Source: a virus. Taken from it: a DNA stretch of 51,258 nt. Under the pieces are notes generated by a model that was not told the origin of the DNA, made no database searches, and saw only the letters and a list, made by a program, of their open reading frames with translations. Made by a program: the position numbers and the translations under genes. The stretch's first letter is position 1. Every line of letters starts with the position of its first letter. Positions 1 through 51,258 of the stretch are shown here, one piece after another. The stretch lies in the IMG/VR virus record IMGVR_UViG_3300031281_000004, positions 1 through 51,258 of that record. One strand, given 5' to 3'.

Positions 1-341
1 GGAGAATATTTCCATTTATCTATTCTATAAGAATATATAGCTGAATCAATTATATCTGCTGGATTATTCCATATACTGAGCCTTCTTATGCTTCTAGTTA
101 AATCTGATATATATTTCCAATCTATAAAACCACACAATCTAGCATCGTTTATTATGCTACCTAATCTCCTATATGATTTCTGTGTATTAGGTATTAAATC
201 CCTGGAAACAAACTGATAATATAATTGTCTTAAAGTGAGAGAATATCCTTGTTTGGAATATTCTTCGATTATTTTATTGGCTTGATCAATAATAATAATC
301 GAACTTGAGTTAAACCTTTTCTCAACAAAAGATTCCTTCAT
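1..341 (-). CDS. Partial conserved phage protein with RQLYYQFV motif (left edge)
   Basis: The reading frame is open from an ATG at 341 to the window edge (113 codons), so the C-terminus is missing. Residues 40-100 contain the run LTLRQLYYQFVSRDLIPNT followed by SYRRLGSIINDAR and G-x-IDW. I recognise this N-terminal pattern from a widespread but poorly characterised family in phages and mobile elements, some of whose longer members carry a TOPRIM-like C-terminal part; that association is from memory. The start overlaps the stop of the preceding gene as TAATG, which implies translational coupling. Function unknown. Confidence 0.7.
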   Translation of the reverse strand, partial: MKESFVEKRFNSSSIIIIDQANKIIEEYSKQGYSLTLRQLYYQFVSRDLIPNTQKSYRRLGSIINDARLCGFIDWKYISDLTRSIRRLSIWNNPADIIDSAIYSYRIDKWKYS

Positions 342-535
342 TATTTTTTCCCCTTTGGTATTGTTTTGATTTTCCTAAATTTTCTGTATTTTCCATCATT
401 CTCTACTTTATAGTCTCTATCTGACATTTTGACAAACATTCCTCTTTTGTGACCTTTTCCTATAAGATCTTTTTCTTTAAAAAATCTTTTACTACTGCTT
501 TTCTTTTTCTTGTCTTTTTTTCTCTTCTTCCTCAC
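341..535 (-). CDS. Small lysine-rich hypothetical protein
   Basis: A 64-residue, very basic protein: the first 25 residues are mostly Lys and Arg, and the C-terminus is also basic. It starts with GTG at 535, preceded by a GGAGGG ribosome site that lies inside the end of the upstream small gene. The charge suggests nucleic-acid binding, but no fold is recognisable. Its stop overlaps the start of the next gene. Confidence 0.6.
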   Translation of the reverse strand: MRKKRKKDKKKKSSSKRFFKEKDLIGKGHKRGMFVKMSDRDYKVENDGKYRKFRKIKTIPKGKK

Positions 536-536
536 G

Positions 537-695
537 CTATATATCCCTCCATGGTTTTTTGATACCTAATATAAATCGAACTATTCTATCTATAATAGAC
601 ATTATCATTTTATATTTCTTCGAGTGTCTCATCATTCTTTTGTATTTTTTTTTAAGACGGATTTTATCTTCATCAGTCAATTTTAATTGTTTCAT
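537..695 (-). CDS. Small basic hypothetical protein (52 aa)
   Basis: A 52-residue frame beginning MKQLKLTDEDK and ending KKPWRDI. It overlaps the 3' end of thyX by 23 bases and stops two bases before the next gene's GTG start. It fills what would otherwise be a gap in a tightly packed operon, and its 3' end carries the ribosome site for the downstream gene. The protein is basic with a short hydrophobic stretch near residues 31-43. No family recognised. Confidence 0.55.
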   Translation of the reverse strand: MKQLKLTDEDKIRLKKKYKRMMRHSKKYKMIMSIIDRIVRFILGIKKPWRDI

Positions 696-1341
696 ATATT
701 TCTGGTAATTCCTCCTGAAAATAATTTAACAGAGGTATCATTATTTCTCTTATTTGAGGATGAGCTTCTTTAGAAGTCCTTAATGTTAATATGTGTTTCC
801 ATTCACGAAGATTTGCTGTTGTTATTATTTCTGTTTTTAAAGAATTGGGTAAAACAGATCTTGCTTTTTGTGGAGCCCAGTTTCTTCTTATCAATTCTTG
901 ATATGTTCTTTCACAAGCCAACATATGTTGCATCCACATTCTTTCATCTATACTAACATCAGAAAAAGAATATGTTTCCATAATATCTTCTTCAGTATAA
1001 CTTCCTTCATTAACATCCATCCATGGTGGAATTATAAAAGTAACACCTCCTTCACAATTACAGTAACGAGTACTTTCTTGAGCATATGACGCTAATCTGT
1101 GTCTTACGAGTTCGTGAGTAACACCACGGTCACATACAAACTTGATAGTGATAGTATAATGTTCTATCATAGCTTCGTGACCTCTTTTAACAAGCATTTT
1201 AACAAACTTAGAAGCAGAATCTCCTATAATTTTATCTTCTGATTTATAACAAGTTCTTCCTGCTATTTCTATTTTTTTACAGATTTCTTTTCCATCAATA
1301 TTATGGCCCATTGTAGAAAAAAAAGGTCTTATAAGTATCAT
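673..1341 (-). CDS. thyX: Flavin-dependent thymidylate synthase
   Basis: This is a 222-residue ThyX, which methylates dUMP to dTMP using methylenetetrahydrofolate, FAD and NADPH. The sequence shows GHEAMIEH at residues 54-61 and the family signature RHRLASYAQESTRY at 80-93, which fits RHRxxSxxxxSxR. The conserved C-terminal helix region (ARSVLPNSLKTEI, then an arginine-rich LRTS segment) is also present, and the length is normal for the family. An AAGGAG ribosome site precedes the ATG. A second, divergent ThyX-like gene lies at 14525-15493, so the phage keeps one canonical copy and one altered copy. Confidence 0.95.
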   Translation of the reverse strand: MILIRPFFSTMGHNIDGKEICKKIEIAGRTCYKSEDKIIGDSASKFVKMLVKRGHEAMIEHYTITIKFVCDRGVTHELVRHRLASYAQESTRYCNCEGGVTFIIPPWMDVNEGSYTEEDIMETYSFSDVSIDERMWMQHMLACERTYQELIRRNWAPQKARSVLPNSLKTEIITTANLREWKHILTLRTSKEAHPQIREIMIPLLNYFQEELPEIYETIKID

Positions 1342-1884
1342 TTATTTCTCCTTATAAATAAAAGTATTCCATTCATATATCTCATAATCAGCTCTGGACA
1401 AAAGTCCTGTTAATGATTCCAACAATTGTTGGGAAGGTTTATCTGGCTCTGTTTCCCACCATCTTATAAATATTTCAAATAAATCTTCTGCTTTCTTTCT
1501 ATCTTCAACAACCCACAAACATCCTTTGCTCATATCTTCTGTTAAAAAATAGACAGTATATATCTGTGAAGGAGATTTTTTATGAAAAGATGCTATTATT
1601 CTAAGAGGATTTTGTGTTATTTTATTGCGTATACCGTAACATATCACCCTTTGCTTGATTAGATATTTTTGTTTGTTTGAGGAATAAATAAATATTGACT
1701 TACAAATCCTACATTTATAATCTTTTGTCATAGTCCGATACCATATTTGTAAACTTCTGCATTTAGGACAACCATTTTCAGAATAATATTTCTTTTCTTC
1801 TTTGTTTTTTATAATGGAATTAAACATTGTTTTTGTAACATTCCTTTCCTTATTATATCCATAATCAGAAGGTTTTAATTTCAT
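1342..1884 (-). CDS. Hypothetical zinc-ribbon protein
   Basis: A 180-residue protein with two CxxC knuckles, CPKCRS near residue 39 and CRICKS near residue 57, spaced as in a zinc ribbon. The remainder has no recognised domain. A GGGAG ribosome site precedes the ATG. The stop directly abuts the ATG of thyX, so the two are likely co-translated. A nucleic-acid or protein-binding role is plausible but not shown. Confidence 0.65.
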   Translation of the reverse strand: MKLKPSDYGYNKERNVTKTMFNSIIKNKEEKKYYSENGCPKCRSLQIWYRTMTKDYKCRICKSIFIYSSNKQKYLIKQRVICYGIRNKITQNPLRIIASFHKKSPSQIYTVYFLTEDMSKGCLWVVEDRKKAEDLFEIFIRWWETEPDKPSQQLLESLTGLLSRADYEIYEWNTFIYKEK

Positions 1885-1885
1885 A

Positions 1886-2182
1886 TTAAACTCCCTTATT
1901 CTTCAAACTTTTTTCAACGTCATAAACTAATCTATCTTCCAACTCTTTCCTCTTGCCTTTATTCCAGCCTTTAACAGATCTGTAATAACCAACTATTCTT
2001 GTATAAACTTCCGTTTCAGAACCTTTAATGTTTTCTATTTCCTTTTCAATTTCTAATATTAACCTATCTATTATTTCAACTTTTTCTTTTTTTGTAAGTT
2101 TTTTTCCCTTTTTCTTTTTTGCTTCTCCTAATTTTTTATTAAGTAAATCAACAGCTTTTTCCATATTAAACTTATTATCCAT
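1886..2182 (-). CDS. Hypothetical charged small protein
   Basis: A 98-residue protein rich in Lys and Glu, predicted largely helical (a run of KKLGEAKKKKGKKLTKKEK type, then an acidic helix). Its start has a GGAGG site, and it lies in the same minus-strand operon as the zinc-ribbon gene. It may be a small partner of the neighbouring putative terminase gene, but only position supports that. Confidence 0.6.
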   Translation of the reverse strand: MDNKFNMEKAVDLLNKKLGEAKKKKGKKLTKKEKVEIIDRLILEIEKEIENIKGSETEVYTRIVGYYRSVKGWNKGKRKELEDRLVYDVEKSLKNKGV

Positions 2183-2183
2183 C

Positions 2184-2852
2184 TTAATTATCCTCCATCA
2201 ATTCTTCAAGCTCTTTAAGTTCATTATCTATTTCTTCTTCAGTTCTTACAAAGTTGATAGATTTTTGCCCTTGAGCTTGTCCTTGCTTAATATTTATCTT
2301 TGGAATATTAACATTTTGTGCACCGGCAAAACCAAGAAAATCATTTATAGCTTTCCTCTTTGTTTCAGAAATTTTTCTAGCCGTAATTACTCTCATCAAT
2401 TCTTCCAAAACTTCCACTTGATGGGAATTAAAATATTCCATTCTAACTTGTTCTTGATCACTTACAAAGATTTCTATCATTTTTTTTACATTAGGATTAG
2501 ACATCCAATTATTTATAGTATTTACACTCACTTGGAAATCCTTTGCCCATTCTTCTCTGGAACGTGGTATTGTGTTCATAGCGTATTCAAAAGCGAACTT
2601 TCTCATTCTGTGGGTTACTACATTTTTTCTGTTTTTGCCAACACCTTCCTCATATATGCCTATTTTTCCCTCATAAGGTATTTTATTGTCTAATTGCCAA
2701 GCTGTTATATTTTCAATAACTTCATTTTTCTTTAAACCTAACCACGGTATATCTTTTCTTGAACAAAATACTCTCAACTCTCTCAAAGTTTTTCCTGATA
2801 GATATTTTTTACTGTATATTTTTTTTGTTTTCTTCGTCTTCTTTCTCTTCAC
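2184..2852 (-). CDS. Putative terminase small subunit-like DNA-binding protein
   Basis: A 222-residue protein. The N-terminal 60 residues are basic and resemble a SAP/HeH-type segment. Residues 95-125 carry a helix-turn-helix (EEWAKDFQVSVNTINNWMSNP) followed by a long helical region and an acidic tail. This order resembles small terminases, which recognise phage DNA for packaging. No large terminase is in the window, so the call is tentative; a transcription factor is the alternative. It starts with GTG at 2852 after AAGGA. The preceding 70-residue gene overlaps it by 44 bases. Confidence 0.5.
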   Translation of the reverse strand: MKRKKTKKTKKIYSKKYLSGKTLRELRVFCSRKDIPWLGLKKNEVIENITAWQLDNKIPYEGKIGIYEEGVGKNRKNVVTHRMRKFAFEYAMNTIPRSREEWAKDFQVSVNTINNWMSNPNVKKMIEIFVSDQEQVRMEYFNSHQVEVLEELMRVITARKISETKRKAINDFLGFAGAQNVNIPKINIKQGQAQGQKSINFVRTEEEIDNELKELEELMEDN

Positions 2853-3021
2853 AATAAATATCCTTATCTATTAAACATTCCTTTAATAACCTAATATACC
2901 CTATCAATATTCCTCTACACTCACTTTTCTTCCACTCTTCCCAAGATTCGAAATCTCTTGAAGCTGCCTTTCTCACAGCCATTAAAAGGTTTATATTTAC
3001 AGACACCTTCCAAAAGTTCAA
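2809..3021 (-). CDS. Small hypothetical protein
   Basis: A 70-residue frame starting at a TTG (3021), with a weak AGG site upstream. It overlaps the start of the downstream putative terminase gene by 44 bases. Its middle is a possible amphipathic helix and its tail is highly acidic and lysine-rich. No family recognised. The call rests on position in a packed operon and on filling the gap between neighbours. Confidence 0.45.
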   Translation of the reverse strand: MNFWKVSVNINLLMAVRKAASRDFESWEEWKKSECRGILIGYIRLLKECLIDKDIYCEEKEDEENKKNIQ

Positions 3022-3029
3022 GATTCAAA

Positions 3030-3755
3030 TTACCTTTCTCCTTCTGCTTTTTGTTCTTTGTTTTGATCTTCTGGCTCTGGTATATCGTTTTTCTTTCTTA
3101 ATAATTGTAATTGTAACTTATGTTTTTCTTCTCTTATTCTAGTTTTGTATTTTTTTTCTCTTCTTTTGTATTTCTCTTTCTCTATCCTTTTCTTAACTCT
3201 TTCTTTAGCCTCTACTTTGCTAATTCTTATATTTTCTTCAATACCTGCTATCTCTGCTTCCTTTGTTCTTATACTTTTACTAAATAAATTAGTATCTGGA
3301 TTATTTCTTACATAAAAACCACCTATAAATAGAACAAATATTATAGCTACAAAAACTAGAGTCTTAATCATAAAACCAAGAAAATCATAATATTTATTAT
3401 CTATCTTTGGTTTAAAATCTTTTTCTTCTCTTATCATTTTAAAAAACGATTTTCTAATTTCATCACTATCGCCATTTTCTAAATAAGAAACAATAGAAGA
3501 TTTATATTCAGAAAAATAATCCTCTATTTCGTTTTTTATTATTTCTTCCATAGCTACACCAAAAGCTTTATCAAGAAACAATTCAACTCCACTATATACA
3601 CAAACAAACAATATTATCAAAGCAACAATAACAATAGAATTGATAATAGTAACTTTTCTCCTATATGTTATTGATTCCTCAACATTAGCAAGATGAAGTT
3701 CTTCTTCTTTGTTTATTATGTTACTTTTTTCATTTTTTTGATTTTCTTTTTCCAT
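3030..3755 (-). CDS. Two-helix membrane protein with coiled-coil tail
   Basis: Membrane protein of about 241 residues. Two hydrophobic segments lie near residues 34-55 and 124-148. The roughly 65 residues between them are mixed-charge, and a strongly basic C-terminal coiled coil follows (many KERVKKRIEKEK-type heptads). I chose the ATG at 3755 because AGGAAAGG sits at the right distance; an upstream ATG at 3785 lacks a good site. It overlaps the end of the previous gene by 26 bases. No known family; a membrane-anchored scaffold is one reading. Confidence 0.6.
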   Translation of the reverse strand: MEKENQKNEKSNIINKEEELHLANVEESITYRRKVTIINSIVIVALIILFVCVYSGVELFLDKAFGVAMEEIIKNEIEDYFSEYKSSIVSYLENGDSDEIRKSFFKMIREEKDFKPKIDNKYYDFLGFMIKTLVFVAIIFVLFIGGFYVRNNPDTNLFSKSIRTKEAEIAGIEENIRISKVEAKERVKKRIEKEKYKRREKKYKTRIREEKHKLQLQLLRKKNDIPEPEDQNKEQKAEGER

Positions 3756-3936
3756 CTTTTTCAACCTTTCCTGTTTTCTTCGCATCTTTATCTTTTGACA
3801 TGGTGTTCTTTATAGCATCCAATTTCATATTTTGATAGGCAAAAGAACCGATATCTAGAAGAAAACAAATAGCTCTTTTGAAATCAACCTTCGTCAAAGA
3901 TTGTATTTCTTGAAGATCGTAAAGAGTTGTTTCCAT
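3730..3936 (-). CDS. Small hypothetical protein with basic tail
   Basis: A 68-residue protein. The frame is open further upstream, to 4104, but an AAGGA site seven bases before the ATG at 3936 marks the likely start, beyond the stop of the preceding nuclease gene at 3978. The first 40 residues look helical; the last 20 are almost all Lys, Asp and Gly. Function unknown. Confidence 0.55.
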   Translation of the reverse strand: METTLYDLQEIQSLTKVDFKRAICFLLDIGSFAYQNMKLDAIKNTMSKDKDAKKTGKVEKDGKRKSKK

Positions 3937-3977
3937 TATATGTCCTTGAAACTTTTTAATAGTTATGAATGTTTTTT

Positions 3978-4877
3978 TTACTTCTTTTTTGTTTTTGATT
4001 TTTCTTTCTTCATTCTTTTTATCTCCCTCAAATTGTTCATCACCTTGAACAATTGGAGATCTATCAATATTTTCTTTCCCTGTTTCCAATTTCTTTCTTT
4101 GCATGGTAAATCCTCCAAAGCAACATCTTTCTTAAGATTTATTATGTCATACGTATTTTCTATATCTTCCATATTATCCCACAAGATTTGAGTCCATTTG
4201 GAATACTTCTCTGGAATAGAATAGTTGGAAAATATATCACTTATCATAGAACATTTGTTCAATATATCTAAAGCTAAAACTTCCGGAAAATAACAAATAC
4301 CCTTAACATTATTTGCCGGTTTACCTTTTAATACATTATATATCATTATTCTCTCTGGTGGAAATCCTTTCTTTTTCTTCATCTCCTCGTAAGAAATCTT
4401 TTTATTTTTTCTAAAGAAAAAAACATTTCTTCTCATAAGTTGTAACCAATCATCATCACCACTTACAAGAAGAACTTTTCCTTCATATTTATTTACCAGA
4501 GTTGCTGCCACATCATCTGCTTCATATCCTGGAGAATATTTTTGCTCTACCCCCATCAAACCTAAAAGATTCTTCAAATTGATAATCTGTTTTGTAAAAT
4601 TATCATCTGGTTTTGCTCTTTGTGCTTTATATGATTTCATCATTTTTTTTCTTACAAGTTCTCCACCTTCCCAAACAATAACAATCCTTGAATATAAGTT
4701 TTCTTTTCTCAACTTAGTTAATAATTGTAAAAAGCCATGATATAATCCTGTTTTAACACCATTTCTATTTTTCAACGAATACATAGAATGATAATATTTA
4801 AAACACATATTTTTACCATCTACAACTATAAGATCATAAGGTTTTAATTCTTTCATCTTTTCTGTTAATTTAGCCAT
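3978..4877 (-). CDS. FEN/PIN-type 5'-3' exonuclease (RNase H-like)
   Basis: A 299-residue member of the 5' nuclease family (T4 RNase H, T5 exonuclease, PolA N-domain), which removes RNA primers and flaps. Visible acidic metal ligands are D20 in LIVVDGKN, the signature GYEADDVAATLV at 117-128 with E119, D121 and D122, and a DDD cluster at 141-143. A degenerate H3TH segment (KGKPANNVKGI) follows. I start at the ATG at 4877 because GGAG lies seven bases upstream; the longer GTG start at 4889 would bury that site. It sits next to a resolvase-like nuclease and a helicase. Confidence 0.85.
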   Translation of the reverse strand: MAKLTEKMKELKPYDLIVVDGKNMCFKYYHSMYSLKNRNGVKTGLYHGFLQLLTKLRKENLYSRIVIVWEGGELVRKKMMKSYKAQRAKPDDNFTKQIINLKNLLGLMGVEQKYSPGYEADDVAATLVNKYEGKVLLVSGDDDWLQLMRRNVFFFRKNKKISYEEMKKKKGFPPERIMIYNVLKGKPANNVKGICYFPEVLALDILNKCSMISDIFSNYSIPEKYSKWTQILWDNMEDIENTYDIINLKKDVALEDLPCKERNWKQGKKILIDLQLFKVMNNLREIKRMKKEKSKTKKK

Positions 4878-5322
4878 TATAAACTCCACTTGTTATAATA
4901 TTCTTAAACGATTTATAATCTAGTTCAATTATACTTGACATAAAATCTGTCTTGTATATAGAATAACTATGAGATCCTGGTTTTCCTTTAAATAAAGTTA
5001 TGATCTTTCTGTATGTTCTAACACTCATAAAAACTTTTATATTTCTTGAGTATGGTTTAACATAACACAAAACTCTTAATGTGTTTTTCTTTTCTCCTTC
5101 ATATTTATACATGTTTCTAAACCATTTTGGAATAGAAGAGTTTTTTCTTTTCTTTGCTTCTATATAAATATCTGTTTTGTTGTTAACTTCTATTTTAATA
5201 TCAGGAACAGATTTCCCTTTTTTAAGAATCCTTTTTCCCCTCAATTCTCTTGCTAGTTTTCTTTCAAAAATTTTCCAATTACTTTTACCAGCTCTTTTGA
5301 AAGAAGAATCTTTTACTGCCAT
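4870..5322 (-). CDS. PD-(D/E)XK nuclease, Holliday-junction-resolvase-like
   Basis: A 150-residue protein with the restriction-like fold signature: E20 in an N-terminal helix (FERKLARELRG), P40-D41, then E55-A-K57 in YIEAKK. Spacing and small size resemble archaeal Hjc-type resolvases and related phage nucleases. The likely role is cutting branched recombination or replication intermediates. It overlaps the FEN-like gene by eight bases and is followed upstream by a helicase, which fits a recombination operon. A different structure-specific endonuclease remains possible. Confidence 0.7.
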   Translation of the reverse strand: MAVKDSSFKRAGKSNWKIFERKLARELRGKRILKKGKSVPDIKIEVNNKTDIYIEAKKRKNSSIPKWFRNMYKYEGEKKNTLRVLCYVKPYSRNIKVFMSVRTYRKIITLFKGKPGSHSYSIYKTDFMSSIIELDYKSFKNIITSGVYNG

Positions 5323-6848
5323 TCTATTGCCTCCCTAAAAAAATCTGGTAACATCTTTTTATACATTCCATAAAACATTCTGAAGTTTTTATCTAGAACA
5401 TATGTGTCACACCAATCCTCGTCGCTTCTTACGCTTCTACCATAAGATTGTACAATTTTTAAAGCTGTTAAATATCCATAATAAGTTTTGTCAACTTCCA
5501 TTCTCTTTTTAAGTTGTTTATCGCTTAAATCTGGATAAGGTACTTTCAATATTAACTGGAATCTACTAAGATCATCTTTCAAATCCAGACCTTCATGGAA
5601 ACCACTTGCAACTATAACACTATTCTCTCTCTGTGCATGAACTCTTAATAAATCATCTGTATTTGAAAAATCATCTTTAAATATAAGTCTATTAGATCTA
5701 AGATTTTTCTTTATATAGTTAACTAATACATTAGTGTGTGTGTGTATAATACCTCTTTCTTCGTTATACATTTTTAAATATCTATTTAAAACTTCCGGAA
5801 CTTTTTTTATTTCTACAGGAAGTTTTTTATATTTAAGATCTAATTCTCCTGTATATTGTATAATTCTGTTTTCAATAGGAAAAGTACAAGGCATTTGAAT
5901 ATAATCATATTCATCTTCGGGTATACCAGAGTTAATAGAAAATTGTTCTCCATTTAAAATTGTAGCACTCATACACAATATTTTATCAGCATAATTAAAT
6001 AACATTTCAGTGAAATTGCTAACTCTTACAGGTTTAAGAACAAGCTTTTGAATGTTTTGTTTTTCTTTATATTCATGAATATACTCAATTTTTGGTTCGG
6101 AAGAATAAGACGAAATAAATGTTCTTAATTTCCATTCTAATCTTTGAAGATCTTCAAAAAACTTTATTTGTTCTCTGTTCCATTCGTCTTTTGCTTCCAT
6201 ATTTTCTAACTCGTTATTAACGATTTTTAAATACATTCTACAGAAATCAACATATTTTATTGTATCCTCATATTCTGGAATATCTATTGGAATTAACTCG
6301 TTGTCTATTTTAAGAGAAATAAAGTTCATAAACTTTTGCTCTATATTATGCGCCTCATCTATTATCATAAGCGGTCTTTTAGTAAAAAAGATTCTCTGAT
6401 AAAAAAACGAATCAAAATTATGATTTGTAAAATTACATTTTTCTGCTTTAATTCTAGCAGAAATATAAGGACACATATGATCGTTTGGTTTGTTTTTGTT
6501 CAACTTACAATATCCTTCAGCACAACTATTTCCATTTAAAGAACAGGTATAATTTCCTCTTCCTTTCATTATGAATAAACCAAGATTAGAAAAATCTCTT
6601 CTATATTGATTTTGAAGTATTTTCTGTATAGTAAGAATATGTGCCCTTTTAAAATATCTGGCGATAGTCATTCCTATTACCGATTTCCCACTTCCTGTAG
6701 GAGCATCCAGAACAACAAATCTCTTTGTTTCGAAAGATTTTATTATTTTTATTATGGTTTCTTTCTGATTTTCTCTATATTCTTCATATGGAAATAAAGT
6801 ATCAATTGATTTCTTTAAATCCATAATATTCTGCTGTTCTTTTACCAT
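5313..6848 (-). CDS. XPD/DinG-type Fe-S DNA helicase
   Basis: A 511-residue superfamily 2 helicase of the Rad3/XPD/DinG group. Motifs in order are Walker A APTGSGKS at 49-56, four cysteines C102, C109, C114 and C126 suited to bind a 4Fe-4S cluster, DEAH at 164-167, and motif VI QSYGRSVRS near 467. These enzymes unwind DNA 5'-3' and resolve flaps, R-loops or blocked forks. The ATG at 6848 follows AAGGAGAT. Its start overlaps the HNH gene and its end overlaps the resolvase-like gene, so the three are probably co-translated. Confidence 0.9.
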   Translation of the reverse strand: MVKEQQNIMDLKKSIDTLFPYEEYRENQKETIIKIIKSFETKRFVVLDAPTGSGKSVIGMTIARYFKRAHILTIQKILQNQYRRDFSNLGLFIMKGRGNYTCSLNGNSCAEGYCKLNKNKPNDHMCPYISARIKAEKCNFTNHNFDSFFYQRIFFTKRPLMIIDEAHNIEQKFMNFISLKIDNELIPIDIPEYEDTIKYVDFCRMYLKIVNNELENMEAKDEWNREQIKFFEDLQRLEWKLRTFISSYSSEPKIEYIHEYKEKQNIQKLVLKPVRVSNFTEMLFNYADKILCMSATILNGEQFSINSGIPEDEYDYIQMPCTFPIENRIIQYTGELDLKYKKLPVEIKKVPEVLNRYLKMYNEERGIIHTHTNVLVNYIKKNLRSNRLIFKDDFSNTDDLLRVHAQRENSVIVASGFHEGLDLKDDLSRFQLILKVPYPDLSDKQLKKRMEVDKTYYGYLTALKIVQSYGRSVRSDEDWCDTYVLDKNFRMFYGMYKKMLPDFFREAIEWQ

Positions 6849-7128
6849 TCTTTATCTCCTTCAATCTGTCGTATAGTTCTCTACCTATTACAACATTTAT
6901 TATTTTTTCTCTAAATCGATTTTTTTTATCGTCAAACTTAATGTGACAAGATCTACATCCTATAAAACCATTTTCCAAAATCCATCTTACGCTCAACGAT
7001 CTTCCAACTATATGACAAGGATCAGTTCCTATTCCCCCACACAATTTACACTCTTCCCCGTCTCTTTTTACTAGGGCTTCTTTCCACCTTTTGTCCCTCT
7101 GGCTCTTCTTTCTCTTCGTTTTCTTCAT
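6802..7128 (-). CDS. HNH endonuclease-like protein
   Basis: A 108-residue zinc-bound HNH protein. Structural cysteine pairs are C27/C30 and C58/C61; the catalytic core DPCHIVGR places H39, N53 lies in the middle and H62 follows in CRSCHIKFD. Small stand-alone HNH proteins of this type occur near phage recombination or packaging genes; here the neighbours are recombination genes. It overlaps the upstream gene by 83 bases in another frame, long even for this genome; no better internal start is visible. Confidence 0.75.
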   Translation of the reverse strand: MKKTKRKKSQRDKRWKEALVKRDGEECKLCGGIGTDPCHIVGRSLSVRWILENGFIGCRSCHIKFDDKKNRFREKIINVVIGRELYDRLKEIKNGKRTAEYYGFKEIN

Positions 7129-7597
7129 TTGATTTTAATCCCTTCTTATATTCCTCCTCATAATTTCTTAATATTTGAGGAACATCAGGAACTTTTATAT
7201 TATTATCAGATGCTTCTAAATGAACAGAAGAAGCCCAATCAAAAACATCTTTTCTTTGTGCCTCTGTCCAGGAGTTCAAAACAGATTCTGGTGGAATTGC
7301 TTCTTCTTCCATCACAAGAGTAAGAGTTGTTGTTAAAACTTCATTATTTAATTCGAACTTTTCTTCCTTTTTTTCAGAAAAAATATCTTCAACACCTGTT
7401 ATAGAACAAAGAACGGAATTAAACTTCATTATTGCTTGTATAAGTGAAGACATTAAATCAACATTTCTCCAAGACAAATCCCTCGGTGAATATTCCTTCC
7501 TATTTTCTTGCATATTCTTTATTATTATATGCGTGTTTTTAATTACTTCCTGAGTCTTTATCAACTCATTTACTTGTGATTCTGATATTTTCATCAA
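7046..7597 (-). CDS. Hypothetical protein with charged tail
   Basis: A 183-residue protein. The N-terminal 70 residues look helical (VNELIKTQEVIKNTHIIIKN type), the middle is mixed, and the last 35 are very rich in Glu and then Lys/Arg. The C-terminus overlaps the HNH gene by 83 bases. No domain recognised. Its place between the HNH and membrane-protein genes says only that it belongs to the same transcript. Confidence 0.6.
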   Translation of the reverse strand: MMKISESQVNELIKTQEVIKNTHIIIKNMQENRKEYSPRDLSWRNVDLMSSLIQAIMKFNSVLCSITGVEDIFSEKKEEKFELNNEVLTTTLTLVMEEEAIPPESVLNSWTEAQRKDVFDWASSVHLEASDNNIKVPDVPQILRNYEEEYKKGLKSNEENEEKEEPEGQKVERSPSKKRRGRV

Positions 7598-7964
7598 TTT
7601 CCTCCTCTATAAAATATGGACATAAAATCTTAGGTTCAATCCTACCATATATAACTGGACACGGTTGATCCATTTTTTTACAACCCAAAGATAAAAATAT
7701 TGGTATTATATGTTTGCCTACTTTGGCTCTGTTGTAAAATACTTTGAACTTTTTATAAGGACATTCCCAATAATTAGTTCTATTATCTTTCTTGTTATAA
7801 TAGACATCTTTTAATTTATTTTCATCAAGTTTATTACTGTTCTTTGGAGCGTCTGGATGCTTCGATAATCCTTCCCATTTGCTTTCGTTTAATTTTCTTC
7901 CTACAAATATCAAAACAGCACCAATAACAATTCCTATAATAATATAAACAATAAAGTCAATCAT
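7566..7964 (-). CDS. Membrane-anchored hypothetical protein with cysteines
   Basis: A 132-residue protein with one hydrophobic N-terminal segment (residues 3-22, with no positive charge before it), likely a membrane anchor. The soluble part holds four cysteines, in ECPYKK, LGCKKMDQPCP and ILCPYF contexts, which could bind metal or a cluster. It lies directly downstream of the Rad50-like gene, overlapping by eight bases. Function not recognised. Confidence 0.6.
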   Translation of the reverse strand: MIDFIVYIIIGIVIGAVLIFVGRKLNESKWEGLSKHPDAPKNSNKLDENKLKDVYYNKKDNRTNYWECPYKKFKVFYNRAKVGKHIIPIFLSLGCKKMDQPCPVIYGRIEPKILCPYFIEEEIDENIRITSK

Positions 7965-10068
7965 TTTCTAACCTCGTTATTCCATCTTTCCCCATACAAA
8001 CTGTTATATTGTTTTCAAACATGTTTTTTAAATCTGTATGAGTTATAACAAATATTTGAGAAAAATAATCTTTAAACATTCTTATAGCTGAAATAAGTTC
8101 CACTTGTGATGCCTCATCTAATGATCCAAATATTTCATCCAACACAATAAAATCTATTTTAGAAGATAATCTGTGTAATTTATATCTTGAAAGAGCAGAT
8201 CTTATTGCAACAGCAGATAAATCCCACTCTCCTCCTGACAATCCATCAATTATTCTTTTACCTTTTACATCTGTTAAATATATATTTAAAGTGTCGTTTA
8301 AATCTCCTTTTTGTGTTTCTACTTTTGTATCAAAAGAAATTGATTTTTGAACAGCTCCTATTTCACCTATAATGTCGTTAGTGTGTTCTTCCAATTCATC
8401 AAGGCCAACAGACAACATTTCTCCTCTGCATTTATTAAATATATTATCAAGAGAATTGAAATCAGACAAATATTGCCTTTGTCCCTTTAATTCTTTCTTG
8501 AGTTTCGAAATCTTAGATTTAGTAGATTTTATATCAGAAATTAAACTTTCCTTTTCTTTTTTGTCGGATTCAAGGGAAAGAACTTTATTAAGAGTTTCTC
8601 TTTTGTTTTTTCTTATAGATTCTAAATTATTTTTATACATAATTAAATCAGTATCGTTTATTTTTATCTCTTTTAATTTATCTCTTTTTTTCCTCTTTAT
8701 TGAAACTTCTTTTCTTAATTCTGATAATTGATCATCAATAGCTTGCATCATGTCGTATTTACCTTTTAAAGAAACTTCATGATGTTCTATCTTATTTTTA
8801 ATATTATCTATTTTCTTTTCTCTACTGTCGTGTTCTCTTTTTTTATCATCTAAAATATCAAGATCAACAAGCAATTTATCCCTTTTATTTTCTATAGAAG
8901 AAATACTTTCATCAATATTTACAATTTCTCTTTTAGATTCAGATACCAAACGATTCCTAAGATTATCACTTATAGGACTCGTACATATAACACATTCATT
9001 AACATTTAATTTGCTTATTCTCTCTTTAATTATATTTTTTCTCATATTAGAAACATTTATATCAATATTCATTTTTTCTATTCGGTCTGAATAATTACTT
9101 ATATTATTGGAATCAGTTAAAGAAAAATCTATACTTGGAAGATTCTCTAAATTGTTTTTCAATAATTTAACATCATTTTCTATTTCTTTTATTTTCTCCA
9201 ATAAATCTTCTCTTTGCTTCTTTAAAGATAAACCTTTCTTTGTTATTGATTCTACATCTTGTATAAGTTTCGGTAATTCCTTTATTTTTTCTTCTTCCTT
9301 TGCTATTTTAATTTCTTCATTTCTTACCATGTCTGACCAATATGTATCATTATTATCAAGTGTTTCCATATCTGAATAATGTTTATTTATTTTTTCTTCT
9401 AACATTTTAAGATCAGATTTTATTTTAACGACATCAATTTTTTCAAGATTTTCTTCATGGTTGGATATTCTTGCCTCTGTTGTATTTATGTCTTGATTTA
9501 TTATTTTCTTTTTTTTAGACAAAACTTTCTTACCAGAATTAAATATATTAGCTTCAAAAAACTCCTCAAAAAATTGTATTCTTTGTGTAGGTTTATCCCT
9601 CAAGATTGTATCGTAATGTTTTTGTCTAAAGAAATATGAATATTTAAAGTTTTTTGGTGTTATATTAAAATAAGAGTTCAAGAAATTATTAGCTTCGTTT
9701 GTCGAATTAGCTTTAATAGAATCATCAATTTTAACAATTGCAGTACTGGAAGTAGATTTGTTATCTTTCTTTTTCTTTAGTATTCTTTCTATTTGAACTC
9801 TATTTTTCCCATCTAAAAAAACTATTTTAACACTCGCTTCTTTGGCGCCTTTTCTTATCAATTTTATATCAGTCGTTTTACTATATCTGTGTTTTCCTGT
9901 AAATGCAAAATCTATAGATTCAACAAGGGAACTTTTTCCGCTTCCGTTAGAATAACCTTTTAATCCTTCATATCTACCAAAAACAGCTATAATATCTTTT
10001 TTTTCAAGATTTGTAAGATTGATGTTTTCTACAGAAAGAAAGTTTTTTATTTCTATTTCGCTTATCAT
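7957..10068 (-). CDS. Rad50/SbcC-like recombination ATPase (gp46-like)
   Basis: A 703-residue SMC-family ATPase. Walker A GYSNGSGKSS lies at 38-47, followed by long coiled coils. A zinc hook CVIC sits at 359-362 in the middle. The ABC signature LSGG is at 610-613 and Walker B FIVLDE at 640-645. It partners with the Mre11-like nuclease encoded immediately upstream to process double-strand ends, as T4 gp46/gp47 do. The two genes overlap by four bases, a coupling that suits a stoichiometric complex. Confidence 0.93.
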   Translation of the reverse strand: MISEIEIKNFLSVENINLTNLEKKDIIAVFGRYEGLKGYSNGSGKSSLVESIDFAFTGKHRYSKTTDIKLIRKGAKEASVKIVFLDGKNRVQIERILKKKKDNKSTSSTAIVKIDDSIKANSTNEANNFLNSYFNITPKNFKYSYFFRQKHYDTILRDKPTQRIQFFEEFFEANIFNSGKKVLSKKKKIINQDINTTEARISNHEENLEKIDVVKIKSDLKMLEEKINKHYSDMETLDNNDTYWSDMVRNEEIKIAKEEEKIKELPKLIQDVESITKKGLSLKKQREDLLEKIKEIENDVKLLKNNLENLPSIDFSLTDSNNISNYSDRIEKMNIDINVSNMRKNIIKERISKLNVNECVICTSPISDNLRNRLVSESKREIVNIDESISSIENKRDKLLVDLDILDDKKREHDSREKKIDNIKNKIEHHEVSLKGKYDMMQAIDDQLSELRKEVSIKRKKRDKLKEIKINDTDLIMYKNNLESIRKNKRETLNKVLSLESDKKEKESLISDIKSTKSKISKLKKELKGQRQYLSDFNSLDNIFNKCRGEMLSVGLDELEEHTNDIIGEIGAVQKSISFDTKVETQKGDLNDTLNIYLTDVKGKRIIDGLSGGEWDLSAVAIRSALSRYKLHRLSSKIDFIVLDEIFGSLDEASQVELISAIRMFKDYFSQIFVITHTDLKNMFENNITVCMGKDGITRLEND

Positions 10069-11168
10069 GATATTTCTCCTAATATTTTCTTACCTAAATC
10101 AAAGATTCTTTTTCTATTATCTTTTCTTATATGTTTTGAAATCATTCTTTTCATAACATTAAGAGGAGACATACTTCCTCTATCTTCTGATTTTTCAAGA
10201 TTTTCCAATCTATTATATTTTGTAGAATAAGATATAACTTTAGCTCCTACGTTCTCAAAAACATCAATTATTTCTTTATAATTTATTTTACCTTTATTTT
10301 CTTGAGAAGAATTGACATTTACGACCAACATTTGTCCAGAATATTTCTTAACTTTTTCAAGATCTATATTTATTTCTTTATCTAAAAAGTCAATTGTAAC
10401 TTTTGATATTTTTTGTGGATTTAATTTCTTAAATAATACTTTATCCTTTTCAGAATTATATAAATATATTCCTTTATCATTTTTCGAATCATTAACATCA
10501 AATCTAACAATACTTCCAGGGATATAAATATTTCCTATATTCTGTGATCGATGAACATGCCCACAAAATATTTTTCTATCACCAAAAATAGATGTATCAA
10601 GATATCTTGTGGAACCAGAAAACATATTTTCTTCACTTCCTGGAACCGCTATGAGAGGTTGAAAATGTCCTGCTATAATATAATTTTCTTTGTGTCCTTT
10701 TATTATGTTTTTAACATATTCTGTATAAGATTTGTATTCTTTAAATACTTCTTTCTTTTCATGAGGAAGTATTAAAAAATTACAATTCCCTCCAAAATTA
10801 GTGAATTGAGCTTTTTCTATAATAATAAGATTTACATCTTTTAATTTACCAAAAGCCTTTGTTATAGAACTTCCAGATTCCGTAAGATCATGATTTCCAG
10901 GCATAATAACAACTTTTATCTTTTTCTTCATAAACATTCTTAAATAATCAACTACCTTCGAATAGTAATATCCATCTATTCTGCTCTTATGAAATATATC
11001 TCCTACAACAACAAGAACATCTATTTTTTTCTCAACAAGAATACCTCTCATTTTTATAATTTGATTATTCATATCTAACTCTCTATTTGGTATTCCGTTT
11101 ACCAAATAAGTTCTGTCCATATTTTCAGAATGCCAGTCACCTGTAAAAGCATATCTTATAATACTCAT
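10065..11168 (-). CDS. Mre11/SbcD-like nuclease (gp47-like)
   Basis: A 367-residue metallophosphoesterase. Metal-binding motifs occur in the family order: D11 and H13 (GDWHS), D57 (VVGDIFHKS), N92-H93-D94 (PGNHD), H168 (AGHFQP), then H204 and H206 (CGHVH). It forms the end-processing complex with the adjacent Rad50-like protein and feeds 3' strands to the RecA encoded just upstream. The start overlaps the RecA stop at a shared base. Confidence 0.93.
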   Translation of the reverse strand: MSIIRYAFTGDWHSENMDRTYLVNGIPNRELDMNNQIIKMRGILVEKKIDVLVVVGDIFHKSRIDGYYYSKVVDYLRMFMKKKIKVVIMPGNHDLTESGSSITKAFGKLKDVNLIIIEKAQFTNFGGNCNFLILPHEKKEVFKEYKSYTEYVKNIIKGHKENYIIAGHFQPLIAVPGSEENMFSGSTRYLDTSIFGDRKIFCGHVHRSQNIGNIYIPGSIVRFDVNDSKNDKGIYLYNSEKDKVLFKKLNPQKISKVTIDFLDKEINIDLEKVKKYSGQMLVVNVNSSQENKGKINYKEIIDVFENVGAKVISYSTKYNRLENLEKSEDRGSMSPLNVMKRMISKHIRKDNRKRIFDLGKKILGEIS

Positions 11169-12121
11169 TATAATTCTCCTAACATCTTCTTTATATCTTT
11201 TCTAAAGTTCTTATCATTTTTCAATTTATTTTCAAATATAGAAAAGTTCATTCTTTTTTTACCTGATATTGAAACTGTTTTCTTAGTAAAGTCAGCTAAA
11301 CCCATATATTTCATACACTGGAGAAGATCCAATATTTTTACTATTCCTTTTCCATATTCTATGTGTATTTTGCATTTTTGAAATGGGGCTGCTAATTTAT
11401 TCTTTACTGTTTTTGCGTTTATTGCTTTCCCAATTTCAATTCCTGATTGAACTTTTTTTTGTTTTCTTGGATCGCGCATATCTATTCTAACATCAGCAAA
11501 AAATCTCATAGCTTTACCACCAGGTGTTGTTTCTGGATTGCCGAACAATATTCCTATTTTCATTCTTATTTGATTTGTAAATACAATACAGGTCGATATT
11601 CCTTTTTTAAACTTTGATCTTATTCTTCTACAACCTTGGCCCATCAATCTTGCATGAGCTCCCATATTTGAATCTCCTATTTCGCCTTCTAATTCAGATC
11701 TAGGAGTCATAGCCGCTATGGAATCAACTATAATTAAATCATATCCATTATCTATGCCATATTCTACCATTTCTAAAGCTTCTTCACCTGTTTCTGGTTC
11801 GCCCAAATCTAAACTATCAATATCAACATTTAATGCTTTCGCATAAGATATATCAACAGCATGCTCAGCGTCAACATATAATGCTTTACCTTTTCTTTTT
11901 TGACAAGATGCTACCATTTCTAAACACACAGTTGTTTTACCACAGCCTTCAGGCCCCATTATCTCATATATTTTTCTTTCAACAACACCGACATTTGTGT
12001 GTCCTGTTATCATTTTATTGAGACATCTGGAGCCAGTACTTATAAAAGAGTCACCTATACTACATTTTATTTTACTAAAATCTACTACAGATGCTCCGAA
12101 GGTTTCTTTAAATGTACTCAA
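11168..12121 (-). CDS. recA: RecA/UvsX-type recombinase
   Basis: A 317-residue strand-exchange protein, closer in motifs to bacterial RecA than to T4 UvsX. Walker A is GPEGCGKTT at 56-64, the YVDAEHA segment at 82-88, Walker B LIIVDS at 129-134, and the L1/L2-region and FTNQIRMKIG segment at 181-190, followed by TTPGGKAM. It coats single-stranded DNA and drives pairing. The C-terminal domain is shorter than in E. coli RecA. It is sandwiched between the SSB and Mre11 genes, a complete recombination module. Confidence 0.93.
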   Translation of the reverse strand: MSTFKETFGASVVDFSKIKCSIGDSFISTGSRCLNKMITGHTNVGVVERKIYEIMGPEGCGKTTVCLEMVASCQKRKGKALYVDAEHAVDISYAKALNVDIDSLDLGEPETGEEALEMVEYGIDNGYDLIIVDSIAAMTPRSELEGEIGDSNMGAHARLMGQGCRRIRSKFKKGISTCIVFTNQIRMKIGILFGNPETTPGGKAMRFFADVRIDMRDPRKQKKVQSGIEIGKAINAKTVKNKLAAPFQKCKIHIEYGKGIVKILDLLQCMKYMGLADFTKKTVSISGKKRMNFSIFENKLKNDKNFRKDIKKMLGEL

Positions 12122-13104
12122 AAATCTTCATCCTCATATTCATCATCCTCATATTCATCATCCTCATATCCTTCTTCATCAACTTCTTCTTCTACTTCTT
12201 CTGGTTCTGTCTTCTTTTTCTTTGCAGTTGTTTTTTTCTTAGAAGATGCTTTTGAAATATTTGATTTTGTTTTCTTTTTCTTCTTTTCAAGATCCTCTTC
12301 AGTATATTCTTCTTCTGTCCCATCCAGTTCTGATTTATATAATTCAACAATACTTTCAAGATCATCATCTTCATTATAATCTTCAAAAACATCTGGTATT
12401 TCATCTTCTTTTAGTTCCAATTCTTCCAAATCGATTTCTTCTTCTAAAGGAATTATTTCACCAACTCTGGTATAAGTATCTTTTTCTCCTACTTTATACT
12501 TATGTAGATCCAGAACCCTTCCTATGAGATCGCTGCCATCTTCAACAAAATCATATTTTTTATTACCTTCTTCATCTTCTGCATCTATGATTTCAAACAA
12601 CTTTTTCATCTGAGCATAACTTAGAGATAATTTTCCTGTTTCAAATTGATCAAAGTTTGGAACTGCTTTGAATATAGGTCTTCCTTTACTACCCCTCTTT
12701 TTGGGTTTCCTTGTTCCAACTCTTTCATTAACTGTTTGGAATCTTACAGCACTAAAGGTTGCTGAGTAATTTGATTTAACCTGGTTGCCTCTTTCTAAAT
12801 ATTCTTTTGCGAGTGTTGCATCACCCTCTGACTTAGCTTCTTTCCTCATGTCATAAAGCTCTTTAGCAAGGGCACAAAGAGAACAATTCTCAGGATCCCA
12901 ACCTTTACCATCAATACCTCCTAAACAAACTCTTCTAAAAGTTTGTTTAGCTGCTTTTATCCAGTGGACATGACCTTCGCCATAATCCTCAGATAATAGA
13001 ACAAAGAAATTATGACCGTCTTCTAATTTGAGTATATTACCACCTCCAAAATCAACAGCACTCTCTGTTCTTTCTCTGTCTTTTTTGTTACCTAATTTAG
13101 CCAT
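12118..13104 (-). CDS. gp32-like single-stranded DNA-binding protein
   Basis: A 328-residue SSB resembling T4 gp32. The candidate zinc site is H47, C60, C74 and C77; the H-X12-C spacing equals that of T4 gp32 (H64, C77). A basic, aromatic-rich OB-type core follows. The C-terminus is a long acidic tail with a Lys/Ser linker and tandem copies of a five-residue Tyr-Glu-Asp unit, ending in Phe, the usual docking site for replication partners. The stop overlaps the recA start by four bases. Confidence 0.85.
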   Translation of the reverse strand: MAKLGNKKDRERTESAVDFGGGNILKLEDGHNFFVLLSEDYGEGHVHWIKAAKQTFRRVCLGGIDGKGWDPENCSLCALAKELYDMRKEAKSEGDATLAKEYLERGNQVKSNYSATFSAVRFQTVNERVGTRKPKKRGSKGRPIFKAVPNFDQFETGKLSLSYAQMKKLFEIIDAEDEEGNKKYDFVEDGSDLIGRVLDLHKYKVGEKDTYTRVGEIIPLEEEIDLEELELKEDEIPDVFEDYNEDDDLESIVELYKSELDGTEEEYTEEDLEKKKKKTKSNISKASSKKKTTAKKKKTEPEEVEEEVDEEGYEDDEYEDDEYEDEDF

Positions 13105-13683
13105 TTATTTTCCTCCTTTAAGATTTTTAAGGCTTCCTTTTCCTATTATAGGATCATTATCAGTCATAGACATCTCTTTCTTATTAAAAGAAGAAATTGA
13201 TCTACACATCTCAGATTGTATTTCTAAAGCTTTCATTATCCTTTTTATTTGATGAAGAGCTTTTTCAACTTGATGAAACTTTTTTCTATAATCTTTATAA
13301 ATATCAAGATTATGAAGAATAGCTTTCTCAGTTACTAAAGATTCTGATGCCTTACCAGACAATAATTTTCGTACTTTCTGCTTTGCATTAGATAAAAATA
13401 AATAATATCTATCTGTTAATAAACTATGATAAGCATTCAGATCAGCTTCTATAATTCCCCATCTAGCATAAGTTATACCACAATCAGCCATTCTTTTTAA
13501 AACATCTGGAGGAGAATCTTTATTCACTAATAATTGCGAAGATATTTTCAGTTCCATATAAGAATCGTCAGGAAACTCTATTTTTATATCGTCAAAGTTT
13601 ATATCGAACTTTTTTAATTTTAATATTTTTTCTTTTTTATCTTTTGTTTTCTTAACTGTTTTCGTTAGTTTACCCAATTTCAT
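13105..13683 (-). CDS. Conserved hypothetical protein upstream of SSB
   Basis: A 192-residue, mostly helical protein with a Lys-rich N-terminus (residues 1-30). A central block contains ADCGITYARWGIIEADLNAY and YYLFLSNAKQKVRK. I do not recognise the family. It is the first gene behind a phage-type promoter (13692-13726), with a leader of only a few bases, and its stop directly precedes the SSB start, so it is co-expressed with SSB and RecA. A role in recombination or SSB displacement is an inference from position only. Confidence 0.6.
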   Translation of the reverse strand: MKLGKLTKTVKKTKDKKEKILKLKKFDINFDDIKIEFPDDSYMELKISSQLLVNKDSPPDVLKRMADCGITYARWGIIEADLNAYHSLLTDRYYLFLSNAKQKVRKLLSGKASESLVTEKAILHNLDIYKDYRKKFHQVEKALHQIKRIMKALEIQSEMCRSISSFNKKEMSMTDNDPIIGKGSLKNLKGGK

Positions 13684-13691
13684 CTCCTTGA

Positions 13692-13726
13692 TATATAATA
13701 GACAATTACAATTATTTCTTCCACAA
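13692..13726 (-). promoter_or_regulatory. Phage-type promoter upstream of the SSB/RecA operon
   Basis: On the minus strand: TTGTGG, then 17 bases, then GTCTATTATATA, followed almost at once by AAGGAG and the ATG at 13683. It matches the shared pattern found at six other sites. The implied leader is under about ten bases. Confidence 0.65.
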
Positions 13727-13990
13727 TTTTAGAACATCAGAATATAATAATTCGATTTCACTTTTTTCTATAACTCTTTCTGATCTTCTTATTTTATTCA
13801 TAATAACATGAAGTTTTTCCTCGGTTTCGATTATTTTACCATCTTCTCTTTGTTCTTCATTGTTATAATATACAACACATAAATAATGTAAAGGTTTGTC
13901 TGATCTAAAGAAGACAAGGGATACTCTGAATCCATCATACTCTTTATAAATCTTATTTTTGACGGATAATTTGTATCCCTTGTTTTTCAT
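13712..13990 (-). CDS. Small hypothetical protein
   Basis: A 92-residue protein of mixed charge, with a beta-rich-looking first half (YDGFRVSLVFF, LHYLCVVYYN) and a helical second half. The ribosome site is weak. Its 3' end contains the promoter of the next operon (13692-13726), so it ends its own transcription unit. Function unknown. Confidence 0.55.
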   Translation of the reverse strand: MKNKGYKLSVKNKIYKEYDGFRVSLVFFRSDKPLHYLCVVYYNNEEQREDGKIIETEEKLHVIMNKIRRSERVIEKSEIELLYSDVLKLWKK

Positions 13991-14019
13991 TACTTGCCAA
14001 GTTTTATTCCAGGATAGTC

Positions 14020-14490
14020 TTAGAAGTCGTCGTCCTCGAAGTCCTCCTCGTCCACTTCGTCTTCCTCTTCCAGATCTTCGTAATCGTCCTCTTCCAGATC
14101 TTCGAAGTCGTCCTCTTCCACCGGTTTTGGTTTCGATTTCTTCGGTGTAATTTTCCTCAGTTTCCTTTTGGCTGTTGAATTGGATTTCTTTTTTGTTGAA
14201 CTGGATTTCTTTACTGTTACTTTTTTTTTGGCTCTTTTTTCAGGAGCAATTCCCATCTTTCCAGCAACTTTGGAAACTACTGCAGCCGCTGAACTACACC
14301 CTAATTCCTTGAGTTTTTCAGTGGCTTTTTTTCTGCTTCCGGTCTTTTCAAGAACTTCCCTCGCATATTGAGAAAAGCTCTTTTGCTTTACTTGGCTTTT
14401 TGCCGGTGATTTTTTCTTCGCCGAAGAAGTTGTCTTTTTCGAGGAAGAAGTTGTCTTTTTCACCGATTTTTTCTTCCGTGGTGCTGCCAT
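14020..14490 (-). CDS. Histone-like basic protein with acidic tail
   Basis: A 156-residue protein in three parts. Residues 1-35 are Lys/Ser/Thr/Ala-rich, like histone H1 tails. A compact domain around 36-85 (SQYAREVLEKTGSRKKATEKL and SAAAVVSKVAGKMG) is followed by another Lys-rich stretch and a roughly 35-residue Asp/Glu tail. It probably binds or compacts DNA. The ATG at 14490 follows AAGGAGG. Codon use differs from neighbours, with many C- and G-ending codons, suggesting high expression or separate ancestry. Confidence 0.7.
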   Translation of the reverse strand: MAAPRKKKSVKKTTSSSKKTTSSAKKKSPAKSQVKQKSFSQYAREVLEKTGSRKKATEKLKELGCSSAAAVVSKVAGKMGIAPEKRAKKKVTVKKSSSTKKKSNSTAKRKLRKITPKKSKPKPVEEDDFEDLEEDDYEDLEEEDEVDEEDFEDDDF

Positions 14491-14496
14491 AAGCAC

Positions 14497-14524
14497 TCCT
14501 CCTTTCTTATAAAAAAGATTATTT
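14497..14524 (-). terminator. Hairpin between ThyX-like and histone-like genes
   Basis: CTTATAAAAA and TTTTTATAAG form a 10-base inverted repeat directly after the stop of the ThyX-like gene. The 3' arm is U-rich but there is no separate U-tract. It may be a weak terminator or an RNA-stability element ahead of the histone-like gene. Confidence 0.35.
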
Positions 14525-15493
14525 TTATAAGCTGGAAAATAATTCCTTATCAGCTACTCCGAGTTTTTCAAAATCTTCCCTTCCAAAGTTAACATAATCC
14601 TCCGGCGAAGCTACTTCTATTCCAGCTTTTTTAAGACCATTTTTATCAGTACAACTTTTGTTGAACTCGTTATATTCACAATCAGATGGCCACCGTCCAC
14701 ATCCTTTGAACAAATTACTAAACAACTCGCTACCATCTGACTTTGAATATAAACATCTTTTGGCATAGTCACAGGCAGGTCTCATAATATCTGCCAAAAG
14801 ATGATAACCCATATTTTTAAATGTTTCCCTTATCTTCCAGTGTATGCCACATATGAACTCTTCTTCTCCAAAACACATTCTTCTCCTTGATTGTCCAATT
14901 AAAGCCGCAAGAGACTGTGTAAACACAAACGGATGATGATAACACATGGGTAGAATAGATCTTGCTACTTGATAAGATTCTTTTCCTTCTTTTATTATAT
15001 TCTTATAAGTTTTTTTAATAGAACTTAAAATCTCATCAACCATCAATATGGTTCCATCATCCATATTTTTATATTCGGAATACAATATAAAAGAAGAATC
15101 AAGCTTACTATTATCTCTGCATCCTATACTCCCAAAACCACTTCCAATTCTGGTCCTTGCCATTTGATCAAAACAGTGCCTTGGTGTTCCTCTAACTATA
15201 AATGTAAACTTAGGTGCTTCAAGTGCTGTTGGAAGTGTTTTTCCTTTTAACGCAGACATAACAACAAGATACCTCAAATCTGGAGATAATTGTTTCCATT
15301 TATTATAATAATTATCATCTCCCCATGTAGCTGTTGCCATGTGAAAGATTGATTTCCACATGTTTTCCGGTTTATCAACAAGTTCAATATCCAACAATTC
15401 ACATCCAAAAAATATTTCAGATTTTATATCCATATTTCTATTTGGAAGCGTTCCACAAACTTCTCTCAATTTATCTATTTCGTTCTTTTTCAA
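14525..15493 (-). CDS. Divergent ThyX-superfamily protein
   Basis: A 322-residue relative of flavin-dependent thymidylate synthase. The ThyX signature region is recognisable but altered: RGTPRHCFDQMARTRIG at 101-117 gives R-T-R (113-115) where ThyX has R-H-R, with S122 and R126 further along. The second conserved block, ARSILPM at 178-184 followed by SLAALIGQSRRR, is also present. It is about 100 residues longer than the canonical ThyX at 673-1341. It may make a hydroxymethyl or other C5-modified pyrimidine, which is inference. TTG start after AGGAGGG, behind a phage-type promoter. Confidence 0.75.
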   Translation of the reverse strand: MKKNEIDKLREVCGTLPNRNMDIKSEIFFGCELLDIELVDKPENMWKSIFHMATATWGDDNYYNKWKQLSPDLRYLVVMSALKGKTLPTALEAPKFTFIVRGTPRHCFDQMARTRIGSGFGSIGCRDNSKLDSSFILYSEYKNMDDGTILMVDEILSSIKKTYKNIIKEGKESYQVARSILPMCYHHPFVFTQSLAALIGQSRRRMCFGEEEFICGIHWKIRETFKNMGYHLLADIMRPACDYAKRCLYSKSDGSELFSNLFKGCGRWPSDCEYNEFNKSCTDKNGLKKAGIEVASPEDYVNFGREDFEKLGVADKELFSSL

Positions 15494-15525
15494 TATTCCC
15501 TCCTATCGATATTTCATTCTCTTTC

Positions 15526-15560
15526 TATATAATAGACAAAAGAACAATATTTCTCTACAA
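15526..15560 (-). promoter_or_regulatory. Phage-type promoter upstream of the ThyX-like gene
   Basis: On the minus strand: TTGTAG, 17 bases, GTCTATTATATA, some 33 bases before the TTG start at 15493. It lies between the DnaE stop and the ThyX-like gene and gives that gene its own start. Confidence 0.7.
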
Positions 15561-15575
15561 AATATTAGAAAAAAA

Positions 15576-18500
15576 TTATAGAAATCCTTTTTCTTTCATA
15601 TATACATCTATTTTTTGCAAAGGATTATATTTACATGTTCTATAACTATTACTACCCCAACCTAATGTTAACAATTCTCTTGTTTTAACATCTTTTCTCT
15701 TATCTTTTCTACAATATGCTATATAATAAACATCTTTTTTCAATCTGTTTTTCACAACTCTATAAACATCACCAAATACAGCACAACTACCTCTGTTCCC
15801 TTTAAAATCGACAATACTTAAATAAACATAAGGCTTTTTATTTCTATCTTTTCTTTCTTGAGATTTATCCTCTATTTTAAAACAATATTCTCCACTGTCT
15901 GAAGCTGTTATTTCTCTTATTCCGTGATTTTTATGCAACCATTCAGCTCTAGAAGAATTAAGATCTTCATCTCTGTGAAAAACATTAAATTTGCATATTT
16001 CCTTTTCCATTTCTTCTTTTTCTTCTTCTGTAAAATCACCTTGACCCCTTATAGGAAGAAAATCATTATATTCATATTCTCCATTCCATATTTCTAACAT
16101 GGTTTTTTTAATTTCCTTTAAGCTTTTCTTTTTATATTTTGCTCTTATTAAACTCCATTTTTCATAGAAAAGGACTAAAGCTTTTCTATCTTTATTAAGA
16201 GAATCAAAAGCGCCTATTTTTATTAAGTTTAATATAGCTGTTTTATTAGTTCTTAACTTTAGTTCTTTCATGCAAAATTGTGAAAAAGATCTATAGGGAG
16301 CTCCTTTATATATTTCGCCTGCTAATGATTTGCCTATTCCCGGGACAAACGAAAACGGTATCCTTATTTTACCTTCATCTGGATAGAATCTTAATTTAGA
16401 TTTATTTATATCAATAGGAGCGAATCGTAATTTTCTTGAATCTGTTATAAATCTAAAATATTTTTCCATTTTGTTTGTTTTTCTGAAATTACTTTCTTTT
16501 CCGTTTTTTGTTCTATCTAAAATAGCAGAATAAAAACACAAAGGATAATATTCTCTCATATATAATGTTTGCATAGCTATAAAAGCATAAGAAACACTAT
16601 GACTTCTATTAAAGGCATATTCAGCAAACTCAGCTAATTTATCAACCCACTTATCTATTTGTTTATCAGATAGATTTGTTGTCTTTTTAGCTCCTTCTCT
16701 AAACTTATTTACTACTGCTAATAGTTCAGGATCTTCTTTTTTATCATCTGTTTTTTGTCTTCTTAAATATAATATCTTAAATGTTTTTCTTGCTCTATCA
16801 GCTTCTTCTAGTGTAAACAATCCAATTTTATGTAATATGTTCATAAATTGTTCTTGAAAGGCAATTGTACCATATGTATTTCTTAATAACTTTCCTATTT
16901 CTGTTTTTCCTTCATATTTTTTATTATTTTCTTTTTCCCAATTCTTAACTTTAATTTTTCTTTTTATATAATGTTCATGTTCTAGAGCATTTATAACAGC
17001 CGGTCTATAAAGAGCATTAACTGTTGCCATATCTTCAAAACAATCTGGTTTTGTTCTCTTAAGAAAATCATTTATAGAAGTATTCTCAAATTGAAATATT
17101 CCTATACAGTCATAATTTCTTATCGCTTTGAATAATTCTTTATCATTAAGATTAAAATTATAAATATCGACATCTTCGTTTCTTGTTTTTTTAGCTAATT
17201 CAATAGATCTTTTTATTATGTCTATTTGATCTAATCCTAATAAATCAACCTTTAATACACCAAGATCTGATAATTCTCTATAATCTTTTCCCTCTATGAA
17301 TGCTGTTACAATATCACCTTTTACTTTATGAACTGGTATATGTTTATATAAAGGACCTGGAGTTATAGCTGTTCCTCCAGCGTGTCTTCCTACATTTCTA
17401 ATTCGTCCTATTAACTTTTTCGCCAAATCGAATATTTTTTTATTTTTCTTTACATAATTTATTTCTTTAAGATCAACTAAATTATTTAATTGATCAGATA
17501 AAGGAAACAAATCAGATGATTTACCAGGATTATCTATTATTTTTTTTATTATTGAAAGGAACTCGGGGTCTTTATCCTTTTCATATGCTCTAAAAACATC
17601 CCACAAAGCACCTTTAACTCTGAAAGTAGTAAAAGTTATGATATGTGCAACTCTATCGTGCCCGTACTTATCTTTAAGATAATCTTCTATTTCTTTTTTT
17701 CTATCGCTCTCAAAATCTATATCTATATCTGGAGGATCTTTTCTACTTTTATTTAAAAATCTCTCGAATATCAGATCAAATCTTATAGGATCGACTAATG
17801 TTATACCTAATAAATAAGAAACTAAAGATCCAGCAGCACTACCTCTTCCAACTCCATGATCTATTCCTTTTTTTTCACAAAATCTTATAAGATCTTCTAT
17901 TATTAAAAAATAATCAGAAAAGTTCTTTTCCTTTATAACTTTCAATTCTAATTCCATTCTGTCTTTATATTCAGTATCTTTATTTAATTTCAAAAGAGCT
18001 TTTCTACATTTTTTATCTAATATGAAATCAGCATTCACTTCATTTTTATCATCATCTATAAATCTTGGAAACTTAGGATTTTCAGAATGTTCTAAATGAA
18101 AGTCACATTTTTCAGCTACTTCAGCGGTATTATAAATGCCTTCCATTATTACACTTTTAGATAAATTATATCCATATTCTTTGTTAAATCTCAAATAATC
18201 CTTAGGATGATGAAAAAAGAGATTTCTCGTTGAAAATCTGAAAACATTAGGATCTGAAATACTTTTCTTTCTTTCTATAGCAATCATTAAATCTTGTATT
18301 TTTTCATCTCCCTCATTTACATAATGACAATCTCCGGTGATAATATATTTTACATTCATTCTTTTAGACATCTTTAAAAGCTGTATATTTACTCTTTTCT
18401 GATCTTCAAGTTCGTTAAACATTATTTCTACATATAAATCATCACCGAAAACTTTTTTATATTTTAATAACTTTTTCTCAGCAAGATCAATTCTATCTTT

Positions 18501-18938
18501 TAATATATAATAACTTAAATAAGAACCAAGACAAGCAGTCATACATATAATATCTCTAGAATGAGAAAAAATAAACTTTTCATCTGTTCTCCCTTTATAA
18601 TAAAAACCGTTAACAATAGAATCATAATTTATCTTAAGTAAGTTTTCATAACCTTTTCTTGACTTAGCCAATAGAACTATGTGTCTGTTTGTGCCTTTTT
18701 CTTTTCCCTTTTCATTGTCGCGATTAGAATTGAGATAAAACTCACAACCTAATATAGGTTTAATTCCTTCTTTTACACAAGCATTACTAAATCTAAGCAA
18801 ACCAGACATAGTTCCATGATCTGTTAAAGCAACAGCCGACATTCCATACTCTTTTGCCTTTTTAGCAATTTCCTCTGGAGATGCAACACCATCCAAAATT
18901 GAGAAAAAACTATGATTGTGTAACTGAACAAACTTCAT
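15576..18938 (-). CDS. dnaE: DNA polymerase III alpha subunit (DnaE-type replicase)
   Basis: A 1120-residue C-family DNA polymerase. The N-terminal PHP domain shows HNHS (7-10), TDHG (39-42), E66 and DCH (203-205). The palm has GVGRGSAAGS at 362-371, the catalytic pair in PDIDID (D404/D406/D408) and a third Asp near D565 in VLKVDLLGLD. RHAGG lies at 518-522. A helix-hairpin-helix-like segment and an OB fold (VYLSIVDFKG) complete the C-terminus. The phage therefore brings a bacterial-type replicase rather than a family A or B polymerase. Its putative promoter lies upstream of the 54-residue gene. Confidence 0.96.
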   Translation of the reverse strand: MKFVQLHNHSFFSILDGVASPEEIAKKAKEYGMSAVALTDHGTMSGLLRFSNACVKEGIKPILGCEFYLNSNRDNEKGKEKGTNRHIVLLAKSRKGYENLLKINYDSIVNGFYYKGRTDEKFIFSHSRDIICMTACLGSYLSYYILKDRIDLAEKKLLKYKKVFGDDLYVEIMFNELEDQKRVNIQLLKMSKRMNVKYIITGDCHYVNEGDEKIQDLMIAIERKKSISDPNVFRFSTRNLFFHHPKDYLRFNKEYGYNLSKSVIMEGIYNTAEVAEKCDFHLEHSENPKFPRFIDDDKNEVNADFILDKKCRKALLKLNKDTEYKDRMELELKVIKEKNFSDYFLIIEDLIRFCEKKGIDHGVGRGSAAGSLVSYLLGITLVDPIRFDLIFERFLNKSRKDPPDIDIDFESDRKKEIEDYLKDKYGHDRVAHIITFTTFRVKGALWDVFRAYEKDKDPEFLSIIKKIIDNPGKSSDLFPLSDQLNNLVDLKEINYVKKNKKIFDLAKKLIGRIRNVGRHAGGTAITPGPLYKHIPVHKVKGDIVTAFIEGKDYRELSDLGVLKVDLLGLDQIDIIKRSIELAKKTRNEDVDIYNFNLNDKELFKAIRNYDCIGIFQFENTSINDFLKRTKPDCFEDMATVNALYRPAVINALEHEHYIKRKIKVKNWEKENNKKYEGKTEIGKLLRNTYGTIAFQEQFMNILHKIGLFTLEEADRARKTFKILYLRRQKTDDKKEDPELLAVVNKFREGAKKTTNLSDKQIDKWVDKLAEFAEYAFNRSHSVSYAFIAMQTLYMREYYPLCFYSAILDRTKNGKESNFRKTNKMEKYFRFITDSRKLRFAPIDINKSKLRFYPDEGKIRIPFSFVPGIGKSLAGEIYKGAPYRSFSQFCMKELKLRTNKTAILNLIKIGAFDSLNKDRKALVLFYEKWSLIRAKYKKKSLKEIKKTMLEIWNGEYEYNDFLPIRGQGDFTEEEKEEMEKEICKFNVFHRDEDLNSSRAEWLHKNHGIREITASDSGEYCFKIEDKSQERKDRNKKPYVYLSIVDFKGNRGSCAVFGDVYRVVKNRLKKDVYYIAYCRKDKRKDVKTRELLTLGWGSNSYRTCKYNPLQKIDVYMKEKGFL

Positions 18939-18992
18939 GTTTCTATTATCTTTTACCCTGCTTAATAATGGACATATTTTTAATTTCTTCCA

Positions 18993-19157
18993 TTATTTCT
19001 TTTTTCCTAAATAAATATAATTAGTTTTCCAACCCGTCAAAGGAACAATCCATTTCAAAATTCTCCATCTAATTATTTTACTTGTTTCAATATCAACTTC
19101 TTTTCCTAATCTAATAAAAAACCATTGTAAAATAAAATAATTTAAAAATCCTAACAT
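18993..19157 (-). CDS. Small aromatic-rich protein (54 aa)
   Basis: A 54-residue frame starting MLGFLNYFIL and ending YLGKKK. It begins at the ATG at 19157, nine bases after AAGGG, and lies between the dUTPase and polymerase genes where no longer frame exists. It is basic and rich in Trp, Ile and Leu, perhaps membrane-associated. A phage-type promoter stands immediately upstream, which supports it as a real gene leading into dnaE. Confidence 0.55.
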   Translation of the reverse strand: MLGFLNYFILQWFFIRLGKEVDIETSKIIRWRILKWIVPLTGWKTNYIYLGKKK

Positions 19158-19169
19158 ATTAAAGCCCTT

Positions 19170-19204
19170 TCATAAATAGACCTTTTAATTACTAATATCC
19201 ACGA
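19170..19204 (-). promoter_or_regulatory. Phage-type promoter upstream of the 54-aa gene and dnaE
   Basis: On the minus strand: TCGTGG, exactly 17 bases, then GTCTATTTATGA. The -10-like part is less perfect than at other sites, but element spacing is identical. It overlaps the last codons of the dUTPase gene. Confidence 0.5.
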
Positions 19205-19608
19205 TCTTGTCTGTTGTGATTTTCTTTATTTTTTTCCATATATTTTTCAAATATTTCCTCTGGAGAAAAATTAAGTATTAAAGCTATATTTAAGAAAAAA
19301 TGCAAAGCGTCAATATATTCTTCCATAACTTTTTCTCTTTGTTCTTCATTTTTCCATGTTTTTAATTCTTTATTGTTGTATTTTCTCCAGTGTTTAAAAG
19401 GAAGATTGTCTATCATTTCTCCTAATTCTCTACTAATGTGAAAAGTCTCTTCTATTATCATAAAAGACTTGCCTTGCATATTAGTATTTCTTGCTTTTGC
19501 CAATCTTCCTAATCTTTCCTGTAAAATTGCTTGTTTTTCATATATTAGTCGTAGACAATCGTCTTCTGTTATTCTCAAACAACTTTTATTTTTTATCTTT
19601 TCTGACAT
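19192..19608 (-). CDS. Dimeric all-alpha dUTPase
   Basis: A 138-residue protein of the MazG-like all-alpha NTP pyrophosphatase superfamily, dimeric dUTPase branch. Visible are the first acidic helix FMIIEETFHISRELGEM (49-65), NLPFKHW (68-74) and the second metal helix EEYIDALHFFLN (96-107). It hydrolyses dUTP to dUMP, supplying the thymidylate-type synthases and keeping uracil out of DNA. It overlaps the thymidylate kinase gene by 23 bases. Confidence 0.85.
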   Translation of the reverse strand: MSEKIKNKSCLRITEDDCLRLIYEKQAILQERLGRLAKARNTNMQGKSFMIIEETFHISRELGEMIDNLPFKHWRKYNNKELKTWKNEEQREKVMEEYIDALHFFLNIALILNFSPEEIFEKYMEKNKENHNRQDRGY

Positions 19609-20059
19609 CTTTTTCTCCTGTAAGTTTTAATATTTCTTCTAGTGTTTCTTTTATTGTAAAGATACTTGTATCTATTCTTATTGTATGTTTAAACTTAGAC
19701 TGAAGAAAATAAACATTAAAAATATTTTGAAGATATTCTATTCCTTCTTTTGTTCTTGTTGAATATGATATGTCTTCTCCTGCATTCGACATTCTTTCTC
19801 TCAATACAGTATAGTCAGAACAAAAGAGATAAATCAAATAACAATCAAATGTTTTCATTAAATCTTTTTCTAATTGACTATAATTCTTAATGTAGTGTTT
19901 TCTTGAAAAAAACATATCATAAGAAAAATTACTTCCAATAAATCTGTCAATTATCAAAGGACCATAATTCGTAGCTTTTCTATAGAGTTGATATATAGTT
20001 GTCTTACCAACTTTATCGGGTCCTTCAAGAATTATAAGCTTAGGTTTATCCTTCATCAT
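19586..20059 (-). CDS. Thymidylate kinase-like dNMP kinase
   Basis: A 157-residue P-loop kinase. LIILEGPDKVGKTT (8-21) is the thymidylate kinase Walker A, DRF at 38-40 is the substrate-site Asp-Arg, and RERMSNAGE resembles the lid. It is shorter than cellular Tmk (about 210 residues), as is common for phage dNMP kinases. It would phosphorylate dTMP or a modified pyrimidine monophosphate made by the neighbouring enzymes. Starts and stops overlap on both sides. Confidence 0.8.
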   Translation of the reverse strand: MMKDKPKLIILEGPDKVGKTTIYQLYRKATNYGPLIIDRFIGSNFSYDMFFSRKHYIKNYSQLEKDLMKTFDCYLIYLFCSDYTVLRERMSNAGEDISYSTRTKEGIEYLQNIFNVYFLQSKFKHTIRIDTSIFTIKETLEEILKLTGEKDVRKDKK

Positions 20060-20711
20060 TTTCTCCTTTTAGAACATTAAGAACATCACAGAGGTCATTA
20101 ACTCTTATAACATTCTTAATTGTTTCACCTTGATTATATTTATTATCAACAAGAAAAACTCTATATCCCCATTTTCCAACTATATTCGCAATTTCCCTAT
20201 TGTCTTCAATCATAAATATCATATTTGGAAACTTTTCTAATATTCTTATATGCTTCATTTTATCAAATATTACTTCACTGAAAAAAGGTAAATGAGCCAT
20301 AAGGATATCATACGTGTCATTTCCACTTATACTTTGATCTCTTGCTGTTAATATAACATTTTTATATCCATTAAAATCAAGCCATTTAAGAAGGGAATAA
20401 GCACAAGGTCTCAGTTGTAAGTGTTTTTTAACTCCGGATAATCTATATTGAGCTTTAAACAATCTATAGTAATAATAAGGAATATTTTTCTTAAGATCAT
20501 AAAGATCATTATATTCTTTAATCCAAGAATATTTCTTTTTTGATATTTCAGATAAATTATAAATACACTGATTTGCATAATTTATCCAGGCTGGAATTGA
20601 ATCCAATAAAACATCATCCAAATCAATACCACAAACTTTCTTTCCCTTGTTTATTTCTAAATGAGATGGAGAAAATATTTGGTTATCATCTATTAAAGAT
20701 TTTTCTATCAT
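20046..20711 (-). CDS. HAD-family 5'(3')-deoxyribonucleotidase-like phosphatase
   Basis: A 221-residue HAD hydrolase. Motif I GIDLDDVLLDS places D30 and D32, motif II is ILTARD at 120-125 (T122), and motif IV FMIEDN ends at D170-N171. The cap insertion is long and aromatic-rich. The form resembles the NT5C deoxyribonucleotidases found in phage nucleotide clusters, which dephosphorylate dNMPs. Here it could remove unwanted canonical nucleotides. It overlaps the thymidylate kinase gene by 14 bases. Confidence 0.75.
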   Translation of the reverse strand: MIEKSLIDDNQIFSPSHLEINKGKKVCGIDLDDVLLDSIPAWINYANQCIYNLSEISKKKYSWIKEYNDLYDLKKNIPYYYYRLFKAQYRLSGVKKHLQLRPCAYSLLKWLDFNGYKNVILTARDQSISGNDTYDILMAHLPFFSEVIFDKMKHIRILEKFPNMIFMIEDNREIANIVGKWGYRVFLVDNKYNQGETIKNVIRVNDLCDVLNVLKGENDEG

Positions 20712-21265
20712 ATTTTAGCTCTCTTTCTATTTCTTCGTCTTCTTCTAGGATCTCCGTCAGACATATAAACATGAGCAGATCCTATCATAACAGATATATT
20801 AACTTTTATTCTCTTGTTTTTATAAATAGAATATTTTAATTCTTTTATTATTTCTATTACACCAGCAATATCAGCAATAAGCAACTTTTCGACATCGCTT
20901 GATCTAATAGAAATAATAACAGCCATTTCTTTATCTCTTGGCAATAATTGAACTGTTGATATACAATCCTCTGAATGAACTATTATCTTTCTGGATCCTA
21001 TAGGTTCTTCGTTAAAATAAAACTTATTATATTCAATTTTTTGCAAAAGCCCATACTTAAGAAAACTATAATGATGTCTTTCTTGATTCATTTTATTTAT
21101 AAACTTAGATTTATAAAGTGCTTTTGCAGAAGGATAAAGACTTTTTAAATCAACATCTCTGAAAATAAGATTCACACCTACTAATTCTTTTGTATTTCCA
21201 GAAGTAAATCCAATTTCCTTAACTTCAGAAATTAAGTCTCTTATTTCAGATAATATCTTATCCAT
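20708..21265 (-). CDS. ThyA-superfamily protein B (hydroxymethylase-like)
   Basis: A 185-residue shortened relative of thymidylate synthase. KELVGVNL (26-33) matches the family ELxGV motif. C101 lies 20 residues before R121-S122 (RSSDV), exactly as in the sister protein at 22151-22783, and would be the nucleophile. H165 and Y167 (GSAHVY) match the nucleotide-binding His-x-Tyr. The residue aligned with ThyA Asn177 appears to be D132. An Arg-rich tail ends the protein. ATG at 21265 chosen because AAGGAGAA precedes it; the longer TTG start would bury that site. Confidence 0.65.
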   Translation of the reverse strand: MDKILSEIRDLISEVKEIGFTSGNTKELVGVNLIFRDVDLKSLYPSAKALYKSKFINKMNQERHHYSFLKYGLLQKIEYNKFYFNEEPIGSRKIIVHSEDCISTVQLLPRDKEMAVIISIRSSDVEKLLIADIAGVIEIIKELKYSIYKNKRIKVNISVMIGSAHVYMSDGDPRRRRRNRKRAKI

Positions 21266-22154
21266 AGTAACTATTCTCCTTTTTTTCAAAATACTCTATA
21301 ATATCGTGAGTTCTTAAATCATTATCCCAATTTGCATATCTACCTACATGTTTGATATATGGATTGATGACAAGTGGAATATCACCATTTATTTTAGCGT
21401 TATTAACGAAAGATTTAAGTATAACATTACAATCAACATAATCATCAACATTTATAGAAGTTAATGATTCCACACAAAATCTAGAATCATTAACTCTTGT
21501 TATTCTATAAAAAGGAATATTTTTTTCCGGAAAATAAACAAAGTCATAATCCTTCATAAATCCATCAAAGTTGCTACTTTCAACTAAATAATGATAAATA
21601 TTTACACCTTTATAAGAAAAATTAGGAATAAGAAATTGATTAAATATCGGAGCTGGAATAGTATTTATCAGCTTATAGTATATAAGCTGATAAATATCCA
21701 TTGTATTTTCTTTGCCTAAAAAATAACCTCTTATAGATTTTTTATATAAATCTATAGTTCTTATTGCGAAATATTCATAATTCTGTTTTAAAAGAACACT
21801 TAACCGAGACCAAACACTTATCATATTGTATCCTTCGATGATGTTATCTCCGTTATTCATACCTGATTTAATATATTTCCACCACTCATCACCCCTTGTT
21901 TTTTTTAGATAAGAAATACGAGTTTCTTGATCTATAATACTTTGTGTGTTCTTATTAAAAAAATATCCAACTTTATATATCTTGGGAGAAATATCACACA
22001 TTATTTTTTCTATAAACAAATCGACAAAATCTGTTCTTTTTATTATTCTAGGACCAAAAAAAACTTGTCCATTATCTTTTGTTAATATTTTATAACCTTT
22101 ATTGTAAAAAGCTGATATCAAACCAACAATTCCTCCACCCAAAACATAATTCAT
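21258..22154 (-). CDS. FAD-dependent oxidoreductase-like protein
   Basis: A 298-residue protein opening with a dinucleotide-binding loop (LGGGIVGL, 5-12). It ends with HVGRYANWDNDLRTHDI, which resembles the C-terminal FAD-contacting segment of amine oxidase, UDP-galactopyranose mutase or protoporphyrinogen oxidase-type flavoproteins. The middle is divergent. It lies between two ThyA-superfamily genes with four- to eight-base overlaps, so it very likely works with them, perhaps oxidising or tailoring a modified pyrimidine. Substrate unknown. Confidence 0.65.
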   Translation of the reverse strand: MNYVLGGGIVGLISAFYNKGYKILTKDNGQVFFGPRIIKRTDFVDLFIEKIMCDISPKIYKVGYFFNKNTQSIIDQETRISYLKKTRGDEWWKYIKSGMNNGDNIIEGYNMISVWSRLSVLLKQNYEYFAIRTIDLYKKSIRGYFLGKENTMDIYQLIYYKLINTIPAPIFNQFLIPNFSYKGVNIYHYLVESSNFDGFMKDYDFVYFPEKNIPFYRITRVNDSRFCVESLTSINVDDYVDCNVILKSFVNNAKINGDIPLVINPYIKHVGRYANWDNDLRTHDIIEYFEKKENSYYG

Positions 22155-22783
22155 ATTTTATTTCTCCTTATATATATATGAAGGGATCCAACATTAAAAA
22201 TTATTCTTCCAACCAAAGCGTCAACTTTAGCTGCCATGTGATCTTGAAAGTTTCTTGATAGATAAACATCATTAGGCCACACATTCAAATCCAAACTTCT
22301 CATAAAATAAATCATATGAAGTTTATCATTTCTCAATAAAAATTGGTACCCTATAGAACAAGGTACTTCTTCTTTACCTAAAACAGGAGTATCATCACAA
22401 GGACTCCATATTCCAAGAAACGCTTGACGATTGGCCCAACTTTTATTGTCTTTTATGTTATTTATTATTATTTTTTTTTGGGGTATTATTCTGTTATTAT
22501 AAGTATAATGTTTATCTTTATCTTCATATATTATTTTTTTATCATTAACAAACTCATCACTTAATTCTGCTATATAATTTAATCTATCTTTCGGTAATGG
22601 TTCTATTTTTTTTATAAGATCAAAAACATCATCTGTATCTAATATTTCAAATCTTACACCGATAAGTTCTTTAACATAACAAATATCTTCTCTTGATCTA
22701 CACGAATTATTGTTGTATTGTTCAGCATCCATTAACATTTTTTTCAAAGATTCGTATGCTTCTATACAATTATTAAAAACCAA
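22151..22783 (-). CDS. ThyA-superfamily protein A (dNMP hydroxymethylase-like)
   Basis: A 210-residue protein with clear thymidylate-synthase landmarks: ELIGVRF (39-45), NRQAFLGIW (118-126), nucleophile C142 in VPCSIGYQF, phosphate-binding RSLD (162-165), and HIY (202-204). Where ThyA has PFN (Asn177), this protein reads PND (170-172), so Asp may stand in the base-recognition position, as in dCMP hydroxymethylases. I use the TTG at 22783, five bases after GGAGG; the GTG at 22795 overlaps that ribosome site. A terminator stem (22796-22830) lies directly upstream. Confidence 0.75.
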   Translation of the reverse strand: MVFNNCIEAYESLKKMLMDAEQYNNNSCRSREDICYVKELIGVRFEILDTDDVFDLIKKIEPLPKDRLNYIAELSDEFVNDKKIIYEDKDKHYTYNNRIIPQKKIIINNIKDNKSWANRQAFLGIWSPCDDTPVLGKEEVPCSIGYQFLLRNDKLHMIYFMRSLDLNVWPNDVYLSRNFQDHMAAKVDALVGRIIFNVGSLHIYIRRNKI

Positions 22784-22795
22784 ATAAACCTCCAC

Positions 22796-22830
22796 AAAAA
22801 AACTCGCCCGAGGCTTCTACACCTCGGGCT
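22796..22830 (-). terminator. Strong intrinsic terminator ahead of ThyA-like gene A
   Basis: On the minus strand, GCCCGAGG pairs with CCTCGGGC around an eight-base loop, followed by a run of seven T. The next gene's ribosome site begins two bases later, so the gene depends on read-through or on processing. Either this ends a small RNA, or it works as an attenuator. Confidence 0.8.
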
Positions 22831-22913
22831 AAAAGAATTAAAATAGAAAGAACATCGGAGGACCGGAACATTTACCTAAAAATAAGGATTCGCCGGTCAA
22901 TTAAAAAAAGCAT
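22796..22913 (-). ncRNA. Candidate small RNA or leader RNA 1 with CCUCC motif
   Basis: About 118 bases run from a phage-type promoter (22918-22951) to the terminator at 22796-22830 with no reading frame. A hairpin is closed by GACCGG (22893-22898) and CCGGTC (22861-22866). Immediately after it comes CCTCC (22857-22861), left unpaired and complementary to Shine-Dalgarno GGAGG. A second RNA with the same layout lies at 34117-34199. It could be a free small RNA or a regulatory leader of the ThyA-like gene. Confidence 0.5.
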
Positions 22914-22917
22914 CTAT

Positions 22918-22951
22918 TATATAATAGACAAAACAGTAATTTTTTCCACTT
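22918..22951 (-). promoter_or_regulatory. Phage-type promoter of small RNA 1 / ThyA-like operon
   Basis: On the minus strand: AAGTGG, 16 bases, GTCTATTATATA (continuing AATAG). The spacer is one base shorter than at the other six sites; the GTCTATTATATA half is a perfect match. Confidence 0.6.
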
Positions 22952-22954
22952 TTT

Positions 22955-23434
22955 TTACAATAATTTTATAACAAGAACTCCAGCTTCTTTAAATCTATCA
23001 ATAATAAGTTTTTGTTTTTCTTGACAATAATAATCATCTCCGTAAAAAACAACTTTTATTCCAGTTTCTATAATAACACCAGCGCAATAAGCACAAGGAA
23101 ATAAAGTTACAACAATTCCTCCAAATTGCTTAATTGATGACCCTGATTTTAAGGCGTTCATTATTGCGTTTATTTCAGCATGAATAATTCTACATAAATA
23201 ACTATTTTCTCCTGGTTTTTCGTCTTTTCTCATACACACATCACATGGTTCAATATTACCTGGACAAACATTATAACCATCTTTATAGTTCATCAAATAA
23301 TCACCATCAACAAGAATTGCTGCTCCTACTTTTCTTTTAATGCAATTAGAATACATTTTAGCATTACTTTTTAAAATTAAACAGATATCTTTTATTGTTT
23401 TAATATTTTCTTCAGGAATATCATGCAAATCCAT
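22955..23434 (-). CDS. Deoxycytidylate deaminase
   Basis: A 159-residue zinc deaminase converting dCMP to dUMP. Catalytic zinc residues are H85-A-E87 (HAEINAIM) and C114/C117 in FPCAYCAG. A second Cys-rich insert (CPGN, CDVCMRKDE) at 57-70 is typical of phage dCMP deaminases, which often bind an extra zinc. It provides dUMP for the thymidylate-type enzymes encoded downstream. The 5' end overlaps the small sigma factor gene by 14 bases. A gene-free 159-base stretch with small RNA 1 follows it. Confidence 0.9.
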   Translation of the reverse strand: MDLHDIPEENIKTIKDICLILKSNAKMYSNCIKRKVGAAILVDGDYLMNYKDGYNVCPGNIEPCDVCMRKDEKPGENSYLCRIIHAEINAIMNALKSGSSIKQFGGIVVTLFPCAYCAGVIIETGIKVVFYGDDYYCQEKQKLIIDRFKEAGVLVIKLL

Positions 23435-23942
23435 ACGCTAAAGCCCTCTCTTTCAATCTTGGTTTTATGTGTCTGCTTATTATGACTGAAATATTTTTTT
23501 GAGATATATTCATTTCATCTGAAATATCCTTATTTCTATATCCCAAAGATAAAAAATTAAGTATTTTATAATATTTTTCTTTTAGTTCTTTTAAATCTTT
23601 TTTTACAGAATCAACAATTTCCTTAGCTAATAATTCTCTATCACTTAATGAATGTGTTTCCAATTCAGAGACATCTTCTAAGCTGACTTTATTAGTATTA
23701 GCTTTGCTCTTTAATCTATAAAAGTTTTTTATTATTCTATTACTGGCCCAAATTATTCTTTTTTGCATTCCGTAAATTGTAACCTTTTCTTTATGTCTAC
23801 AATAATTTTCCCAAACTATAAGAAGAATATCGTTATAAACGTCTTCTTTTTCTAAACTAGTCCTTCTGGATGTATAAGAAGAAGCATAATCAATATTTTT
23901 TATAACGCCCTCCAGAAGTTGCTCCCATGTTAAACAATCCAT
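23421..23942 (-). CDS. Small sigma-70-family (ECF-size) RNA polymerase sigma factor
   Basis: A 173-residue protein with a region-2-like half (residues 10-85, including EKEDVYNDILLIVWENYCRH) and a region-4 helix-turn-helix near the C-terminus (ILNFLSLGYRNKDISDEMNISQKNISVIISRHI, roughly 128-160). The two-domain size matches ECF sigma factors. It is expressed from a host-like TTTACA/TATAAT promoter and is a natural candidate for reading the seven GTCTATTATATA promoters. A transcription regulator without sigma activity is the alternative. Confidence 0.75.
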   Translation of the reverse strand: MDCLTWEQLLEGVIKNIDYASSYTSRRTSLEKEDVYNDILLIVWENYCRHKEKVTIYGMQKRIIWASNRIIKNFYRLKSKANTNKVSLEDVSELETHSLSDRELLAKEIVDSVKKDLKELKEKYYKILNFLSLGYRNKDISDEMNISQKNISVIISRHIKPRLKERALAYGFA

Positions 23943-23961
23943 AAATACCTCCCATAATATT

Positions 23962-23990
23962 ATTATATATTATATATTGTATTTTGTAAA
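23962..23990 (-). promoter_or_regulatory. Host-type sigma-70 promoter of the small sigma gene
   Basis: On the minus strand: TTTACA, exactly 17 bases, TATAAT, about 20 bases before the ATG at 23942 with GGGAGG between. It is the best canonical promoter noticed in the window and lacks the GTCTA pattern, consistent with early transcription by host polymerase. Confidence 0.75.
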
Positions 23991-24004
23991 CCCCAAACTT
24001 TTTT

Positions 24005-24202
24005 TCAGAACTCACTCAAAGAATGTTTTATTCTGACTTCCATATACATTATACCACCATCTTTTAAATATACAGTATAAATATCACAATCATCCATGCA
24101 ACCAACTTTAACAATATTTATAACTTTTTTATTATTAAATAATTCTCTTTCAAAAAGATTAAGTTTTTTTTTATCTTTTTTATCTGTTCTCTTAGAACTC
24201 AT
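24005..24202 (-). CDS. Small hypothetical protein downstream of tubulin-like gene
   Basis: A 65-residue protein with a Lys-rich N-terminus and a beta-rich second half (DIYTVYLKDGGIMYMEVRI). It overlaps the end of the tubulin-like gene by 11 bases and so is probably made with it. Phage tubulins often have a small DNA-binding or accessory partner nearby, but no helix-turn-helix is visible here, so no role is assigned. Confidence 0.55.
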   Translation of the reverse strand: MSSKRTDKKDKKKLNLFERELFNNKKVINIVKVGCMDDCDIYTVYLKDGGIMYMEVRIKHSLSEF

Positions 24203-25289
24203 TTAATTCCTCCAGATCTAAAGATTCTACTTCTCCTTTTTCGGAAAGAAGTATTTTATCTTTTATAGCTTGATTTATAAGACTTTTAAGAGATTTGCTC
24301 TTAATCAATCCACCAAGTATAATATCAACCCTTATTTTATCAACCTTCTTATTATAATAGGAAGAATTAAAAACAATCGGAGCTCTTGTCATTCTTCCCA
24401 CTATATCAAATATTCTATCTATAAAAGGAGAAATCTTTTCTCCTTTATAAGAATCAGGAATGGATATTGAACAAAGAGCTATTTTAGAAGTATTTATATC
24501 AAAACTTCCTATAAACAAACTAGAAGTTCTTACAACTTTCCTTAATTCATTATCCTCCATATCAATCCAAGAATCATCAATCTTAAAAGATCTCATATCG
24601 CAGAAACCATGAGAATATAAAAGAACTTTTTTGAGTTCGCGAAAATCTAAAGCACTATAACCTGCAGCAAAATCTAATTGTCTATATTCTTCATAAATGT
24701 CTGTTATTTTAAAAAATCTATCGAAAGCTTTAGGCAACACTTTATTTATTCCTTTGAATCTAAAATCATCTGAAAAATATTTCTTACAAGAATATTCATT
24801 ATCCACCAATAATAGATTTATTTCGTTATTTTTCAAATGATTTTCTATTACCCAATTAAGAGTTATTAAAGAATTGGGTTTTGCAGGAAGTTTTTCTCTT
24901 TTTTCTGGAAGAGTGTATATTAAAAACGTATTTTCAAACTCATTTGTCAGATATGGTAGAATAACTTTCAACAAACCACAACCAGATCCTCCTCCACCTC
25001 CAACACAAATAAGTATAACATCTCTATTGTATACTTTTTGTCTTTCCATATCCCTTTTAAAAGCGTCATAAAGATCTTTCTTGTATTTATTTGCAAGATC
25101 TTCACCTACCCCAGGATCTCTTCCTGTTCCACCATCGCTTAAAACAAACTTACCACCACCAGGTGGTTTAAACTTAGAAAAATCAACTTTACTAAAATTA
25201 AAATAAACACCAGGTATTTTAAAATATTTACTGAAAGAAGCTGCTATTCTACTTCCTCCTTGTCCTAATCCCACAACATAATCAAACAT
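24192..25289 (-). CDS. Tubulin/FtsZ-like GTPase (TubZ/PhuZ-type)
   Basis: A 365-residue protein with the order of FtsZ/tubulin nucleotide motifs: T1-like GLGQGGSRIA (7-16), T3-like GGTGRDPGVGEDL (53-65), and the G-box VGGGGGSGCGLL (96-107), equivalent to the tubulin signature GGGTGSG. A T7-like ALDFREL at 213-219 places D215 and E218, suited to GTP hydrolysis. The C-terminal 12 residues are acidic. Phage tubulins form filaments that position or segregate phage DNA. It lies beside the sigma, primase and helicase genes. Confidence 0.8.
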   Translation of the reverse strand: MFDYVVGLGQGGSRIAASFSKYFKIPGVYFNFSKVDFSKFKPPGGGKFVLSDGGTGRDPGVGEDLANKYKKDLYDAFKRDMERQKVYNRDVILICVGGGGGSGCGLLKVILPYLTNEFENTFLIYTLPEKREKLPAKPNSLITLNWVIENHLKNNEINLLLVDNEYSCKKYFSDDFRFKGINKVLPKAFDRFFKITDIYEEYRQLDFAAGYSALDFRELKKVLLYSHGFCDMRSFKIDDSWIDMEDNELRKVVRTSSLFIGSFDINTSKIALCSISIPDSYKGEKISPFIDRIFDIVGRMTRAPIVFNSSYYNKKVDKIRVDIILGGLIKSKSLKSLINQAIKDKILLSEKGEVESLDLEELNEF

Positions 25290-25291
25290 TT

Positions 25292-25498
25292 TTAACCTCC
25301 GTTTTCTTCTTTTTTTATTTCTGTTTCTTTAACAAATCTATTATATGCTTGTCCCATATTATTCGCCCATGTCCAAATAAATAACACAATAAGTAATTTC
25401 CAATCAAAAAAAACAAGTGTCAAAACAATAGGAGAGACACATAATACAAATTCAACTATTGCCTTAAATATTATTCCTGTTTTATCTTTGTTTTTCAT
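25292..25498 (-). CDS. Small two-helix membrane protein
   Basis: A 68-residue protein with two hydrophobic segments (residues about 9-28 and 32-46) and charged ends. I place the start at the ATG at 25498 because GAGGAGG precedes it at the right distance; an upstream in-frame start at 25519 would bury that site. It lies between the primase and the tubulin-like gene and might anchor filaments, but only position suggests that. Confidence 0.55.
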   Translation of the reverse strand: MKNKDKTGIIFKAIVEFVLCVSPIVLTLVFFDWKLLIVLFIWTWANNMGQAYNRFVKETEIKKEENGG

Positions 25499-25519
25499 TT
25501 GATCTTCCTCCTCATTCAA

Positions 25520-26482
25520 TTATTCTAATGATTTATGAAATACATTTTTGTAAATCATTATAATTTCTTTTTTTGATAAATCATTAGGATCCTTATTTTT
25601 AGGTAATCTTATAACACTACATCCCATATAACTTCTCACAAGAGAATAACAATTCATAACTTCTCTTTCATCAGCATCGCCATCGAGATTAACAAATATA
25701 AAATCAAAGTTCTTAACAAGTTTATTCATTTGTATGTCTGAAATCTTTTTTTTACCTACACCAATTGCTGGCAAACTGTTTTGTTGCAAATATATTACGT
25801 CTATTTCTCCTTCTACCAACACCCCTATTCTATAAAGGCCATAATATTTATTCTTTAATAATTCATACAGACCAAATAAAACTTTATTAGCATCAGAACC
25901 TTTACTTTTTCTAACTTTTGTTTTTTTGTAATTTGTTGTTATGCTTCTACCAACAACAGATATAAGTCTTCCGTGTTCGTCTCTCATAGGAATAAGTATT
26001 CTTTTATCTCCTTTCCAAAAACCACATCTTATTGAAAATCTTTCTATAGATTCATCATGTATATTTCTATCAAATAAATATTTCCAATATTCTGAATCTG
26101 TGTTTTCATTAGGCTTACTGTAGTTTGAATCATCAAAATTAACAAGAACTTTTATTTTAAGCTTCTTATTGTCTGTATGTCTTACTTCTTTTATTTTATT
26201 TATTATAGAATCTACTCTTATATCATCTTCAATACTATCTTCTTCAATATCTTCAATAACTTCTTCTGGAATAAAATCCTCATCAAAGATAATTTTTATT
26301 ATCTCTTTTACCCCCCCATGAGCATCACAGCCTAAACAATTATATTTTCCTTTATAAAAATTGATACCTAAAGAAGGAGAAGTATCGCCATGAAATGGAC
26401 AACACACCATTATATTAGTTCCTGAAATATAATAATTCATTCTTTCTTTTTGTAATTTTTCCACAAACTCATATTGATTCAT
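25520..26482 (-). CDS. DnaG-type DNA primase
   Basis: A 320-residue primase. The N-terminal CHC2 zinc site is C28, H31, C49 and C52 (CCPFHGDTSPSLGI, then YNCLGC). The TOPRIM core has E224 (VLVEGEIDVIYL) and the DGD-type acidic cluster D267/D269. The helicase-interaction domain of cellular DnaG is absent, which is usual in phages. Its start overlaps the stop of the replicative helicase gene, matching a primase-helicase functional pair. Confidence 0.92.
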   Translation of the reverse strand: MNQYEFVEKLQKERMNYYISGTNIMVCCPFHGDTSPSLGINFYKGKYNCLGCDAHGGVKEIIKIIFDEDFIPEEVIEDIEEDSIEDDIRVDSIINKIKEVRHTDNKKLKIKVLVNFDDSNYSKPNENTDSEYWKYLFDRNIHDESIERFSIRCGFWKGDKRILIPMRDEHGRLISVVGRSITTNYKKTKVRKSKGSDANKVLFGLYELLKNKYYGLYRIGVLVEGEIDVIYLQQNSLPAIGVGKKKISDIQMNKLVKNFDFIFVNLDGDADEREVMNCYSLVRSYMGCSVIRLPKNKDPNDLSKKEIIMIYKNVFHKSLE

Positions 26483-27822
26483 TTAAACTTTCTCCTCTCT
26501 TTCAGACTTCTTCTACCAGGTATTCTCATTTCATCGTTAAGCGCCATGATATCATAATTAGGTCTTATTACAATAGGATCCATTTTTTCTAAATCTCTTA
26601 CCTTGACAAATTGTAGTTTCATTATGTTTTCAAGAGCATCATCAACAGTTTGAACAAGTGCCACAACTATATTAGCAACTTCTACTATCCCCCTACCGTA
26701 TTTTATATGTTTCTTTTTTATAACTTTTTGTCCTTCCCCTTCATCAACTATCTGATTACCCGTCCATACTACAATTCCCTCATCACAAAAATCTGTAGCG
26801 ACTTCTTTATGTTCCCAAGCAATATCAGTTTGATTTTTCCAATCTCTAGGACTACCATATTTTGATGAATTAGGTTTCATTATATTAAGATAATCTGTTA
26901 TTATTATATCCAATTTTTTTCCATATATATCTTGAACTTTTTCTGCTTCAATTTCAACATCAAATGCAGAGCATCCTCTCGGCAATGAAACAACATGATA
27001 ATAGTTTTTCTTGTTTACTCTATATTCTTCTATTATTTTTTCCCATCGAACAATGTCTTTATCCGTAAAATCACCTATCCTGAACTTTTTATAAAGGAGT
27101 CTGGTCAATCTAGAATCCATCCTAAACTGTACATTAGTTTTTGGCATCTCAACAGAAACATACATAACATTCATTCCTAAGTCCCAAGCGCTAATTCCTA
27201 TATTTTCCAAACCTATTGATTTTCCTATTCCGCTTTCACCAGCTAATATCGCCAATTCTCCTTTTAATACACCGCCAGTTAAATCATCAAATCTTTTTAT
27301 ACCGGTAGGAACTCCAACAAGTTTTTTTGATCTTCTGCTTTCTATAATAGACTTTCTTTCTTCAAAATCCTTCAAGTAATCTCCAGCATTATTTCTTTTC
27401 CTATTAGGACCTAATAGAGAAATCTGTTTAGCTATCTTTCTAACTTTATCCATGTTTCCATCACGAACTTCAAGAACTAATTCTTCTGTTTTTTCCAAAG
27501 ATATCCTTAAATTAGACAGTTTGGTTAGTTTAGATATCATAGCCTTAGCTGATTTATGAGTAACAGATTCTATGTTTGTTTTATAAACTCTTATAAGATA
27601 TGGATTGAATATTTGAGGTTTTTTAACTCTTTCTGAAATCTTATCTTTGAGAACTTCTTTAGGATGTGTTGTTCTCTCTGAAGATATTATATCAAAAAAT
27701 AATCTATAAGCTTTTATAGAAAAAATGTCTCTATTGATATCATCGCATAATTTGTAATTCTTTCTCACAATATAAGATATAACTTTCAATTCCAAAGGTA
27801 GATTTCTGTATTGATCTGACAA
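26479..27822 (-). CDS. dnaB: Replicative DnaB-type helicase
   Basis: A 447-residue RecA-fold hexameric helicase. The N-terminal domain is short; LVGVPTGIKRFDDLTGGVLKGEL leads into Walker A AGESGIGKS (194-202). YVSVEMP marks the H1a/H2-type glutamate, IIITDYLNIM is Walker B, and a C-terminal KKKHIKYGRG segment supplies the arginine finger region. It starts with TTG at 27822, eight bases after GGGAGG. It is flanked by the primase and by a DnaC-like loader, completing the fork machinery with DnaE. Confidence 0.93.
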   Translation of the reverse strand: MSDQYRNLPLELKVISYIVRKNYKLCDDINRDIFSIKAYRLFFDIISSERTTHPKEVLKDKISERVKKPQIFNPYLIRVYKTNIESVTHKSAKAMISKLTKLSNLRISLEKTEELVLEVRDGNMDKVRKIAKQISLLGPNRKRNNAGDYLKDFEERKSIIESRRSKKLVGVPTGIKRFDDLTGGVLKGELAILAGESGIGKSIGLENIGISAWDLGMNVMYVSVEMPKTNVQFRMDSRLTRLLYKKFRIGDFTDKDIVRWEKIIEEYRVNKKNYYHVVSLPRGCSAFDVEIEAEKVQDIYGKKLDIIITDYLNIMKPNSSKYGSPRDWKNQTDIAWEHKEVATDFCDEGIVVWTGNQIVDEGEGQKVIKKKHIKYGRGIVEVANIVVALVQTVDDALENIMKLQFVKVRDLEKMDPIVIRPNYDIMALNDEMRIPGRRSLKERRKFK

Positions 27823-27825
27823 AAC

Positions 27826-28623
27826 TCATTCCTCCCATCTTTTCATTCTCCTTGCCATATTTACAATAGCATCACAAAAATAATCAGGATCATTATTCAA
27901 CCCTTCTTCCCAACTATCTTGTAAACTATCACTTATATCATTTCCTATCAAGCCAAGGAACTTTATTTTTCTCTGAAGGATAGAATAAACTGAATCACCA
28001 TATTCCGTTACTATTTCCCCCATAGTCCAATTTGTAGCAAAACAAACAACTTTATTCTTGGGTAATGTGTTTCTTAAAAAGTTTTCCATTTGAGCGACAA
28101 CATAATCAGAACCTTTTTTTCTATATGGTTTGTCTATTTCATCTATCAATATAACATCTTCCTCTTGTTCTATTCTTTTTATTAAATCTTCATCATTTGC
28201 CATTTTATAATTTATATAATCTTGAGCTGTAAGATAAATAGTCTTATATCCGTTTATAATAGACACTTTTCCTATTTCTGCCAACAAAGAAGTTTTTCCA
28301 ACTCCATTAGGACCAACGAAACACATTCCTAAACCTTTAGATTTTGCAACATCGAACTTGGAAAGATATTTTTTAACCATTAGTTTAACAGTTTGTGGTT
28401 CTATATTAAGATCATCAATAGTTCTAAACCAATACTCTTGAGGTATTCTGGAATATATCATATCTTTTATATAACAGAATGTTTTTCTACAATCACAAGC
28501 GACTAGATTTTCATCTTCGTTTATGATCCATCCATCACTACAATTAGAATTACAATCTCCTATTGTATTTTCCTTTATCTGGAGAAGAATGTCTATCTCA
28601 TTCGATGTGAATTGTCTTTCCAT
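27826..28623 (-). CDS. DnaC/DnaI-type helicase loader (AAA+)
   Basis: A 265-residue loader. An N-terminal cysteine cluster (C24, C28, C43, C45, C50) probably binds zinc, as in DnaI. Walker A is VGPNGVGKTS at 103-112, Walker B ILIDE at 158-162, and a sensor-1-like CFATNW follows. It loads the adjacent DnaB-type helicase on DNA. Its start overlaps the end of the putative initiator gene by 26 bases, a typical initiator-loader-helicase order. Confidence 0.88.
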   Translation of the reverse strand: MERQFTSNEIDILLQIKENTIGDCNSNCSDGWIINEDENLVACDCRKTFCYIKDMIYSRIPQEYWFRTIDDLNIEPQTVKLMVKKYLSKFDVAKSKGLGMCFVGPNGVGKTSLLAEIGKVSIINGYKTIYLTAQDYINYKMANDEDLIKRIEQEEDVILIDEIDKPYRKKGSDYVVAQMENFLRNTLPKNKVVCFATNWTMGEIVTEYGDSVYSILQRKIKFLGLIGNDISDSLQDSWEEGLNNDPDYFCDAIVNMARRMKRWEE

Positions 28624-29353
28624 CCCAAACTCCTTTCTCTCTAAGATGTTTTAACATTTCTTTATCATATATATCTAATTCCCCTTTACTCTTCTTTTTT
28701 AAAATCTTACATAACATTTCTTTATCCTGCTTAATAGCGTGGGACTTAAACTTATCTTGTTTATCTTTAATTCTTTTTCTGGAAGAAGATCTTCTATCGT
28801 TGTGTTTCCTTTTTAGATATTCAGCTATCATAGAATCACAAGAAAATATTCCTGCATTAAAAGAATCTATTATATCCAGTTTGTTTTCTATAAACCATTT
28901 TGTATAATCTTCAATCTTTTCTTTTCCTATTTTCTTAATTAAGCTATTCATCCAAGCTTGTGTTTTCCAATAAAATCCTGTTGATATTTTTTTCTTCGAA
29001 TGATCCTGGATAGAAGAAACTATTGATTTCCATAATATTCTTTCTTCTATTCCTTTTTCTTTTCTCTTTTTGTTTCTTCTGCTTTCTGTCTCATATGCTC
29101 CCCTCGCGCGATCTCTTATAAAATTATAAACATTAATATTTTTAATACATTTACTCTCTGTTAATATATAATAGATACGCGCGAGGGAAGCTCTAGTTTT
29201 AAGATAAGACATACCGAGATCTTTAGCTGCTTGTGTTATAGAGGAAACCATTCCAGTTTTTTCGTAAAAAGCTTTATAATAAGACAAAACAAAAAAAGCA
29301 TAAGAGCCTAATTCTCTCATAAACTTTCTATTTATTTCTAAATCTATTATCAA
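28598..29353 (-). CDS. Putative replication initiator with winged-helix domain
   Basis: A 251-residue basic protein. Residues 12-75 resemble a winged helix: SITQAAKDLGMSYLKTRASLARIYYI fits a helix-turn-helix. A charged linker and helical C-terminus follow. Size, domain order and location next to the loader resemble phage initiators such as lambda O, whose gene contains the origin. Here a GC-rich 14-base inverted repeat flanking an AT-rich 67-base centre lies inside the coding sequence (29097-29191). TTG start at 29353 after GGAAG. The family itself is not identified. Confidence 0.5.
   Translation of the reverse strand: MIIDLEINRKFMRELGSYAFFVLSYYKAFYEKTGMVSSITQAAKDLGMSYLKTRASLARIYYILTESKCIKNINVYNFIRDRARGAYETESRRNKKRKEKGIEERILWKSIVSSIQDHSKKKISTGFYWKTQAWMNSLIKKIGKEKIEDYTKWFIENKLDIIDSFNAGIFSCDSMIAEYLKRKHNDRRSSSRKRIKDKQDKFKSHAIKQDKEMLCKILKKKSKGELDIYDKEMLKHLREKGVWDGKTIHIE
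29097..29191. other. Candidate replication origin: GC-rich inverted repeat around AT-rich core
   Basis: CCCTCGCGCG at 29101-29110 and its complement CGCGCGAGGG at 29178-29187 are embedded in very AT-rich DNA; with flanking bases the arms reach 14 with one mismatch. The 67 bases between are nearly all A and T. The structure lies inside the putative initiator gene, upstream of the loader and helicase genes. It could bind the initiator and melt in the core. Codons forming the arms encode Arg-Ala-Arg-type residues, so a coding explanation is not excluded. Confidence 0.45.
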
Positions 29354-29670
29354 TCTTCTTCCTTTATTATATTTATAAGTTTAAGTTTTTCTTTATCCTT
29401 TATTTCATCCATGCTCCTAACAATAATACTTGCTATACTAAATAAAGGAATAACAGAAATTAAAACTTCTTCAACTTCTACTTCTATTATATTGTCTTTT
29501 TTTTCTTCTGATTTTTTCTTTAAATATAATTTTAAACAAGGAAATGGTTCCTTTTCATATTCATAAAAATTGAATGTTCCAGAATATTCAAATATATTGT
29601 TTGTAAGTACAGATCCTGAACTTAACTGTAATTGGAATATTATATACTCTTCATCAAAAATTAACATCAT
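29350..29670 (-). CDS. Hypothetical protein, first gene of the replication operon
   Basis: A 106-residue protein of beta-strand-like segments with an acidic C-terminal half. No domain recognised. It is the first gene after a phage-type promoter (29683-29717), with AAAGG before the ATG, and overlaps the initiator start by four bases. Confidence 0.6.
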   Translation of the reverse strand: MMLIFDEEYIIFQLQLSSGSVLTNNIFEYSGTFNFYEYEKEPFPCLKLYLKKKSEEKKDNIIEVEVEEVLISVIPLFSIASIIVRSMDEIKDKEKLKLINIIKEED

Positions 29671-29682
29671 CTCTACCTTTAT

Positions 29683-29717
29683 ACAACAATAGACGTTTTG
29701 TTAAAAAAAAACCACAA
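29683..29717 (-). promoter_or_regulatory. Phage-type promoter of the replication operon
   Basis: On the minus strand: TTGTGG, 17 bases, GTCTATTGTTGTATA, then AAAGG and the gene start. Its -35-like part overlaps the T-run of the upstream terminator, so termination of the DUF932 unit and initiation of the replication operon are back to back. Confidence 0.6.
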
Positions 29718-29755
29718 AAAAATAAAGGGGAGAAGACAAAAATCTTCTCCCCTTT
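29716..29755 (-). terminator. Intrinsic terminator of the DUF932 gene
   Basis: A 12-base perfect stem (AAGGGGAGAAGA with its complement) around a six-base loop, followed on the minus strand by TTTATTTTTTT. It lies three bases after the stop of the DUF932 gene. Confidence 0.85.
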
Positions 29756-29758
29756 TCA

Positions 29759-30574
29759 TTAACTCCAATATCTGGCTGATATCTCTTTTGTAGCTTCAAA
29801 CCTTCTTTCAGGAGATACATCCTTTGTGTGAGTAAGGACATAAGTAAAGGCGTTTAATAGATCCCAGTGATTAAGATCTTTTTCCATTTCAATAACCGGC
29901 GAGCCTTCATCCTCCTCAACGTTAATAAATCCTGATTTGTTGAGATAATCAATAGAATAATCTTGAACCCATCCAGGGACTTTGTTGAGTTCATCTTGAA
30001 GAAATGTAGGAGTAACTTTCTTTTGAGCCATCTTTGATATTGTAGGAACAATATTATCAAATGTTTCAAAAGTGGTCATAAAGTTTTCAATCATTTCTTC
30101 AACATCTAGATTTGAAGTATGTCTCTTTGAGTGAGAAAATATTTGTTCTCTTACAGTCATTCCATTCAAACAAACAAGCCTGAAAACAAAAGTCTGTAAA
30201 GAAAATCTGATCGATCTATCGTAAGAATTAAGAATCATAAATCCTGGTGATATTACGTCACCTATTTCTTTGTTGCTCTTCGGTGAGATCCCTAAGTCTA
30301 TTTCCTTCTTTGTTTTAAAAGAAGCGAATAGACGTGCTCCGTTAGACGATACGTTGATTTTTACAGGCTCAATTGGAACTTTCTTTTTCTCAAACAAGTT
30401 AAGAATAGAAGTAACTGCTTTGTTGTGTTTAATAAGTTGATAGTCTCTGGAGACAACTCCTAAAGATGTTCCTGAATCTGTTCTGAATATAGAATCAAAT
30501 CCAGTATCCTGCCCCATGGAGTTAATGATGCTTTCCCTTTTTACAGGAAAATTAAATAGAGATTGATCTTTCAT
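29759..30574 (-). CDS. DUF932 phage/plasmid-like protein
   Basis: A 271-residue protein of the DUF932 (TIGR03299-type) family. The pattern DSGTSLGVVSRDYQLIKHNKAV near residues 33-54 and LVCLNGMTVREQ near 133-144 are typical. The family is common in large phages and plasmids; its function is not established. It forms a single-gene unit with its own terminator, and a possible CTACAA-N17-TATAGT promoter upstream on the minus strand. It is read divergently from the plus-strand island. Confidence 0.8.
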   Translation of the reverse strand: MKDQSLFNFPVKRESIINSMGQDTGFDSIFRTDSGTSLGVVSRDYQLIKHNKAVTSILNLFEKKKVPIEPVKINVSSNGARLFASFKTKKEIDLGISPKSNKEIGDVISPGFMILNSYDRSIRFSLQTFVFRLVCLNGMTVREQIFSHSKRHTSNLDVEEMIENFMTTFETFDNIVPTISKMAQKKVTPTFLQDELNKVPGWVQDYSIDYLNKSGFINVEEDEGSPVIEMEKDLNHWDLLNAFTYVLTHTKDVSPERRFEATKEISARYWS

Positions 30575-30622
30575 TTAAAACCTCCTTTTCTCTATATGTA
30601 CTATATTATGTAATTACTAAAC

Positions 30623-30657
30623 TTGTAGACAGAATAGATTAAATTGTCTACTATATA
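30623..30657 (+). promoter_or_regulatory. Phage-type promoter opening the plus-strand island
   Basis: TTGTAG, 17 bases, GTCTACTATATA (continuing ATAG), 18 bases before the ATG at 30675. It is the only copy noticed on the plus strand. The GTAGACA and TGTCTAC parts also form a seven-base inverted repeat, which could be an operator between the divergent genes. Confidence 0.65.
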
Positions 30658-30674
30658 ATAGAAAGGAAATTAAG

Positions 30675-31007
30675 ATGAAGATAGAAATTAAACATAATCC
30701 TACAAGCGCCTTTTTAGATAATAAAAAATTAGATGAATATGAAAAGATAGGAAGAATAAATATATTCGGAAATGATTCTGTCTTTTTTGGAATTGTTATA
30801 GACACAAACAATAAAAAAGATTTTTCTGTAATAATAGAAGGAAACGATATTGTTAATATTATATGCCCTGTTTGTGGAAGTAAATTATTCAGATGTTCTT
30901 ATATAAGAGAATTATTGGAACCTCATGATTTCTTTTGTTCTAATGATGATTTTAGAATACAATTCTTTTACCCTTTAGATTTTCAAAGTTCTGTGAATAC
31001 AAAATGA
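30675..31007 (+). CDS. Hypothetical protein with zinc-knuckle cysteines
   Basis: A 110-residue protein, first gene of the plus-strand island. Residues 64-67 form CPVC and two further cysteines (RCSY, FCSN) follow, suggesting a zinc ribbon. Its last codons overlap the first copy of the repeated upstream element (30986-31021), so coding and regulatory information share bases. AAAGG precedes the ATG. No family recognised. Confidence 0.65.
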   Translation: MKIEIKHNPTSAFLDNKKLDEYEKIGRINIFGNDSVFFGIVIDTNNKKDFSVIIEGNDIVNIICPVCGSKLFRCSYIRELLEPHDFFCSNDDFRIQFFYPLDFQSSVNTK

Positions 31008-31021
31008 TAAGTTAAGGACGA
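30986..31021 (+). promoter_or_regulatory. Repeated upstream element, copy 1
   Basis: Begins AAGTTCTGTGAATACA and ends TAAGTTAAGG; AAGTT to AAGG is 28 bases, as in all seven copies. It fits a promoter read as TAAGTT-N17-TAWRTT. It is followed by a possible hairpin (CGAAGAA with TTCTTCG) and AGGAGG before the gene at 31062. Confidence 0.55.
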
Positions 31022-31061
31022 AGAACAAGATTCTTCGAACAAAACTATTAGGAGGTTTTAA

Positions 31062-31370
31062 ATGGGAACTACAAAGAAAGCAAAGAAAGCTGAAAACAAG
31101 GTTGTTAAAACCAACAGCAAAGGCAAAACGGAAATCGTTTTAAAAATGGTCGAACAAGGTAAAACAAGAAAAGACATCATCGACAAACTCGTCAGCATGG
31201 ACGAATCAGTCAGTCGTAAATCAAATGCAGGTCTTGTCTGCCACATATTCAAAGCCCACAATCTTATCGGCAAAGTTCCTTCCGGAGTTGATCGAAAGAA
31301 AAAAAAGGAAGTCAAGGTAAAAGAAAAGACTTCCAACAAAAAGATCAAGAAAGTCAACAAAGCAGCCTAA
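31062..31370 (+). CDS. Basic DNA-binding-like protein
   Basis: A 102-residue protein with Lys-rich ends and a central helical domain (TEIVLKMVEQGKTRKDIIDKLVS), reminiscent of a helix-turn-helix in which G-x-T-R-K-D-I is the turn. Codon use is richer in C- and G-ending codons than its neighbours (ATC, GTC, GAC), like the histone-like gene at 14020-14490. It has a long AT-rich leader, AGGAGG and a terminator of its own. It may be an abundant early DNA-binding or regulatory protein. Confidence 0.65.
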   Translation: MGTTKKAKKAENKVVKTNSKGKTEIVLKMVEQGKTRKDIIDKLVSMDESVSRKSNAGLVCHIFKAHNLIGKVPSGVDRKKKKEVKVKEKTSNKKIKKVNKAA

Positions 31371-31380
31371 CCTCACAAAA

Positions 31381-31414
31381 GGGAGTAAGTTAATTCTTAC
31401 TCCCTTATTTTTTT
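31381..31414 (+). terminator. Intrinsic terminator
   Basis: GGGAGTAAG pairs with CTTACTCCC around a TTAATT loop, then TTATTTTTTT. It closes the 31062 unit. Confidence 0.85.
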
Positions 31415-31422
31415 ATGGCATA

Positions 31423-31458
31423 AAGTTCTGTGAATACAGAATAATATATTAAGGACGA
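31423..31458 (+). promoter_or_regulatory. Repeated upstream element, copy 2
   Basis: Begins AAGTTCTGTGAATACA and ends with AATATATTAAGG, with the 28-base spacing. GGACGAAAGTCC follows, a stem closed by a GAAA (GNRA) tetraloop at the probable RNA 5' end. Confidence 0.55.
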
Positions 31459-31485
31459 AAGTCCAAAACTATTAGGAGGTTTCAA

Positions 31486-31749
31486 ATGAACAAATACGAA
31501 AGAGTAGAAAAACTTTTAGAGGCACAAACAAAGATCGACGAAGCAATTGATCTTATACACGAAGCATTTCCACAAACAGAAAAATCAAGATTAGACGCTT
31601 ACATATGTGGACACTTAAAAGGTTGGTCTCACGGTACTAATCCTTACGATTCAACCGCTATTCCGAGACTGATAGAACAAATTGAAAGAGAAGAGTTAGA
31701 AGAAGACGATGAATGCGATGATGAAGATGCCACAAACGGTAGAAGATAA
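31486..31749 (+). CDS. Small acidic hypothetical protein
   Basis: An 87-residue helical protein ending in a strongly acidic stretch (EELEEDDECDDED). Such small acidic proteins in phage islands often inhibit host enzymes, but nothing specific is recognisable. AGGAGG site, own upstream element and own terminator. Confidence 0.65.
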   Translation: MNKYERVEKLLEAQTKIDEAIDLIHEAFPQTEKSRLDAYICGHLKGWSHGTNPYDSTAIPRLIEQIEREELEEDDECDDEDATNGRR

Positions 31750-31758
31750 TTTCATTCC

Positions 31759-31792
31759 TTAGGGGCTGTTAATTCAGCCCCTTAATTTTTTT
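31759..31792 (+). terminator. Intrinsic terminator
   Basis: AGGGGCTG pairs with CAGCCCCT around TTAATT, then TTAATTTTTTT. The loop is the same as in two other terminators of the island. Confidence 0.85.
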
Positions 31793-31810
31793 GTGTTCCT
31801 ACAAATCACT

Positions 31811-31846
31811 AAGTTCTGAATATACAGAATAATAAGTTAAGGGCGA
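31811..31846 (+). promoter_or_regulatory. Repeated upstream element, copy 3
   Basis: Begins AAGTTCTGAATATACA and ends AATAAGTTAAGG, with the same 28-base spacing. GGGCGAAAGCC follows, again a GAAA-loop hairpin, then GGAGG. Confidence 0.5.
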
Positions 31847-31864
31847 AAGCCAAAGGAGGTTCGA

Positions 31865-32008
31865 ATGAGAACATTAAAAGAAATACATGAAGATGTTAAA
31901 CAGTACATCACAAACAAAAAGAAAATACATGAACTTAATTTATTAGCAAGAGATGCGTTTCTTGAAGGAATCATTTCAGTAGACACTTACAAAAGCTTAA
32001 TATTTTAA
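31865..32008 (+). CDS. Very small hypothetical protein (47 aa)
   Basis: A 47-residue frame starting MRTLKEIHED and ending SLIF, with AAAGGAGG at the right distance. It occupies the unit between upstream-element copy 3 and the terminator at 32031-32062 and is the only frame there, which supports it. Predicted helical; function unknown. Confidence 0.65.
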   Translation: MRTLKEIHEDVKQYITNKKKIHELNLLARDAFLEGIISVDTYKSLIF

Positions 32009-32030
32009 GTTCACCTATACACCATACACC

Positions 32031-32062
32031 AGGCAGGAAATAAATCCTGCCTTTCTTTTTTT
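32031..32062 (+). terminator. Intrinsic terminator
   Basis: AGGCAGGA pairs with TCCTGCCT, followed by TTCTTTTTTT. Confidence 0.85.
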
Positions 32063-32071
32063 GTGGTCTTT

Positions 32072-32107
32072 AAGTTAAGTAAACACAGAATAATATATTA
32101 AGGAGGA
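32072..32107 (+). promoter_or_regulatory. Repeated upstream element, copy 4
   Basis: Begins AAGTTAAGTAAACACA and ends AATATATTAAGG, leading directly into AGGAGG and the ATG at 32112. The implied leader is almost only the ribosome site. Confidence 0.5.
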
Positions 32108-32111
32108 AATT

Positions 32112-32504
32112 ATGAACATTTTAATTTTTGTTTTTGCATTAGAAATAGGATTATTACCTGAAGGTCATTTAAGCATGACGGATGTGTCTGAATATACATA
32201 TGATTTAAATTATTCACTATATGTACAATTCGAATGTGAGCTTCAATTCTTTGATATGTTATTCATCGGTGGTAAGATATATTCGCCTTTCTGGAAAAAG
32301 TACGGTGAACCTGGTTTCGCACCAGACAGTATTGAATATCTTTTTAATGGAGGTATCCGATTCTATTTTATAGAAATTGGATTTCGACATTATTGTAAGC
32401 ATCCTGTGTTACCTTGGTATAATTCTACTTTTTCTTTTCGTCCAGTCTGGGAAGCATCCATTGATGAACTCTACATAAGATTCCAAGGACGTACCAAATT
32501 ATAA
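32112..32504 (+). CDS. Small beta-rich, possibly exported protein
   Basis: A 130-residue protein with a short hydrophobic start (ILIFVFALEIGLL, residues 3-15). A series of alternating polar/apolar aromatic strands follows (NYSLYVQFECELQFF, GGIRFYFIEIGFRHY). The pattern resembles outer-membrane beta strands or a small lipocalin-like barrel. If exported it might block superinfection, which is speculation. Its own upstream element and terminator surround it. Confidence 0.6.
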   Translation: MNILIFVFALEIGLLPEGHLSMTDVSEYTYDLNYSLYVQFECELQFFDMLFIGGKIYSPFWKKYGEPGFAPDSIEYLFNGGIRFYFIEIGFRHYCKHPVLPWYNSTFSFRPVWEASIDELYIRFQGRTKL

Positions 32505-32533
32505 GGGCTGTTAATTCAGCCCTTTCTTTTTTT
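32503..32533 (+). terminator. Intrinsic terminator
   Basis: AAGGGCTG pairs with CAGCCCTT around TTAATT, then TCTTTTTTT. The stem begins within the stop codon of the preceding gene. Confidence 0.85.
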
Positions 32534-32541
32534 ATGCCTTT

Positions 32542-32577
32542 AAGTTCTGTGAACACAAAATAATATATTAAGGACGA
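32542..32577 (+). promoter_or_regulatory. Repeated upstream element, copy 5
   Basis: Begins AAGTTCTGTGAACACA and ends AATATATTAAGG with 28-base spacing, then GACGAAAAGGAGG and the start at 32592. Confidence 0.55.
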
Positions 32578-32591
32578 AAAGGAGGTTTTAG

Positions 32592-32729
32592 ATGTATATA
32601 GAAACTAAAATACTAAAACAAGCTTTGAAAAGCAAAGAGCTTATGGAAAAGTTCATCGAATTATCTGCCATGTCATTAGTAGCAGAAATTATGAAAGGAG
32701 TTTTAAAATGCAATACGAAGAAGCATTAA
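32592..32729 (+). CDS. Very small hypothetical protein (45 aa)
   Basis: A 45-residue frame starting MYIETKILKQ with GGAGG before it. It overlaps the next gene by 22 bases; the next gene's AAAGGAG site lies inside it, implying coupling. Predicted helical. Supported by position directly after upstream-element copy 5. Confidence 0.55.
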   Translation: MYIETKILKQALKSKELMEKFIELSAMSLVAEIMKGVLKCNTKKH

Positions 32730-33034
32730 AAGAACTTAAGAAAAGAAATTGGAAAATAAGTTGGTTTTTCTTATTTGAAACAAAAGAAGAAGCTGAACAT
32801 ATTATTAAAGATAACAACTACGAATCTAAAGAAAAAGATTCAACAACTGATATTATGAATGAAATAACGATAGCACTTGCAGGTCACACAAGAATACTTT
32901 CAGAGTATATAGATTCCAATCAGAATATTCGAATACGAAAACAGAGAAAGTTCATCAGAATATTCGCAGATGATAAAGAAGTAAAAGTAATTCTTTCAGA
33001 CTTTGATACTGATTTGATCGACTTTTCAACCTAA
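32708..33034 (+). CDS. Hypothetical protein
   Basis: A 108-residue protein with a helical N-terminus (YEEALKELKKRNW), a central region and a beta-rich basic segment (IRIRKQRKFIRIFADDKEVKVIL). It is the second gene of a two-gene unit. No family recognised. Confidence 0.6.
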   Translation: MQYEEALKELKKRNWKISWFFLFETKEEAEHIIKDNNYESKEKDSTTDIMNEITIALAGHTRILSEYIDSNQNIRIRKQRKFIRIFADDKEVKVILSDFDTDLIDFST

Positions 33035-33038
33035 CATT

Positions 33039-33074
33039 TAAGGAGAGTGATTTATTCACTCTCCTTCTTTTTTT
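33039..33074 (+). terminator. Intrinsic terminator
   Basis: AGGAGAGTGA pairs with TCACTCTCCT around a four-base loop, then TCTTTTTTT. Confidence 0.85.
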
Positions 33075-33085
33075 GTGCTGTCTAC

Positions 33086-33121
33086 AAGTTCTGTGAACAC
33101 AAAATAACATATTAAGGAGGA
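33086..33121 (+). promoter_or_regulatory. Repeated upstream element, copy 6
   Basis: Begins AAGTTCTGTGAACACA and ends AACATATTAAGG, running directly into AGGAGG and the ATG at 33126. Confidence 0.5.
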
Positions 33122-33125
33122 CAAT

Positions 33126-33347
33126 ATGAAAACAATCATAAGAGCAAATGAAGTGAAGATGGGTGATATTATAAAAATCTTAGAAGGATATGATGATGAA
33201 AAGGGTAGTCCCAGAATCAACTACAAGAAAATAAAAGTTGATCGTATGGAACAAAAAGATAAGAAAATAACTTTCACTGATGAATCTACGGGAGAAACTT
33301 CTACTGTAGTGATAACCGAACCATTACTCGTAATAAGAGGAGAATAA
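33126..33347 (+). CDS. Small hypothetical beta-rich protein
   Basis: A 73-residue protein with features of a small beta barrel (ANEVKMGDIIKIL, KITFTDESTGETSTVVI). It resembles SH3/OB-like folds in outline only. Part of a two-gene unit with the frame that starts three bases after its stop. Confidence 0.6.
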   Translation: MKTIIRANEVKMGDIIKILEGYDDEKGSPRINYKKIKVDRMEQKDKKITFTDESTGETSTVVITEPLLVIRGE

Positions 33348-33349
33348 AA

Positions 33350-33634
33350 ATGAAGATTTCAGAGTTAATGCAGAAATATAAAACATACAGTTCTATAACA
33401 GTTGAAGAACAATCAGATGGAACATTTAAAGGAACATGTTATTTAAGAGAAACAGGAAAGCGTAAATACTTTAAATTGAAAAATTTAGAAGATTATCCTG
33501 AATATCTCGATCAGTTTAAACCTAGAATATCCAATGAAACACAATTGTATCTTTGTTTGTATCAAACAAAACATCCTAAGTTTCATAAGTTCTATCTTAA
33601 TATTTACCTCCTTTTAAAAAATCATCTTCACTAA
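33350..33634 (+). CDS. Hypothetical protein
   Basis: A 94-residue basic protein with an N-terminal helix, a strand-like middle (YSSITVEEQSDGTFKGTCYL) and an aromatic C-terminus. AGAGGAG precedes the ATG, located within the end of the preceding gene. Function unknown. Confidence 0.55.
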   Translation: MKISELMQKYKTYSSITVEEQSDGTFKGTCYLRETGKRKYFKLKNLEDYPEYLDQFKPRISNETQLYLCLYQTKHPKFHKFYLNIYLLLKNHLH

Positions 33635-33637
33635 TCT

Positions 33638-33669
33638 ATGGCGGGATTTATTCCCGCCTTGTTTTTTTA
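33638..33669 (+). terminator. Intrinsic terminator
   Basis: GGCGGGA pairs with TCCCGCC around a five-base loop, followed by TTGTTTTTTT. Confidence 0.85.
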
Positions 33670-33685
33670 TGCCTTTATGATTTCT

Positions 33686-33721
33686 AAGTTCGGTGTTTAC
33701 AAAATAATATATTAAGGAGGA
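33686..33721 (+). promoter_or_regulatory. Repeated upstream element, copy 7
   Basis: Begins AAGTTCGGTGTTTACA and ends AATATATTAAGG, followed by AGGAGG and the ATG at 33729. The central bases vary but the 28-base spacing is preserved. Confidence 0.5.
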
Positions 33722-33728
33722 AATCATT

Positions 33729-34067
33729 ATGACAAAGAAACAAGCGTTGAGCGAAGGATTAACTTTTAAAGGATGTTTTGAATGGTATAACCAGAAATAC
33801 AAAGTAACGGCAGAAGCACAAAGACTTAGAAAATTAGGATACAGGGCTGTTACAGTTGATGAAAATAATGGTTGTTCAGTATACGTCGAACAAAGATACT
33901 TCGCAGACAGGGATATAGAAAAAATAGAATCTTATTTAAAAGAAGGATATCAAGCAAGACTGAATTACTTCAAAGAAGAATATGAAAAAAAGATAGAAAA
34001 AGAAAATCAAACAAAAGAACAAAATGAAAAGAGGCTTGAAGAACTCAAACAAAAATACTACAGTTAA
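33729..34067 (+). CDS. Hypothetical coiled-coil protein
   Basis: A 112-residue protein. The first 70 residues include KGCFEWYNQKYKVTAEAQRLRKLGYRA-type helical segments; the last 45 form a highly charged coiled coil rich in Glu and Lys. Last gene of the plus-strand island, closed by its own terminator. Function unknown. Confidence 0.6.
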   Translation: MTKKQALSEGLTFKGCFEWYNQKYKVTAEAQRLRKLGYRAVTVDENNGCSVYVEQRYFADRDIEKIESYLKEGYQARLNYFKEEYEKKIEKENQTKEQNEKRLEELKQKYYS

Positions 34068-34071
34068 CACC

Positions 34072-34110
34072 AAAGGAGAGTAAGATTTATTACTCTCCTT
34101 TCTTTTTTTG
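34072..34110 (+). terminator. Intrinsic terminator ending the plus-strand island
   Basis: AAGGAGAGTAA pairs with TTACTCTCCTT, then TCTTTTTTT. It faces the minus-strand terminator at 34117-34147 across a few bases, separating convergent transcription. Confidence 0.85.
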
Positions 34111-34116
34111 TGGCAT

Positions 34117-34147
34117 AAAAAAAACGGGCCATGGGAGCGAGCCCGTC
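34117..34147 (-). terminator. Intrinsic terminator on the minus strand
   Basis: ACGGGC pairs with GCCCGT, followed on the minus strand by eight T. It ends small RNA 2 and perhaps also the late structural operon. Confidence 0.85.
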
Positions 34148-34199
34148 TTTGTAAAAAATTGTGATAGATAAGGGAGGGTTGTTTCTCTTCAACTATCAC
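34117..34199 (-). ncRNA. Candidate small RNA 2 with CCCUCCC loop
   Basis: About 83 bases without a reading frame, from a phage-type promoter (34200-34234) to the terminator at 34117-34147. The 5' end folds as GTGATA with TATCAC, enclosing a nested GTTG/CAAC hairpin. CCCTCCC (34172-34178) is left in the internal loop and is complementary to Shine-Dalgarno sequences. Architecture matches small RNA 1 at 22796-22913. Confidence 0.55.
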
Positions 34200-34234
34200 T
34201 ATATAATAGACATTTTATTTATATGTTTCCACGC
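34200..34234 (-). promoter_or_regulatory. Phage-type promoter of small RNA 2
   Basis: On the minus strand: GCGTGG, 17 bases, GTCTATTATATA, directly followed by the GTGATAG stem of the RNA. It overlaps the 3' end of the sigma-like gene, and nothing but the small RNA lies downstream before the terminator. Confidence 0.65.
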
Positions 34235-35874
34235 CTAATTACTGGTTTTATTGCTTTATGACTTTCCTTTACAACTGTTACTTTTTGCTCTGGAATGATA
34301 TTATCTATTGCTTCACTAATAGCTCCATAAGCCGCTATCCATTCCATCACAAGATCTACATCACTCCATTCTTCTTTCTGCTCTGACTTTACAAAATCTC
34401 CTAAGTTCCTTTTAAGAGTAGGATCTTCTCTCAAAGTCCTTAATATCTTTTCTATTTTATTGTCTATCATATTAGAGCTCCATCTTTTTTTAGATCCTCT
34501 TTTTTCTTCCCATCCATTAAGAAATCTCGCTATCTCTGAAGATGTTTGCCCTTGTGCATATATTCTCATTTTTTGAGGCGAGTTTTCATCTATAAATAAT
34601 CCATAAGATCTTATTATTATTTCACGATCTACAGGACTTTTCAGAACTCTTTTTAATGCTTCTCTTACACCATCTCGAACAACAACTTTTTTTACTTCTT
34701 GCCAAGGATCCAATTTATATCTACCAGGTATTTTCTCTAATTCTTCTTCATTAAGAATAGAAAGTAATGTTGTAGAATCTCCTTCGCTTGATTGTATGTT
34801 CTTATCTAGAGAAGTCATTATTTTTGTCTGTTTCTTTTTATTTCTTATTTTATCTATCGTCCATTTATAATCACGAATAGTTTTATTACCTTTTTCATTC
34901 GGAAGTCCTTTTCTTTTCTTTTCTAGCATATCAAGCATTTCAACATCTGATGGAAGTCTTTTGTGTTTCTTTTTATATTCATCAAGAGTATCTTTAAAAA
35001 ACCATATATATAATTGATCTTTTTGAGAAGCTTTCATATGACCACCACTACCACTTCCAGCCATTAAAGCTGCAGCCATATTCGCTTTCAAGAACGATCT
35101 AACATAACTTATAAAAGTTGCTCTTTTATCTTTAGGTGGATTTGTTAAGAAAGAAGTTGCTGCTCTTTGCACAACTAAATAAACCTCTTGTCTTAAATCA
35201 TCTTCATCAAATCCAAACTTACTCGCATCAAATCCACCAAGGCTCCTTTTTGTATAGTATTTTCCTACCATTTTGGAAAACATATCCCAATTTGCCATAA
35301 CAAGATCATGAGATTTTTGCTGTATTTTCTTATCTGCATCTTTCATTAACAAAGCAACATTTTCTTGTTGTCTCTGTCTTATTGTTAGTTTCTTTTTTTC
35401 TTCTTTTTTCTGAGACCAAGATATTGTTAATCTTTTAACTTGTTCTCTTGGAACGTCTTTCTTTATTATTACTTTTCCTTTTTCTTTATGTTGTATATCA
35501 AATTTTGTTGGAGATTTAGATGAAGTTCCATCACTTCCTACAATCTTTCCTTCCTTCTTTTTTCCTCTTATAACAAATTGTACTTTTGTACCTTGAGAAA
35601 TCCTTCCCGATGTAGATTTTATTTTCCTTCCCAACTTACCTCCTATTTTTCCTTCTGATAGTCGTTTATTAAAATCATCTAAGTCGCTTTTATTTTTAAA
35701 ATATTTGTGTCTTCCAGCACCATAAAAATCTTTTATTTTAAACTTCTTTTCTTTCTTTTTTTCTTTACCACCTTTATATGGCAACCACTTTCCACCTGTC
35801 TTTTTATATTTTTTTCCTTTCCATTCTTTTATGGTACCTTCCGGAAGAGCTTTGCCTTTTTCTAAAATTAACAT
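34219..35874 (-). CDS. Large sigma-70-like protein with phage-specific N-terminal region
   Basis: A 551-residue protein. Residues 8-33 (ALPEGTIKEWKGKKYKKTGG) resemble a short motif seen at the start of some phage virion or protease proteins. A basic region and an SH3/Tudor-like segment (about 94-148) follow. From about 180 it reads as sigma: region 2 (FDEDDLRQEVYLVVQRAATSF, 222-242), region 3 (SDVEMLDMLE), MTSLDKNI, and region 4 (VDREIIIRSYGLF, then TSSEIARFLNG), roughly 405-485. ATG at 35874 follows GGAGG. Last gene of the late operon; perhaps a late or packaged sigma. Confidence 0.65.
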   Translation of the reverse strand: MLILEKGKALPEGTIKEWKGKKYKKTGGKWLPYKGGKEKKKEKKFKIKDFYGAGRHKYFKNKSDLDDFNKRLSEGKIGGKLGRKIKSTSGRISQGTKVQFVIRGKKKEGKIVGSDGTSSKSPTKFDIQHKEKGKVIIKKDVPREQVKRLTISWSQKKEEKKKLTIRQRQQENVALLMKDADKKIQQKSHDLVMANWDMFSKMVGKYYTKRSLGGFDASKFGFDEDDLRQEVYLVVQRAATSFLTNPPKDKRATFISYVRSFLKANMAAALMAGSGSGGHMKASQKDQLYIWFFKDTLDEYKKKHKRLPSDVEMLDMLEKKRKGLPNEKGNKTIRDYKWTIDKIRNKKKQTKIMTSLDKNIQSSEGDSTTLLSILNEEELEKIPGRYKLDPWQEVKKVVVRDGVREALKRVLKSPVDREIIIRSYGLFIDENSPQKMRIYAQGQTSSEIARFLNGWEEKRGSKKRWSSNMIDNKIEKILRTLREDPTLKRNLGDFVKSEQKEEWSDVDLVMEWIAAYGAISEAIDNIIPEQKVTVVKESHKAIKPVIRRGNI

Positions 35875-35900
35875 ATTATCCTCCAATAATTTTAATAAAC

Positions 35901-35927
35901 GGTCGGTCAAATATAAATTGACCGACC
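35901..35927. repeat. Perfect inverted repeat upstream of the sigma-like gene
   Basis: GGTCGGTCAA and TTGACCGACC, ten-base arms around seven A/T bases, lie about 27 bases before the ATG at 35874. There is no T-run on either side. It is either an RNA hairpin in the leader or an operator for a dimeric regulator. Confidence 0.6.
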
Positions 35928-35945
35928 TAAAGGAAGAGTGCTTAT

Positions 35946-35966
35946 GCAGGATTAACCTGCTTTTTT
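35946..35966 (+). terminator. Plus-strand intrinsic terminator, antisense to the late operon
   Basis: GCAGG, five bases, CCTGC, then TTTTTT on the plus strand. It touches the stop codon of the lysin gene. No plus-strand gene is known here, so it may block antisense transcription. On the minus strand it lacks a T-run. Confidence 0.45.
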
Positions 35967-36672
35967 AATCATCAAACTTCCCAGTATTTATCAATTTGAA
36001 TTGGGCATAAAGAATATCTTTTTCGCTTTTCCAGTTTAAGCTTCCAAAACCTCTTTTGTCTGACATATACATATAATCATTTTCCCAACCAGCATTTCCA
36101 GTGAAACATCCTTTTCCTTCATTATAAGGGAATAATTCCATTTTTCCTAAATCATCATTCCATTTAAGATTAGGACAAGCAATAGCAACATGATTGAACT
36201 CCTTGGAAATAATCATTATAGGAATGCCTTTATTGGCTTTTTCTTGAGCTTCCATTTGAGTAAGTAATCTAACATTTCCTTTTTCTGATTCACTTTTACA
36301 TTCATCAAAAACAAAAGGAATAGGAGCTGATAATATCTTTTGATATGAATCTTCAGGCAAAACTTTACCAAGGTCATAATCGTAAGCTTTGATTATATTA
36401 CCCATAGGATATTTTCTCTTAACAGATTCTCCTGTTTGAACATTAACATTCCACACTAATGTAGATCTGGAATCGAAAAGATCGTAGGCTGCTATATTAC
36501 AATAAGTTGTTCCTCTACCTATAGAATTACGAATATAAACAGGGGCTGATACAACCATTCCTATAGCCCAAAACAATTTCTCGCATTTAAGCATATTTAT
36601 TTCTTCGTATAAAGCTGAATTATTTTTATTAGCTTTAAATAAAGAAAATATAATATCTATTATTGCTTTCAT
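35965..36672 (-). CDS. Putative endolysin (Cys/His peptidase- or amidase-like)
   Basis: A 235-residue protein. GRGTTYCNIAAYDL (52-65) places C58, and EFNHVAIACPN (158-168) places H161. This Cys and His pairing resembles CHAP/NlpC-type peptidoglycan hydrolases. There is no signal peptide, so it would need a holin. The location next to two spanin-like genes and a holin candidate supports a role in cell-wall degradation. The family assignment rests on these short motifs only. Confidence 0.6.
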   Translation of the reverse strand: MKAIIDIIFSLFKANKNNSALYEEINMLKCEKLFWAIGMVVSAPVYIRNSIGRGTTYCNIAAYDLFDSRSTLVWNVNVQTGESVKRKYPMGNIIKAYDYDLGKVLPEDSYQKILSAPIPFVFDECKSESEKGNVRLLTQMEAQEKANKGIPIMIISKEFNHVAIACPNLKWNDDLGKMELFPYNEGKGCFTGNAGWENDYMYMSDKRGFGSLNWKSEKDILYAQFKLINTGKFDD

Positions 36673-36683
36673 ATATTACTCCT

Positions 36684-37067
36684 TTAATTATTAAAATAAT
36701 CTACGGCAATAATAGTAATAGCACCACCTATAAAAGAAAGAACACCAACAGTTATAGCTGTATTTAAAACTCTTCTTTTTGTATCGTTTACTTGTGTTTT
36801 TAAAGTGTCTATTTCAGCTAATAAAGGAACACAAGCTTCTTTAATTGCTTTATCCATTTCTTCATCAACTATCACTTTTATCTCGTTCACCAGATCCTGA
36901 ACTTCTGAATCCGTCCAACAATTCTCTTCGCTTTCTGTCTTTGGCATCTTTTCTTCTGTTGAATGCGTCGTCGATTCTGTCGTTGGTTCCTTGTTTGATT
37001 CGCTCCACATCGTCGGAGTTATCAAGAGAATCAACAATATCAGAAGGACTTTTCTTATTAAGTTCAT
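36684..37067 (-). CDS. Spanin-like or lysis accessory membrane protein
   Basis: A 127-residue protein. A signal-type hydrophobic start (residues 4-17, after MNLIRK) leads to a Thr/Glu-rich stretch, a helical region and a second hydrophobic segment near the C-terminus (about 100-122). I place the start at the ATG at 37067, preceded by AAGGAG. It is encoded in another frame largely within the preceding membrane-protein gene, recalling nested spanin genes. There is no obvious lipobox, so the outer-membrane assignment is uncertain. Confidence 0.5.
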   Translation of the reverse strand: MNLIRKVLLILLILLITPTMWSESNKEPTTESTTHSTEEKMPKTESEENCWTDSEVQDLVNEIKVIVDEEMDKAIKEACVPLLAEIDTLKTQVNDTKRRVLNTAITVGVLSFIGGAITIIAVDYFNN

Positions 37068-37203
37068 CTTCTTTCTCCTTTCTGATTTTATCATAATCTT
37101 TACCTTGATTGCCTTCTTTCTTTTTTGCAAGGAATAAAAAAAATGCTAAAACAATAGCTGCTAACCAACCAAAGGCTTTTAAAATCTCAGCAATAGCTTC
37201 CAT
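36865..37203 (-). CDS. Inner-membrane spanin-like protein
   Basis: A 112-residue protein with one N-terminal membrane segment (about 9-26, AFGWLAAIVLAFFLFLA) and a long, highly charged helical periplasmic-type domain, the layout of i-spanins (Rz). ATG at 37203 chosen because GGAGG precedes it. Over half its length overlaps the neighbouring membrane-protein gene in another frame. Together they would fuse the membranes of a diderm host at lysis, if the assignment is right. Confidence 0.5.
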   Translation of the reverse strand: MEAIAEILKAFGWLAAIVLAFFLFLAKKKEGNQGKDYDKIRKEKEDELNKKSPSDIVDSLDNSDDVERIKQGTNDRIDDAFNRRKDAKDRKRRELLDGFRSSGSGERDKSDS

Positions 37204-37207
37204 CTGT

Positions 37208-37549
37208 TTAGCCTCCTTCTCGAGGAGGCTCTTCTGCTGATGTTTTTTTACTATCAAAAATCTCTTTTATAGATTTTCCTCCAACTTTGTAGGTCTTGTA
37301 TATTATAACAGAAGATGCAGCATAAAGAAACGAGTCTTGAATAAGTTTCCAAATATTAAATCCAGACCACCCTTCAATTCCTTGACTCACCAAAGCCATA
37401 GGTACACCGAGAGCGAAGGTAATCCAAAGCCAGTTGTCTTCATTTTTAAACCTTATACTTTTTCTTGAAAGAAGTTCTTTTATAATCTGTAAAGATACAA
37501 CAACTCCTATAACCAAAGAACCGCTTTTAACTAGTTGCATTATGTCCAT
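37208..37549 (-). CDS. Putative holin
   Basis: A 113-residue protein with three hydrophobic segments (about 10-25, 45-60, 72-88) and a charged C-terminus. Such small membrane proteins next to lysin genes are usually holins, which permeabilise the inner membrane. AAGGAG precedes the ATG. It lies just upstream of the spanin-like and lysin genes, completing a lysis cassette. Confidence 0.55.
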   Translation of the reverse strand: MDIMQLVKSGSLVIGVVVSLQIIKELLSRKSIRFKNEDNWLWITFALGVPMALVSQGIEGWSGFNIWKLIQDSFLYAASSVIIYKTYKVGGKSIKEIFDSKKTSAEEPPREGG

Positions 37550-37748
37550 ATAATTTCTCCTTTCTCTGTTTAATAAGGGAAGTTTTCTTAAGCTTTCCTT
37601 CCTGTATTTCTACAGTTCTTACACCATGAGTGATAATCCACTCACCCCCAAACTCTTTACAGAGTTCTCTAGCCCTTTTTGTAGCTTCCAAGAGTGAATA
37701 TCTGATATGAATTTTATTCATCTCCTGGTTAATGATAAAATACGTCAT
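37527..37748 (-). CDS. Small hypothetical protein
   Basis: A 73-residue basic protein. The ATG at 37748 follows GGAGG; an in-frame GTG six bases earlier lies within the ribosome-site spacing. The sequence includes LLEATKRARELCKEFGGEWII and a Lys-rich tail that overlaps the holin start by 23 bases. No family recognised. Confidence 0.55.
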   Translation of the reverse strand: MTYFIINQEMNKIHIRYSLLEATKRARELCKEFGGEWIITHGVRTVEIQEGKLKKTSLIKQRKEKLYGHNATS

Positions 37749-37757
37749 AAGCACCTC

Positions 37758-38573
37758 CTATTTATCATTAGTAGTACCGAAAAGTTTTTCTATAGATTTG
37801 TCACTTTCAGATTCTAACTTCTCTATACTACCATAATGTTGACGAGCCAACTCAACTAAACTATCCAGGGCTTCGTTTATAATTCTATAAATATTAAAAT
37901 CTTTTGCTGGATCCAATAATTCTCTCACATTCCTATTATAAACTTCTTCTCTGGAAGGAATATCACATATATAATGTTCATTCAATCCTTCTGTCATCAT
38001 GTCTATAAGATTAGTTGTTTTTATCTTTTTATATTCATCCCACTTGCCATTTTTCTTTTTTTCTAAAAAACTATTTTCGTAGATCATCCTTAAAAGCTCT
38101 TTTAAAATAGATCTTTTTGAAGAATTAACAGCTAATTTATATAAATGAAAAGATGAATCTGATACTATATCCCTTTTTAATCCTTTTTTCTCTTTTAATA
38201 AAGTTAAAAAAACAGAATACATTCTAGATATTATCTTATCTAAAACATCTTCAGCAAAGTTCATCAAATCTCTTGGAATATACTTTAATTCTATTTTATC
38301 AACCTTTCTTATGTTTTTTCTTTGTTGTGTTAAAATCATAACGACGTCTTTTGCATGAGGACATTTAGAATGAGGAGAGATATTTTTCATTTTAATATTT
38401 TCATTTTCTCCAAACTCAACACCGACAGGTCCTGCTTTTAAACTTTTTATTTTTCCTAATTTTTTCAAATACATGAATAATCTAGAAAGGCCAAGATAAA
38501 TAAAAATGATCAATATCAACCAAGTTGTTATATCTAGAGTTAAAAAACTATTCCAAAATTGTTGTAAGTTCAT
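37758..38573 (-). CDS. Membrane-anchored hypothetical protein
   Basis: A 271-residue protein with one hydrophobic segment near the N-terminus (about 17-36) and a long helical soluble domain (residues 70-270) ending in a Ser/Glu-rich tail. It is located between the tail collar fibre and the lysis cassette. No family recognised. Confidence 0.6.
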   Translation of the reverse strand: MNLQQFWNSFLTLDITTWLILIIFIYLGLSRLFMYLKKLGKIKSLKAGPVGVEFGENENIKMKNISPHSKCPHAKDVVMILTQQRKNIRKVDKIELKYIPRDLMNFAEDVLDKIISRMYSVFLTLLKEKKGLKRDIVSDSSFHLYKLAVNSSKRSILKELLRMIYENSFLEKKKNGKWDEYKKIKTTNLIDMMTEGLNEHYICDIPSREEVYNRNVRELLDPAKDFNIYRIINEALDSLVELARQHYGSIEKLESESDKSIEKLFGTTNDK

Positions 38574-38582
38574 TTTACCCCC

Positions 38583-39245
38583 CTATATTTTTATTATAAA
38601 ATTAACTGCTAAATTAGCCGGTCTTGTTTCTACATCAACTCGCGGTGTTCCATGAGATCCATCTGTGTAATCATTTGGAGAAGTATACGGTAAAACCTCA
38701 TTCCCTTCTACTGTATTAGGTTCATATTCAAAATCTGGATAAGGATCTGGAACATAACTGCTCCAAGGAAGATATTGATAAGAACTACCACTATTTGCAA
38801 CAATACCTCCTTGTTTATGCTTGTGACCTTGTTCTGCATCATTTTGATAAGATCCTAATGACGCAGAGAAATAATTTCCCATAGCATCTTGTAAAGTTCC
38901 ATTTATTCCAACTCCTCTTGGAAATATACCTCTAAAATCTGGCAAATTAAAAGTAGTACTTCCATCACCTGGACCAAATATTACTCCTATCTTAGCAAAT
39001 AAAGCTGAATATGTACTCCTACTAATAGCAGAACCATCACAAAGTAGGTATCCATCAGGAATAGTGTTTGATCCGTGCATCTTTATATTACCTGTTGGAC
39101 AAAGTATACTTGCTGAAACATTGGCTACCCAATCTTCTATCTCATTTCCCATAGCTCGCATGAGTTTTGTTCTGTCATATTTTTCAGAGGCAGATAAAGC
39201 TAAAATAGCTGCTAATATATTATCACCTAACTGATTACTCCCCAT
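38583..39245 (-). CDS. Tail fibre protein with collar domain
   Basis: A 220-residue protein with the phage tail collar domain: IPDGYLLCDGSAISRSTYSALFAKIG, FGPGDGSTTFNLPDFRGIFPRG at about 62-112, then a Gly/Ser-rich tip domain ending VNFIIKI. The N-terminal 45 residues would attach to the baseplate or long fibre. Used for receptor contact. ATG at 39245 follows AAGGAG; an in-frame TTG lies one codon upstream. Confidence 0.85.
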   Translation of the reverse strand: MGSNQLGDNILAAILALSASEKYDRTKLMRAMGNEIEDWVANVSASILCPTGNIKMHGSNTIPDGYLLCDGSAISRSTYSALFAKIGVIFGPGDGSTTFNLPDFRGIFPRGVGINGTLQDAMGNYFSASLGSYQNDAEQGHKHKQGGIVANSGSSYQYLPWSSYVPDPYPDFEYEPNTVEGNEVLPYTSPNDYTDGSHGTPRVDVETRPANLAVNFIIKI

Positions 39246-39255
39246 CAACTACTCC

Positions 39256-41958
39256 TTATTTAAACATAATTTCAGGATTATTCAAGCTATCTAAAGAAAG
39301 GACTTCCCAAACTTTAGTTGTACTTTCAACATTTTTATAAATGTTAATATAAGGCGAACCATGAGTTACAATAGCGAGATATCTTCCGTCTGGAGAAAAG
39401 TCACATCCGTAGCCCTTATCTGATAAAGTGCTAGCTGGATCTGATAGTTTGATAAATACTCCTCCTATTTTCTTATAAACAGTCATATAAACTCCCAAAT
39501 TATGTCCGACAGCAATATATTTTCCATCACGAGAAACAGCCAATCCTTCAGACGTACTCGGCGGCATATCCTCGGGATCTTCTATTTTAGTAAATGTATC
39601 GCCTGTTATCTCATATATTGTAAGATAATAACTACTACCTCCCGTAGCTATAATAAGATATTTTCCATCAGGTGTAAAGTTGTGTTCAAACGCTGCACTA
39701 GGAGGTAATGTTGATGGATTTGATAATTTAACAAAAGTATCACCTATTCTTCTATATATATATATATATGGGGTACCACTTGTAGCTACTGTTAGATAAG
39801 TATTATCAGGAGAAAAACGACAATAAAAGGTATATTGACCAAGAGTAAACGAATCGGATTCTGTAAAAGTACTCCCTGATATTTTATAAACTATAAAACC
39901 GGATTGATGAGTCACTGCCAAATAATTACCATCACTAGAAAAGTCACATCCATACGCAGTAATACCAGGAAGTGTTGCGGGATTGCTTAATTTTGTAAAA
40001 GTATCTCCCGATCTTTCATAGATAGTTAAATATGGAGAAGTATGATGAACAACTGCAAGATAAGTACCACAGGGAGAAAAAGCACAACCTTCAGCCTCCC
40101 CAGTTGGTAATGTCCCAGGATCAGACAGCTTAGTAAAAGTATCTCCAGATCTCTTATATATAGTTATATATGGAGATGTATCATGTACAACAGCTAAATA
40201 GACACCATCGAGAGAAAAGCAACAACCATTTCCTTCTCCTGTAGGAAGTGTTCCTGGATTTGATAATTTAACTCCTGGTTCTATTCTGTTATCTCCATTA
40301 CCTTTATACATCAATTTTATTTTACTTTTTCCAAAAAATTGTAAATATCCACTTGTCCCTTTTGTTGTAAAATATTTATTCATATAAGAAATAACATGAT
40401 CAGCATTATTTTGAATAATTCTTGAATAATCACTCGTTACTATTTCTATTGTTTCTCCTGTATTAGCAACCACAGGAAGTGTCATATTTATTACTCCGTT
40501 TGCAAAATACTTTTTGTTGGATATCATAGTAAAGCTGCTTGTCTTTTCTTCAAAGAACAATTGATCAGATAATATTTTCCATTCAGAACTAGTATCATCC
40601 CAAACAATTATAATACTATCACCAATAGAAAGAGCGCGATCTGTTGTACCATTAGAAACCAATTCTATGTTAACAAGATAAGATCCACTACCGACAGCCT
40701 GAATTATCATAATAGTTCCATCTCTGTTAGCTCCATTAAATAATCCAAGAGTTACATTACCGGATGTAGTATTAACAAATAACTTTCTATCATTTATCAA
40801 TTCATTAGCTGAAAAGTCATGACTCGCTGTTATTGTACTTACAAAATACGCAAAAGGATTATGGATAACCCATTCAGAATTAGTATTATCCCAAACAACT
40901 TTCATAACTTGTCCTGGATAAAGTACAACATCTGTTGTACCATTAGAAACCAATTCAACATCAACTTGATTAGCTGTTCCTATAACACAAACTTCTACTT
41001 TTGACCCATCTCTTGAACTACCATTAAATAGACCTAATGTTATTGATCCAGACGTAGGATTAACAAATAATCTGTGATCTTTTATTAAACTGGCTGCCGA
41101 ATAATCAGCACTTGTTGTAACAGTCAATATATTCAAACTTTTTTGGGCTAATTCTTGTAAGGCATTTTCCACTTCAGTAGATGTTATTAAAGACCCTGCA
41201 TCAGCTATAGGTAAATCTACAGCACTAACTTTTCCAGCACTTGTTCCCCAATCAATATGATTATCTTTTATAGAATCATCTTTATGATCGCCATCTTCAT
41301 CATGTGCTATACGAAAAAGAGATTTCATATATTCAATATTACCTAATTTGAATGTTATGGATGTTTCTGAAGTCCAATTTGTTGTAACTTCTCCATCGTA
41401 TCCGCCAGTTATATTATCTATATCAGCATCATACATAGCAGTAGATTCTCCTGCTGAAACCAATATCTCCGCTAATTTTATCCATCCGGATGTATGAGAA
41501 GGAGCAACACCAGATCCTGGAGTACCTTGAATCACTTGTGCTTCTATTTCATATCTAGTTTTTGTATCCCAATCCTGATATGTTATATTACCTGATGAAG
41601 GATTTCTAAATGCTCTCTGTTCTTCGTCAAAATCTGTTGTCGTTATTCTTATTTCAATTACATCTATTCTGTCAGATCCGCTTCCATTAGCAATAGATAC
41701 TGGGCCAAATATACTGCCTACATGTGCCGTCTTACCTGTGGACTGACAGAATGCTATTCCAGCTGTGATATCAACATTCATAGAAGGCGTTCCTCTTTCT
41801 TGAACAGTCAAACCATGTATGACAACATCATTAGTAGCATTAAAAACCATTTCAAATAAGGTATTTAGATTTTCTATACCTTGTTGTTCGCCATAATTAA
41901 AATCATCTTGTTTTGCTATTTCATTACTCCCAAATCTTGATATGGTTAAATCACCCAT
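39256..41958 (-). CDS. Large tail fibre/receptor-binding protein with beta-propeller
   Basis: A 900-residue protein. Residues 1-260 form an attachment and shaft region. About 275-470 contains two consecutive copies of a domain (each with LFVNxTSGxxTLGLFNG, VELVSNGTTD and VVWD motifs). From about 566 to 882 there are seven repeats of roughly 46 residues with the pattern K-L-S-x-P, G-C-x-F-S-x-D-G-x-Y-L-A-V and P-Y-x-x-I-Y, predicting a seven-bladed propeller at the tip. It probably recognises the host surface. Followed by the collar fibre gene. Confidence 0.85.
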   Translation of the reverse strand: MGDLTISRFGSNEIAKQDDFNYGEQQGIENLNTLFEMVFNATNDVVIHGLTVQERGTPSMNVDITAGIAFCQSTGKTAHVGSIFGPVSIANGSGSDRIDVIEIRITTTDFDEEQRAFRNPSSGNITYQDWDTKTRYEIEAQVIQGTPGSGVAPSHTSGWIKLAEILVSAGESTAMYDADIDNITGGYDGEVTTNWTSETSITFKLGNIEYMKSLFRIAHDEDGDHKDDSIKDNHIDWGTSAGKVSAVDLPIADAGSLITSTEVENALQELAQKSLNILTVTTSADYSAASLIKDHRLFVNPTSGSITLGLFNGSSRDGSKVEVCVIGTANQVDVELVSNGTTDVVLYPGQVMKVVWDNTNSEWVIHNPFAYFVSTITASHDFSANELINDRKLFVNTTSGNVTLGLFNGANRDGTIMIIQAVGSGSYLVNIELVSNGTTDRALSIGDSIIIVWDDTSSEWKILSDQLFFEEKTSSFTMISNKKYFANGVINMTLPVVANTGETIEIVTSDYSRIIQNNADHVISYMNKYFTTKGTSGYLQFFGKSKIKLMYKGNGDNRIEPGVKLSNPGTLPTGEGNGCCFSLDGVYLAVVHDTSPYITIYKRSGDTFTKLSDPGTLPTGEAEGCAFSPCGTYLAVVHHTSPYLTIYERSGDTFTKLSNPATLPGITAYGCDFSSDGNYLAVTHQSGFIVYKISGSTFTESDSFTLGQYTFYCRFSPDNTYLTVATSGTPYIYIYRRIGDTFVKLSNPSTLPPSAAFEHNFTPDGKYLIIATGGSSYYLTIYEITGDTFTKIEDPEDMPPSTSEGLAVSRDGKYIAVGHNLGVYMTVYKKIGGVFIKLSDPASTLSDKGYGCDFSPDGRYLAIVTHGSPYINIYKNVESTTKVWEVLSLDSLNNPEIMFK
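39313..40263 (-). repeat. Seven tandem beta-propeller-type repeats (coding)
   Basis: Seven consecutive units of about 138 bases encode the C-terminal repeats of the tail fibre. The units are clearly diverged at DNA level, so they are old duplications, though blades 1 and 2 are the most alike. Such arrays can recombine to change receptor specificity. Confidence 0.75.
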
Positions 41959-41967
41959 ATTATCCTC

Positions 41968-43611
41968 CTATATTATTCTACTTATCATTTCTATAGCACT
42001 TTTGCATCCGGCAGGCTTTGCCTTCTCCAAAAGATCCAAATAAAAATCAGATGTATAACTACCACCTTCTCCAGCTATGTAAAATTGATCAAAAAACGTG
42101 GCGTATTCCATATTGTTACCACTACCTACAAAAATTCTAACATCATCAACATAAAAAGTTTCACTACTAGAAGTAATATCATCTGTTTTTATACGTATTA
42201 TAATTCCTGTTGCTGATGATCTTATTATTTTTGTAACAGTTATATATTGCCAATCATCATAAATATCTGCCGCTGCTTGTTCTTCTATTTCCCAACTGCT
42301 TACATAATCCATTATTTGTATTTTTATTTCCGATCCGGTTATTCCTCCTGATGGTATATATAATCTTATAGTAAAAGTATATTCCTGATCTGATACTAAA
42401 CCATGCATATCGGATGTACTATTATTATCGACTAAATCAAGAGTAGCTATAGAACCTCCAGTTGTTACTGTAAATAAATAACTATAAGAACCCCAATAAT
42501 ATTGAGAACCGCTTCTAGTCCAACTGCAATTAACAAGCATTGGTGTTGTTTCATCAAATATCATGGGAGATGTTGTGTCTTCACATTCTCCTCTATCAAT
42601 TAAATTATCCTCTGCCCCTTCCCATGCTGATATATTACCTTCAGTGGATAATCCCTCAAACACTATTATTAGTTTTATAGATGGATAATCTTGCCATATT
42701 CCAAATTTAACTCTATCTGTATAAAAAGAATGTGCTGTTCCTGGACTAGTAGAATTATTTTCTATTTTTATAGTTAAGTTCTCTGTACCTTCGTTGTCTA
42801 TCCATCCATAAGCATAAGCCCACTCAGTTGATTTTGGAAAAGATTTATAAGCAGCTCCAGATTGCCACTGTTCGTCATCAAAGCTCCAATAATAACTATC
42901 ACTTGATCTTTGTACAAATATTTTTACAACATCATCGATAGGACAATTACCATCATCTTTATACCAGAAACATAATTTATATTCTCCAGCAACTACACTA
43001 TTTATTGTTTGCGAAACACTAGCACTACTACCTGAAGAATCTATAGAAAACTTCGCAGATGCATTATCTTCAAAAGGATTTGGTGTGTCCCTTGTTATTG
43101 TAGAAGATCCAGCAACAGATTCTGTCCAGTCATCAAAATCATCTCCAGTAACCTGTTCAAATCCACCATTAGAAACAAGATCTGTCTCAATATAATTTTC
43201 TTCAATGTAAATATTATCAGAATCAAAGAAATAAGAAAATATATCTTTAAATGACCATTTAGTCATCCATCTTGTATTTGAGTTTCTCCAAATATAAGCT
43301 TTAAATCTATTCCTTAATTCAGAATCTTCTTCTTGATATATTCTAATTAGATCCATAAATACACAAACAACCTTTTCCAGAAGAGAAGTTTCTGCGTTTT
43401 GAAAATCAAAACTGTCAATAATATAATCTATAAAAGACCTCAAAAACTCTAACTCGTTTGCAATAGCCCCACAATTATAATCACTACTTTCATCTATTGT
43501 TGGATTTTCAGTATACATATATTTACCAAACAAGGCTTTATATATATCATTATCCCTGTTTATTATTGCGGGCATTCTTTTATCGTTTATATTATCTATA
43601 ATACGTTTCAT
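41968..43611 (-). CDS. Baseplate/tail protein I-like with inserted carbohydrate-binding domains
   Basis: A 547-residue protein. The first 125 residues (LEFLRSFIDYIIDSFDFQNAETSLLEKV) and the last 30 (LDLLEKAKPAGCKSAIEMI) resemble tail protein I-type baseplate components, while the middle is an insertion. Two jelly-roll segments, about 140-300 (SNGGFEQVTGDDFDDW, SVSQTINSVVAGEYKLCFWYK) and 335-495, resemble CBM4/9-type domains that bind sugars. The protein links baseplate J to the fibres and may itself touch surface glycans. Confidence 0.7.
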   Translation of the reverse strand: MKRIIDNINDKRMPAIINRDNDIYKALFGKYMYTENPTIDESSDYNCGAIANELEFLRSFIDYIIDSFDFQNAETSLLEKVVCVFMDLIRIYQEEDSELRNRFKAYIWRNSNTRWMTKWSFKDIFSYFFDSDNIYIEENYIETDLVSNGGFEQVTGDDFDDWTESVAGSSTITRDTPNPFEDNASAKFSIDSSGSSASVSQTINSVVAGEYKLCFWYKDDGNCPIDDVVKIFVQRSSDSYYWSFDDEQWQSGAAYKSFPKSTEWAYAYGWIDNEGTENLTIKIENNSTSPGTAHSFYTDRVKFGIWQDYPSIKLIIVFEGLSTEGNISAWEGAEDNLIDRGECEDTTSPMIFDETTPMLVNCSWTRSGSQYYWGSYSYLFTVTTGGSIATLDLVDNNSTSDMHGLVSDQEYTFTIRLYIPSGGITGSEIKIQIMDYVSSWEIEEQAAADIYDDWQYITVTKIIRSSATGIIIRIKTDDITSSSETFYVDDVRIFVGSGNNMEYATFFDQFYIAGEGGSYTSDFYLDLLEKAKPAGCKSAIEMISRII

Positions 43612-43620
43612 TATCTTCTC

Positions 43621-44694
43621 CTATGCAAATGTTATAGTAACTGTGCCAGTCCTTGCTATCTGATTATCATTTATTGTAGTATTACTGGAAGGAACTGTTA
43701 TATCAATATCCAAAACACCTTCCACCCCCATTATAGATTTTACTAATTCATTATATATAACATCATCTCCTATTGTTAAGTTATTAACATAATTTTCTAT
43801 TGCTTGAGTTGTTAAATACTCCATAGATTCTTCTGAAACAGTTCCATCTCCTGTTATTTCAACAGTTACATTTATAGTTACTTTTGTTGGAGCAAGTACT
43901 TGAATGTTAATACCACCAGCTTTTTTACCTGGATTCACACTAGTACCATCCCCTATAAGAACTAATTCAACAGCATCTATAAGAGCTTGTGAGGCATTAC
44001 CTGCTCCATCATCGATATAAACAGTAGCATTATAACTACTAGAAGGTGGAAAATGTTCTATAACAGAAGCAGATCTAACACCCGAAACTGATTTTGCTCC
44101 TGACACCAATCCTGAAATATTTGAATCCCCTAATCCTTCTATAAACTCGCGGAATCTTTGTAAATACTCTTCTTCAGATTCCTCATTTTGACCTCCAGTT
44201 GTTGATGCATCATTAGTAACACTTATAACATCTGTTATTGGAGTTACTAAGACAGTTATTGTTGCAGCAGGAACATTTCCATCTGTTCCACCTTCAACAG
44301 CAAGTATAGGAATATCAGCAGATTCAGAGTTTCCAGGAGTTATTTGCCCAGCTGCTGTTGTCTCAAATTGAGTTCCGTCTGTTGTAGATACAAGAGTGTT
44401 TATAGGAATATCAGTTGTACCTGAAGTTCCACTTCTTGTAAACTTCACATTACCTGATGCCTGCTGAGCTGATTCTCTTGAAAAATTAAAAGCATAAAAA
44501 GGTATTTCTTTTAATTCAATACCAAAACCAACTCTAGCTCTTATATATAATTGTTCTACTTCCAAACCTACAGCTTCACAAAAAGTTCTTACAATGGATC
44601 CTTCATTAAAATCTGTAACTTTTGTTTGATTAGCAACCATCCAATTTATCATGTCTGTGAGTATATCATCAAATCTTTTAACAGCAAAAGCCAT
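43621..44694 (-). CDS. Baseplate J-like wedge protein
   Basis: A 357-residue baseplate J protein (P2 gpJ/T4 gp6 family). Recognisable are the N-terminal NEGSIVRTFCEAVGLEVEQLY, the central GTDGNVPAATIT, EESEEEYLQRFREFIEGLG with SNISGLVSGAKSVSGVRSASV, and a C-terminal domain with GDDVIYNELVKSIMGVEGVLDI. It builds the baseplate wedge of contractile tails. Between the I-like and gp25-like genes, in the usual order. Confidence 0.92.
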   Translation of the reverse strand: MAFAVKRFDDILTDMINWMVANQTKVTDFNEGSIVRTFCEAVGLEVEQLYIRARVGFGIELKEIPFYAFNFSRESAQQASGNVKFTRSGTSGTTDIPINTLVSTTDGTQFETTAAGQITPGNSESADIPILAVEGGTDGNVPAATITVLVTPITDVISVTNDASTTGGQNEESEEEYLQRFREFIEGLGDSNISGLVSGAKSVSGVRSASVIEHFPPSSSYNATVYIDDGAGNASQALIDAVELVLIGDGTSVNPGKKAGGINIQVLAPTKVTINVTVEITGDGTVSEESMEYLTTQAIENYVNNLTIGDDVIYNELVKSIMGVEGVLDIDITVPSSNTTINDNQIARTGTVTITFA

Positions 44695-44703
44695 AACTTC
44701 CTC

Positions 44704-46443
44704 CTATATCGTTCCTGTAAATGGAACTATTTCATTAACTCTTATAGTCCTTATATCAAAAGAAACATACAATTTATCACCTACGCCTTTAAGTTTTATA
44801 TTATCTACAGCAGCAACCCTCGGATCTTGCATTATTGTGTCCCTTATATTTGCCAATATATAAGTTATAGGGGCGGCAGTTGAAGCTGATCCCACAAAAC
44901 TTCTTATTCCATATACAGTGAGACGCAATCTATAACCGAGAAACTCATTTAGTCTAATATTTAGAGCCTGGACTAAATTATTAACTCCCTCTTGAACAGC
45001 TAAATCACCAGCCGCTGTAGCTATTAAATTACCATTACCATCAATTCTTATATCCTTTCCATATATGTCGTCTGAAAATGAAGAAAAAATAAAATTATTT
45101 GTATTGGTTCCCCCCTGAACTAATACAGGAACCCTTATAGTTGAACCTATTTCTATTTCACTATCATCAAGAATACTATTAACAATAGCTATTATTTCCC
45201 ACAAAGAAGGGTTGTTATAATATTCAGCTGAAAGACCTTCCATAGTTGTTCCTGCATCTGCTATAACAGGTATATATCCATATATTTCTACTTCGCTCGA
45301 CTCTGGGAGGCCGTTTTTATATGCTGATATTATTAAAGATTTTATTTCAGCTTCTGTATCTGATAACTCTCCATAAAGTATATTCATGTTATATGTACTA
45401 TTGGATATACTGTTTAAAGGTATCCTCTGTGATCCTCTAACGTTAGGTGTTTTACTATATGTTACAAGAGAACTTGATGACTTAACATTTTGTTTTGTGC
45501 TATCAATAAGAGAATAAACATCGTCTTCTATAGAATATATTGTCAAAAGTGTTGCTGTTGCTGTTTGATCTAAAGCTTCTCCTATGTTTCTTATGGCGCC
45601 AAAAAATCTTTTTATAAGACCTGTTGGGTAAGTTAAAATATCAACAGTTCTTTCCCAATAGTTAGTTATTTTTTCTACCACTTCCTCAGCTAAGTCAATA
45701 GAAGATTCTGCTTGATCTTTAACATCTTTCACTTTACTTAAAACAGATCCTATAGAGTTTATTGATCTTCTTAAATTGCCAATCCAATCAATAGGAGGTT
45801 CTTGTTTAACAGGAGATTTTGTTTCTCCTGTTGTTGTACCTAAAACACGAAGTGTTTCCAATTCTATCGTATAATTATAGAAAAGTGGTTTTTCTTTGCT
45901 TCTCGATAATTTAAATTTATCAAGAGAAACAACATAGGCATCCATCCCTCTGCCAGATCTTATAATTCCATGTCCTTCATCAGTTAAAGCATCATATGCT
46001 GAACTAAGGTCATACATTATAAGATCATAATCTTGATAATTTTTAACTCTGCCTTTATATCTTATAATATGATTTCTGAAATAAAAGAAAGCCGATTTTC
46101 CATCTAGTTCTTCATTAGTATCAAGAGCGTATGTTTTTCTCAGATGTGTACTACCGGTATTTCCAGATATTGTTATTCTTAAATTATCAGGCCCATAATC
46201 ATCTTCAAATTGTCCACCAAATGTTTTAGTTCTAGAAACTCTCTGTGGTTCTTCTATCTCTACACTCTCTGGAGGAATATTTAATATATAAGCTTCTACC
46301 GGTTTAGAAGGATTCTTTCTGCTTATAACTTCAAATAAGATTGATTTCCTATTTAGATCTATAAGATTTCTAGCAATAGTTCTTCCATCAACATTTCTAA
46401 TTACATCGGGAATATTTTCTGATATATTTGTAGTTTGTACCAT
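44704..46443 (-). CDS. Fused baseplate protein: LysM-like hub adaptor plus gp25/W wedge domain
   Basis: A 579-residue protein. The N-terminal 200 residues are a tail-baseplate connector with the YILNIPPESVEIEEPQRV motif. A helical linker (about 225-330) follows. A LysM-like segment (about 380-445) contains AEYYNNPSLWEIIAIVN and GSTIRVPVL. The last 110 residues match the GPW/gp25 wedge family: VNNLVQALNIRLNEFLG and DPRVAAVDNIKL. In many phages the connector and gp25 are separate genes, so this looks like a fusion. Baseplate J follows. Confidence 0.75.
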   Translation of the reverse strand: MVQTTNISENIPDVIRNVDGRTIARNLIDLNRKSILFEVISRKNPSKPVEAYILNIPPESVEIEEPQRVSRTKTFGGQFEDDYGPDNLRITISGNTGSTHLRKTYALDTNEELDGKSAFFYFRNHIIRYKGRVKNYQDYDLIMYDLSSAYDALTDEGHGIIRSGRGMDAYVVSLDKFKLSRSKEKPLFYNYTIELETLRVLGTTTGETKSPVKQEPPIDWIGNLRRSINSIGSVLSKVKDVKDQAESSIDLAEEVVEKITNYWERTVDILTYPTGLIKRFFGAIRNIGEALDQTATATLLTIYSIEDDVYSLIDSTKQNVKSSSSLVTYSKTPNVRGSQRIPLNSISNSTYNMNILYGELSDTEAEIKSLIISAYKNGLPESSEVEIYGYIPVIADAGTTMEGLSAEYYNNPSLWEIIAIVNSILDDSEIEIGSTIRVPVLVQGGTNTNNFIFSSFSDDIYGKDIRIDGNGNLIATAAGDLAVQEGVNNLVQALNIRLNEFLGYRLRLTVYGIRSFVGSASTAAPITYILANIRDTIMQDPRVAAVDNIKLKGVGDKLYVSFDIRTIRVNEIVPFTGTI

Positions 46444-46452
46444 ACAAACCTC

Positions 46453-47214
46453 CTAAGGAACTTTAACAGAACTAGTTGGATCCAGACAGTGAGGAGCTCC
46501 AGCAAAAAGACAATTTAAATAATCATTAGCGCCAGTTGTTCCATTATTTAAAGTTATAGATTGACCTGATGCAGGAGTAATTTTTACTCCACCACTTGTA
46601 TTTATTTCTATTTTAGCATTATTTACACTCACTTCAAATGTAGCTCCTGATGCAGGAGTAATTTTTACTCCTCCGCTGGCGTTTATTTCTATCTTGGCAT
46701 TATTTGCACTTATTTCAAATGTAGCTCCTGATGGTAATTCTAATTTTAAATTGCCATTAGATTTATCTTCTGTTAAAATAATACCTGATTCTGTTTTTCT
46801 GTATCTTTCTGTTTCCTTACCGCTTTTTAGTATATTTGATTGTTGTTTCTTCGTATGTATACCAAAAAGAGTAAAAGCAGAACATAAAACAAGAGAATCT
46901 TCTAAAGTGCCATAAGGAAAGACAATAAGAACAAGAGAATCAACAGGAGGCAAATCTCTTTCCCCTATTCCTTCTGTTGAGTCAGTTGTTGCCCACTCAC
47001 TGCTTCTCACATTAACATGAGTGAGAGATATTCCAGAATCAAGAGTTACATCAACGGTACAATCATCAGATCTTCTTTTTTTAATTCTTCCCCAGGCAAA
47101 ATATCTCCTTGGTTGATCAAAAGAAGATTTACCAAATGATTTCTTACTATCCATAAGCCCTTTTGACTTTATAGAAGAAGGAGCTTTTACATTTCTAACA
47201 CTTACTCTTCGCAT
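46453..47214 (-). CDS. Baseplate spike protein (gpV/gp5-like)
   Basis: A 253-residue spike. An OB-fold N-terminal domain (about 38-118, YFAWGRIKKRR to LVLIVFPYG) leads into beta-helix repeats. Two almost identical 27-residue units (SGATFEISANNAKIEIN and SGATFEVSVNNAKIEIN) lie near 160-215, with an 81-base period in the DNA. The C-terminal tip includes CLFAGAPHCLDP, a possible metal site. It punctures the outer membrane on contraction. Precedes the LysM/gp25 fusion gene. Confidence 0.8.
   Translation of the reverse strand: MRRVSVRNVKAPSSIKSKGLMDSKKSFGKSSFDQPRRYFAWGRIKKRRSDDCTVDVTLDSGISLTHVNVRSSEWATTDSTEGIGERDLPPVDSLVLIVFPYGTLEDSLVLCSAFTLFGIHTKKQQSNILKSGKETERYRKTESGIILTEDKSNGNLKLELPSGATFEISANNAKIEINASGGVKITPASGATFEVSVNNAKIEINTSGGVKITPASGQSITLNNGTTGANDYLNCLFAGAPHCLDPTSSVKVP
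46571..46740 (-). repeat. Tandem 81-base repeat in the spike gene
   Basis: Two copies of an 81-base unit encode 27-residue beta-helix rungs. The stretch GCAGGAGTAATTTTTACTCC recurs at 46571 and 46652. High similarity implies a recent duplication lengthening the spike. Confidence 0.7.
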
Positions 47215-47223
47215 AACATTCTC

Positions 47224-48603
47224 CTAAATATTACTTAATAACCTTCCCATATTATTTATTGGTCTTAATGGTGACCCACTACCACTATAAACAAATCCTC
47301 TGGAAAGTGATAATCTTGTTTCCATCGATGTTCCGTAATTCCAAGAATGTTCTGATTCTTCTATATAAAACTCACCTTCTAAAAATGACATTTTTTCTCC
47401 GACTCGAGGATTTCTTAATCCAGAATCTCCAGCATTATTATCAATAGTCATAAATCTTAAAGTACCAGTGTGAAACTCATCATTATACTGATACCATCTT
47501 TTTAACATTTCACCAAGGCCTCTCATAGTGCTTGCTGTTGTTGTATAAGTTTCTGATTTATCAGCATCGAAATAACGGAACTCAATTATAAGTGGTCTAT
47601 ATCCGTATTTTTTCCATTTCTCTTCATCAAAAGAAGCTAAAGCTCCATAACCAGCAGAATCTAATAACATTCCTTTATTATCACTTATTCCAGCTCCCGC
47701 AACACTACAAAGGAAATAAGTATAAACTTCGTTTCCTGATTGACCAAAATCATAATGATTTAGATATACAGGAAGAATACTTCTCTTAGTTAAACTTTTC
47801 CAATCTTCTGGCTCAAATGGAGTTTGTCTGAAAACTCCTTCGTATTTTCCACTTGTTGGATTTAACAACATAAACATTTCGTAAACAGGTGGAACCATTA
47901 AACTAGAAAGAATATCCCATATATTGTTTATTCCAACATTATATATAGATAAAGCTATAGGATATTTCAAAACAATATCCTTTGATAATCTACTGTCGAA
48001 ATCTATAAACTCATCCAAGACAGTTTTTATTCCTCTACCCTGAGAGTTTATAGTTCCCATTTTTAAAGAAAGTTCAAAAAAAGAATCATATATTGTTTTC
48101 ATTATGTTTGCTACTGGATAACCATCTTCCATCGCTGCTGCTAATCTTGCCTTTAATTGATTGTTTGCTGACTCTGCTAATGTATTTCCCTGATATAAGA
48201 ATTGATCTATTACTAGCGGGAATGTGCTTAAAAGATTTCCTAATGATAATCCGTTAACAGATACTTGTTTACTAGGCCTTTCTCCAGAAAATCTAGCACT
48301 GAACCTTTTATCTTCTACTACACCTATAAATCTCAATTCCGCAAACTCATATATGAAAACAAGATCTTTTATCTCTATTTTATCTAACCAGGTATAACCA
48401 TCATCATCTGTTTCTGCAGTTAAAGATAAAGAAAATTGTGTCTCAATTGTGTTAAGACTTTCAGTAAAATTATATCCTATGAGAGCATTATTTAAAGGAG
48501 AAGTATCAAATGAGGCTATTTTATTTGCATCATAAGTTATTGAATTGTAATTTGGCCTGTATATTTCAACTATGAAATCAGGCTTTCTTCTTCTATATTG
48601 CAT
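47224..48603 (-). CDS. Baseplate hub protein (gpD/gp27-like)
   Basis: A 459-residue protein resembling late-control D and XkdQ-type hubs. The N-terminal half shows ALIGYNFTESLNTIETQFSL and LVFIYEFAELRFIGVVEDK, and the C-terminus has GEKMSFLEGEFYIEESEHSWNYG with TRLSLSRGF. It forms the central ring below the tail tube, on which the spike sits. Its ATG shares a base with the tape-measure stop. Confidence 0.75.
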   Translation of the reverse strand: MQYRRRKPDFIVEIYRPNYNSITYDANKIASFDTSPLNNALIGYNFTESLNTIETQFSLSLTAETDDDGYTWLDKIEIKDLVFIYEFAELRFIGVVEDKRFSARFSGERPSKQVSVNGLSLGNLLSTFPLVIDQFLYQGNTLAESANNQLKARLAAAMEDGYPVANIMKTIYDSFFELSLKMGTINSQGRGIKTVLDEFIDFDSRLSKDIVLKYPIALSIYNVGINNIWDILSSLMVPPVYEMFMLLNPTSGKYEGVFRQTPFEPEDWKSLTKRSILPVYLNHYDFGQSGNEVYTYFLCSVAGAGISDNKGMLLDSAGYGALASFDEEKWKKYGYRPLIIEFRYFDADKSETYTTTASTMRGLGEMLKRWYQYNDEFHTGTLRFMTIDNNAGDSGLRNPRVGEKMSFLEGEFYIEESEHSWNYGTSMETRLSLSRGFVYSGSGSPLRPINNMGRLLSNI

Positions 48604-50552
48604 TAGTGTGTTCCTCCACTAGCACTTGTCTCAGGAACATAATTTATCAACTCCAAATGTTTTTCTTCCAGTAAAGTTGTATCTATTTTTGATAACATAG
48701 TCACTAATTCTTTTAATACAACAGACATATCACGCCACGTAACATCCTGCCACATTTCTCCTTTTCCCATATGTTCCATTCCGACTTCTTTAAGTCTTCT
48801 TAGTCCTCCCATAGCAGCAAAAGCTGATTTTTGTCCACCACTAGCTCCAGATATTATATCTAATAGTTGAATTGTTTTCTCTGCTGCTTCTCCTGATGCT
48901 CCTCCCTTTTTCATACTTTGTTTTATAAGATTTTGTATATCTTTTACAGGGCCACCACTTAAAGTGAATGTTTCATACCATCTTGTTTCACCACCAAATT
49001 CTTCAAGAGCTCTTACATCCTTTTCCATCGCTTTTCCTTCGCCCTTTTCCCATTTTTCATATTCTCTTCTTGCCTTTTGAGATTTAACATTCGCACCCAT
49101 CAAATCAGTCATACCAGTAACAACATGTTTTGCTCCTTCCAAAGCATACATCTTCGCATCGATGAGAGTATAACCTACTCTTCTTATATCTTCCATTATC
49201 TGATTTTGTGCCCTCATTAATCTTACTTCTGGTGTATCTTCTATTCTTGGCCTTTCAGCTATTTTTTGAACACCTGTCTTTCCCCCCAATCCTAATAATT
49301 CATCAGCTACTGTATAATTAACCCCAAATAATTGTCTCATCAATTCAACCTGATCTGATCTATTGGCAGACATTCCTGTAACTATATCTTTAACTGAAGA
49401 AAATAATTCAGGTGTTATTCCAGCTTCCATTTTCTTCATTACATCAATATATGTTGCTGCTCCTAATCCCTTTTTTTCCGCTTCCCTATCAGCGACCCTT
49501 TTTGCAGCTCTGAACATAATAGCATCGGATTCGCTTCCTAAACCCGTTGCTCCAACAACAGACGATTCCATTTTTTTATACATTTGTAATCCTGTTTGTC
49601 CTTTAAATAATTCTCCCAACTGACTTAGCCACACCTGAGTTTGATTTATTTCAGAAAATCCTTTTACAATTCCTCGAGAGAGGCCTTCTTCAAATATTGT
49701 AAGGGTAGATTGCAAAAACTCTGGAAATCTTGCTGGACCCAAACCTGCTTGTTGCGCTCCTCCTAGAGCATAACCGATAGCATTAGGACCTTGGCCAAAC
49801 CTACCGCCCATTCCAGCATATCTTGCTAGAAGACCTCTATCCAGGCCATAACCTCTGGAATATCCCATTACCTCTTCTGCTTGTGCCTGTATATTATATC
49901 TAGAACCAGTTTGTAATAAAGTTTTATATACTTCCATTCCTTCTTCTATAGTATTACCAAACTTAGCCGCAGAGCCTGCTACTTCATCCATAGTTATTAG
50001 AAATTGGGCCGACATATCTTCTGCTGACCCTTTTAATCTTCCTAATTGTGCTGTGAGTTCCATTACAGTTGGAAGTTGTTTTTCATATTGTTTTGTAAGG
50101 GCATCAACAATAAACAAACCTCCTGCTACAACTCCAACAACTGCTCCAGCAGGACCTGATTTTTGTAACATACCAGAAACGGTACCGGCAACATCTGCCA
50201 TTCCTCCCATTACATCGCCACCACCCATTCTTCCAGCAATTGAACCCGCTCTTCTTAATCCAGTACCCGCATCAGAAATACCTTGAGTTACAAAATCTCT
50301 ATCACTACCACCTCTACCACTTCTTCCAGTTCTTCCTCTAGAATCGTCTCTTTCTCTATTTGCTCTTCTCATCGCTTCAAACTTATCAACCATATCTGCG
50401 AACTTTTGATATTGAGGCATCACATCTTTCATATTGAGAGATTGTTTCATTTCCTCGGCTACAGAAGAAATACTCTTCATAGAGTTAGTCATATTTCCGG
50501 CAACATTAGACATGTTTTCTGTGACTTTGATATTTATACCAACTTCAGCCAT
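48603..50552 (-). CDS. Tail tape measure protein
   Basis: A 649-residue protein, located after the tail chaperones and before the hub, as expected of a tape measure. It has an N-terminal helical part, a Gly/Arg/Ser/Asp-rich stretch (about 70-120), a hydrophobic segment near 130-151, then long helices with Gly-rich loops. Family rules of about 0.15 nm per residue would suggest a tail near 100 nm, which is inference. It may also assist DNA passage through the inner membrane. Confidence 0.8.
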   Translation of the reverse strand: MAEVGINIKVTENMSNVAGNMTNSMKSISSVAEEMKQSLNMKDVMPQYQKFADMVDKFEAMRRANRERDDSRGRTGRSGRGGSDRDFVTQGISDAGTGLRRAGSIAGRMGGGDVMGGMADVAGTVSGMLQKSGPAGAVVGVVAGGLFIVDALTKQYEKQLPTVMELTAQLGRLKGSAEDMSAQFLITMDEVAGSAAKFGNTIEEGMEVYKTLLQTGSRYNIQAQAEEVMGYSRGYGLDRGLLARYAGMGGRFGQGPNAIGYALGGAQQAGLGPARFPEFLQSTLTIFEEGLSRGIVKGFSEINQTQVWLSQLGELFKGQTGLQMYKKMESSVVGATGLGSESDAIMFRAAKRVADREAEKKGLGAATYIDVMKKMEAGITPELFSSVKDIVTGMSANRSDQVELMRQLFGVNYTVADELLGLGGKTGVQKIAERPRIEDTPEVRLMRAQNQIMEDIRRVGYTLIDAKMYALEGAKHVVTGMTDLMGANVKSQKARREYEKWEKGEGKAMEKDVRALEEFGGETRWYETFTLSGGPVKDIQNLIKQSMKKGGASGEAAEKTIQLLDIISGASGGQKSAFAAMGGLRRLKEVGMEHMGKGEMWQDVTWRDMSVVLKELVTMLSKIDTTLLEEKHLELINYVPETSASGGTH

Positions 50553-50874
50553 TTAATTCTCCTTTAATTTTGGCTATATCTTCCTTTGTGTATCCTAAAA
50601 CACTCACAGCATAATCCTCTGGAATAGAATCCACCTTATCCTTGTTGCTTATCTTATCTAAATAATATTTTCTCTGTGCTTCGTCTGATGGAGTATTAAG
50701 AAAATTATAATAAAGAATCTCCATCTGATCAATAGTTAATTTCTTAAATCTATCATCCGTGGGTAATATCTTGAAATGTTCCATCGTCCACAGTTTCAGT
50801 CTCTTCTCCCACGTTAATTTGTCCCACGTCTTTTCCAAATCTACCGTCAGAAAGAAGTTTTTGTATCTTTGCAT
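50545..50874 (-). CDS. Tail assembly chaperone, downstream (T) frame
   Basis: A 109-residue frame overlapping the G-frame gene by 122 bases in the +1 (equivalently -2) frame. The internal ATG has only a distant AGGAG (14 bases), so it is probably expressed mainly by ribosomal frameshifting from the upstream gene, as in the gpG/gpGT system. CAAAAAC at 50857-50863 would allow a -2 slip on AAA. The protein is helical and contains LTIDQMEILYYNFLNTPSDEAQRKYYLD. Ends just inside the tape-measure start. Confidence 0.65.
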   Translation of the reverse strand: MQRYKNFFLTVDLEKTWDKLTWEKRLKLWTMEHFKILPTDDRFKKLTIDQMEILYYNFLNTPSDEAQRKYYLDKISNKDKVDSIPEDYAVSVLGYTKEDIAKIKGELNG

Positions 50875-51211
50875 AATGCCGAAGATAGCTCCTGTAAAGG
50901 CTTCTCACAAGATCATCATCAGGACACTGTTCTGATGAATCTAATTTTTCCCACCATTTTGGAGCGGAAATGATAACAACATCAAGAGTTGCATAAGCTC
51001 TTATATTGGAAATGGATGATTCACTGAAAGATGAAATAGGTTTTCCATCCAATCTTTCAGCAACAAGGATATCTATTTGTCTAAGATCACTCGGAAGAGG
51101 AAAAGCTATTTTAAATTCTCCTCTTCGAGTTCTCTTAGTAATAGTAATTCTTTCGCCCTTTAAAATAAGTTCAAAGGGATCTTTTTCTCTCTTTGTAGCT
51201 CTTTTAGCCAT
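50753..51211 (-). CDS. Tail assembly chaperone, upstream (G) frame
   Basis: A 152-residue protein with a short basic start, a beta-rich segment (ERITITKRTRRGEFKIAFPLPS) and a helical rest. It lies directly upstream of the tape-measure gene, the standard place of the gpG-type chaperone. TATAGGAGGAG precedes the ATG. Its 3' part overlaps the T frame, consistent with a frameshift fusion product. Confidence 0.7.
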   Translation of the reverse strand: MAKRATKREKDPFELILKGERITITKRTRRGEFKIAFPLPSDLRQIDILVAERLDGKPISSFSESSISNIRAYATLDVVIISAPKWWEKLDSSEQCPDDDLVRSLYRSYLRHYAKIQKLLSDGRFGKDVGQINVGEETETVDDGTFQDITHG

Positions 51212-51240
51212 TTTTGCACTCCTCCTATAAAGATTAAAAA

Positions 51241-51258
51241 TTAAGCTGCTTCGCTAGG
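51241..51258 (-). CDS. Right-edge fragment, C-terminal end of an upstream gene
   Basis: Five codons (Pro-Ser-Glu-Ala-Ala) and TAA at the window edge, 30 bases before the chaperone gene. By position it could be the end of the tail tube protein; the sequence is too short to show this. Confidence 0.35.
   Translation of the reverse strand, partial: PSEAA

Follow-up and report, generated by a model that had tools for sequence, protein, structure and literature searches.

By textbook account, ThyA and ThyX stand in for one another. What, then, could a single phage do with four proteins of the thymidylate-synthase superfamily, two of either fold? The question is raised by the window analysed here, the whole of a 51,258-nucleotide stretch of viral DNA (IMGVR_UViG_3300031281_000004, positions 1 to 51,258), a 51 kb record and possibly only a fragment. 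A first-pass annotation made from the sequence alone had counted these four proteins and two folds, and the count is confirmed: P1 and P2 belong to ThyX, P3 and P4 to ThyA (Table 1). The neighbouring genes that it named were also found, namely a MazG-type NTP pyrophosphohydrolase (dUTPase/dCTPase-like), a dNMP kinase, a HAD nucleotidase and a dCMP deaminase. The open reading frames of the two ThyA-like proteins are present as well, with starts slightly upstream of those it had given (21289 and 22795, instead of 21265 and 22783). It had overlooked the FAD-fold gene between P4 and P3, as well as the Cys4 segment of P2.

Table 1. Coordinates of the features discussed in the text, in the order of their positions in the window.
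Feature	Position	Strand	Basis
P1, canonical ThyX, flavin-dependent thymidylate synthase	673..1341	-	Pfam Thy1 158.6 bits; TIGR02170 131 bits; both above cut-off
P2, divergent ThyX-fold protein, 322 aa: ThyX core and C-terminal Cys4 extension	14525..15493	-	Profile, AF2 model, tree
P2 segment C-x5-C-x17-C-x15-C (C241, C247, C265, C281)	14651..14773	-	Alignment, 10 P2 proteins
P2 signature region RTRIGSGFGSIGCRDN, in place of ThyX RHR-X7-S	15110..15157	-	Alignment, 10 P2 proteins and canonical ThyX
DnaE-type replicative DNA polymerase, between MazG and P2	15576..18938	-	phrog_405 E 5e-269
MazG-like NTP pyrophosphohydrolase, dCTPase/dUTPase-like	19192..19608	-	phrog_173 E 8e-18
P-loop dNMP kinase, thymidylate-kinase/YorR-like	19586..20059	-	Profile vs PDB: SPbeta YorR E 1.2e-17, thymidylate kinases
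HAD phosphatase, 5'(3')-deoxyribonucleotidase-like	20046..20711	-	Family profile, best PDB match 3bwv E 2.6e-5
P3, ThyA-fold, dCMP-hydroxymethylase-like, module core	20708..21289	-	Family profile vs PDB; 10/10 P2 loci plus L013
P3 active site: C109 (=Cys146), R129-S130 (=R166-S167), D140 (=Asn177), H173 (=H207)	20771..20965	-	Alignment
P5, compact FAD-binding protein, GGGIVG motif, UDP-galactopyranose mutase/amine-oxidase fold	21258..22154	-	AF2, Foldseek and profile
P4, second ThyA-fold protein, Asp at 177; accessory (4/11 contigs)	22151..22795	-	PF00303 above cut-off; phrog_160 E 6e-20
dCMP deaminase-like protein	22955..23434	-	Pfam PF00383 53 bits; phrog_174

The two ThyX-fold proteins

P1 is a canonical ThyX, as annotated, with both profile scores above cut-off. 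The signature motif RHRLASYAQESTRY is intact, the protein falls within the canonical ThyX clade of the tree, and dTMP is presumably made by it. P2 had been described as a divergent ThyX relative, a description that holds for both its sequence and its predicted fold. It scores 43.1 bits against Pfam Thy1 (cut-off 24.8), a cut-off also passed by six of its relatives with 48-62 bits, and ThyX structures are the top PDB matches of its AF2 model in Foldseek (E about 5e-8; model pLDDT 74.6). The fold is thus shared with the Thy1 family, which includes the PolB UMP methylase; P2 has several Arg residues that line up with conserved arginines of ThyX, and it retains an Arg aligned with the arginine of the canonical Ser-x-Arg.

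However, P2 differs from ThyX in many respects. None of the 10 aligned P2 proteins has the RHR-X7-S signature; E and S of the canonical motif are gone, RHR is lost in all except one (L102), and N-terminal and Cys4 C-terminal extensions are present. The 10 proteins form a monophyletic clade (support 100/99) separate from canonical ThyX, and P2 of the window lies below the cut-off of the NCBI equivalog TIGR02170 for the true dTMP synthase (27.1 vs 87.9 bits). The first three Cys of the C-terminal segment are found in 10/10 P2 proteins and the fourth in 9/10, L101 being the exception. This region, which is the low-confidence part of the AF2 model, is probably a metal (Zn or Fe-S) site. In addition, the window and three P2-bearing relatives each have a separate canonical ThyX beside P2; because of this second enzyme, P2 would be dispensable for dTMP in the three relatives. 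The lost motif, the separate clade and the second ThyX speak against P2 as the ordinary dTMP synthase.

The two ThyA-fold proteins and aspartate at position 177

The placement of P4 in the ThyA superfamily is upheld by 31.4 bits against Pfam Thymidylat_synt (PF00303; cut-off 24.3) and by the phrog_160 match, and C146, R166, S167, D177 and H207 are conserved in it. Its Asp in place of Asn177 and its TIGR03283 score (57 bits, cut-off 174.6) set it apart from the true thymidylate synthases. The single P3 sequence falls below every curated cut-off in the profile searches; the profile of its family has T4 dCMP hydroxymethylase (1b49) as the best PDB match, with E 3.5e-10, ahead of ThyA. C109, R129, S130, D140 and H173 are invariant in eight aligned members of the family, and Cys, Arg-Ser and Asp are present in all 11 P3 proteins read out. 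The position of E. coli Glu58 (T4 Glu60, the water-activating residue of gp42) shows no clear conservation in P3: E35 is the only invariant Glu in the aligned region of these eight members, and the alignment is poor there. The full active-site pattern and the profile match exclude an unrelated fold for P3 and bear out its earlier assignment to the ThyA superfamily.

Position 169, which is a folate contact in ThyA, is variable (D/N/E) in P3 and P4. Asp occurs at the position of E. coli N177 in every P3 (11) and every P4 examined. N177D reportedly changes the substrate of ThyA from dUMP to dCMP, and the replacement occurs in association with modified phage contigs (PMC8670742). Since position 177 is Asp, this one residue points to dCMP rather than dUMP as the substrate of P3 and P4. 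The first-pass annotation had suggested that folate- and flavin-dependent enzymes in a new mixture make a C5-modified pyrimidine, which is the best explanation after testing, with Asp177 favouring dCMP over dUMP as the starting point.

A conserved gene set around P2

The AF2 model of P5 (pLDDT 86.6) matches UDP-galactopyranose mutase (UGM; E 1.6e-11) and monoamine oxidase (MAO) in Foldseek, and the P5 profile matches UGM in the PDB (E 4.5e-4). P5 has the same fold as these enzymes and the same FAD Rossmann motif, with a GxGxxG FAD site; however, solved UGMs have about 470-510 aa compared with about 300 aa in P5, and the sequence identity is near 12%.

Relatives of the set were found by alignment-based scans, and L101-L103 were left out of the building of the P2, P5 and P3 profiles. 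Single-sequence scans of viral contigs with P2, P4, P3 or the polymerase found no relatives, nor did a motif-pattern scan and megablast against phages. The ten P2-bearing contigs found belong to widely differing phages and to three MAGs. P2, P5, P3 and HAD occur together in all ten of them, accompanied by the dNMP kinase in nine and by MazG in eight, while P5 and HAD are found in 0/78 control loci, that is, loci with P4-type ThyA. The core of the set consists of P3, P2, P5 and HAD, and P4, which the annotation had counted as a member, is optional. In L014 and L101, the ThyX-like gene is enclosed in a compact operon that also contains the two ThyA-like genes. Fusions link parts of the gene set to one another: the kinase is fused to P3 in L093 and L103 and to MazG in L013, and MazG is fused to HAD in L096, L097, L098, L102 and L103. 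In several relatives, P2 has genes for methyltransferases, a glycosyltransferase, an epimerase, radical SAM proteins and an aldo-keto reductase in its vicinity. Among the genes of the window that were tested, on a contig that may be a fragment, neither a glycosyltransferase nor a similar tailoring gene turned up.

Could such a set merely serve to rebalance pyrimidine pools while an AT-rich phage replicates, its redundant thymidylate synthases being adapted to different folate or redox states, with no DNA modification at all? All the parts have nucleotide-metabolism folds, and such genes are common in phages. However, the non-canonical active sites, the fusions and the association of P5 with HAD are all conserved across distant phages, and we consider this explanation very improbable.

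A putative cytosine-modification pathway and its known counterparts

Judging from the sequences, there is about an even chance that P2, P3, P5, HAD, the kinase and MazG, together with the accessory P4, constitute one pre-replicative phage pathway to a C5-substituted deoxycytidine nucleotide, and that the virion DNA contains a modified cytosine. We infer the substrates, the order of steps, the cofactors of P2 and the final product as follows. MazG would hydrolyse dCTP to dCMP. The Cys of P3 (and of P4 where present) would attack C6 of dCMP, and the one-carbon unit of methylene-tetrahydrofolate would be transferred to C5, as by T4 gp42, to give either hydroxymethyl-dCMP or a related compound with a C5 methylene. 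Together, as a flavin pair, P2 and P5 would perform a further redox step on the C5 substituent, to which P2 would contribute a ThyX-like pyrimidine-nucleotide site and the metal-binding segment, and P5 its FAD oxidase/mutase fold; the two need not share one target molecule. The kinase would phosphorylate the product toward the dNTP, HAD would clear unmodified or competing monophosphates, and dTMP would be supplied separately by the canonical ThyX. More tentatively, P2 may have ceased to make dTMP and may represent a new class of metalloenzyme (Fe-S or zinc) with the ThyX fold that, with P5, takes the C5-activated dCMP from P3, a relay of two unrelated folds leading to an undescribed cytosine base in phages of Omnitrophota, Proteobacteria and possibly Thermococcus.

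We found no report of a ThyX-type protein within a DNA-modification pathway in the open-licence literature. Dependence of a conserved pathway on specialised versions of both ThyA and ThyX, and on a flavoprotein besides, would put these folds to a new use. Nucleotide modification determines the escape of phages from restriction and CRISPR and supplies enzymes for DNA chemistry, and the long-standing question of which gene sets lead to which modified base is made testable here.

One of the closest known counterparts is the T4 pathway (gp42, gp56 dCTPase and gp1 kinase). The P3 family profile is closest to gp42, P3 has the same Cys...R-S...Asp177...His pattern, and MazG and a dNMP kinase lie beside it. 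However, P3 is smaller than gp42 and very divergent, and a ThyX-like protein, an FAD protein and HAD are all missing from the T4 set. A plain pathway to 5-hydroxymethylcytosine would follow the same T4 logic, with MazG, P3 as the dCMP hydroxymethylase matching gp42, and the kinase, leaving P2 as a divergent dTMP synthase and P5 to unrelated metabolism. This is unlikely, considering that P2 always occurs with P5, P3 and HAD in the loci found, that it has lost the ThyX motif, and that a canonical ThyX exists besides it in the window and three relatives.

ThyX chemistry is a flavin-based reduction of the C5 one-carbon unit. The set could make 5-methyl-dCMP, as in phage XP12, if the C5-methylene adduct of P3 received its hydride from the flavin of P2 or P5 and not from tetrahydrofolate, so that no DHFR would be needed; a relay of two folds would stand in for a single dCMP methyltransferase. 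The Asp177 of P3 and the variable position 169 in P3 and P4 agree with such a product. However, a single protein suffices for XP12 and for N177D ThyA, and the P5 oxidase/mutase fold and the Cys4 segment are left unexplained, which makes this product improbable.

As for the preferred pathway to a C5-substituted deoxycytidine, partial counterparts also exist in other phages. P4 groups with the ThyA proteins of the actinophages Zuko, Shrew and Triscuit (PMBT14 is similar), which adjoin phrog_13667. The kinase, MazG and deaminase neighbours and Asp177 are shared, whereas these loci are without P2, P5 and HAD. The P4-P3 pair is not equivalent to the actinophage pair of ThyA and phrog_13667, for P3 retains the His and matches gp42, which phrog_13667 does not clearly do.

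The ThyX-like proteins of Pseudomonas Pbunavirus and of Gordonia phage Ranch resemble P2 in having RTR or RQR for RHR and a C-terminal C-x5-C, and a P5-like "polyamine oxidase" and a HAD gene lie nearby in Pbunavirus. The similarity is remote, however: they retain the Gln-Glu-Ser/Thr portion of the ThyX motif, and no P3 was found in the Pbunavirus and Ranch records examined. Pbunavirus phages also encode an END inhibitor. A preprint on END nucleases (Yee et al.) is reportedly about hypermodified phage genomes and may overlap with this gene set. The preprint and the presence of P2/P5-like genes with an END inhibitor in Pbunavirus would fit a uracil- or thymine-type target, that is, a hypermodification derived from hydroxymethyl-dUMP (SPO1, M6 and PhiW-14 being examples) for which the deaminase would provide dUMP, and the dCMP deaminase gene does adjoin the set in the window and L014. 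However, the deaminase is present in just 2/11 loci, and every P3 and P4 has Asp, not Asn, at 177; a target of this type is therefore quite unlikely. Pbunavirus phages are much used in therapy (PMC11990801). They carry distant relatives of P2 and P5, and their virion nucleosides are directly measurable.

Gene content of the window

The 51,258-base IMG/VR virus record encodes a DnaE-type polymerase, DnaB, a primase, a RecA-like protein and a contractile tail; a near relative was absent from the phage collection searched. The four thymidylate-synthase-superfamily proteins of two folds that the first-pass annotation proposed, and took to suggest C5-modified pyrimidines, do exist, all on the minus strand: canonical ThyX (P1), a divergent ThyX-fold protein (P2), a dCMP-hydroxymethylase-like ThyA-fold protein (P3) and a second ThyA-fold protein (P4). 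Between P4 and P3 lies a small FAD protein (P5), for which a convincing match was absent from Pfam, PHROG and NCBIfam. From 22795 to 19192, the genes for P4, P5, P3, a nucleotidase-like HAD phosphatase, a kinase and a MazG-like protein each overlap their neighbour, as in a coupled operon, and the polymerase gene and then P2 follow downstream on the same strand. The window also encodes an FtsZ/tubulin-like protein with a GGGGGSG motif, possibly a phage tubulin (NCBIfam ftsZ, just 13.6 bits), and, in the tail region, a protein of 900 residues that contains WD40-like beta-propeller repeats and matches a depolymerase C-terminal domain.

Coordinates of the features in the window and in the compared loci
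Feature	Source	Position	Strand	Remark
P1, canonical ThyX	window	673-1341	-	
P2	window	14525-15493	-	above Pfam Thy1 cut-off, below ThyX equivalog cut-off
P3	window	20708-21289	-	as single sequence, no curated cut-off reached
P5	window	21258-22154	-	
P4	window	22151-22795	-	above Pfam thymidylate synthase cut-off
FtsZ/tubulin-like	window	24192-25289	-	
Tail-region protein	window	39256-41958	-	
Aldo-keto reductase and radical SAM/SPASM protein	L097	7297-9899		
Same pair	L098	7536-9620		
Uracil-DNA-glycosylase superfamily	L096	14431-16137		
Uracil-DNA-glycosylase superfamily	L093	12367-12957		
phrog_13667-type	L003	2268-3299		
phrog_13667-type	L009	2469-3530		
phrog_13667-type	L010	2059-3087		
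phrog_13667-type	L007	1700-2488		
ThyX-like gp84	Gordonia phage Ranch, L104	5764-6819		
'Polyamine oxidase', annotated ThyX, then HAD gene	Pseudomonas phage 109, L105	1638-2639, 3848-4765, 4961-5998		

Relatives and co-occurrence

Scans with one protein as query did not recover relatives. With P4 aligned to its nearest phage ThyA relatives, 80 loci were recovered, among which L013 and L014 held the module's other genes. A two-sequence P2 alignment yielded five further viral contigs (L093, L094, L096, L097 and L098), and a seven-sequence one yielded three contigs of metagenome-assembled genomes, binned as Omnitrophota (L101), Thermococcus (L102, possibly misbinned) and Emcibacteraceae (L103). 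The Thermococcus-binned contig (JALTBN010000014.1) combines the module with a long polymerase-like ORF and an integrase-like one, and is either an archaeal virus or a product of misbinning.

According to profile searches, P5, HAD and P3 occur in all ten P2-bearing loci, the kinase in nine and MazG in eight, while true P4 is found in three (window, L014 and L101), as well as in L013. Among 78 control viral loci carrying P4-type ThyA, P5 and HAD were found in none, and the P2 profile gave one weak match (L058, E 1.5e-4, 19 bits); P3 profile matches there are cross-matches inside the ThyA superfamily. Since the P2, P5 and P3 profiles were built without L101-L103, these three are independent cases; the weakest P3 is that of L102 (E 1.6e-7). 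The order is MazG, P4, P2, P5, HAD, kinase, P3 and dCMP deaminase in L014, and P4, P2, P5, HAD, kinase and P3 in L101, while the 15.6 kb contig L013 has P4, P5, P3, HAD and a kinase-MazG fusion. Kinase-P3 (L093, L103) and MazG-HAD (L096, L097, L098, L102, L103) fusions were also observed.

The ThyA-fold and ThyX-fold proteins

Eight aligned P3 proteins share invariant T33, E35, R100, C109, R118, R129, S130, D140 and H173, with the 20-residue Cys to Arg-Ser spacing of thymidylate synthase, and the best match of their profile among solved structures is T4 dCMP hydroxymethylase (E 3.5e-10). D140 aligns to E. coli Asn177, and Asp occupies this position in every P3 and P4 read out, in contrast to Triscuit gp67, a canonical phage ThyA adjoining such genes, which has Asn. 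The N177D change turns ThyA to dCMP and is associated with modified contigs (PMC8670742). For the kinase, the profile search points to SPbeta YorR and to thymidylate kinases.

In the controls, a 'hypothetical' phrog_13667-type protein occurs in 57 of the 78 loci, next to ThyA in 55; L003, L007, L009 and L010 are examples in which it immediately adjoins a dCMP-type ThyA. Such proteins carry Cys...Arg-Thr/Ser...Asp in register and look like a second, degenerate ThyA, by a weak and putative homology (hhalign 28%, E 6e-4); the pair is possibly a two-subunit ThyA.

The ten P2 proteins form a single clade (support 100/99) separate from canonical ThyX (96/92), which the window and three related contigs encode besides P2. 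P2 has RxR...G.RDN where ThyX has RHR-X7-S, with RHR kept only by L102. Its AlphaFold model (pLDDT 74.6) matches ThyX structures. In the C-x5-C-x17-C-x15-C segment three Cys are invariant and the fourth is present in 9/10; since this segment is modelled at low confidence, it is only a putative metal site. For P5, the structures matched by the model (pLDDT 86.6) are those of UDP-galactopyranose mutase (E 1.6e-11) and of monoamine oxidases.

Proposed pathway and cultured relatives

T4 produces hydroxymethyl-dCTP ahead of replication by means of three enzymes: dCTPase, dCMP hydroxymethylase and dNMP kinase. Their roles suit MazG, P3 and the module's kinase, respectively; the P2/P5/HAD part has no counterpart in T4. 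We give roughly even chances that the module is a pathway to a C5-substituted dCMP, in which the flavin pair P2/P5 would act on the substituent at C5 of the monophosphate, and HAD, whose profile matches 5'(3')-deoxyribonucleotidase, would clear competing monophosphates. The rival readings are a 5-methyl-dCMP pathway, a plain hydroxymethylcytosine pathway, a thymine-type base as target, and pool balancing. The accessory genes close to P2 vary from one relative to the next and include class I methyltransferases, a glycosyltransferase, an epimerase, radical SAM and an aldo-keto reductase; such variation would be consistent with variable tailoring. In L097 and L098, the stretch between kinase and P2 holds a radical SAM/SPASM protein and an aldo-keto reductase whose tail is rich in Cys. 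Uracil-DNA-glycosylase superfamily genes, of Fe-S type by their Cys motifs, occur in the module's neighbourhood in L096 and L093, the former apparently interrupted by an intein.

Pre-replicative pyrimidine modification as such is already known; searches of the open-licence literature did not turn up a description of such a pathway that includes a ThyX-fold paralogue or this gene set. A preprint cited by other papers deals with END nucleases and with the hypermodified genomes of phages, and at least one Pbunavirus phage encodes an END-nuclease inhibitor. Because Pbunavirus phages also have a ThyX resembling P2 and an oxidase resembling P5, this preprint may already cover part of a related pathway, which narrows any claim of novelty.

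In Pseudomonas phage 109 (Pbunavirus), a 'polyamine oxidase' and an annotated ThyX are followed by a HAD gene. The oxidase aligns with P5 (hhalign E 2e-8) and the ThyX with P2 (E 4e-9), the latter having RTR in place of RHR and a C-terminal C-x5-C. Since these phages are cultured, the module idea is open to direct testing. Gordonia phage Ranch gp84 is likewise ThyX-like, with RQR replacing RHR, Gln-Glu-Ser retained and C-terminal Cys residues, and may be intermediate between ThyX and P2.

Follow-up and report, generated by a model that had tools for sequence, protein, structure and literature searches.

Beyond the model systems, regulatory RNAs of phages have received little study. Among described systems, GraL, the leader RNA of Escherichia coli greA, acts in trans on nudE mRNA as well as in cis (as described in PMC6829880) and has the same order as the phage leader analysed here, that is, a promoter, a short RNA ended by an intrinsic terminator and a gene behind; unlike our leader, it belongs to a bacterial gene and has been shown experimentally, and the likeness is one of plan, with no kinship in sequence to be expected. 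Rli51, the 121-nt leader of Listeria mpl, acts in trans in its short form and resembles the plan predicted for the phage leader in its premature termination, its nearly equal RNA length and the read-through that makes the downstream gene, although the account in PMC11394854 predicts a stable antiterminator fold for it, whereas we found none in the phage leader. Another case is IsrK of the Gifsy-1 prophage, which is likewise phage-derived and yields a short terminated isoform and a read-through mRNA from one promoter, but which, according to PMC4825925, opens its own long form to translation; our leader shows no sign of a pairing of this kind. The sRNAs with a C-rich motif known from Firmicutes, such as RsaA (as presented in PMC3961350), share with it a run of C-rich sequence that could pair with Shine-Dalgarno (SD) sites, but differ in that no start site in this phage pairs beyond chance. 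If the short RNA is made, the phage leader would work like GraL, Rli51 and IsrK.

The promoter-terminator-start arrangement before thyA

The window, the whole stretch of viral DNA that was analysed, comprises 51,258 bases with 30% G+C. On its minus strand, genes follow in the order sigma-like, dCMP deaminase, leader, ThyA-like (thyA), two unknown genes, HAD, thymidylate-kinase-like and dUTPase. The features around the leader are as follows.

23942-23421, minus strand: sigma-factor-like gene (phrog_1740, 1.7e-9)
23434-22955, minus strand: dCMP deaminase gene (PF00383, 3e-14)
22920-22949, minus strand: promoter of a phage motif family, GTGGAA (-35-like, 22949-22944), N13 and TGTCTATTATA (22930-22920), with the -10 TATTAT at 22926-22921
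22861-22898, minus strand: 5' hairpin of the minimum-energy fold, a 6-bp GACCGG/CCGGUC stem plus a weak inner 3-bp hairpin
22857-22861, minus strand: CCUCC, mostly unpaired by predicted unpaired probabilities
22830-22856, minus strand: U-rich linker, single-stranded in the fold prediction
22796-22829, minus strand: intrinsic terminator, 9-bp stem at 22829-22806 and T7 at 22802-22796, -18.2 kcal/mol
22781-22795, minus strand: thyA translation start, SD GGAGG at 22793-22789 and TTG at 22783-22781
22151-22783, minus strand: ThyA-like gene, 210 aa (PF00303, 1.4e-7; phrog_160, 5.7e-20), heading a cluster with the HAD, thymidylate-kinase-like and dUTPase genes

The sequence itself thus shows a promoter of the phage's own family, a terminator of a family common in the genome and a thyA SD that follows closely on the U-tract. 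Transcription is predicted to start near 22914, giving a leader RNA of about 118 nt up to the terminator. With at most one mismatch, TGTCTATTATA occurs 17 times against 3.2 expected, and at gene ends and gaps it lies 13-14 nt behind GTGGAA or GTAGAG. The combined motif GT[AG]GA-N17-19-TATTATA has four copies, each of them on the minus strand and at a gene end or gap (13724, 15558, 22949 and 34232), where first-order simulated genomes give an expectation of 0.18; a fifth, weaker one (29715) lies behind the terminator at 29755. We take this family to be a middle-type phage promoter. The sequence-only reading had proposed a promoter here, and the enriched family bears it out more strongly than that reading knew. 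We also tried the palindrome TCTATTATATAATAGA, which has a T7 a few bases on (22929-22899), as the terminator of the dCMP deaminase gene; as its stem is almost wholly A-U and the shared promoter motif forms its core, we prefer to read it as a promoter.

A different promoter-like repeat, AAGTTCTGTGAACACAAAATAATATATTAAGGA, stands ahead of seven plus-strand genes (30986-33729), mostly directly behind a terminator, and has two minus-strand relatives, one near 24000 before the sigma-like gene and one at 30632 before the 29759-30574 gene. These repeats are probably early promoters. Some run into short perfect hairpins, GGACGAAAGUCC and GGGCGAAAGCC (31423-31466 and 31811-31854, plus strand), which are close to the expected RNA 5' end and are possibly mRNA stabilisers.

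The strong terminator described from the sequence was confirmed, with seven T after its 9-bp stem. The tail, TTTTTTTGTGG, is common to nine phage terminators as T7-[AG]TG[GC], located at 22802, 29722 and 34124 on the minus strand and at 31408, 32056, 32527, 33068, 33662 and 34103 on the plus strand; conservation thus extends to bases beyond the U-tract. The placement directly before the ThyA-like gene also held. The SD opens 2 nt past the U-tract and the TTG start codon follows it by five bases, which leaves no space for a promoter in between, so that translation of thyA from this SD requires read-through RNA; an RNA begun inside or past the terminator would lose the SD. Of the structural arguments for attenuation of thyA by the element, we regard this position as the strongest, although, on sequence alone, a shorter thyA product without the SD could conceivably come from a weak internal promoter. 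At the leader, a promoter is followed by an intrinsic terminator with a gene start right behind, whereas elsewhere in the phage (29755-29670 and the plus-strand cassettes) the order is terminator, promoter, gene. Masking of the thyA SD in cis did not stand out: in read-through RNA about 95% pairing is predicted for the SD, but the same was seen in 36% of shuffled leaders.

The phage carries two further genes of the ThyX family (673-1341 and 14525-15493). Because of these, and with some tblastn matches of the ThyA-like protein annotated as 'pyrimidine hmase', that protein may be a pyrimidine hydroxymethylase instead of a thymidylate synthase. The presence in one phage of two ThyX-family genes, the ThyA-like gene (22151-22783, minus strand) and dCMP deaminase, kinase and dUTPase genes suggests phage DNA with modified pyrimidines. 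Other genes of the window include one for a Tubulin/FtsZ-like protein (24192-25289, minus strand; PF00091 at 2.8e-6, below the curated cut-off), a possible phage cytoskeleton. A 900-aa protein (39256-41958) contains internal 138-base repeats at 39374-40267 (minus strand) that resemble the recurring blades of a beta-propeller, as in a tail protein, and a 253-aa protein (46453-47214) contains an 81-base tandem duplication at 46565-46726 (minus strand), 88% identical.

The locus with its leader was found neither in viral contigs (searched with the ThyA-like, DnaE, dCMP deaminase and RecA proteins) nor in bacterial genomes (ThyA core) nor in phage records (nucleotide and protein searches), in searches that require near-exact peptide stretches and that distant relatives could escape. 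In viral contigs with RecA relatives (at most 50% identical), several of them fragments, the ThyA-like protein found no match. When the hairpin with CUCCGAUG, the promoter and the early-promoter motif were used as patterns, the matches lay in unrelated contigs. The phage thus appears to have no close known relatives among phage records, viral contigs and bacterial genomes.

Leader fold and the CCUCC motif

In the minimum-energy fold, GACCGG (22898-22893) pairs with CCGGUC (22866-22861). The hairpin noted from the sequence is therefore present in the prediction, but it is no more stable than in shuffled sequences: the leader without its terminator had a z of -0.44, and 57 of 200 shuffles were equally good. 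Within the leader, the best alternative partners for the two terminator arms reached -7.3 and -7.9 kcal/mol, against -18.2 kcal/mol for the terminator itself and shuffle means of -8.2 and -9.1 kcal/mol. Rfam, searched at gathering and relaxed thresholds, matched no family to the leader, with weak chance matches below the gathering score. As neither a known aptamer family nor mutually exclusive terminator and antiterminator folds were found, we do not class the leader as a riboswitch. The idea of an attenuator is supported in its general sense by the SD behind the U-tract; the proposed control by a nucleotide or folate is not supported, with antiterminator pairing at chance and no Rfam family.

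The exposed CCUCC is predicted to be unpaired at four of its five bases (unpaired probabilities of about 0.9-1.0), the first C lying within the stem. In sense transcripts the motif is rare, with 10 copies in about 47.6 kb, so that a stretch of 117 nt would contain it by chance in about 2.5% of cases. However, against the 69 phage start regions its best pairing was at chance (69.5% of shuffles equal), and the proposed action on SD sites in trans is unsupported for the phage's genes. Compared with anti-SD sRNAs, the leader has the unpaired C-rich motif and lacks extended start-site pairing, as judged on phage genes only. With fold, antiterminator, SD pairing, CCUCC and Rfam results all null, we see no support for a ligand switch or for a repressor that masks SD sites of phage genes. 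The stretch had also been called frame-free, which is nearly so: it holds one 32-codon ATG frame (22871-22773), without a good SD.

Complementarity to the primase mRNA and a second unit

Outside its terminator the leader has long complements elsewhere in the window, and a related unit lies at 34.2 kb.

25520-26482, minus strand: DnaG-like primase coding sequence (PF01807, 7.9e-11)
22872-22889, minus strand: 18-nt AUCCUUAUUUUUAGGUAA around the apical loop, spanning the inner hairpin, a perfect complement of primase mRNA
25589-25606, minus strand: candidate target UUACCUAAAAAUAAGGAU in primase mRNA, near the 3' end of the coding sequence, an exact inverted match
34117-34232, minus strand: second unit, with a GTGGAAA promoter from 34232, TGTCTATTATA at 34212-34202, a hairpin at 34199-34161 and a strong terminator at 34151-34117

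No other exact inverted match in the 51-kb window between sites over 200 bases apart is as long as the 18-nt match of leader and primase. Three independent inverted matches of at least 16 nt were found, two of which involve the leader RNA; in the linker, 16 nt (22830-22845) are complementary to the coding sequence of a downstream 193-aa gene (20832-20847). Across 20,000 dinucleotide shuffles of the leader RNA, the probability of a match of at least 18 nt was 0.00135, for a complementarity that was noticed after the fact, and such a match together with a second 16-base match never occurred (0 of 20,000). By energy, the primase was the best target of the apical loop at -23.3 kcal/mol, the next reaching -15.9 kcal/mol, with 5% of shuffled loops equal; for the linker, the best site fell within the coding sequence of DnaE at -29.0 kcal/mol, which 5% of shuffles equalled. 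Opening would cost about 4 kcal/mol per side, for the leader loop and for the primase site. We regard the primase complementarity as suggestive only; it nevertheless makes pairing with primase mRNA a better supported candidate than pairing of CCUCC with SD sites in trans. Since pairing would take place close to where the primase coding sequence ends, any effect would be expected to act through mRNA decay instead of start-site blocking.

The second unit (34232-34117) has no gene downstream on the minus strand before converging plus-strand genes, and its terminator would also be needed just to end the transcript of the upstream gene. Its hairpin carries CCCUCCC, the CUC of which is predicted to be paired. 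The probability of CCUCC in both units is about 5e-4 if they are taken as two independent draws, the second unit having been found after the fact. Against the phage start regions this RNA, too, paired at chance (60.5% of shuffles equal).

Competing explanations and a probable terminated leader

Transcripts from the sigma-like and dCMP deaminase genes would meet the terminator too, which may thus be a mere operon boundary: it would end their transcript, the promoter would feed a weakly read-through thyA cluster, and neither regulation nor a short-RNA function would be involved. A terminator that shares its type with eight others in the phage, a leader fold at chance and the lack of an antiterminator all fit this explanation, whereas the promoter's place before the terminator, unlike at this phage's other boundaries, and the primase complementarity speak against it; we consider it somewhat unlikely. 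Highly improbable, in our view, is a riboswitch or attenuator that responds to a metabolite, be it dUMP, dCMP or a folate. The position before a nucleotide-metabolism gene and the combination of hairpin and terminator would suit it, but the partners of the terminator arms (-7.3 and -7.9 kcal/mol) are no better than in shuffles, Rfam gave no match, and the 5' domain is small and of ordinary stability.

A stand-alone sRNA with a C-rich motif, whose CCUCC would block SD sites of phage or host, would draw on the mostly unpaired motif, its rarity in sense RNA of the genome and its recurrence in the second unit. Phage start regions at chance for both RNAs (69.5% and 60.5% of shuffles) and the predicted pairing of CUC in the second argue against it and make it very unlikely. 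The ATG frame crosses the terminator and overlaps the thyA start, as translation-controlled antitermination would demand, in which ribosomes on the 32-codon frame (22871-22773) would melt the terminator and couple to thyA. With just AGG 3 nt ahead of the ATG, and with a frame of this length open by chance in about one of 13 cases at this composition by our own estimate, such coupling is extremely improbable.

We therefore return to a terminated leader, which we hold to be the probable nature of the element: a leaky or factor-controlled attenuator of thyA that would release a short RNA. In this explanation, a middle-type phage promoter would start RNA near 22914, the majority of transcription would end at 22796-22802 to give the RNA of about 118 nt, and a minority would read through into thyA cluster mRNA, by plain leakage or with the help of a phage or host factor and not through a metabolite-binding fold. 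The enriched promoter family on one strand, the terminator of common type, the position of the SD and the second unit count for it; the ordinary fold of the leader without its terminator counts against it, as does a primase match that is equalled by 5% of shuffles in energy and lies inside the coding sequence. The released RNA might further pair its apical loop with primase mRNA in trans, a step that we consider unlikely as matters stand. Quite unlikely is the fuller scenario, in which a short RNA from the attenuated leader of the thyA cluster would silence the phage's own primase mRNA, and perhaps that of the DNA polymerase, and so couple transcription of the nucleotide genes to a brake on replication, with a second RNA of the same kind at 34.2 kb.

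Should the leader RNA be made and pair with primase mRNA, it would form a simple RNA link from nucleotide-metabolism genes to replication. Even without a role in trans, the families of promoters and terminators, together with the second unit, provide a testable transcription map of this phage.
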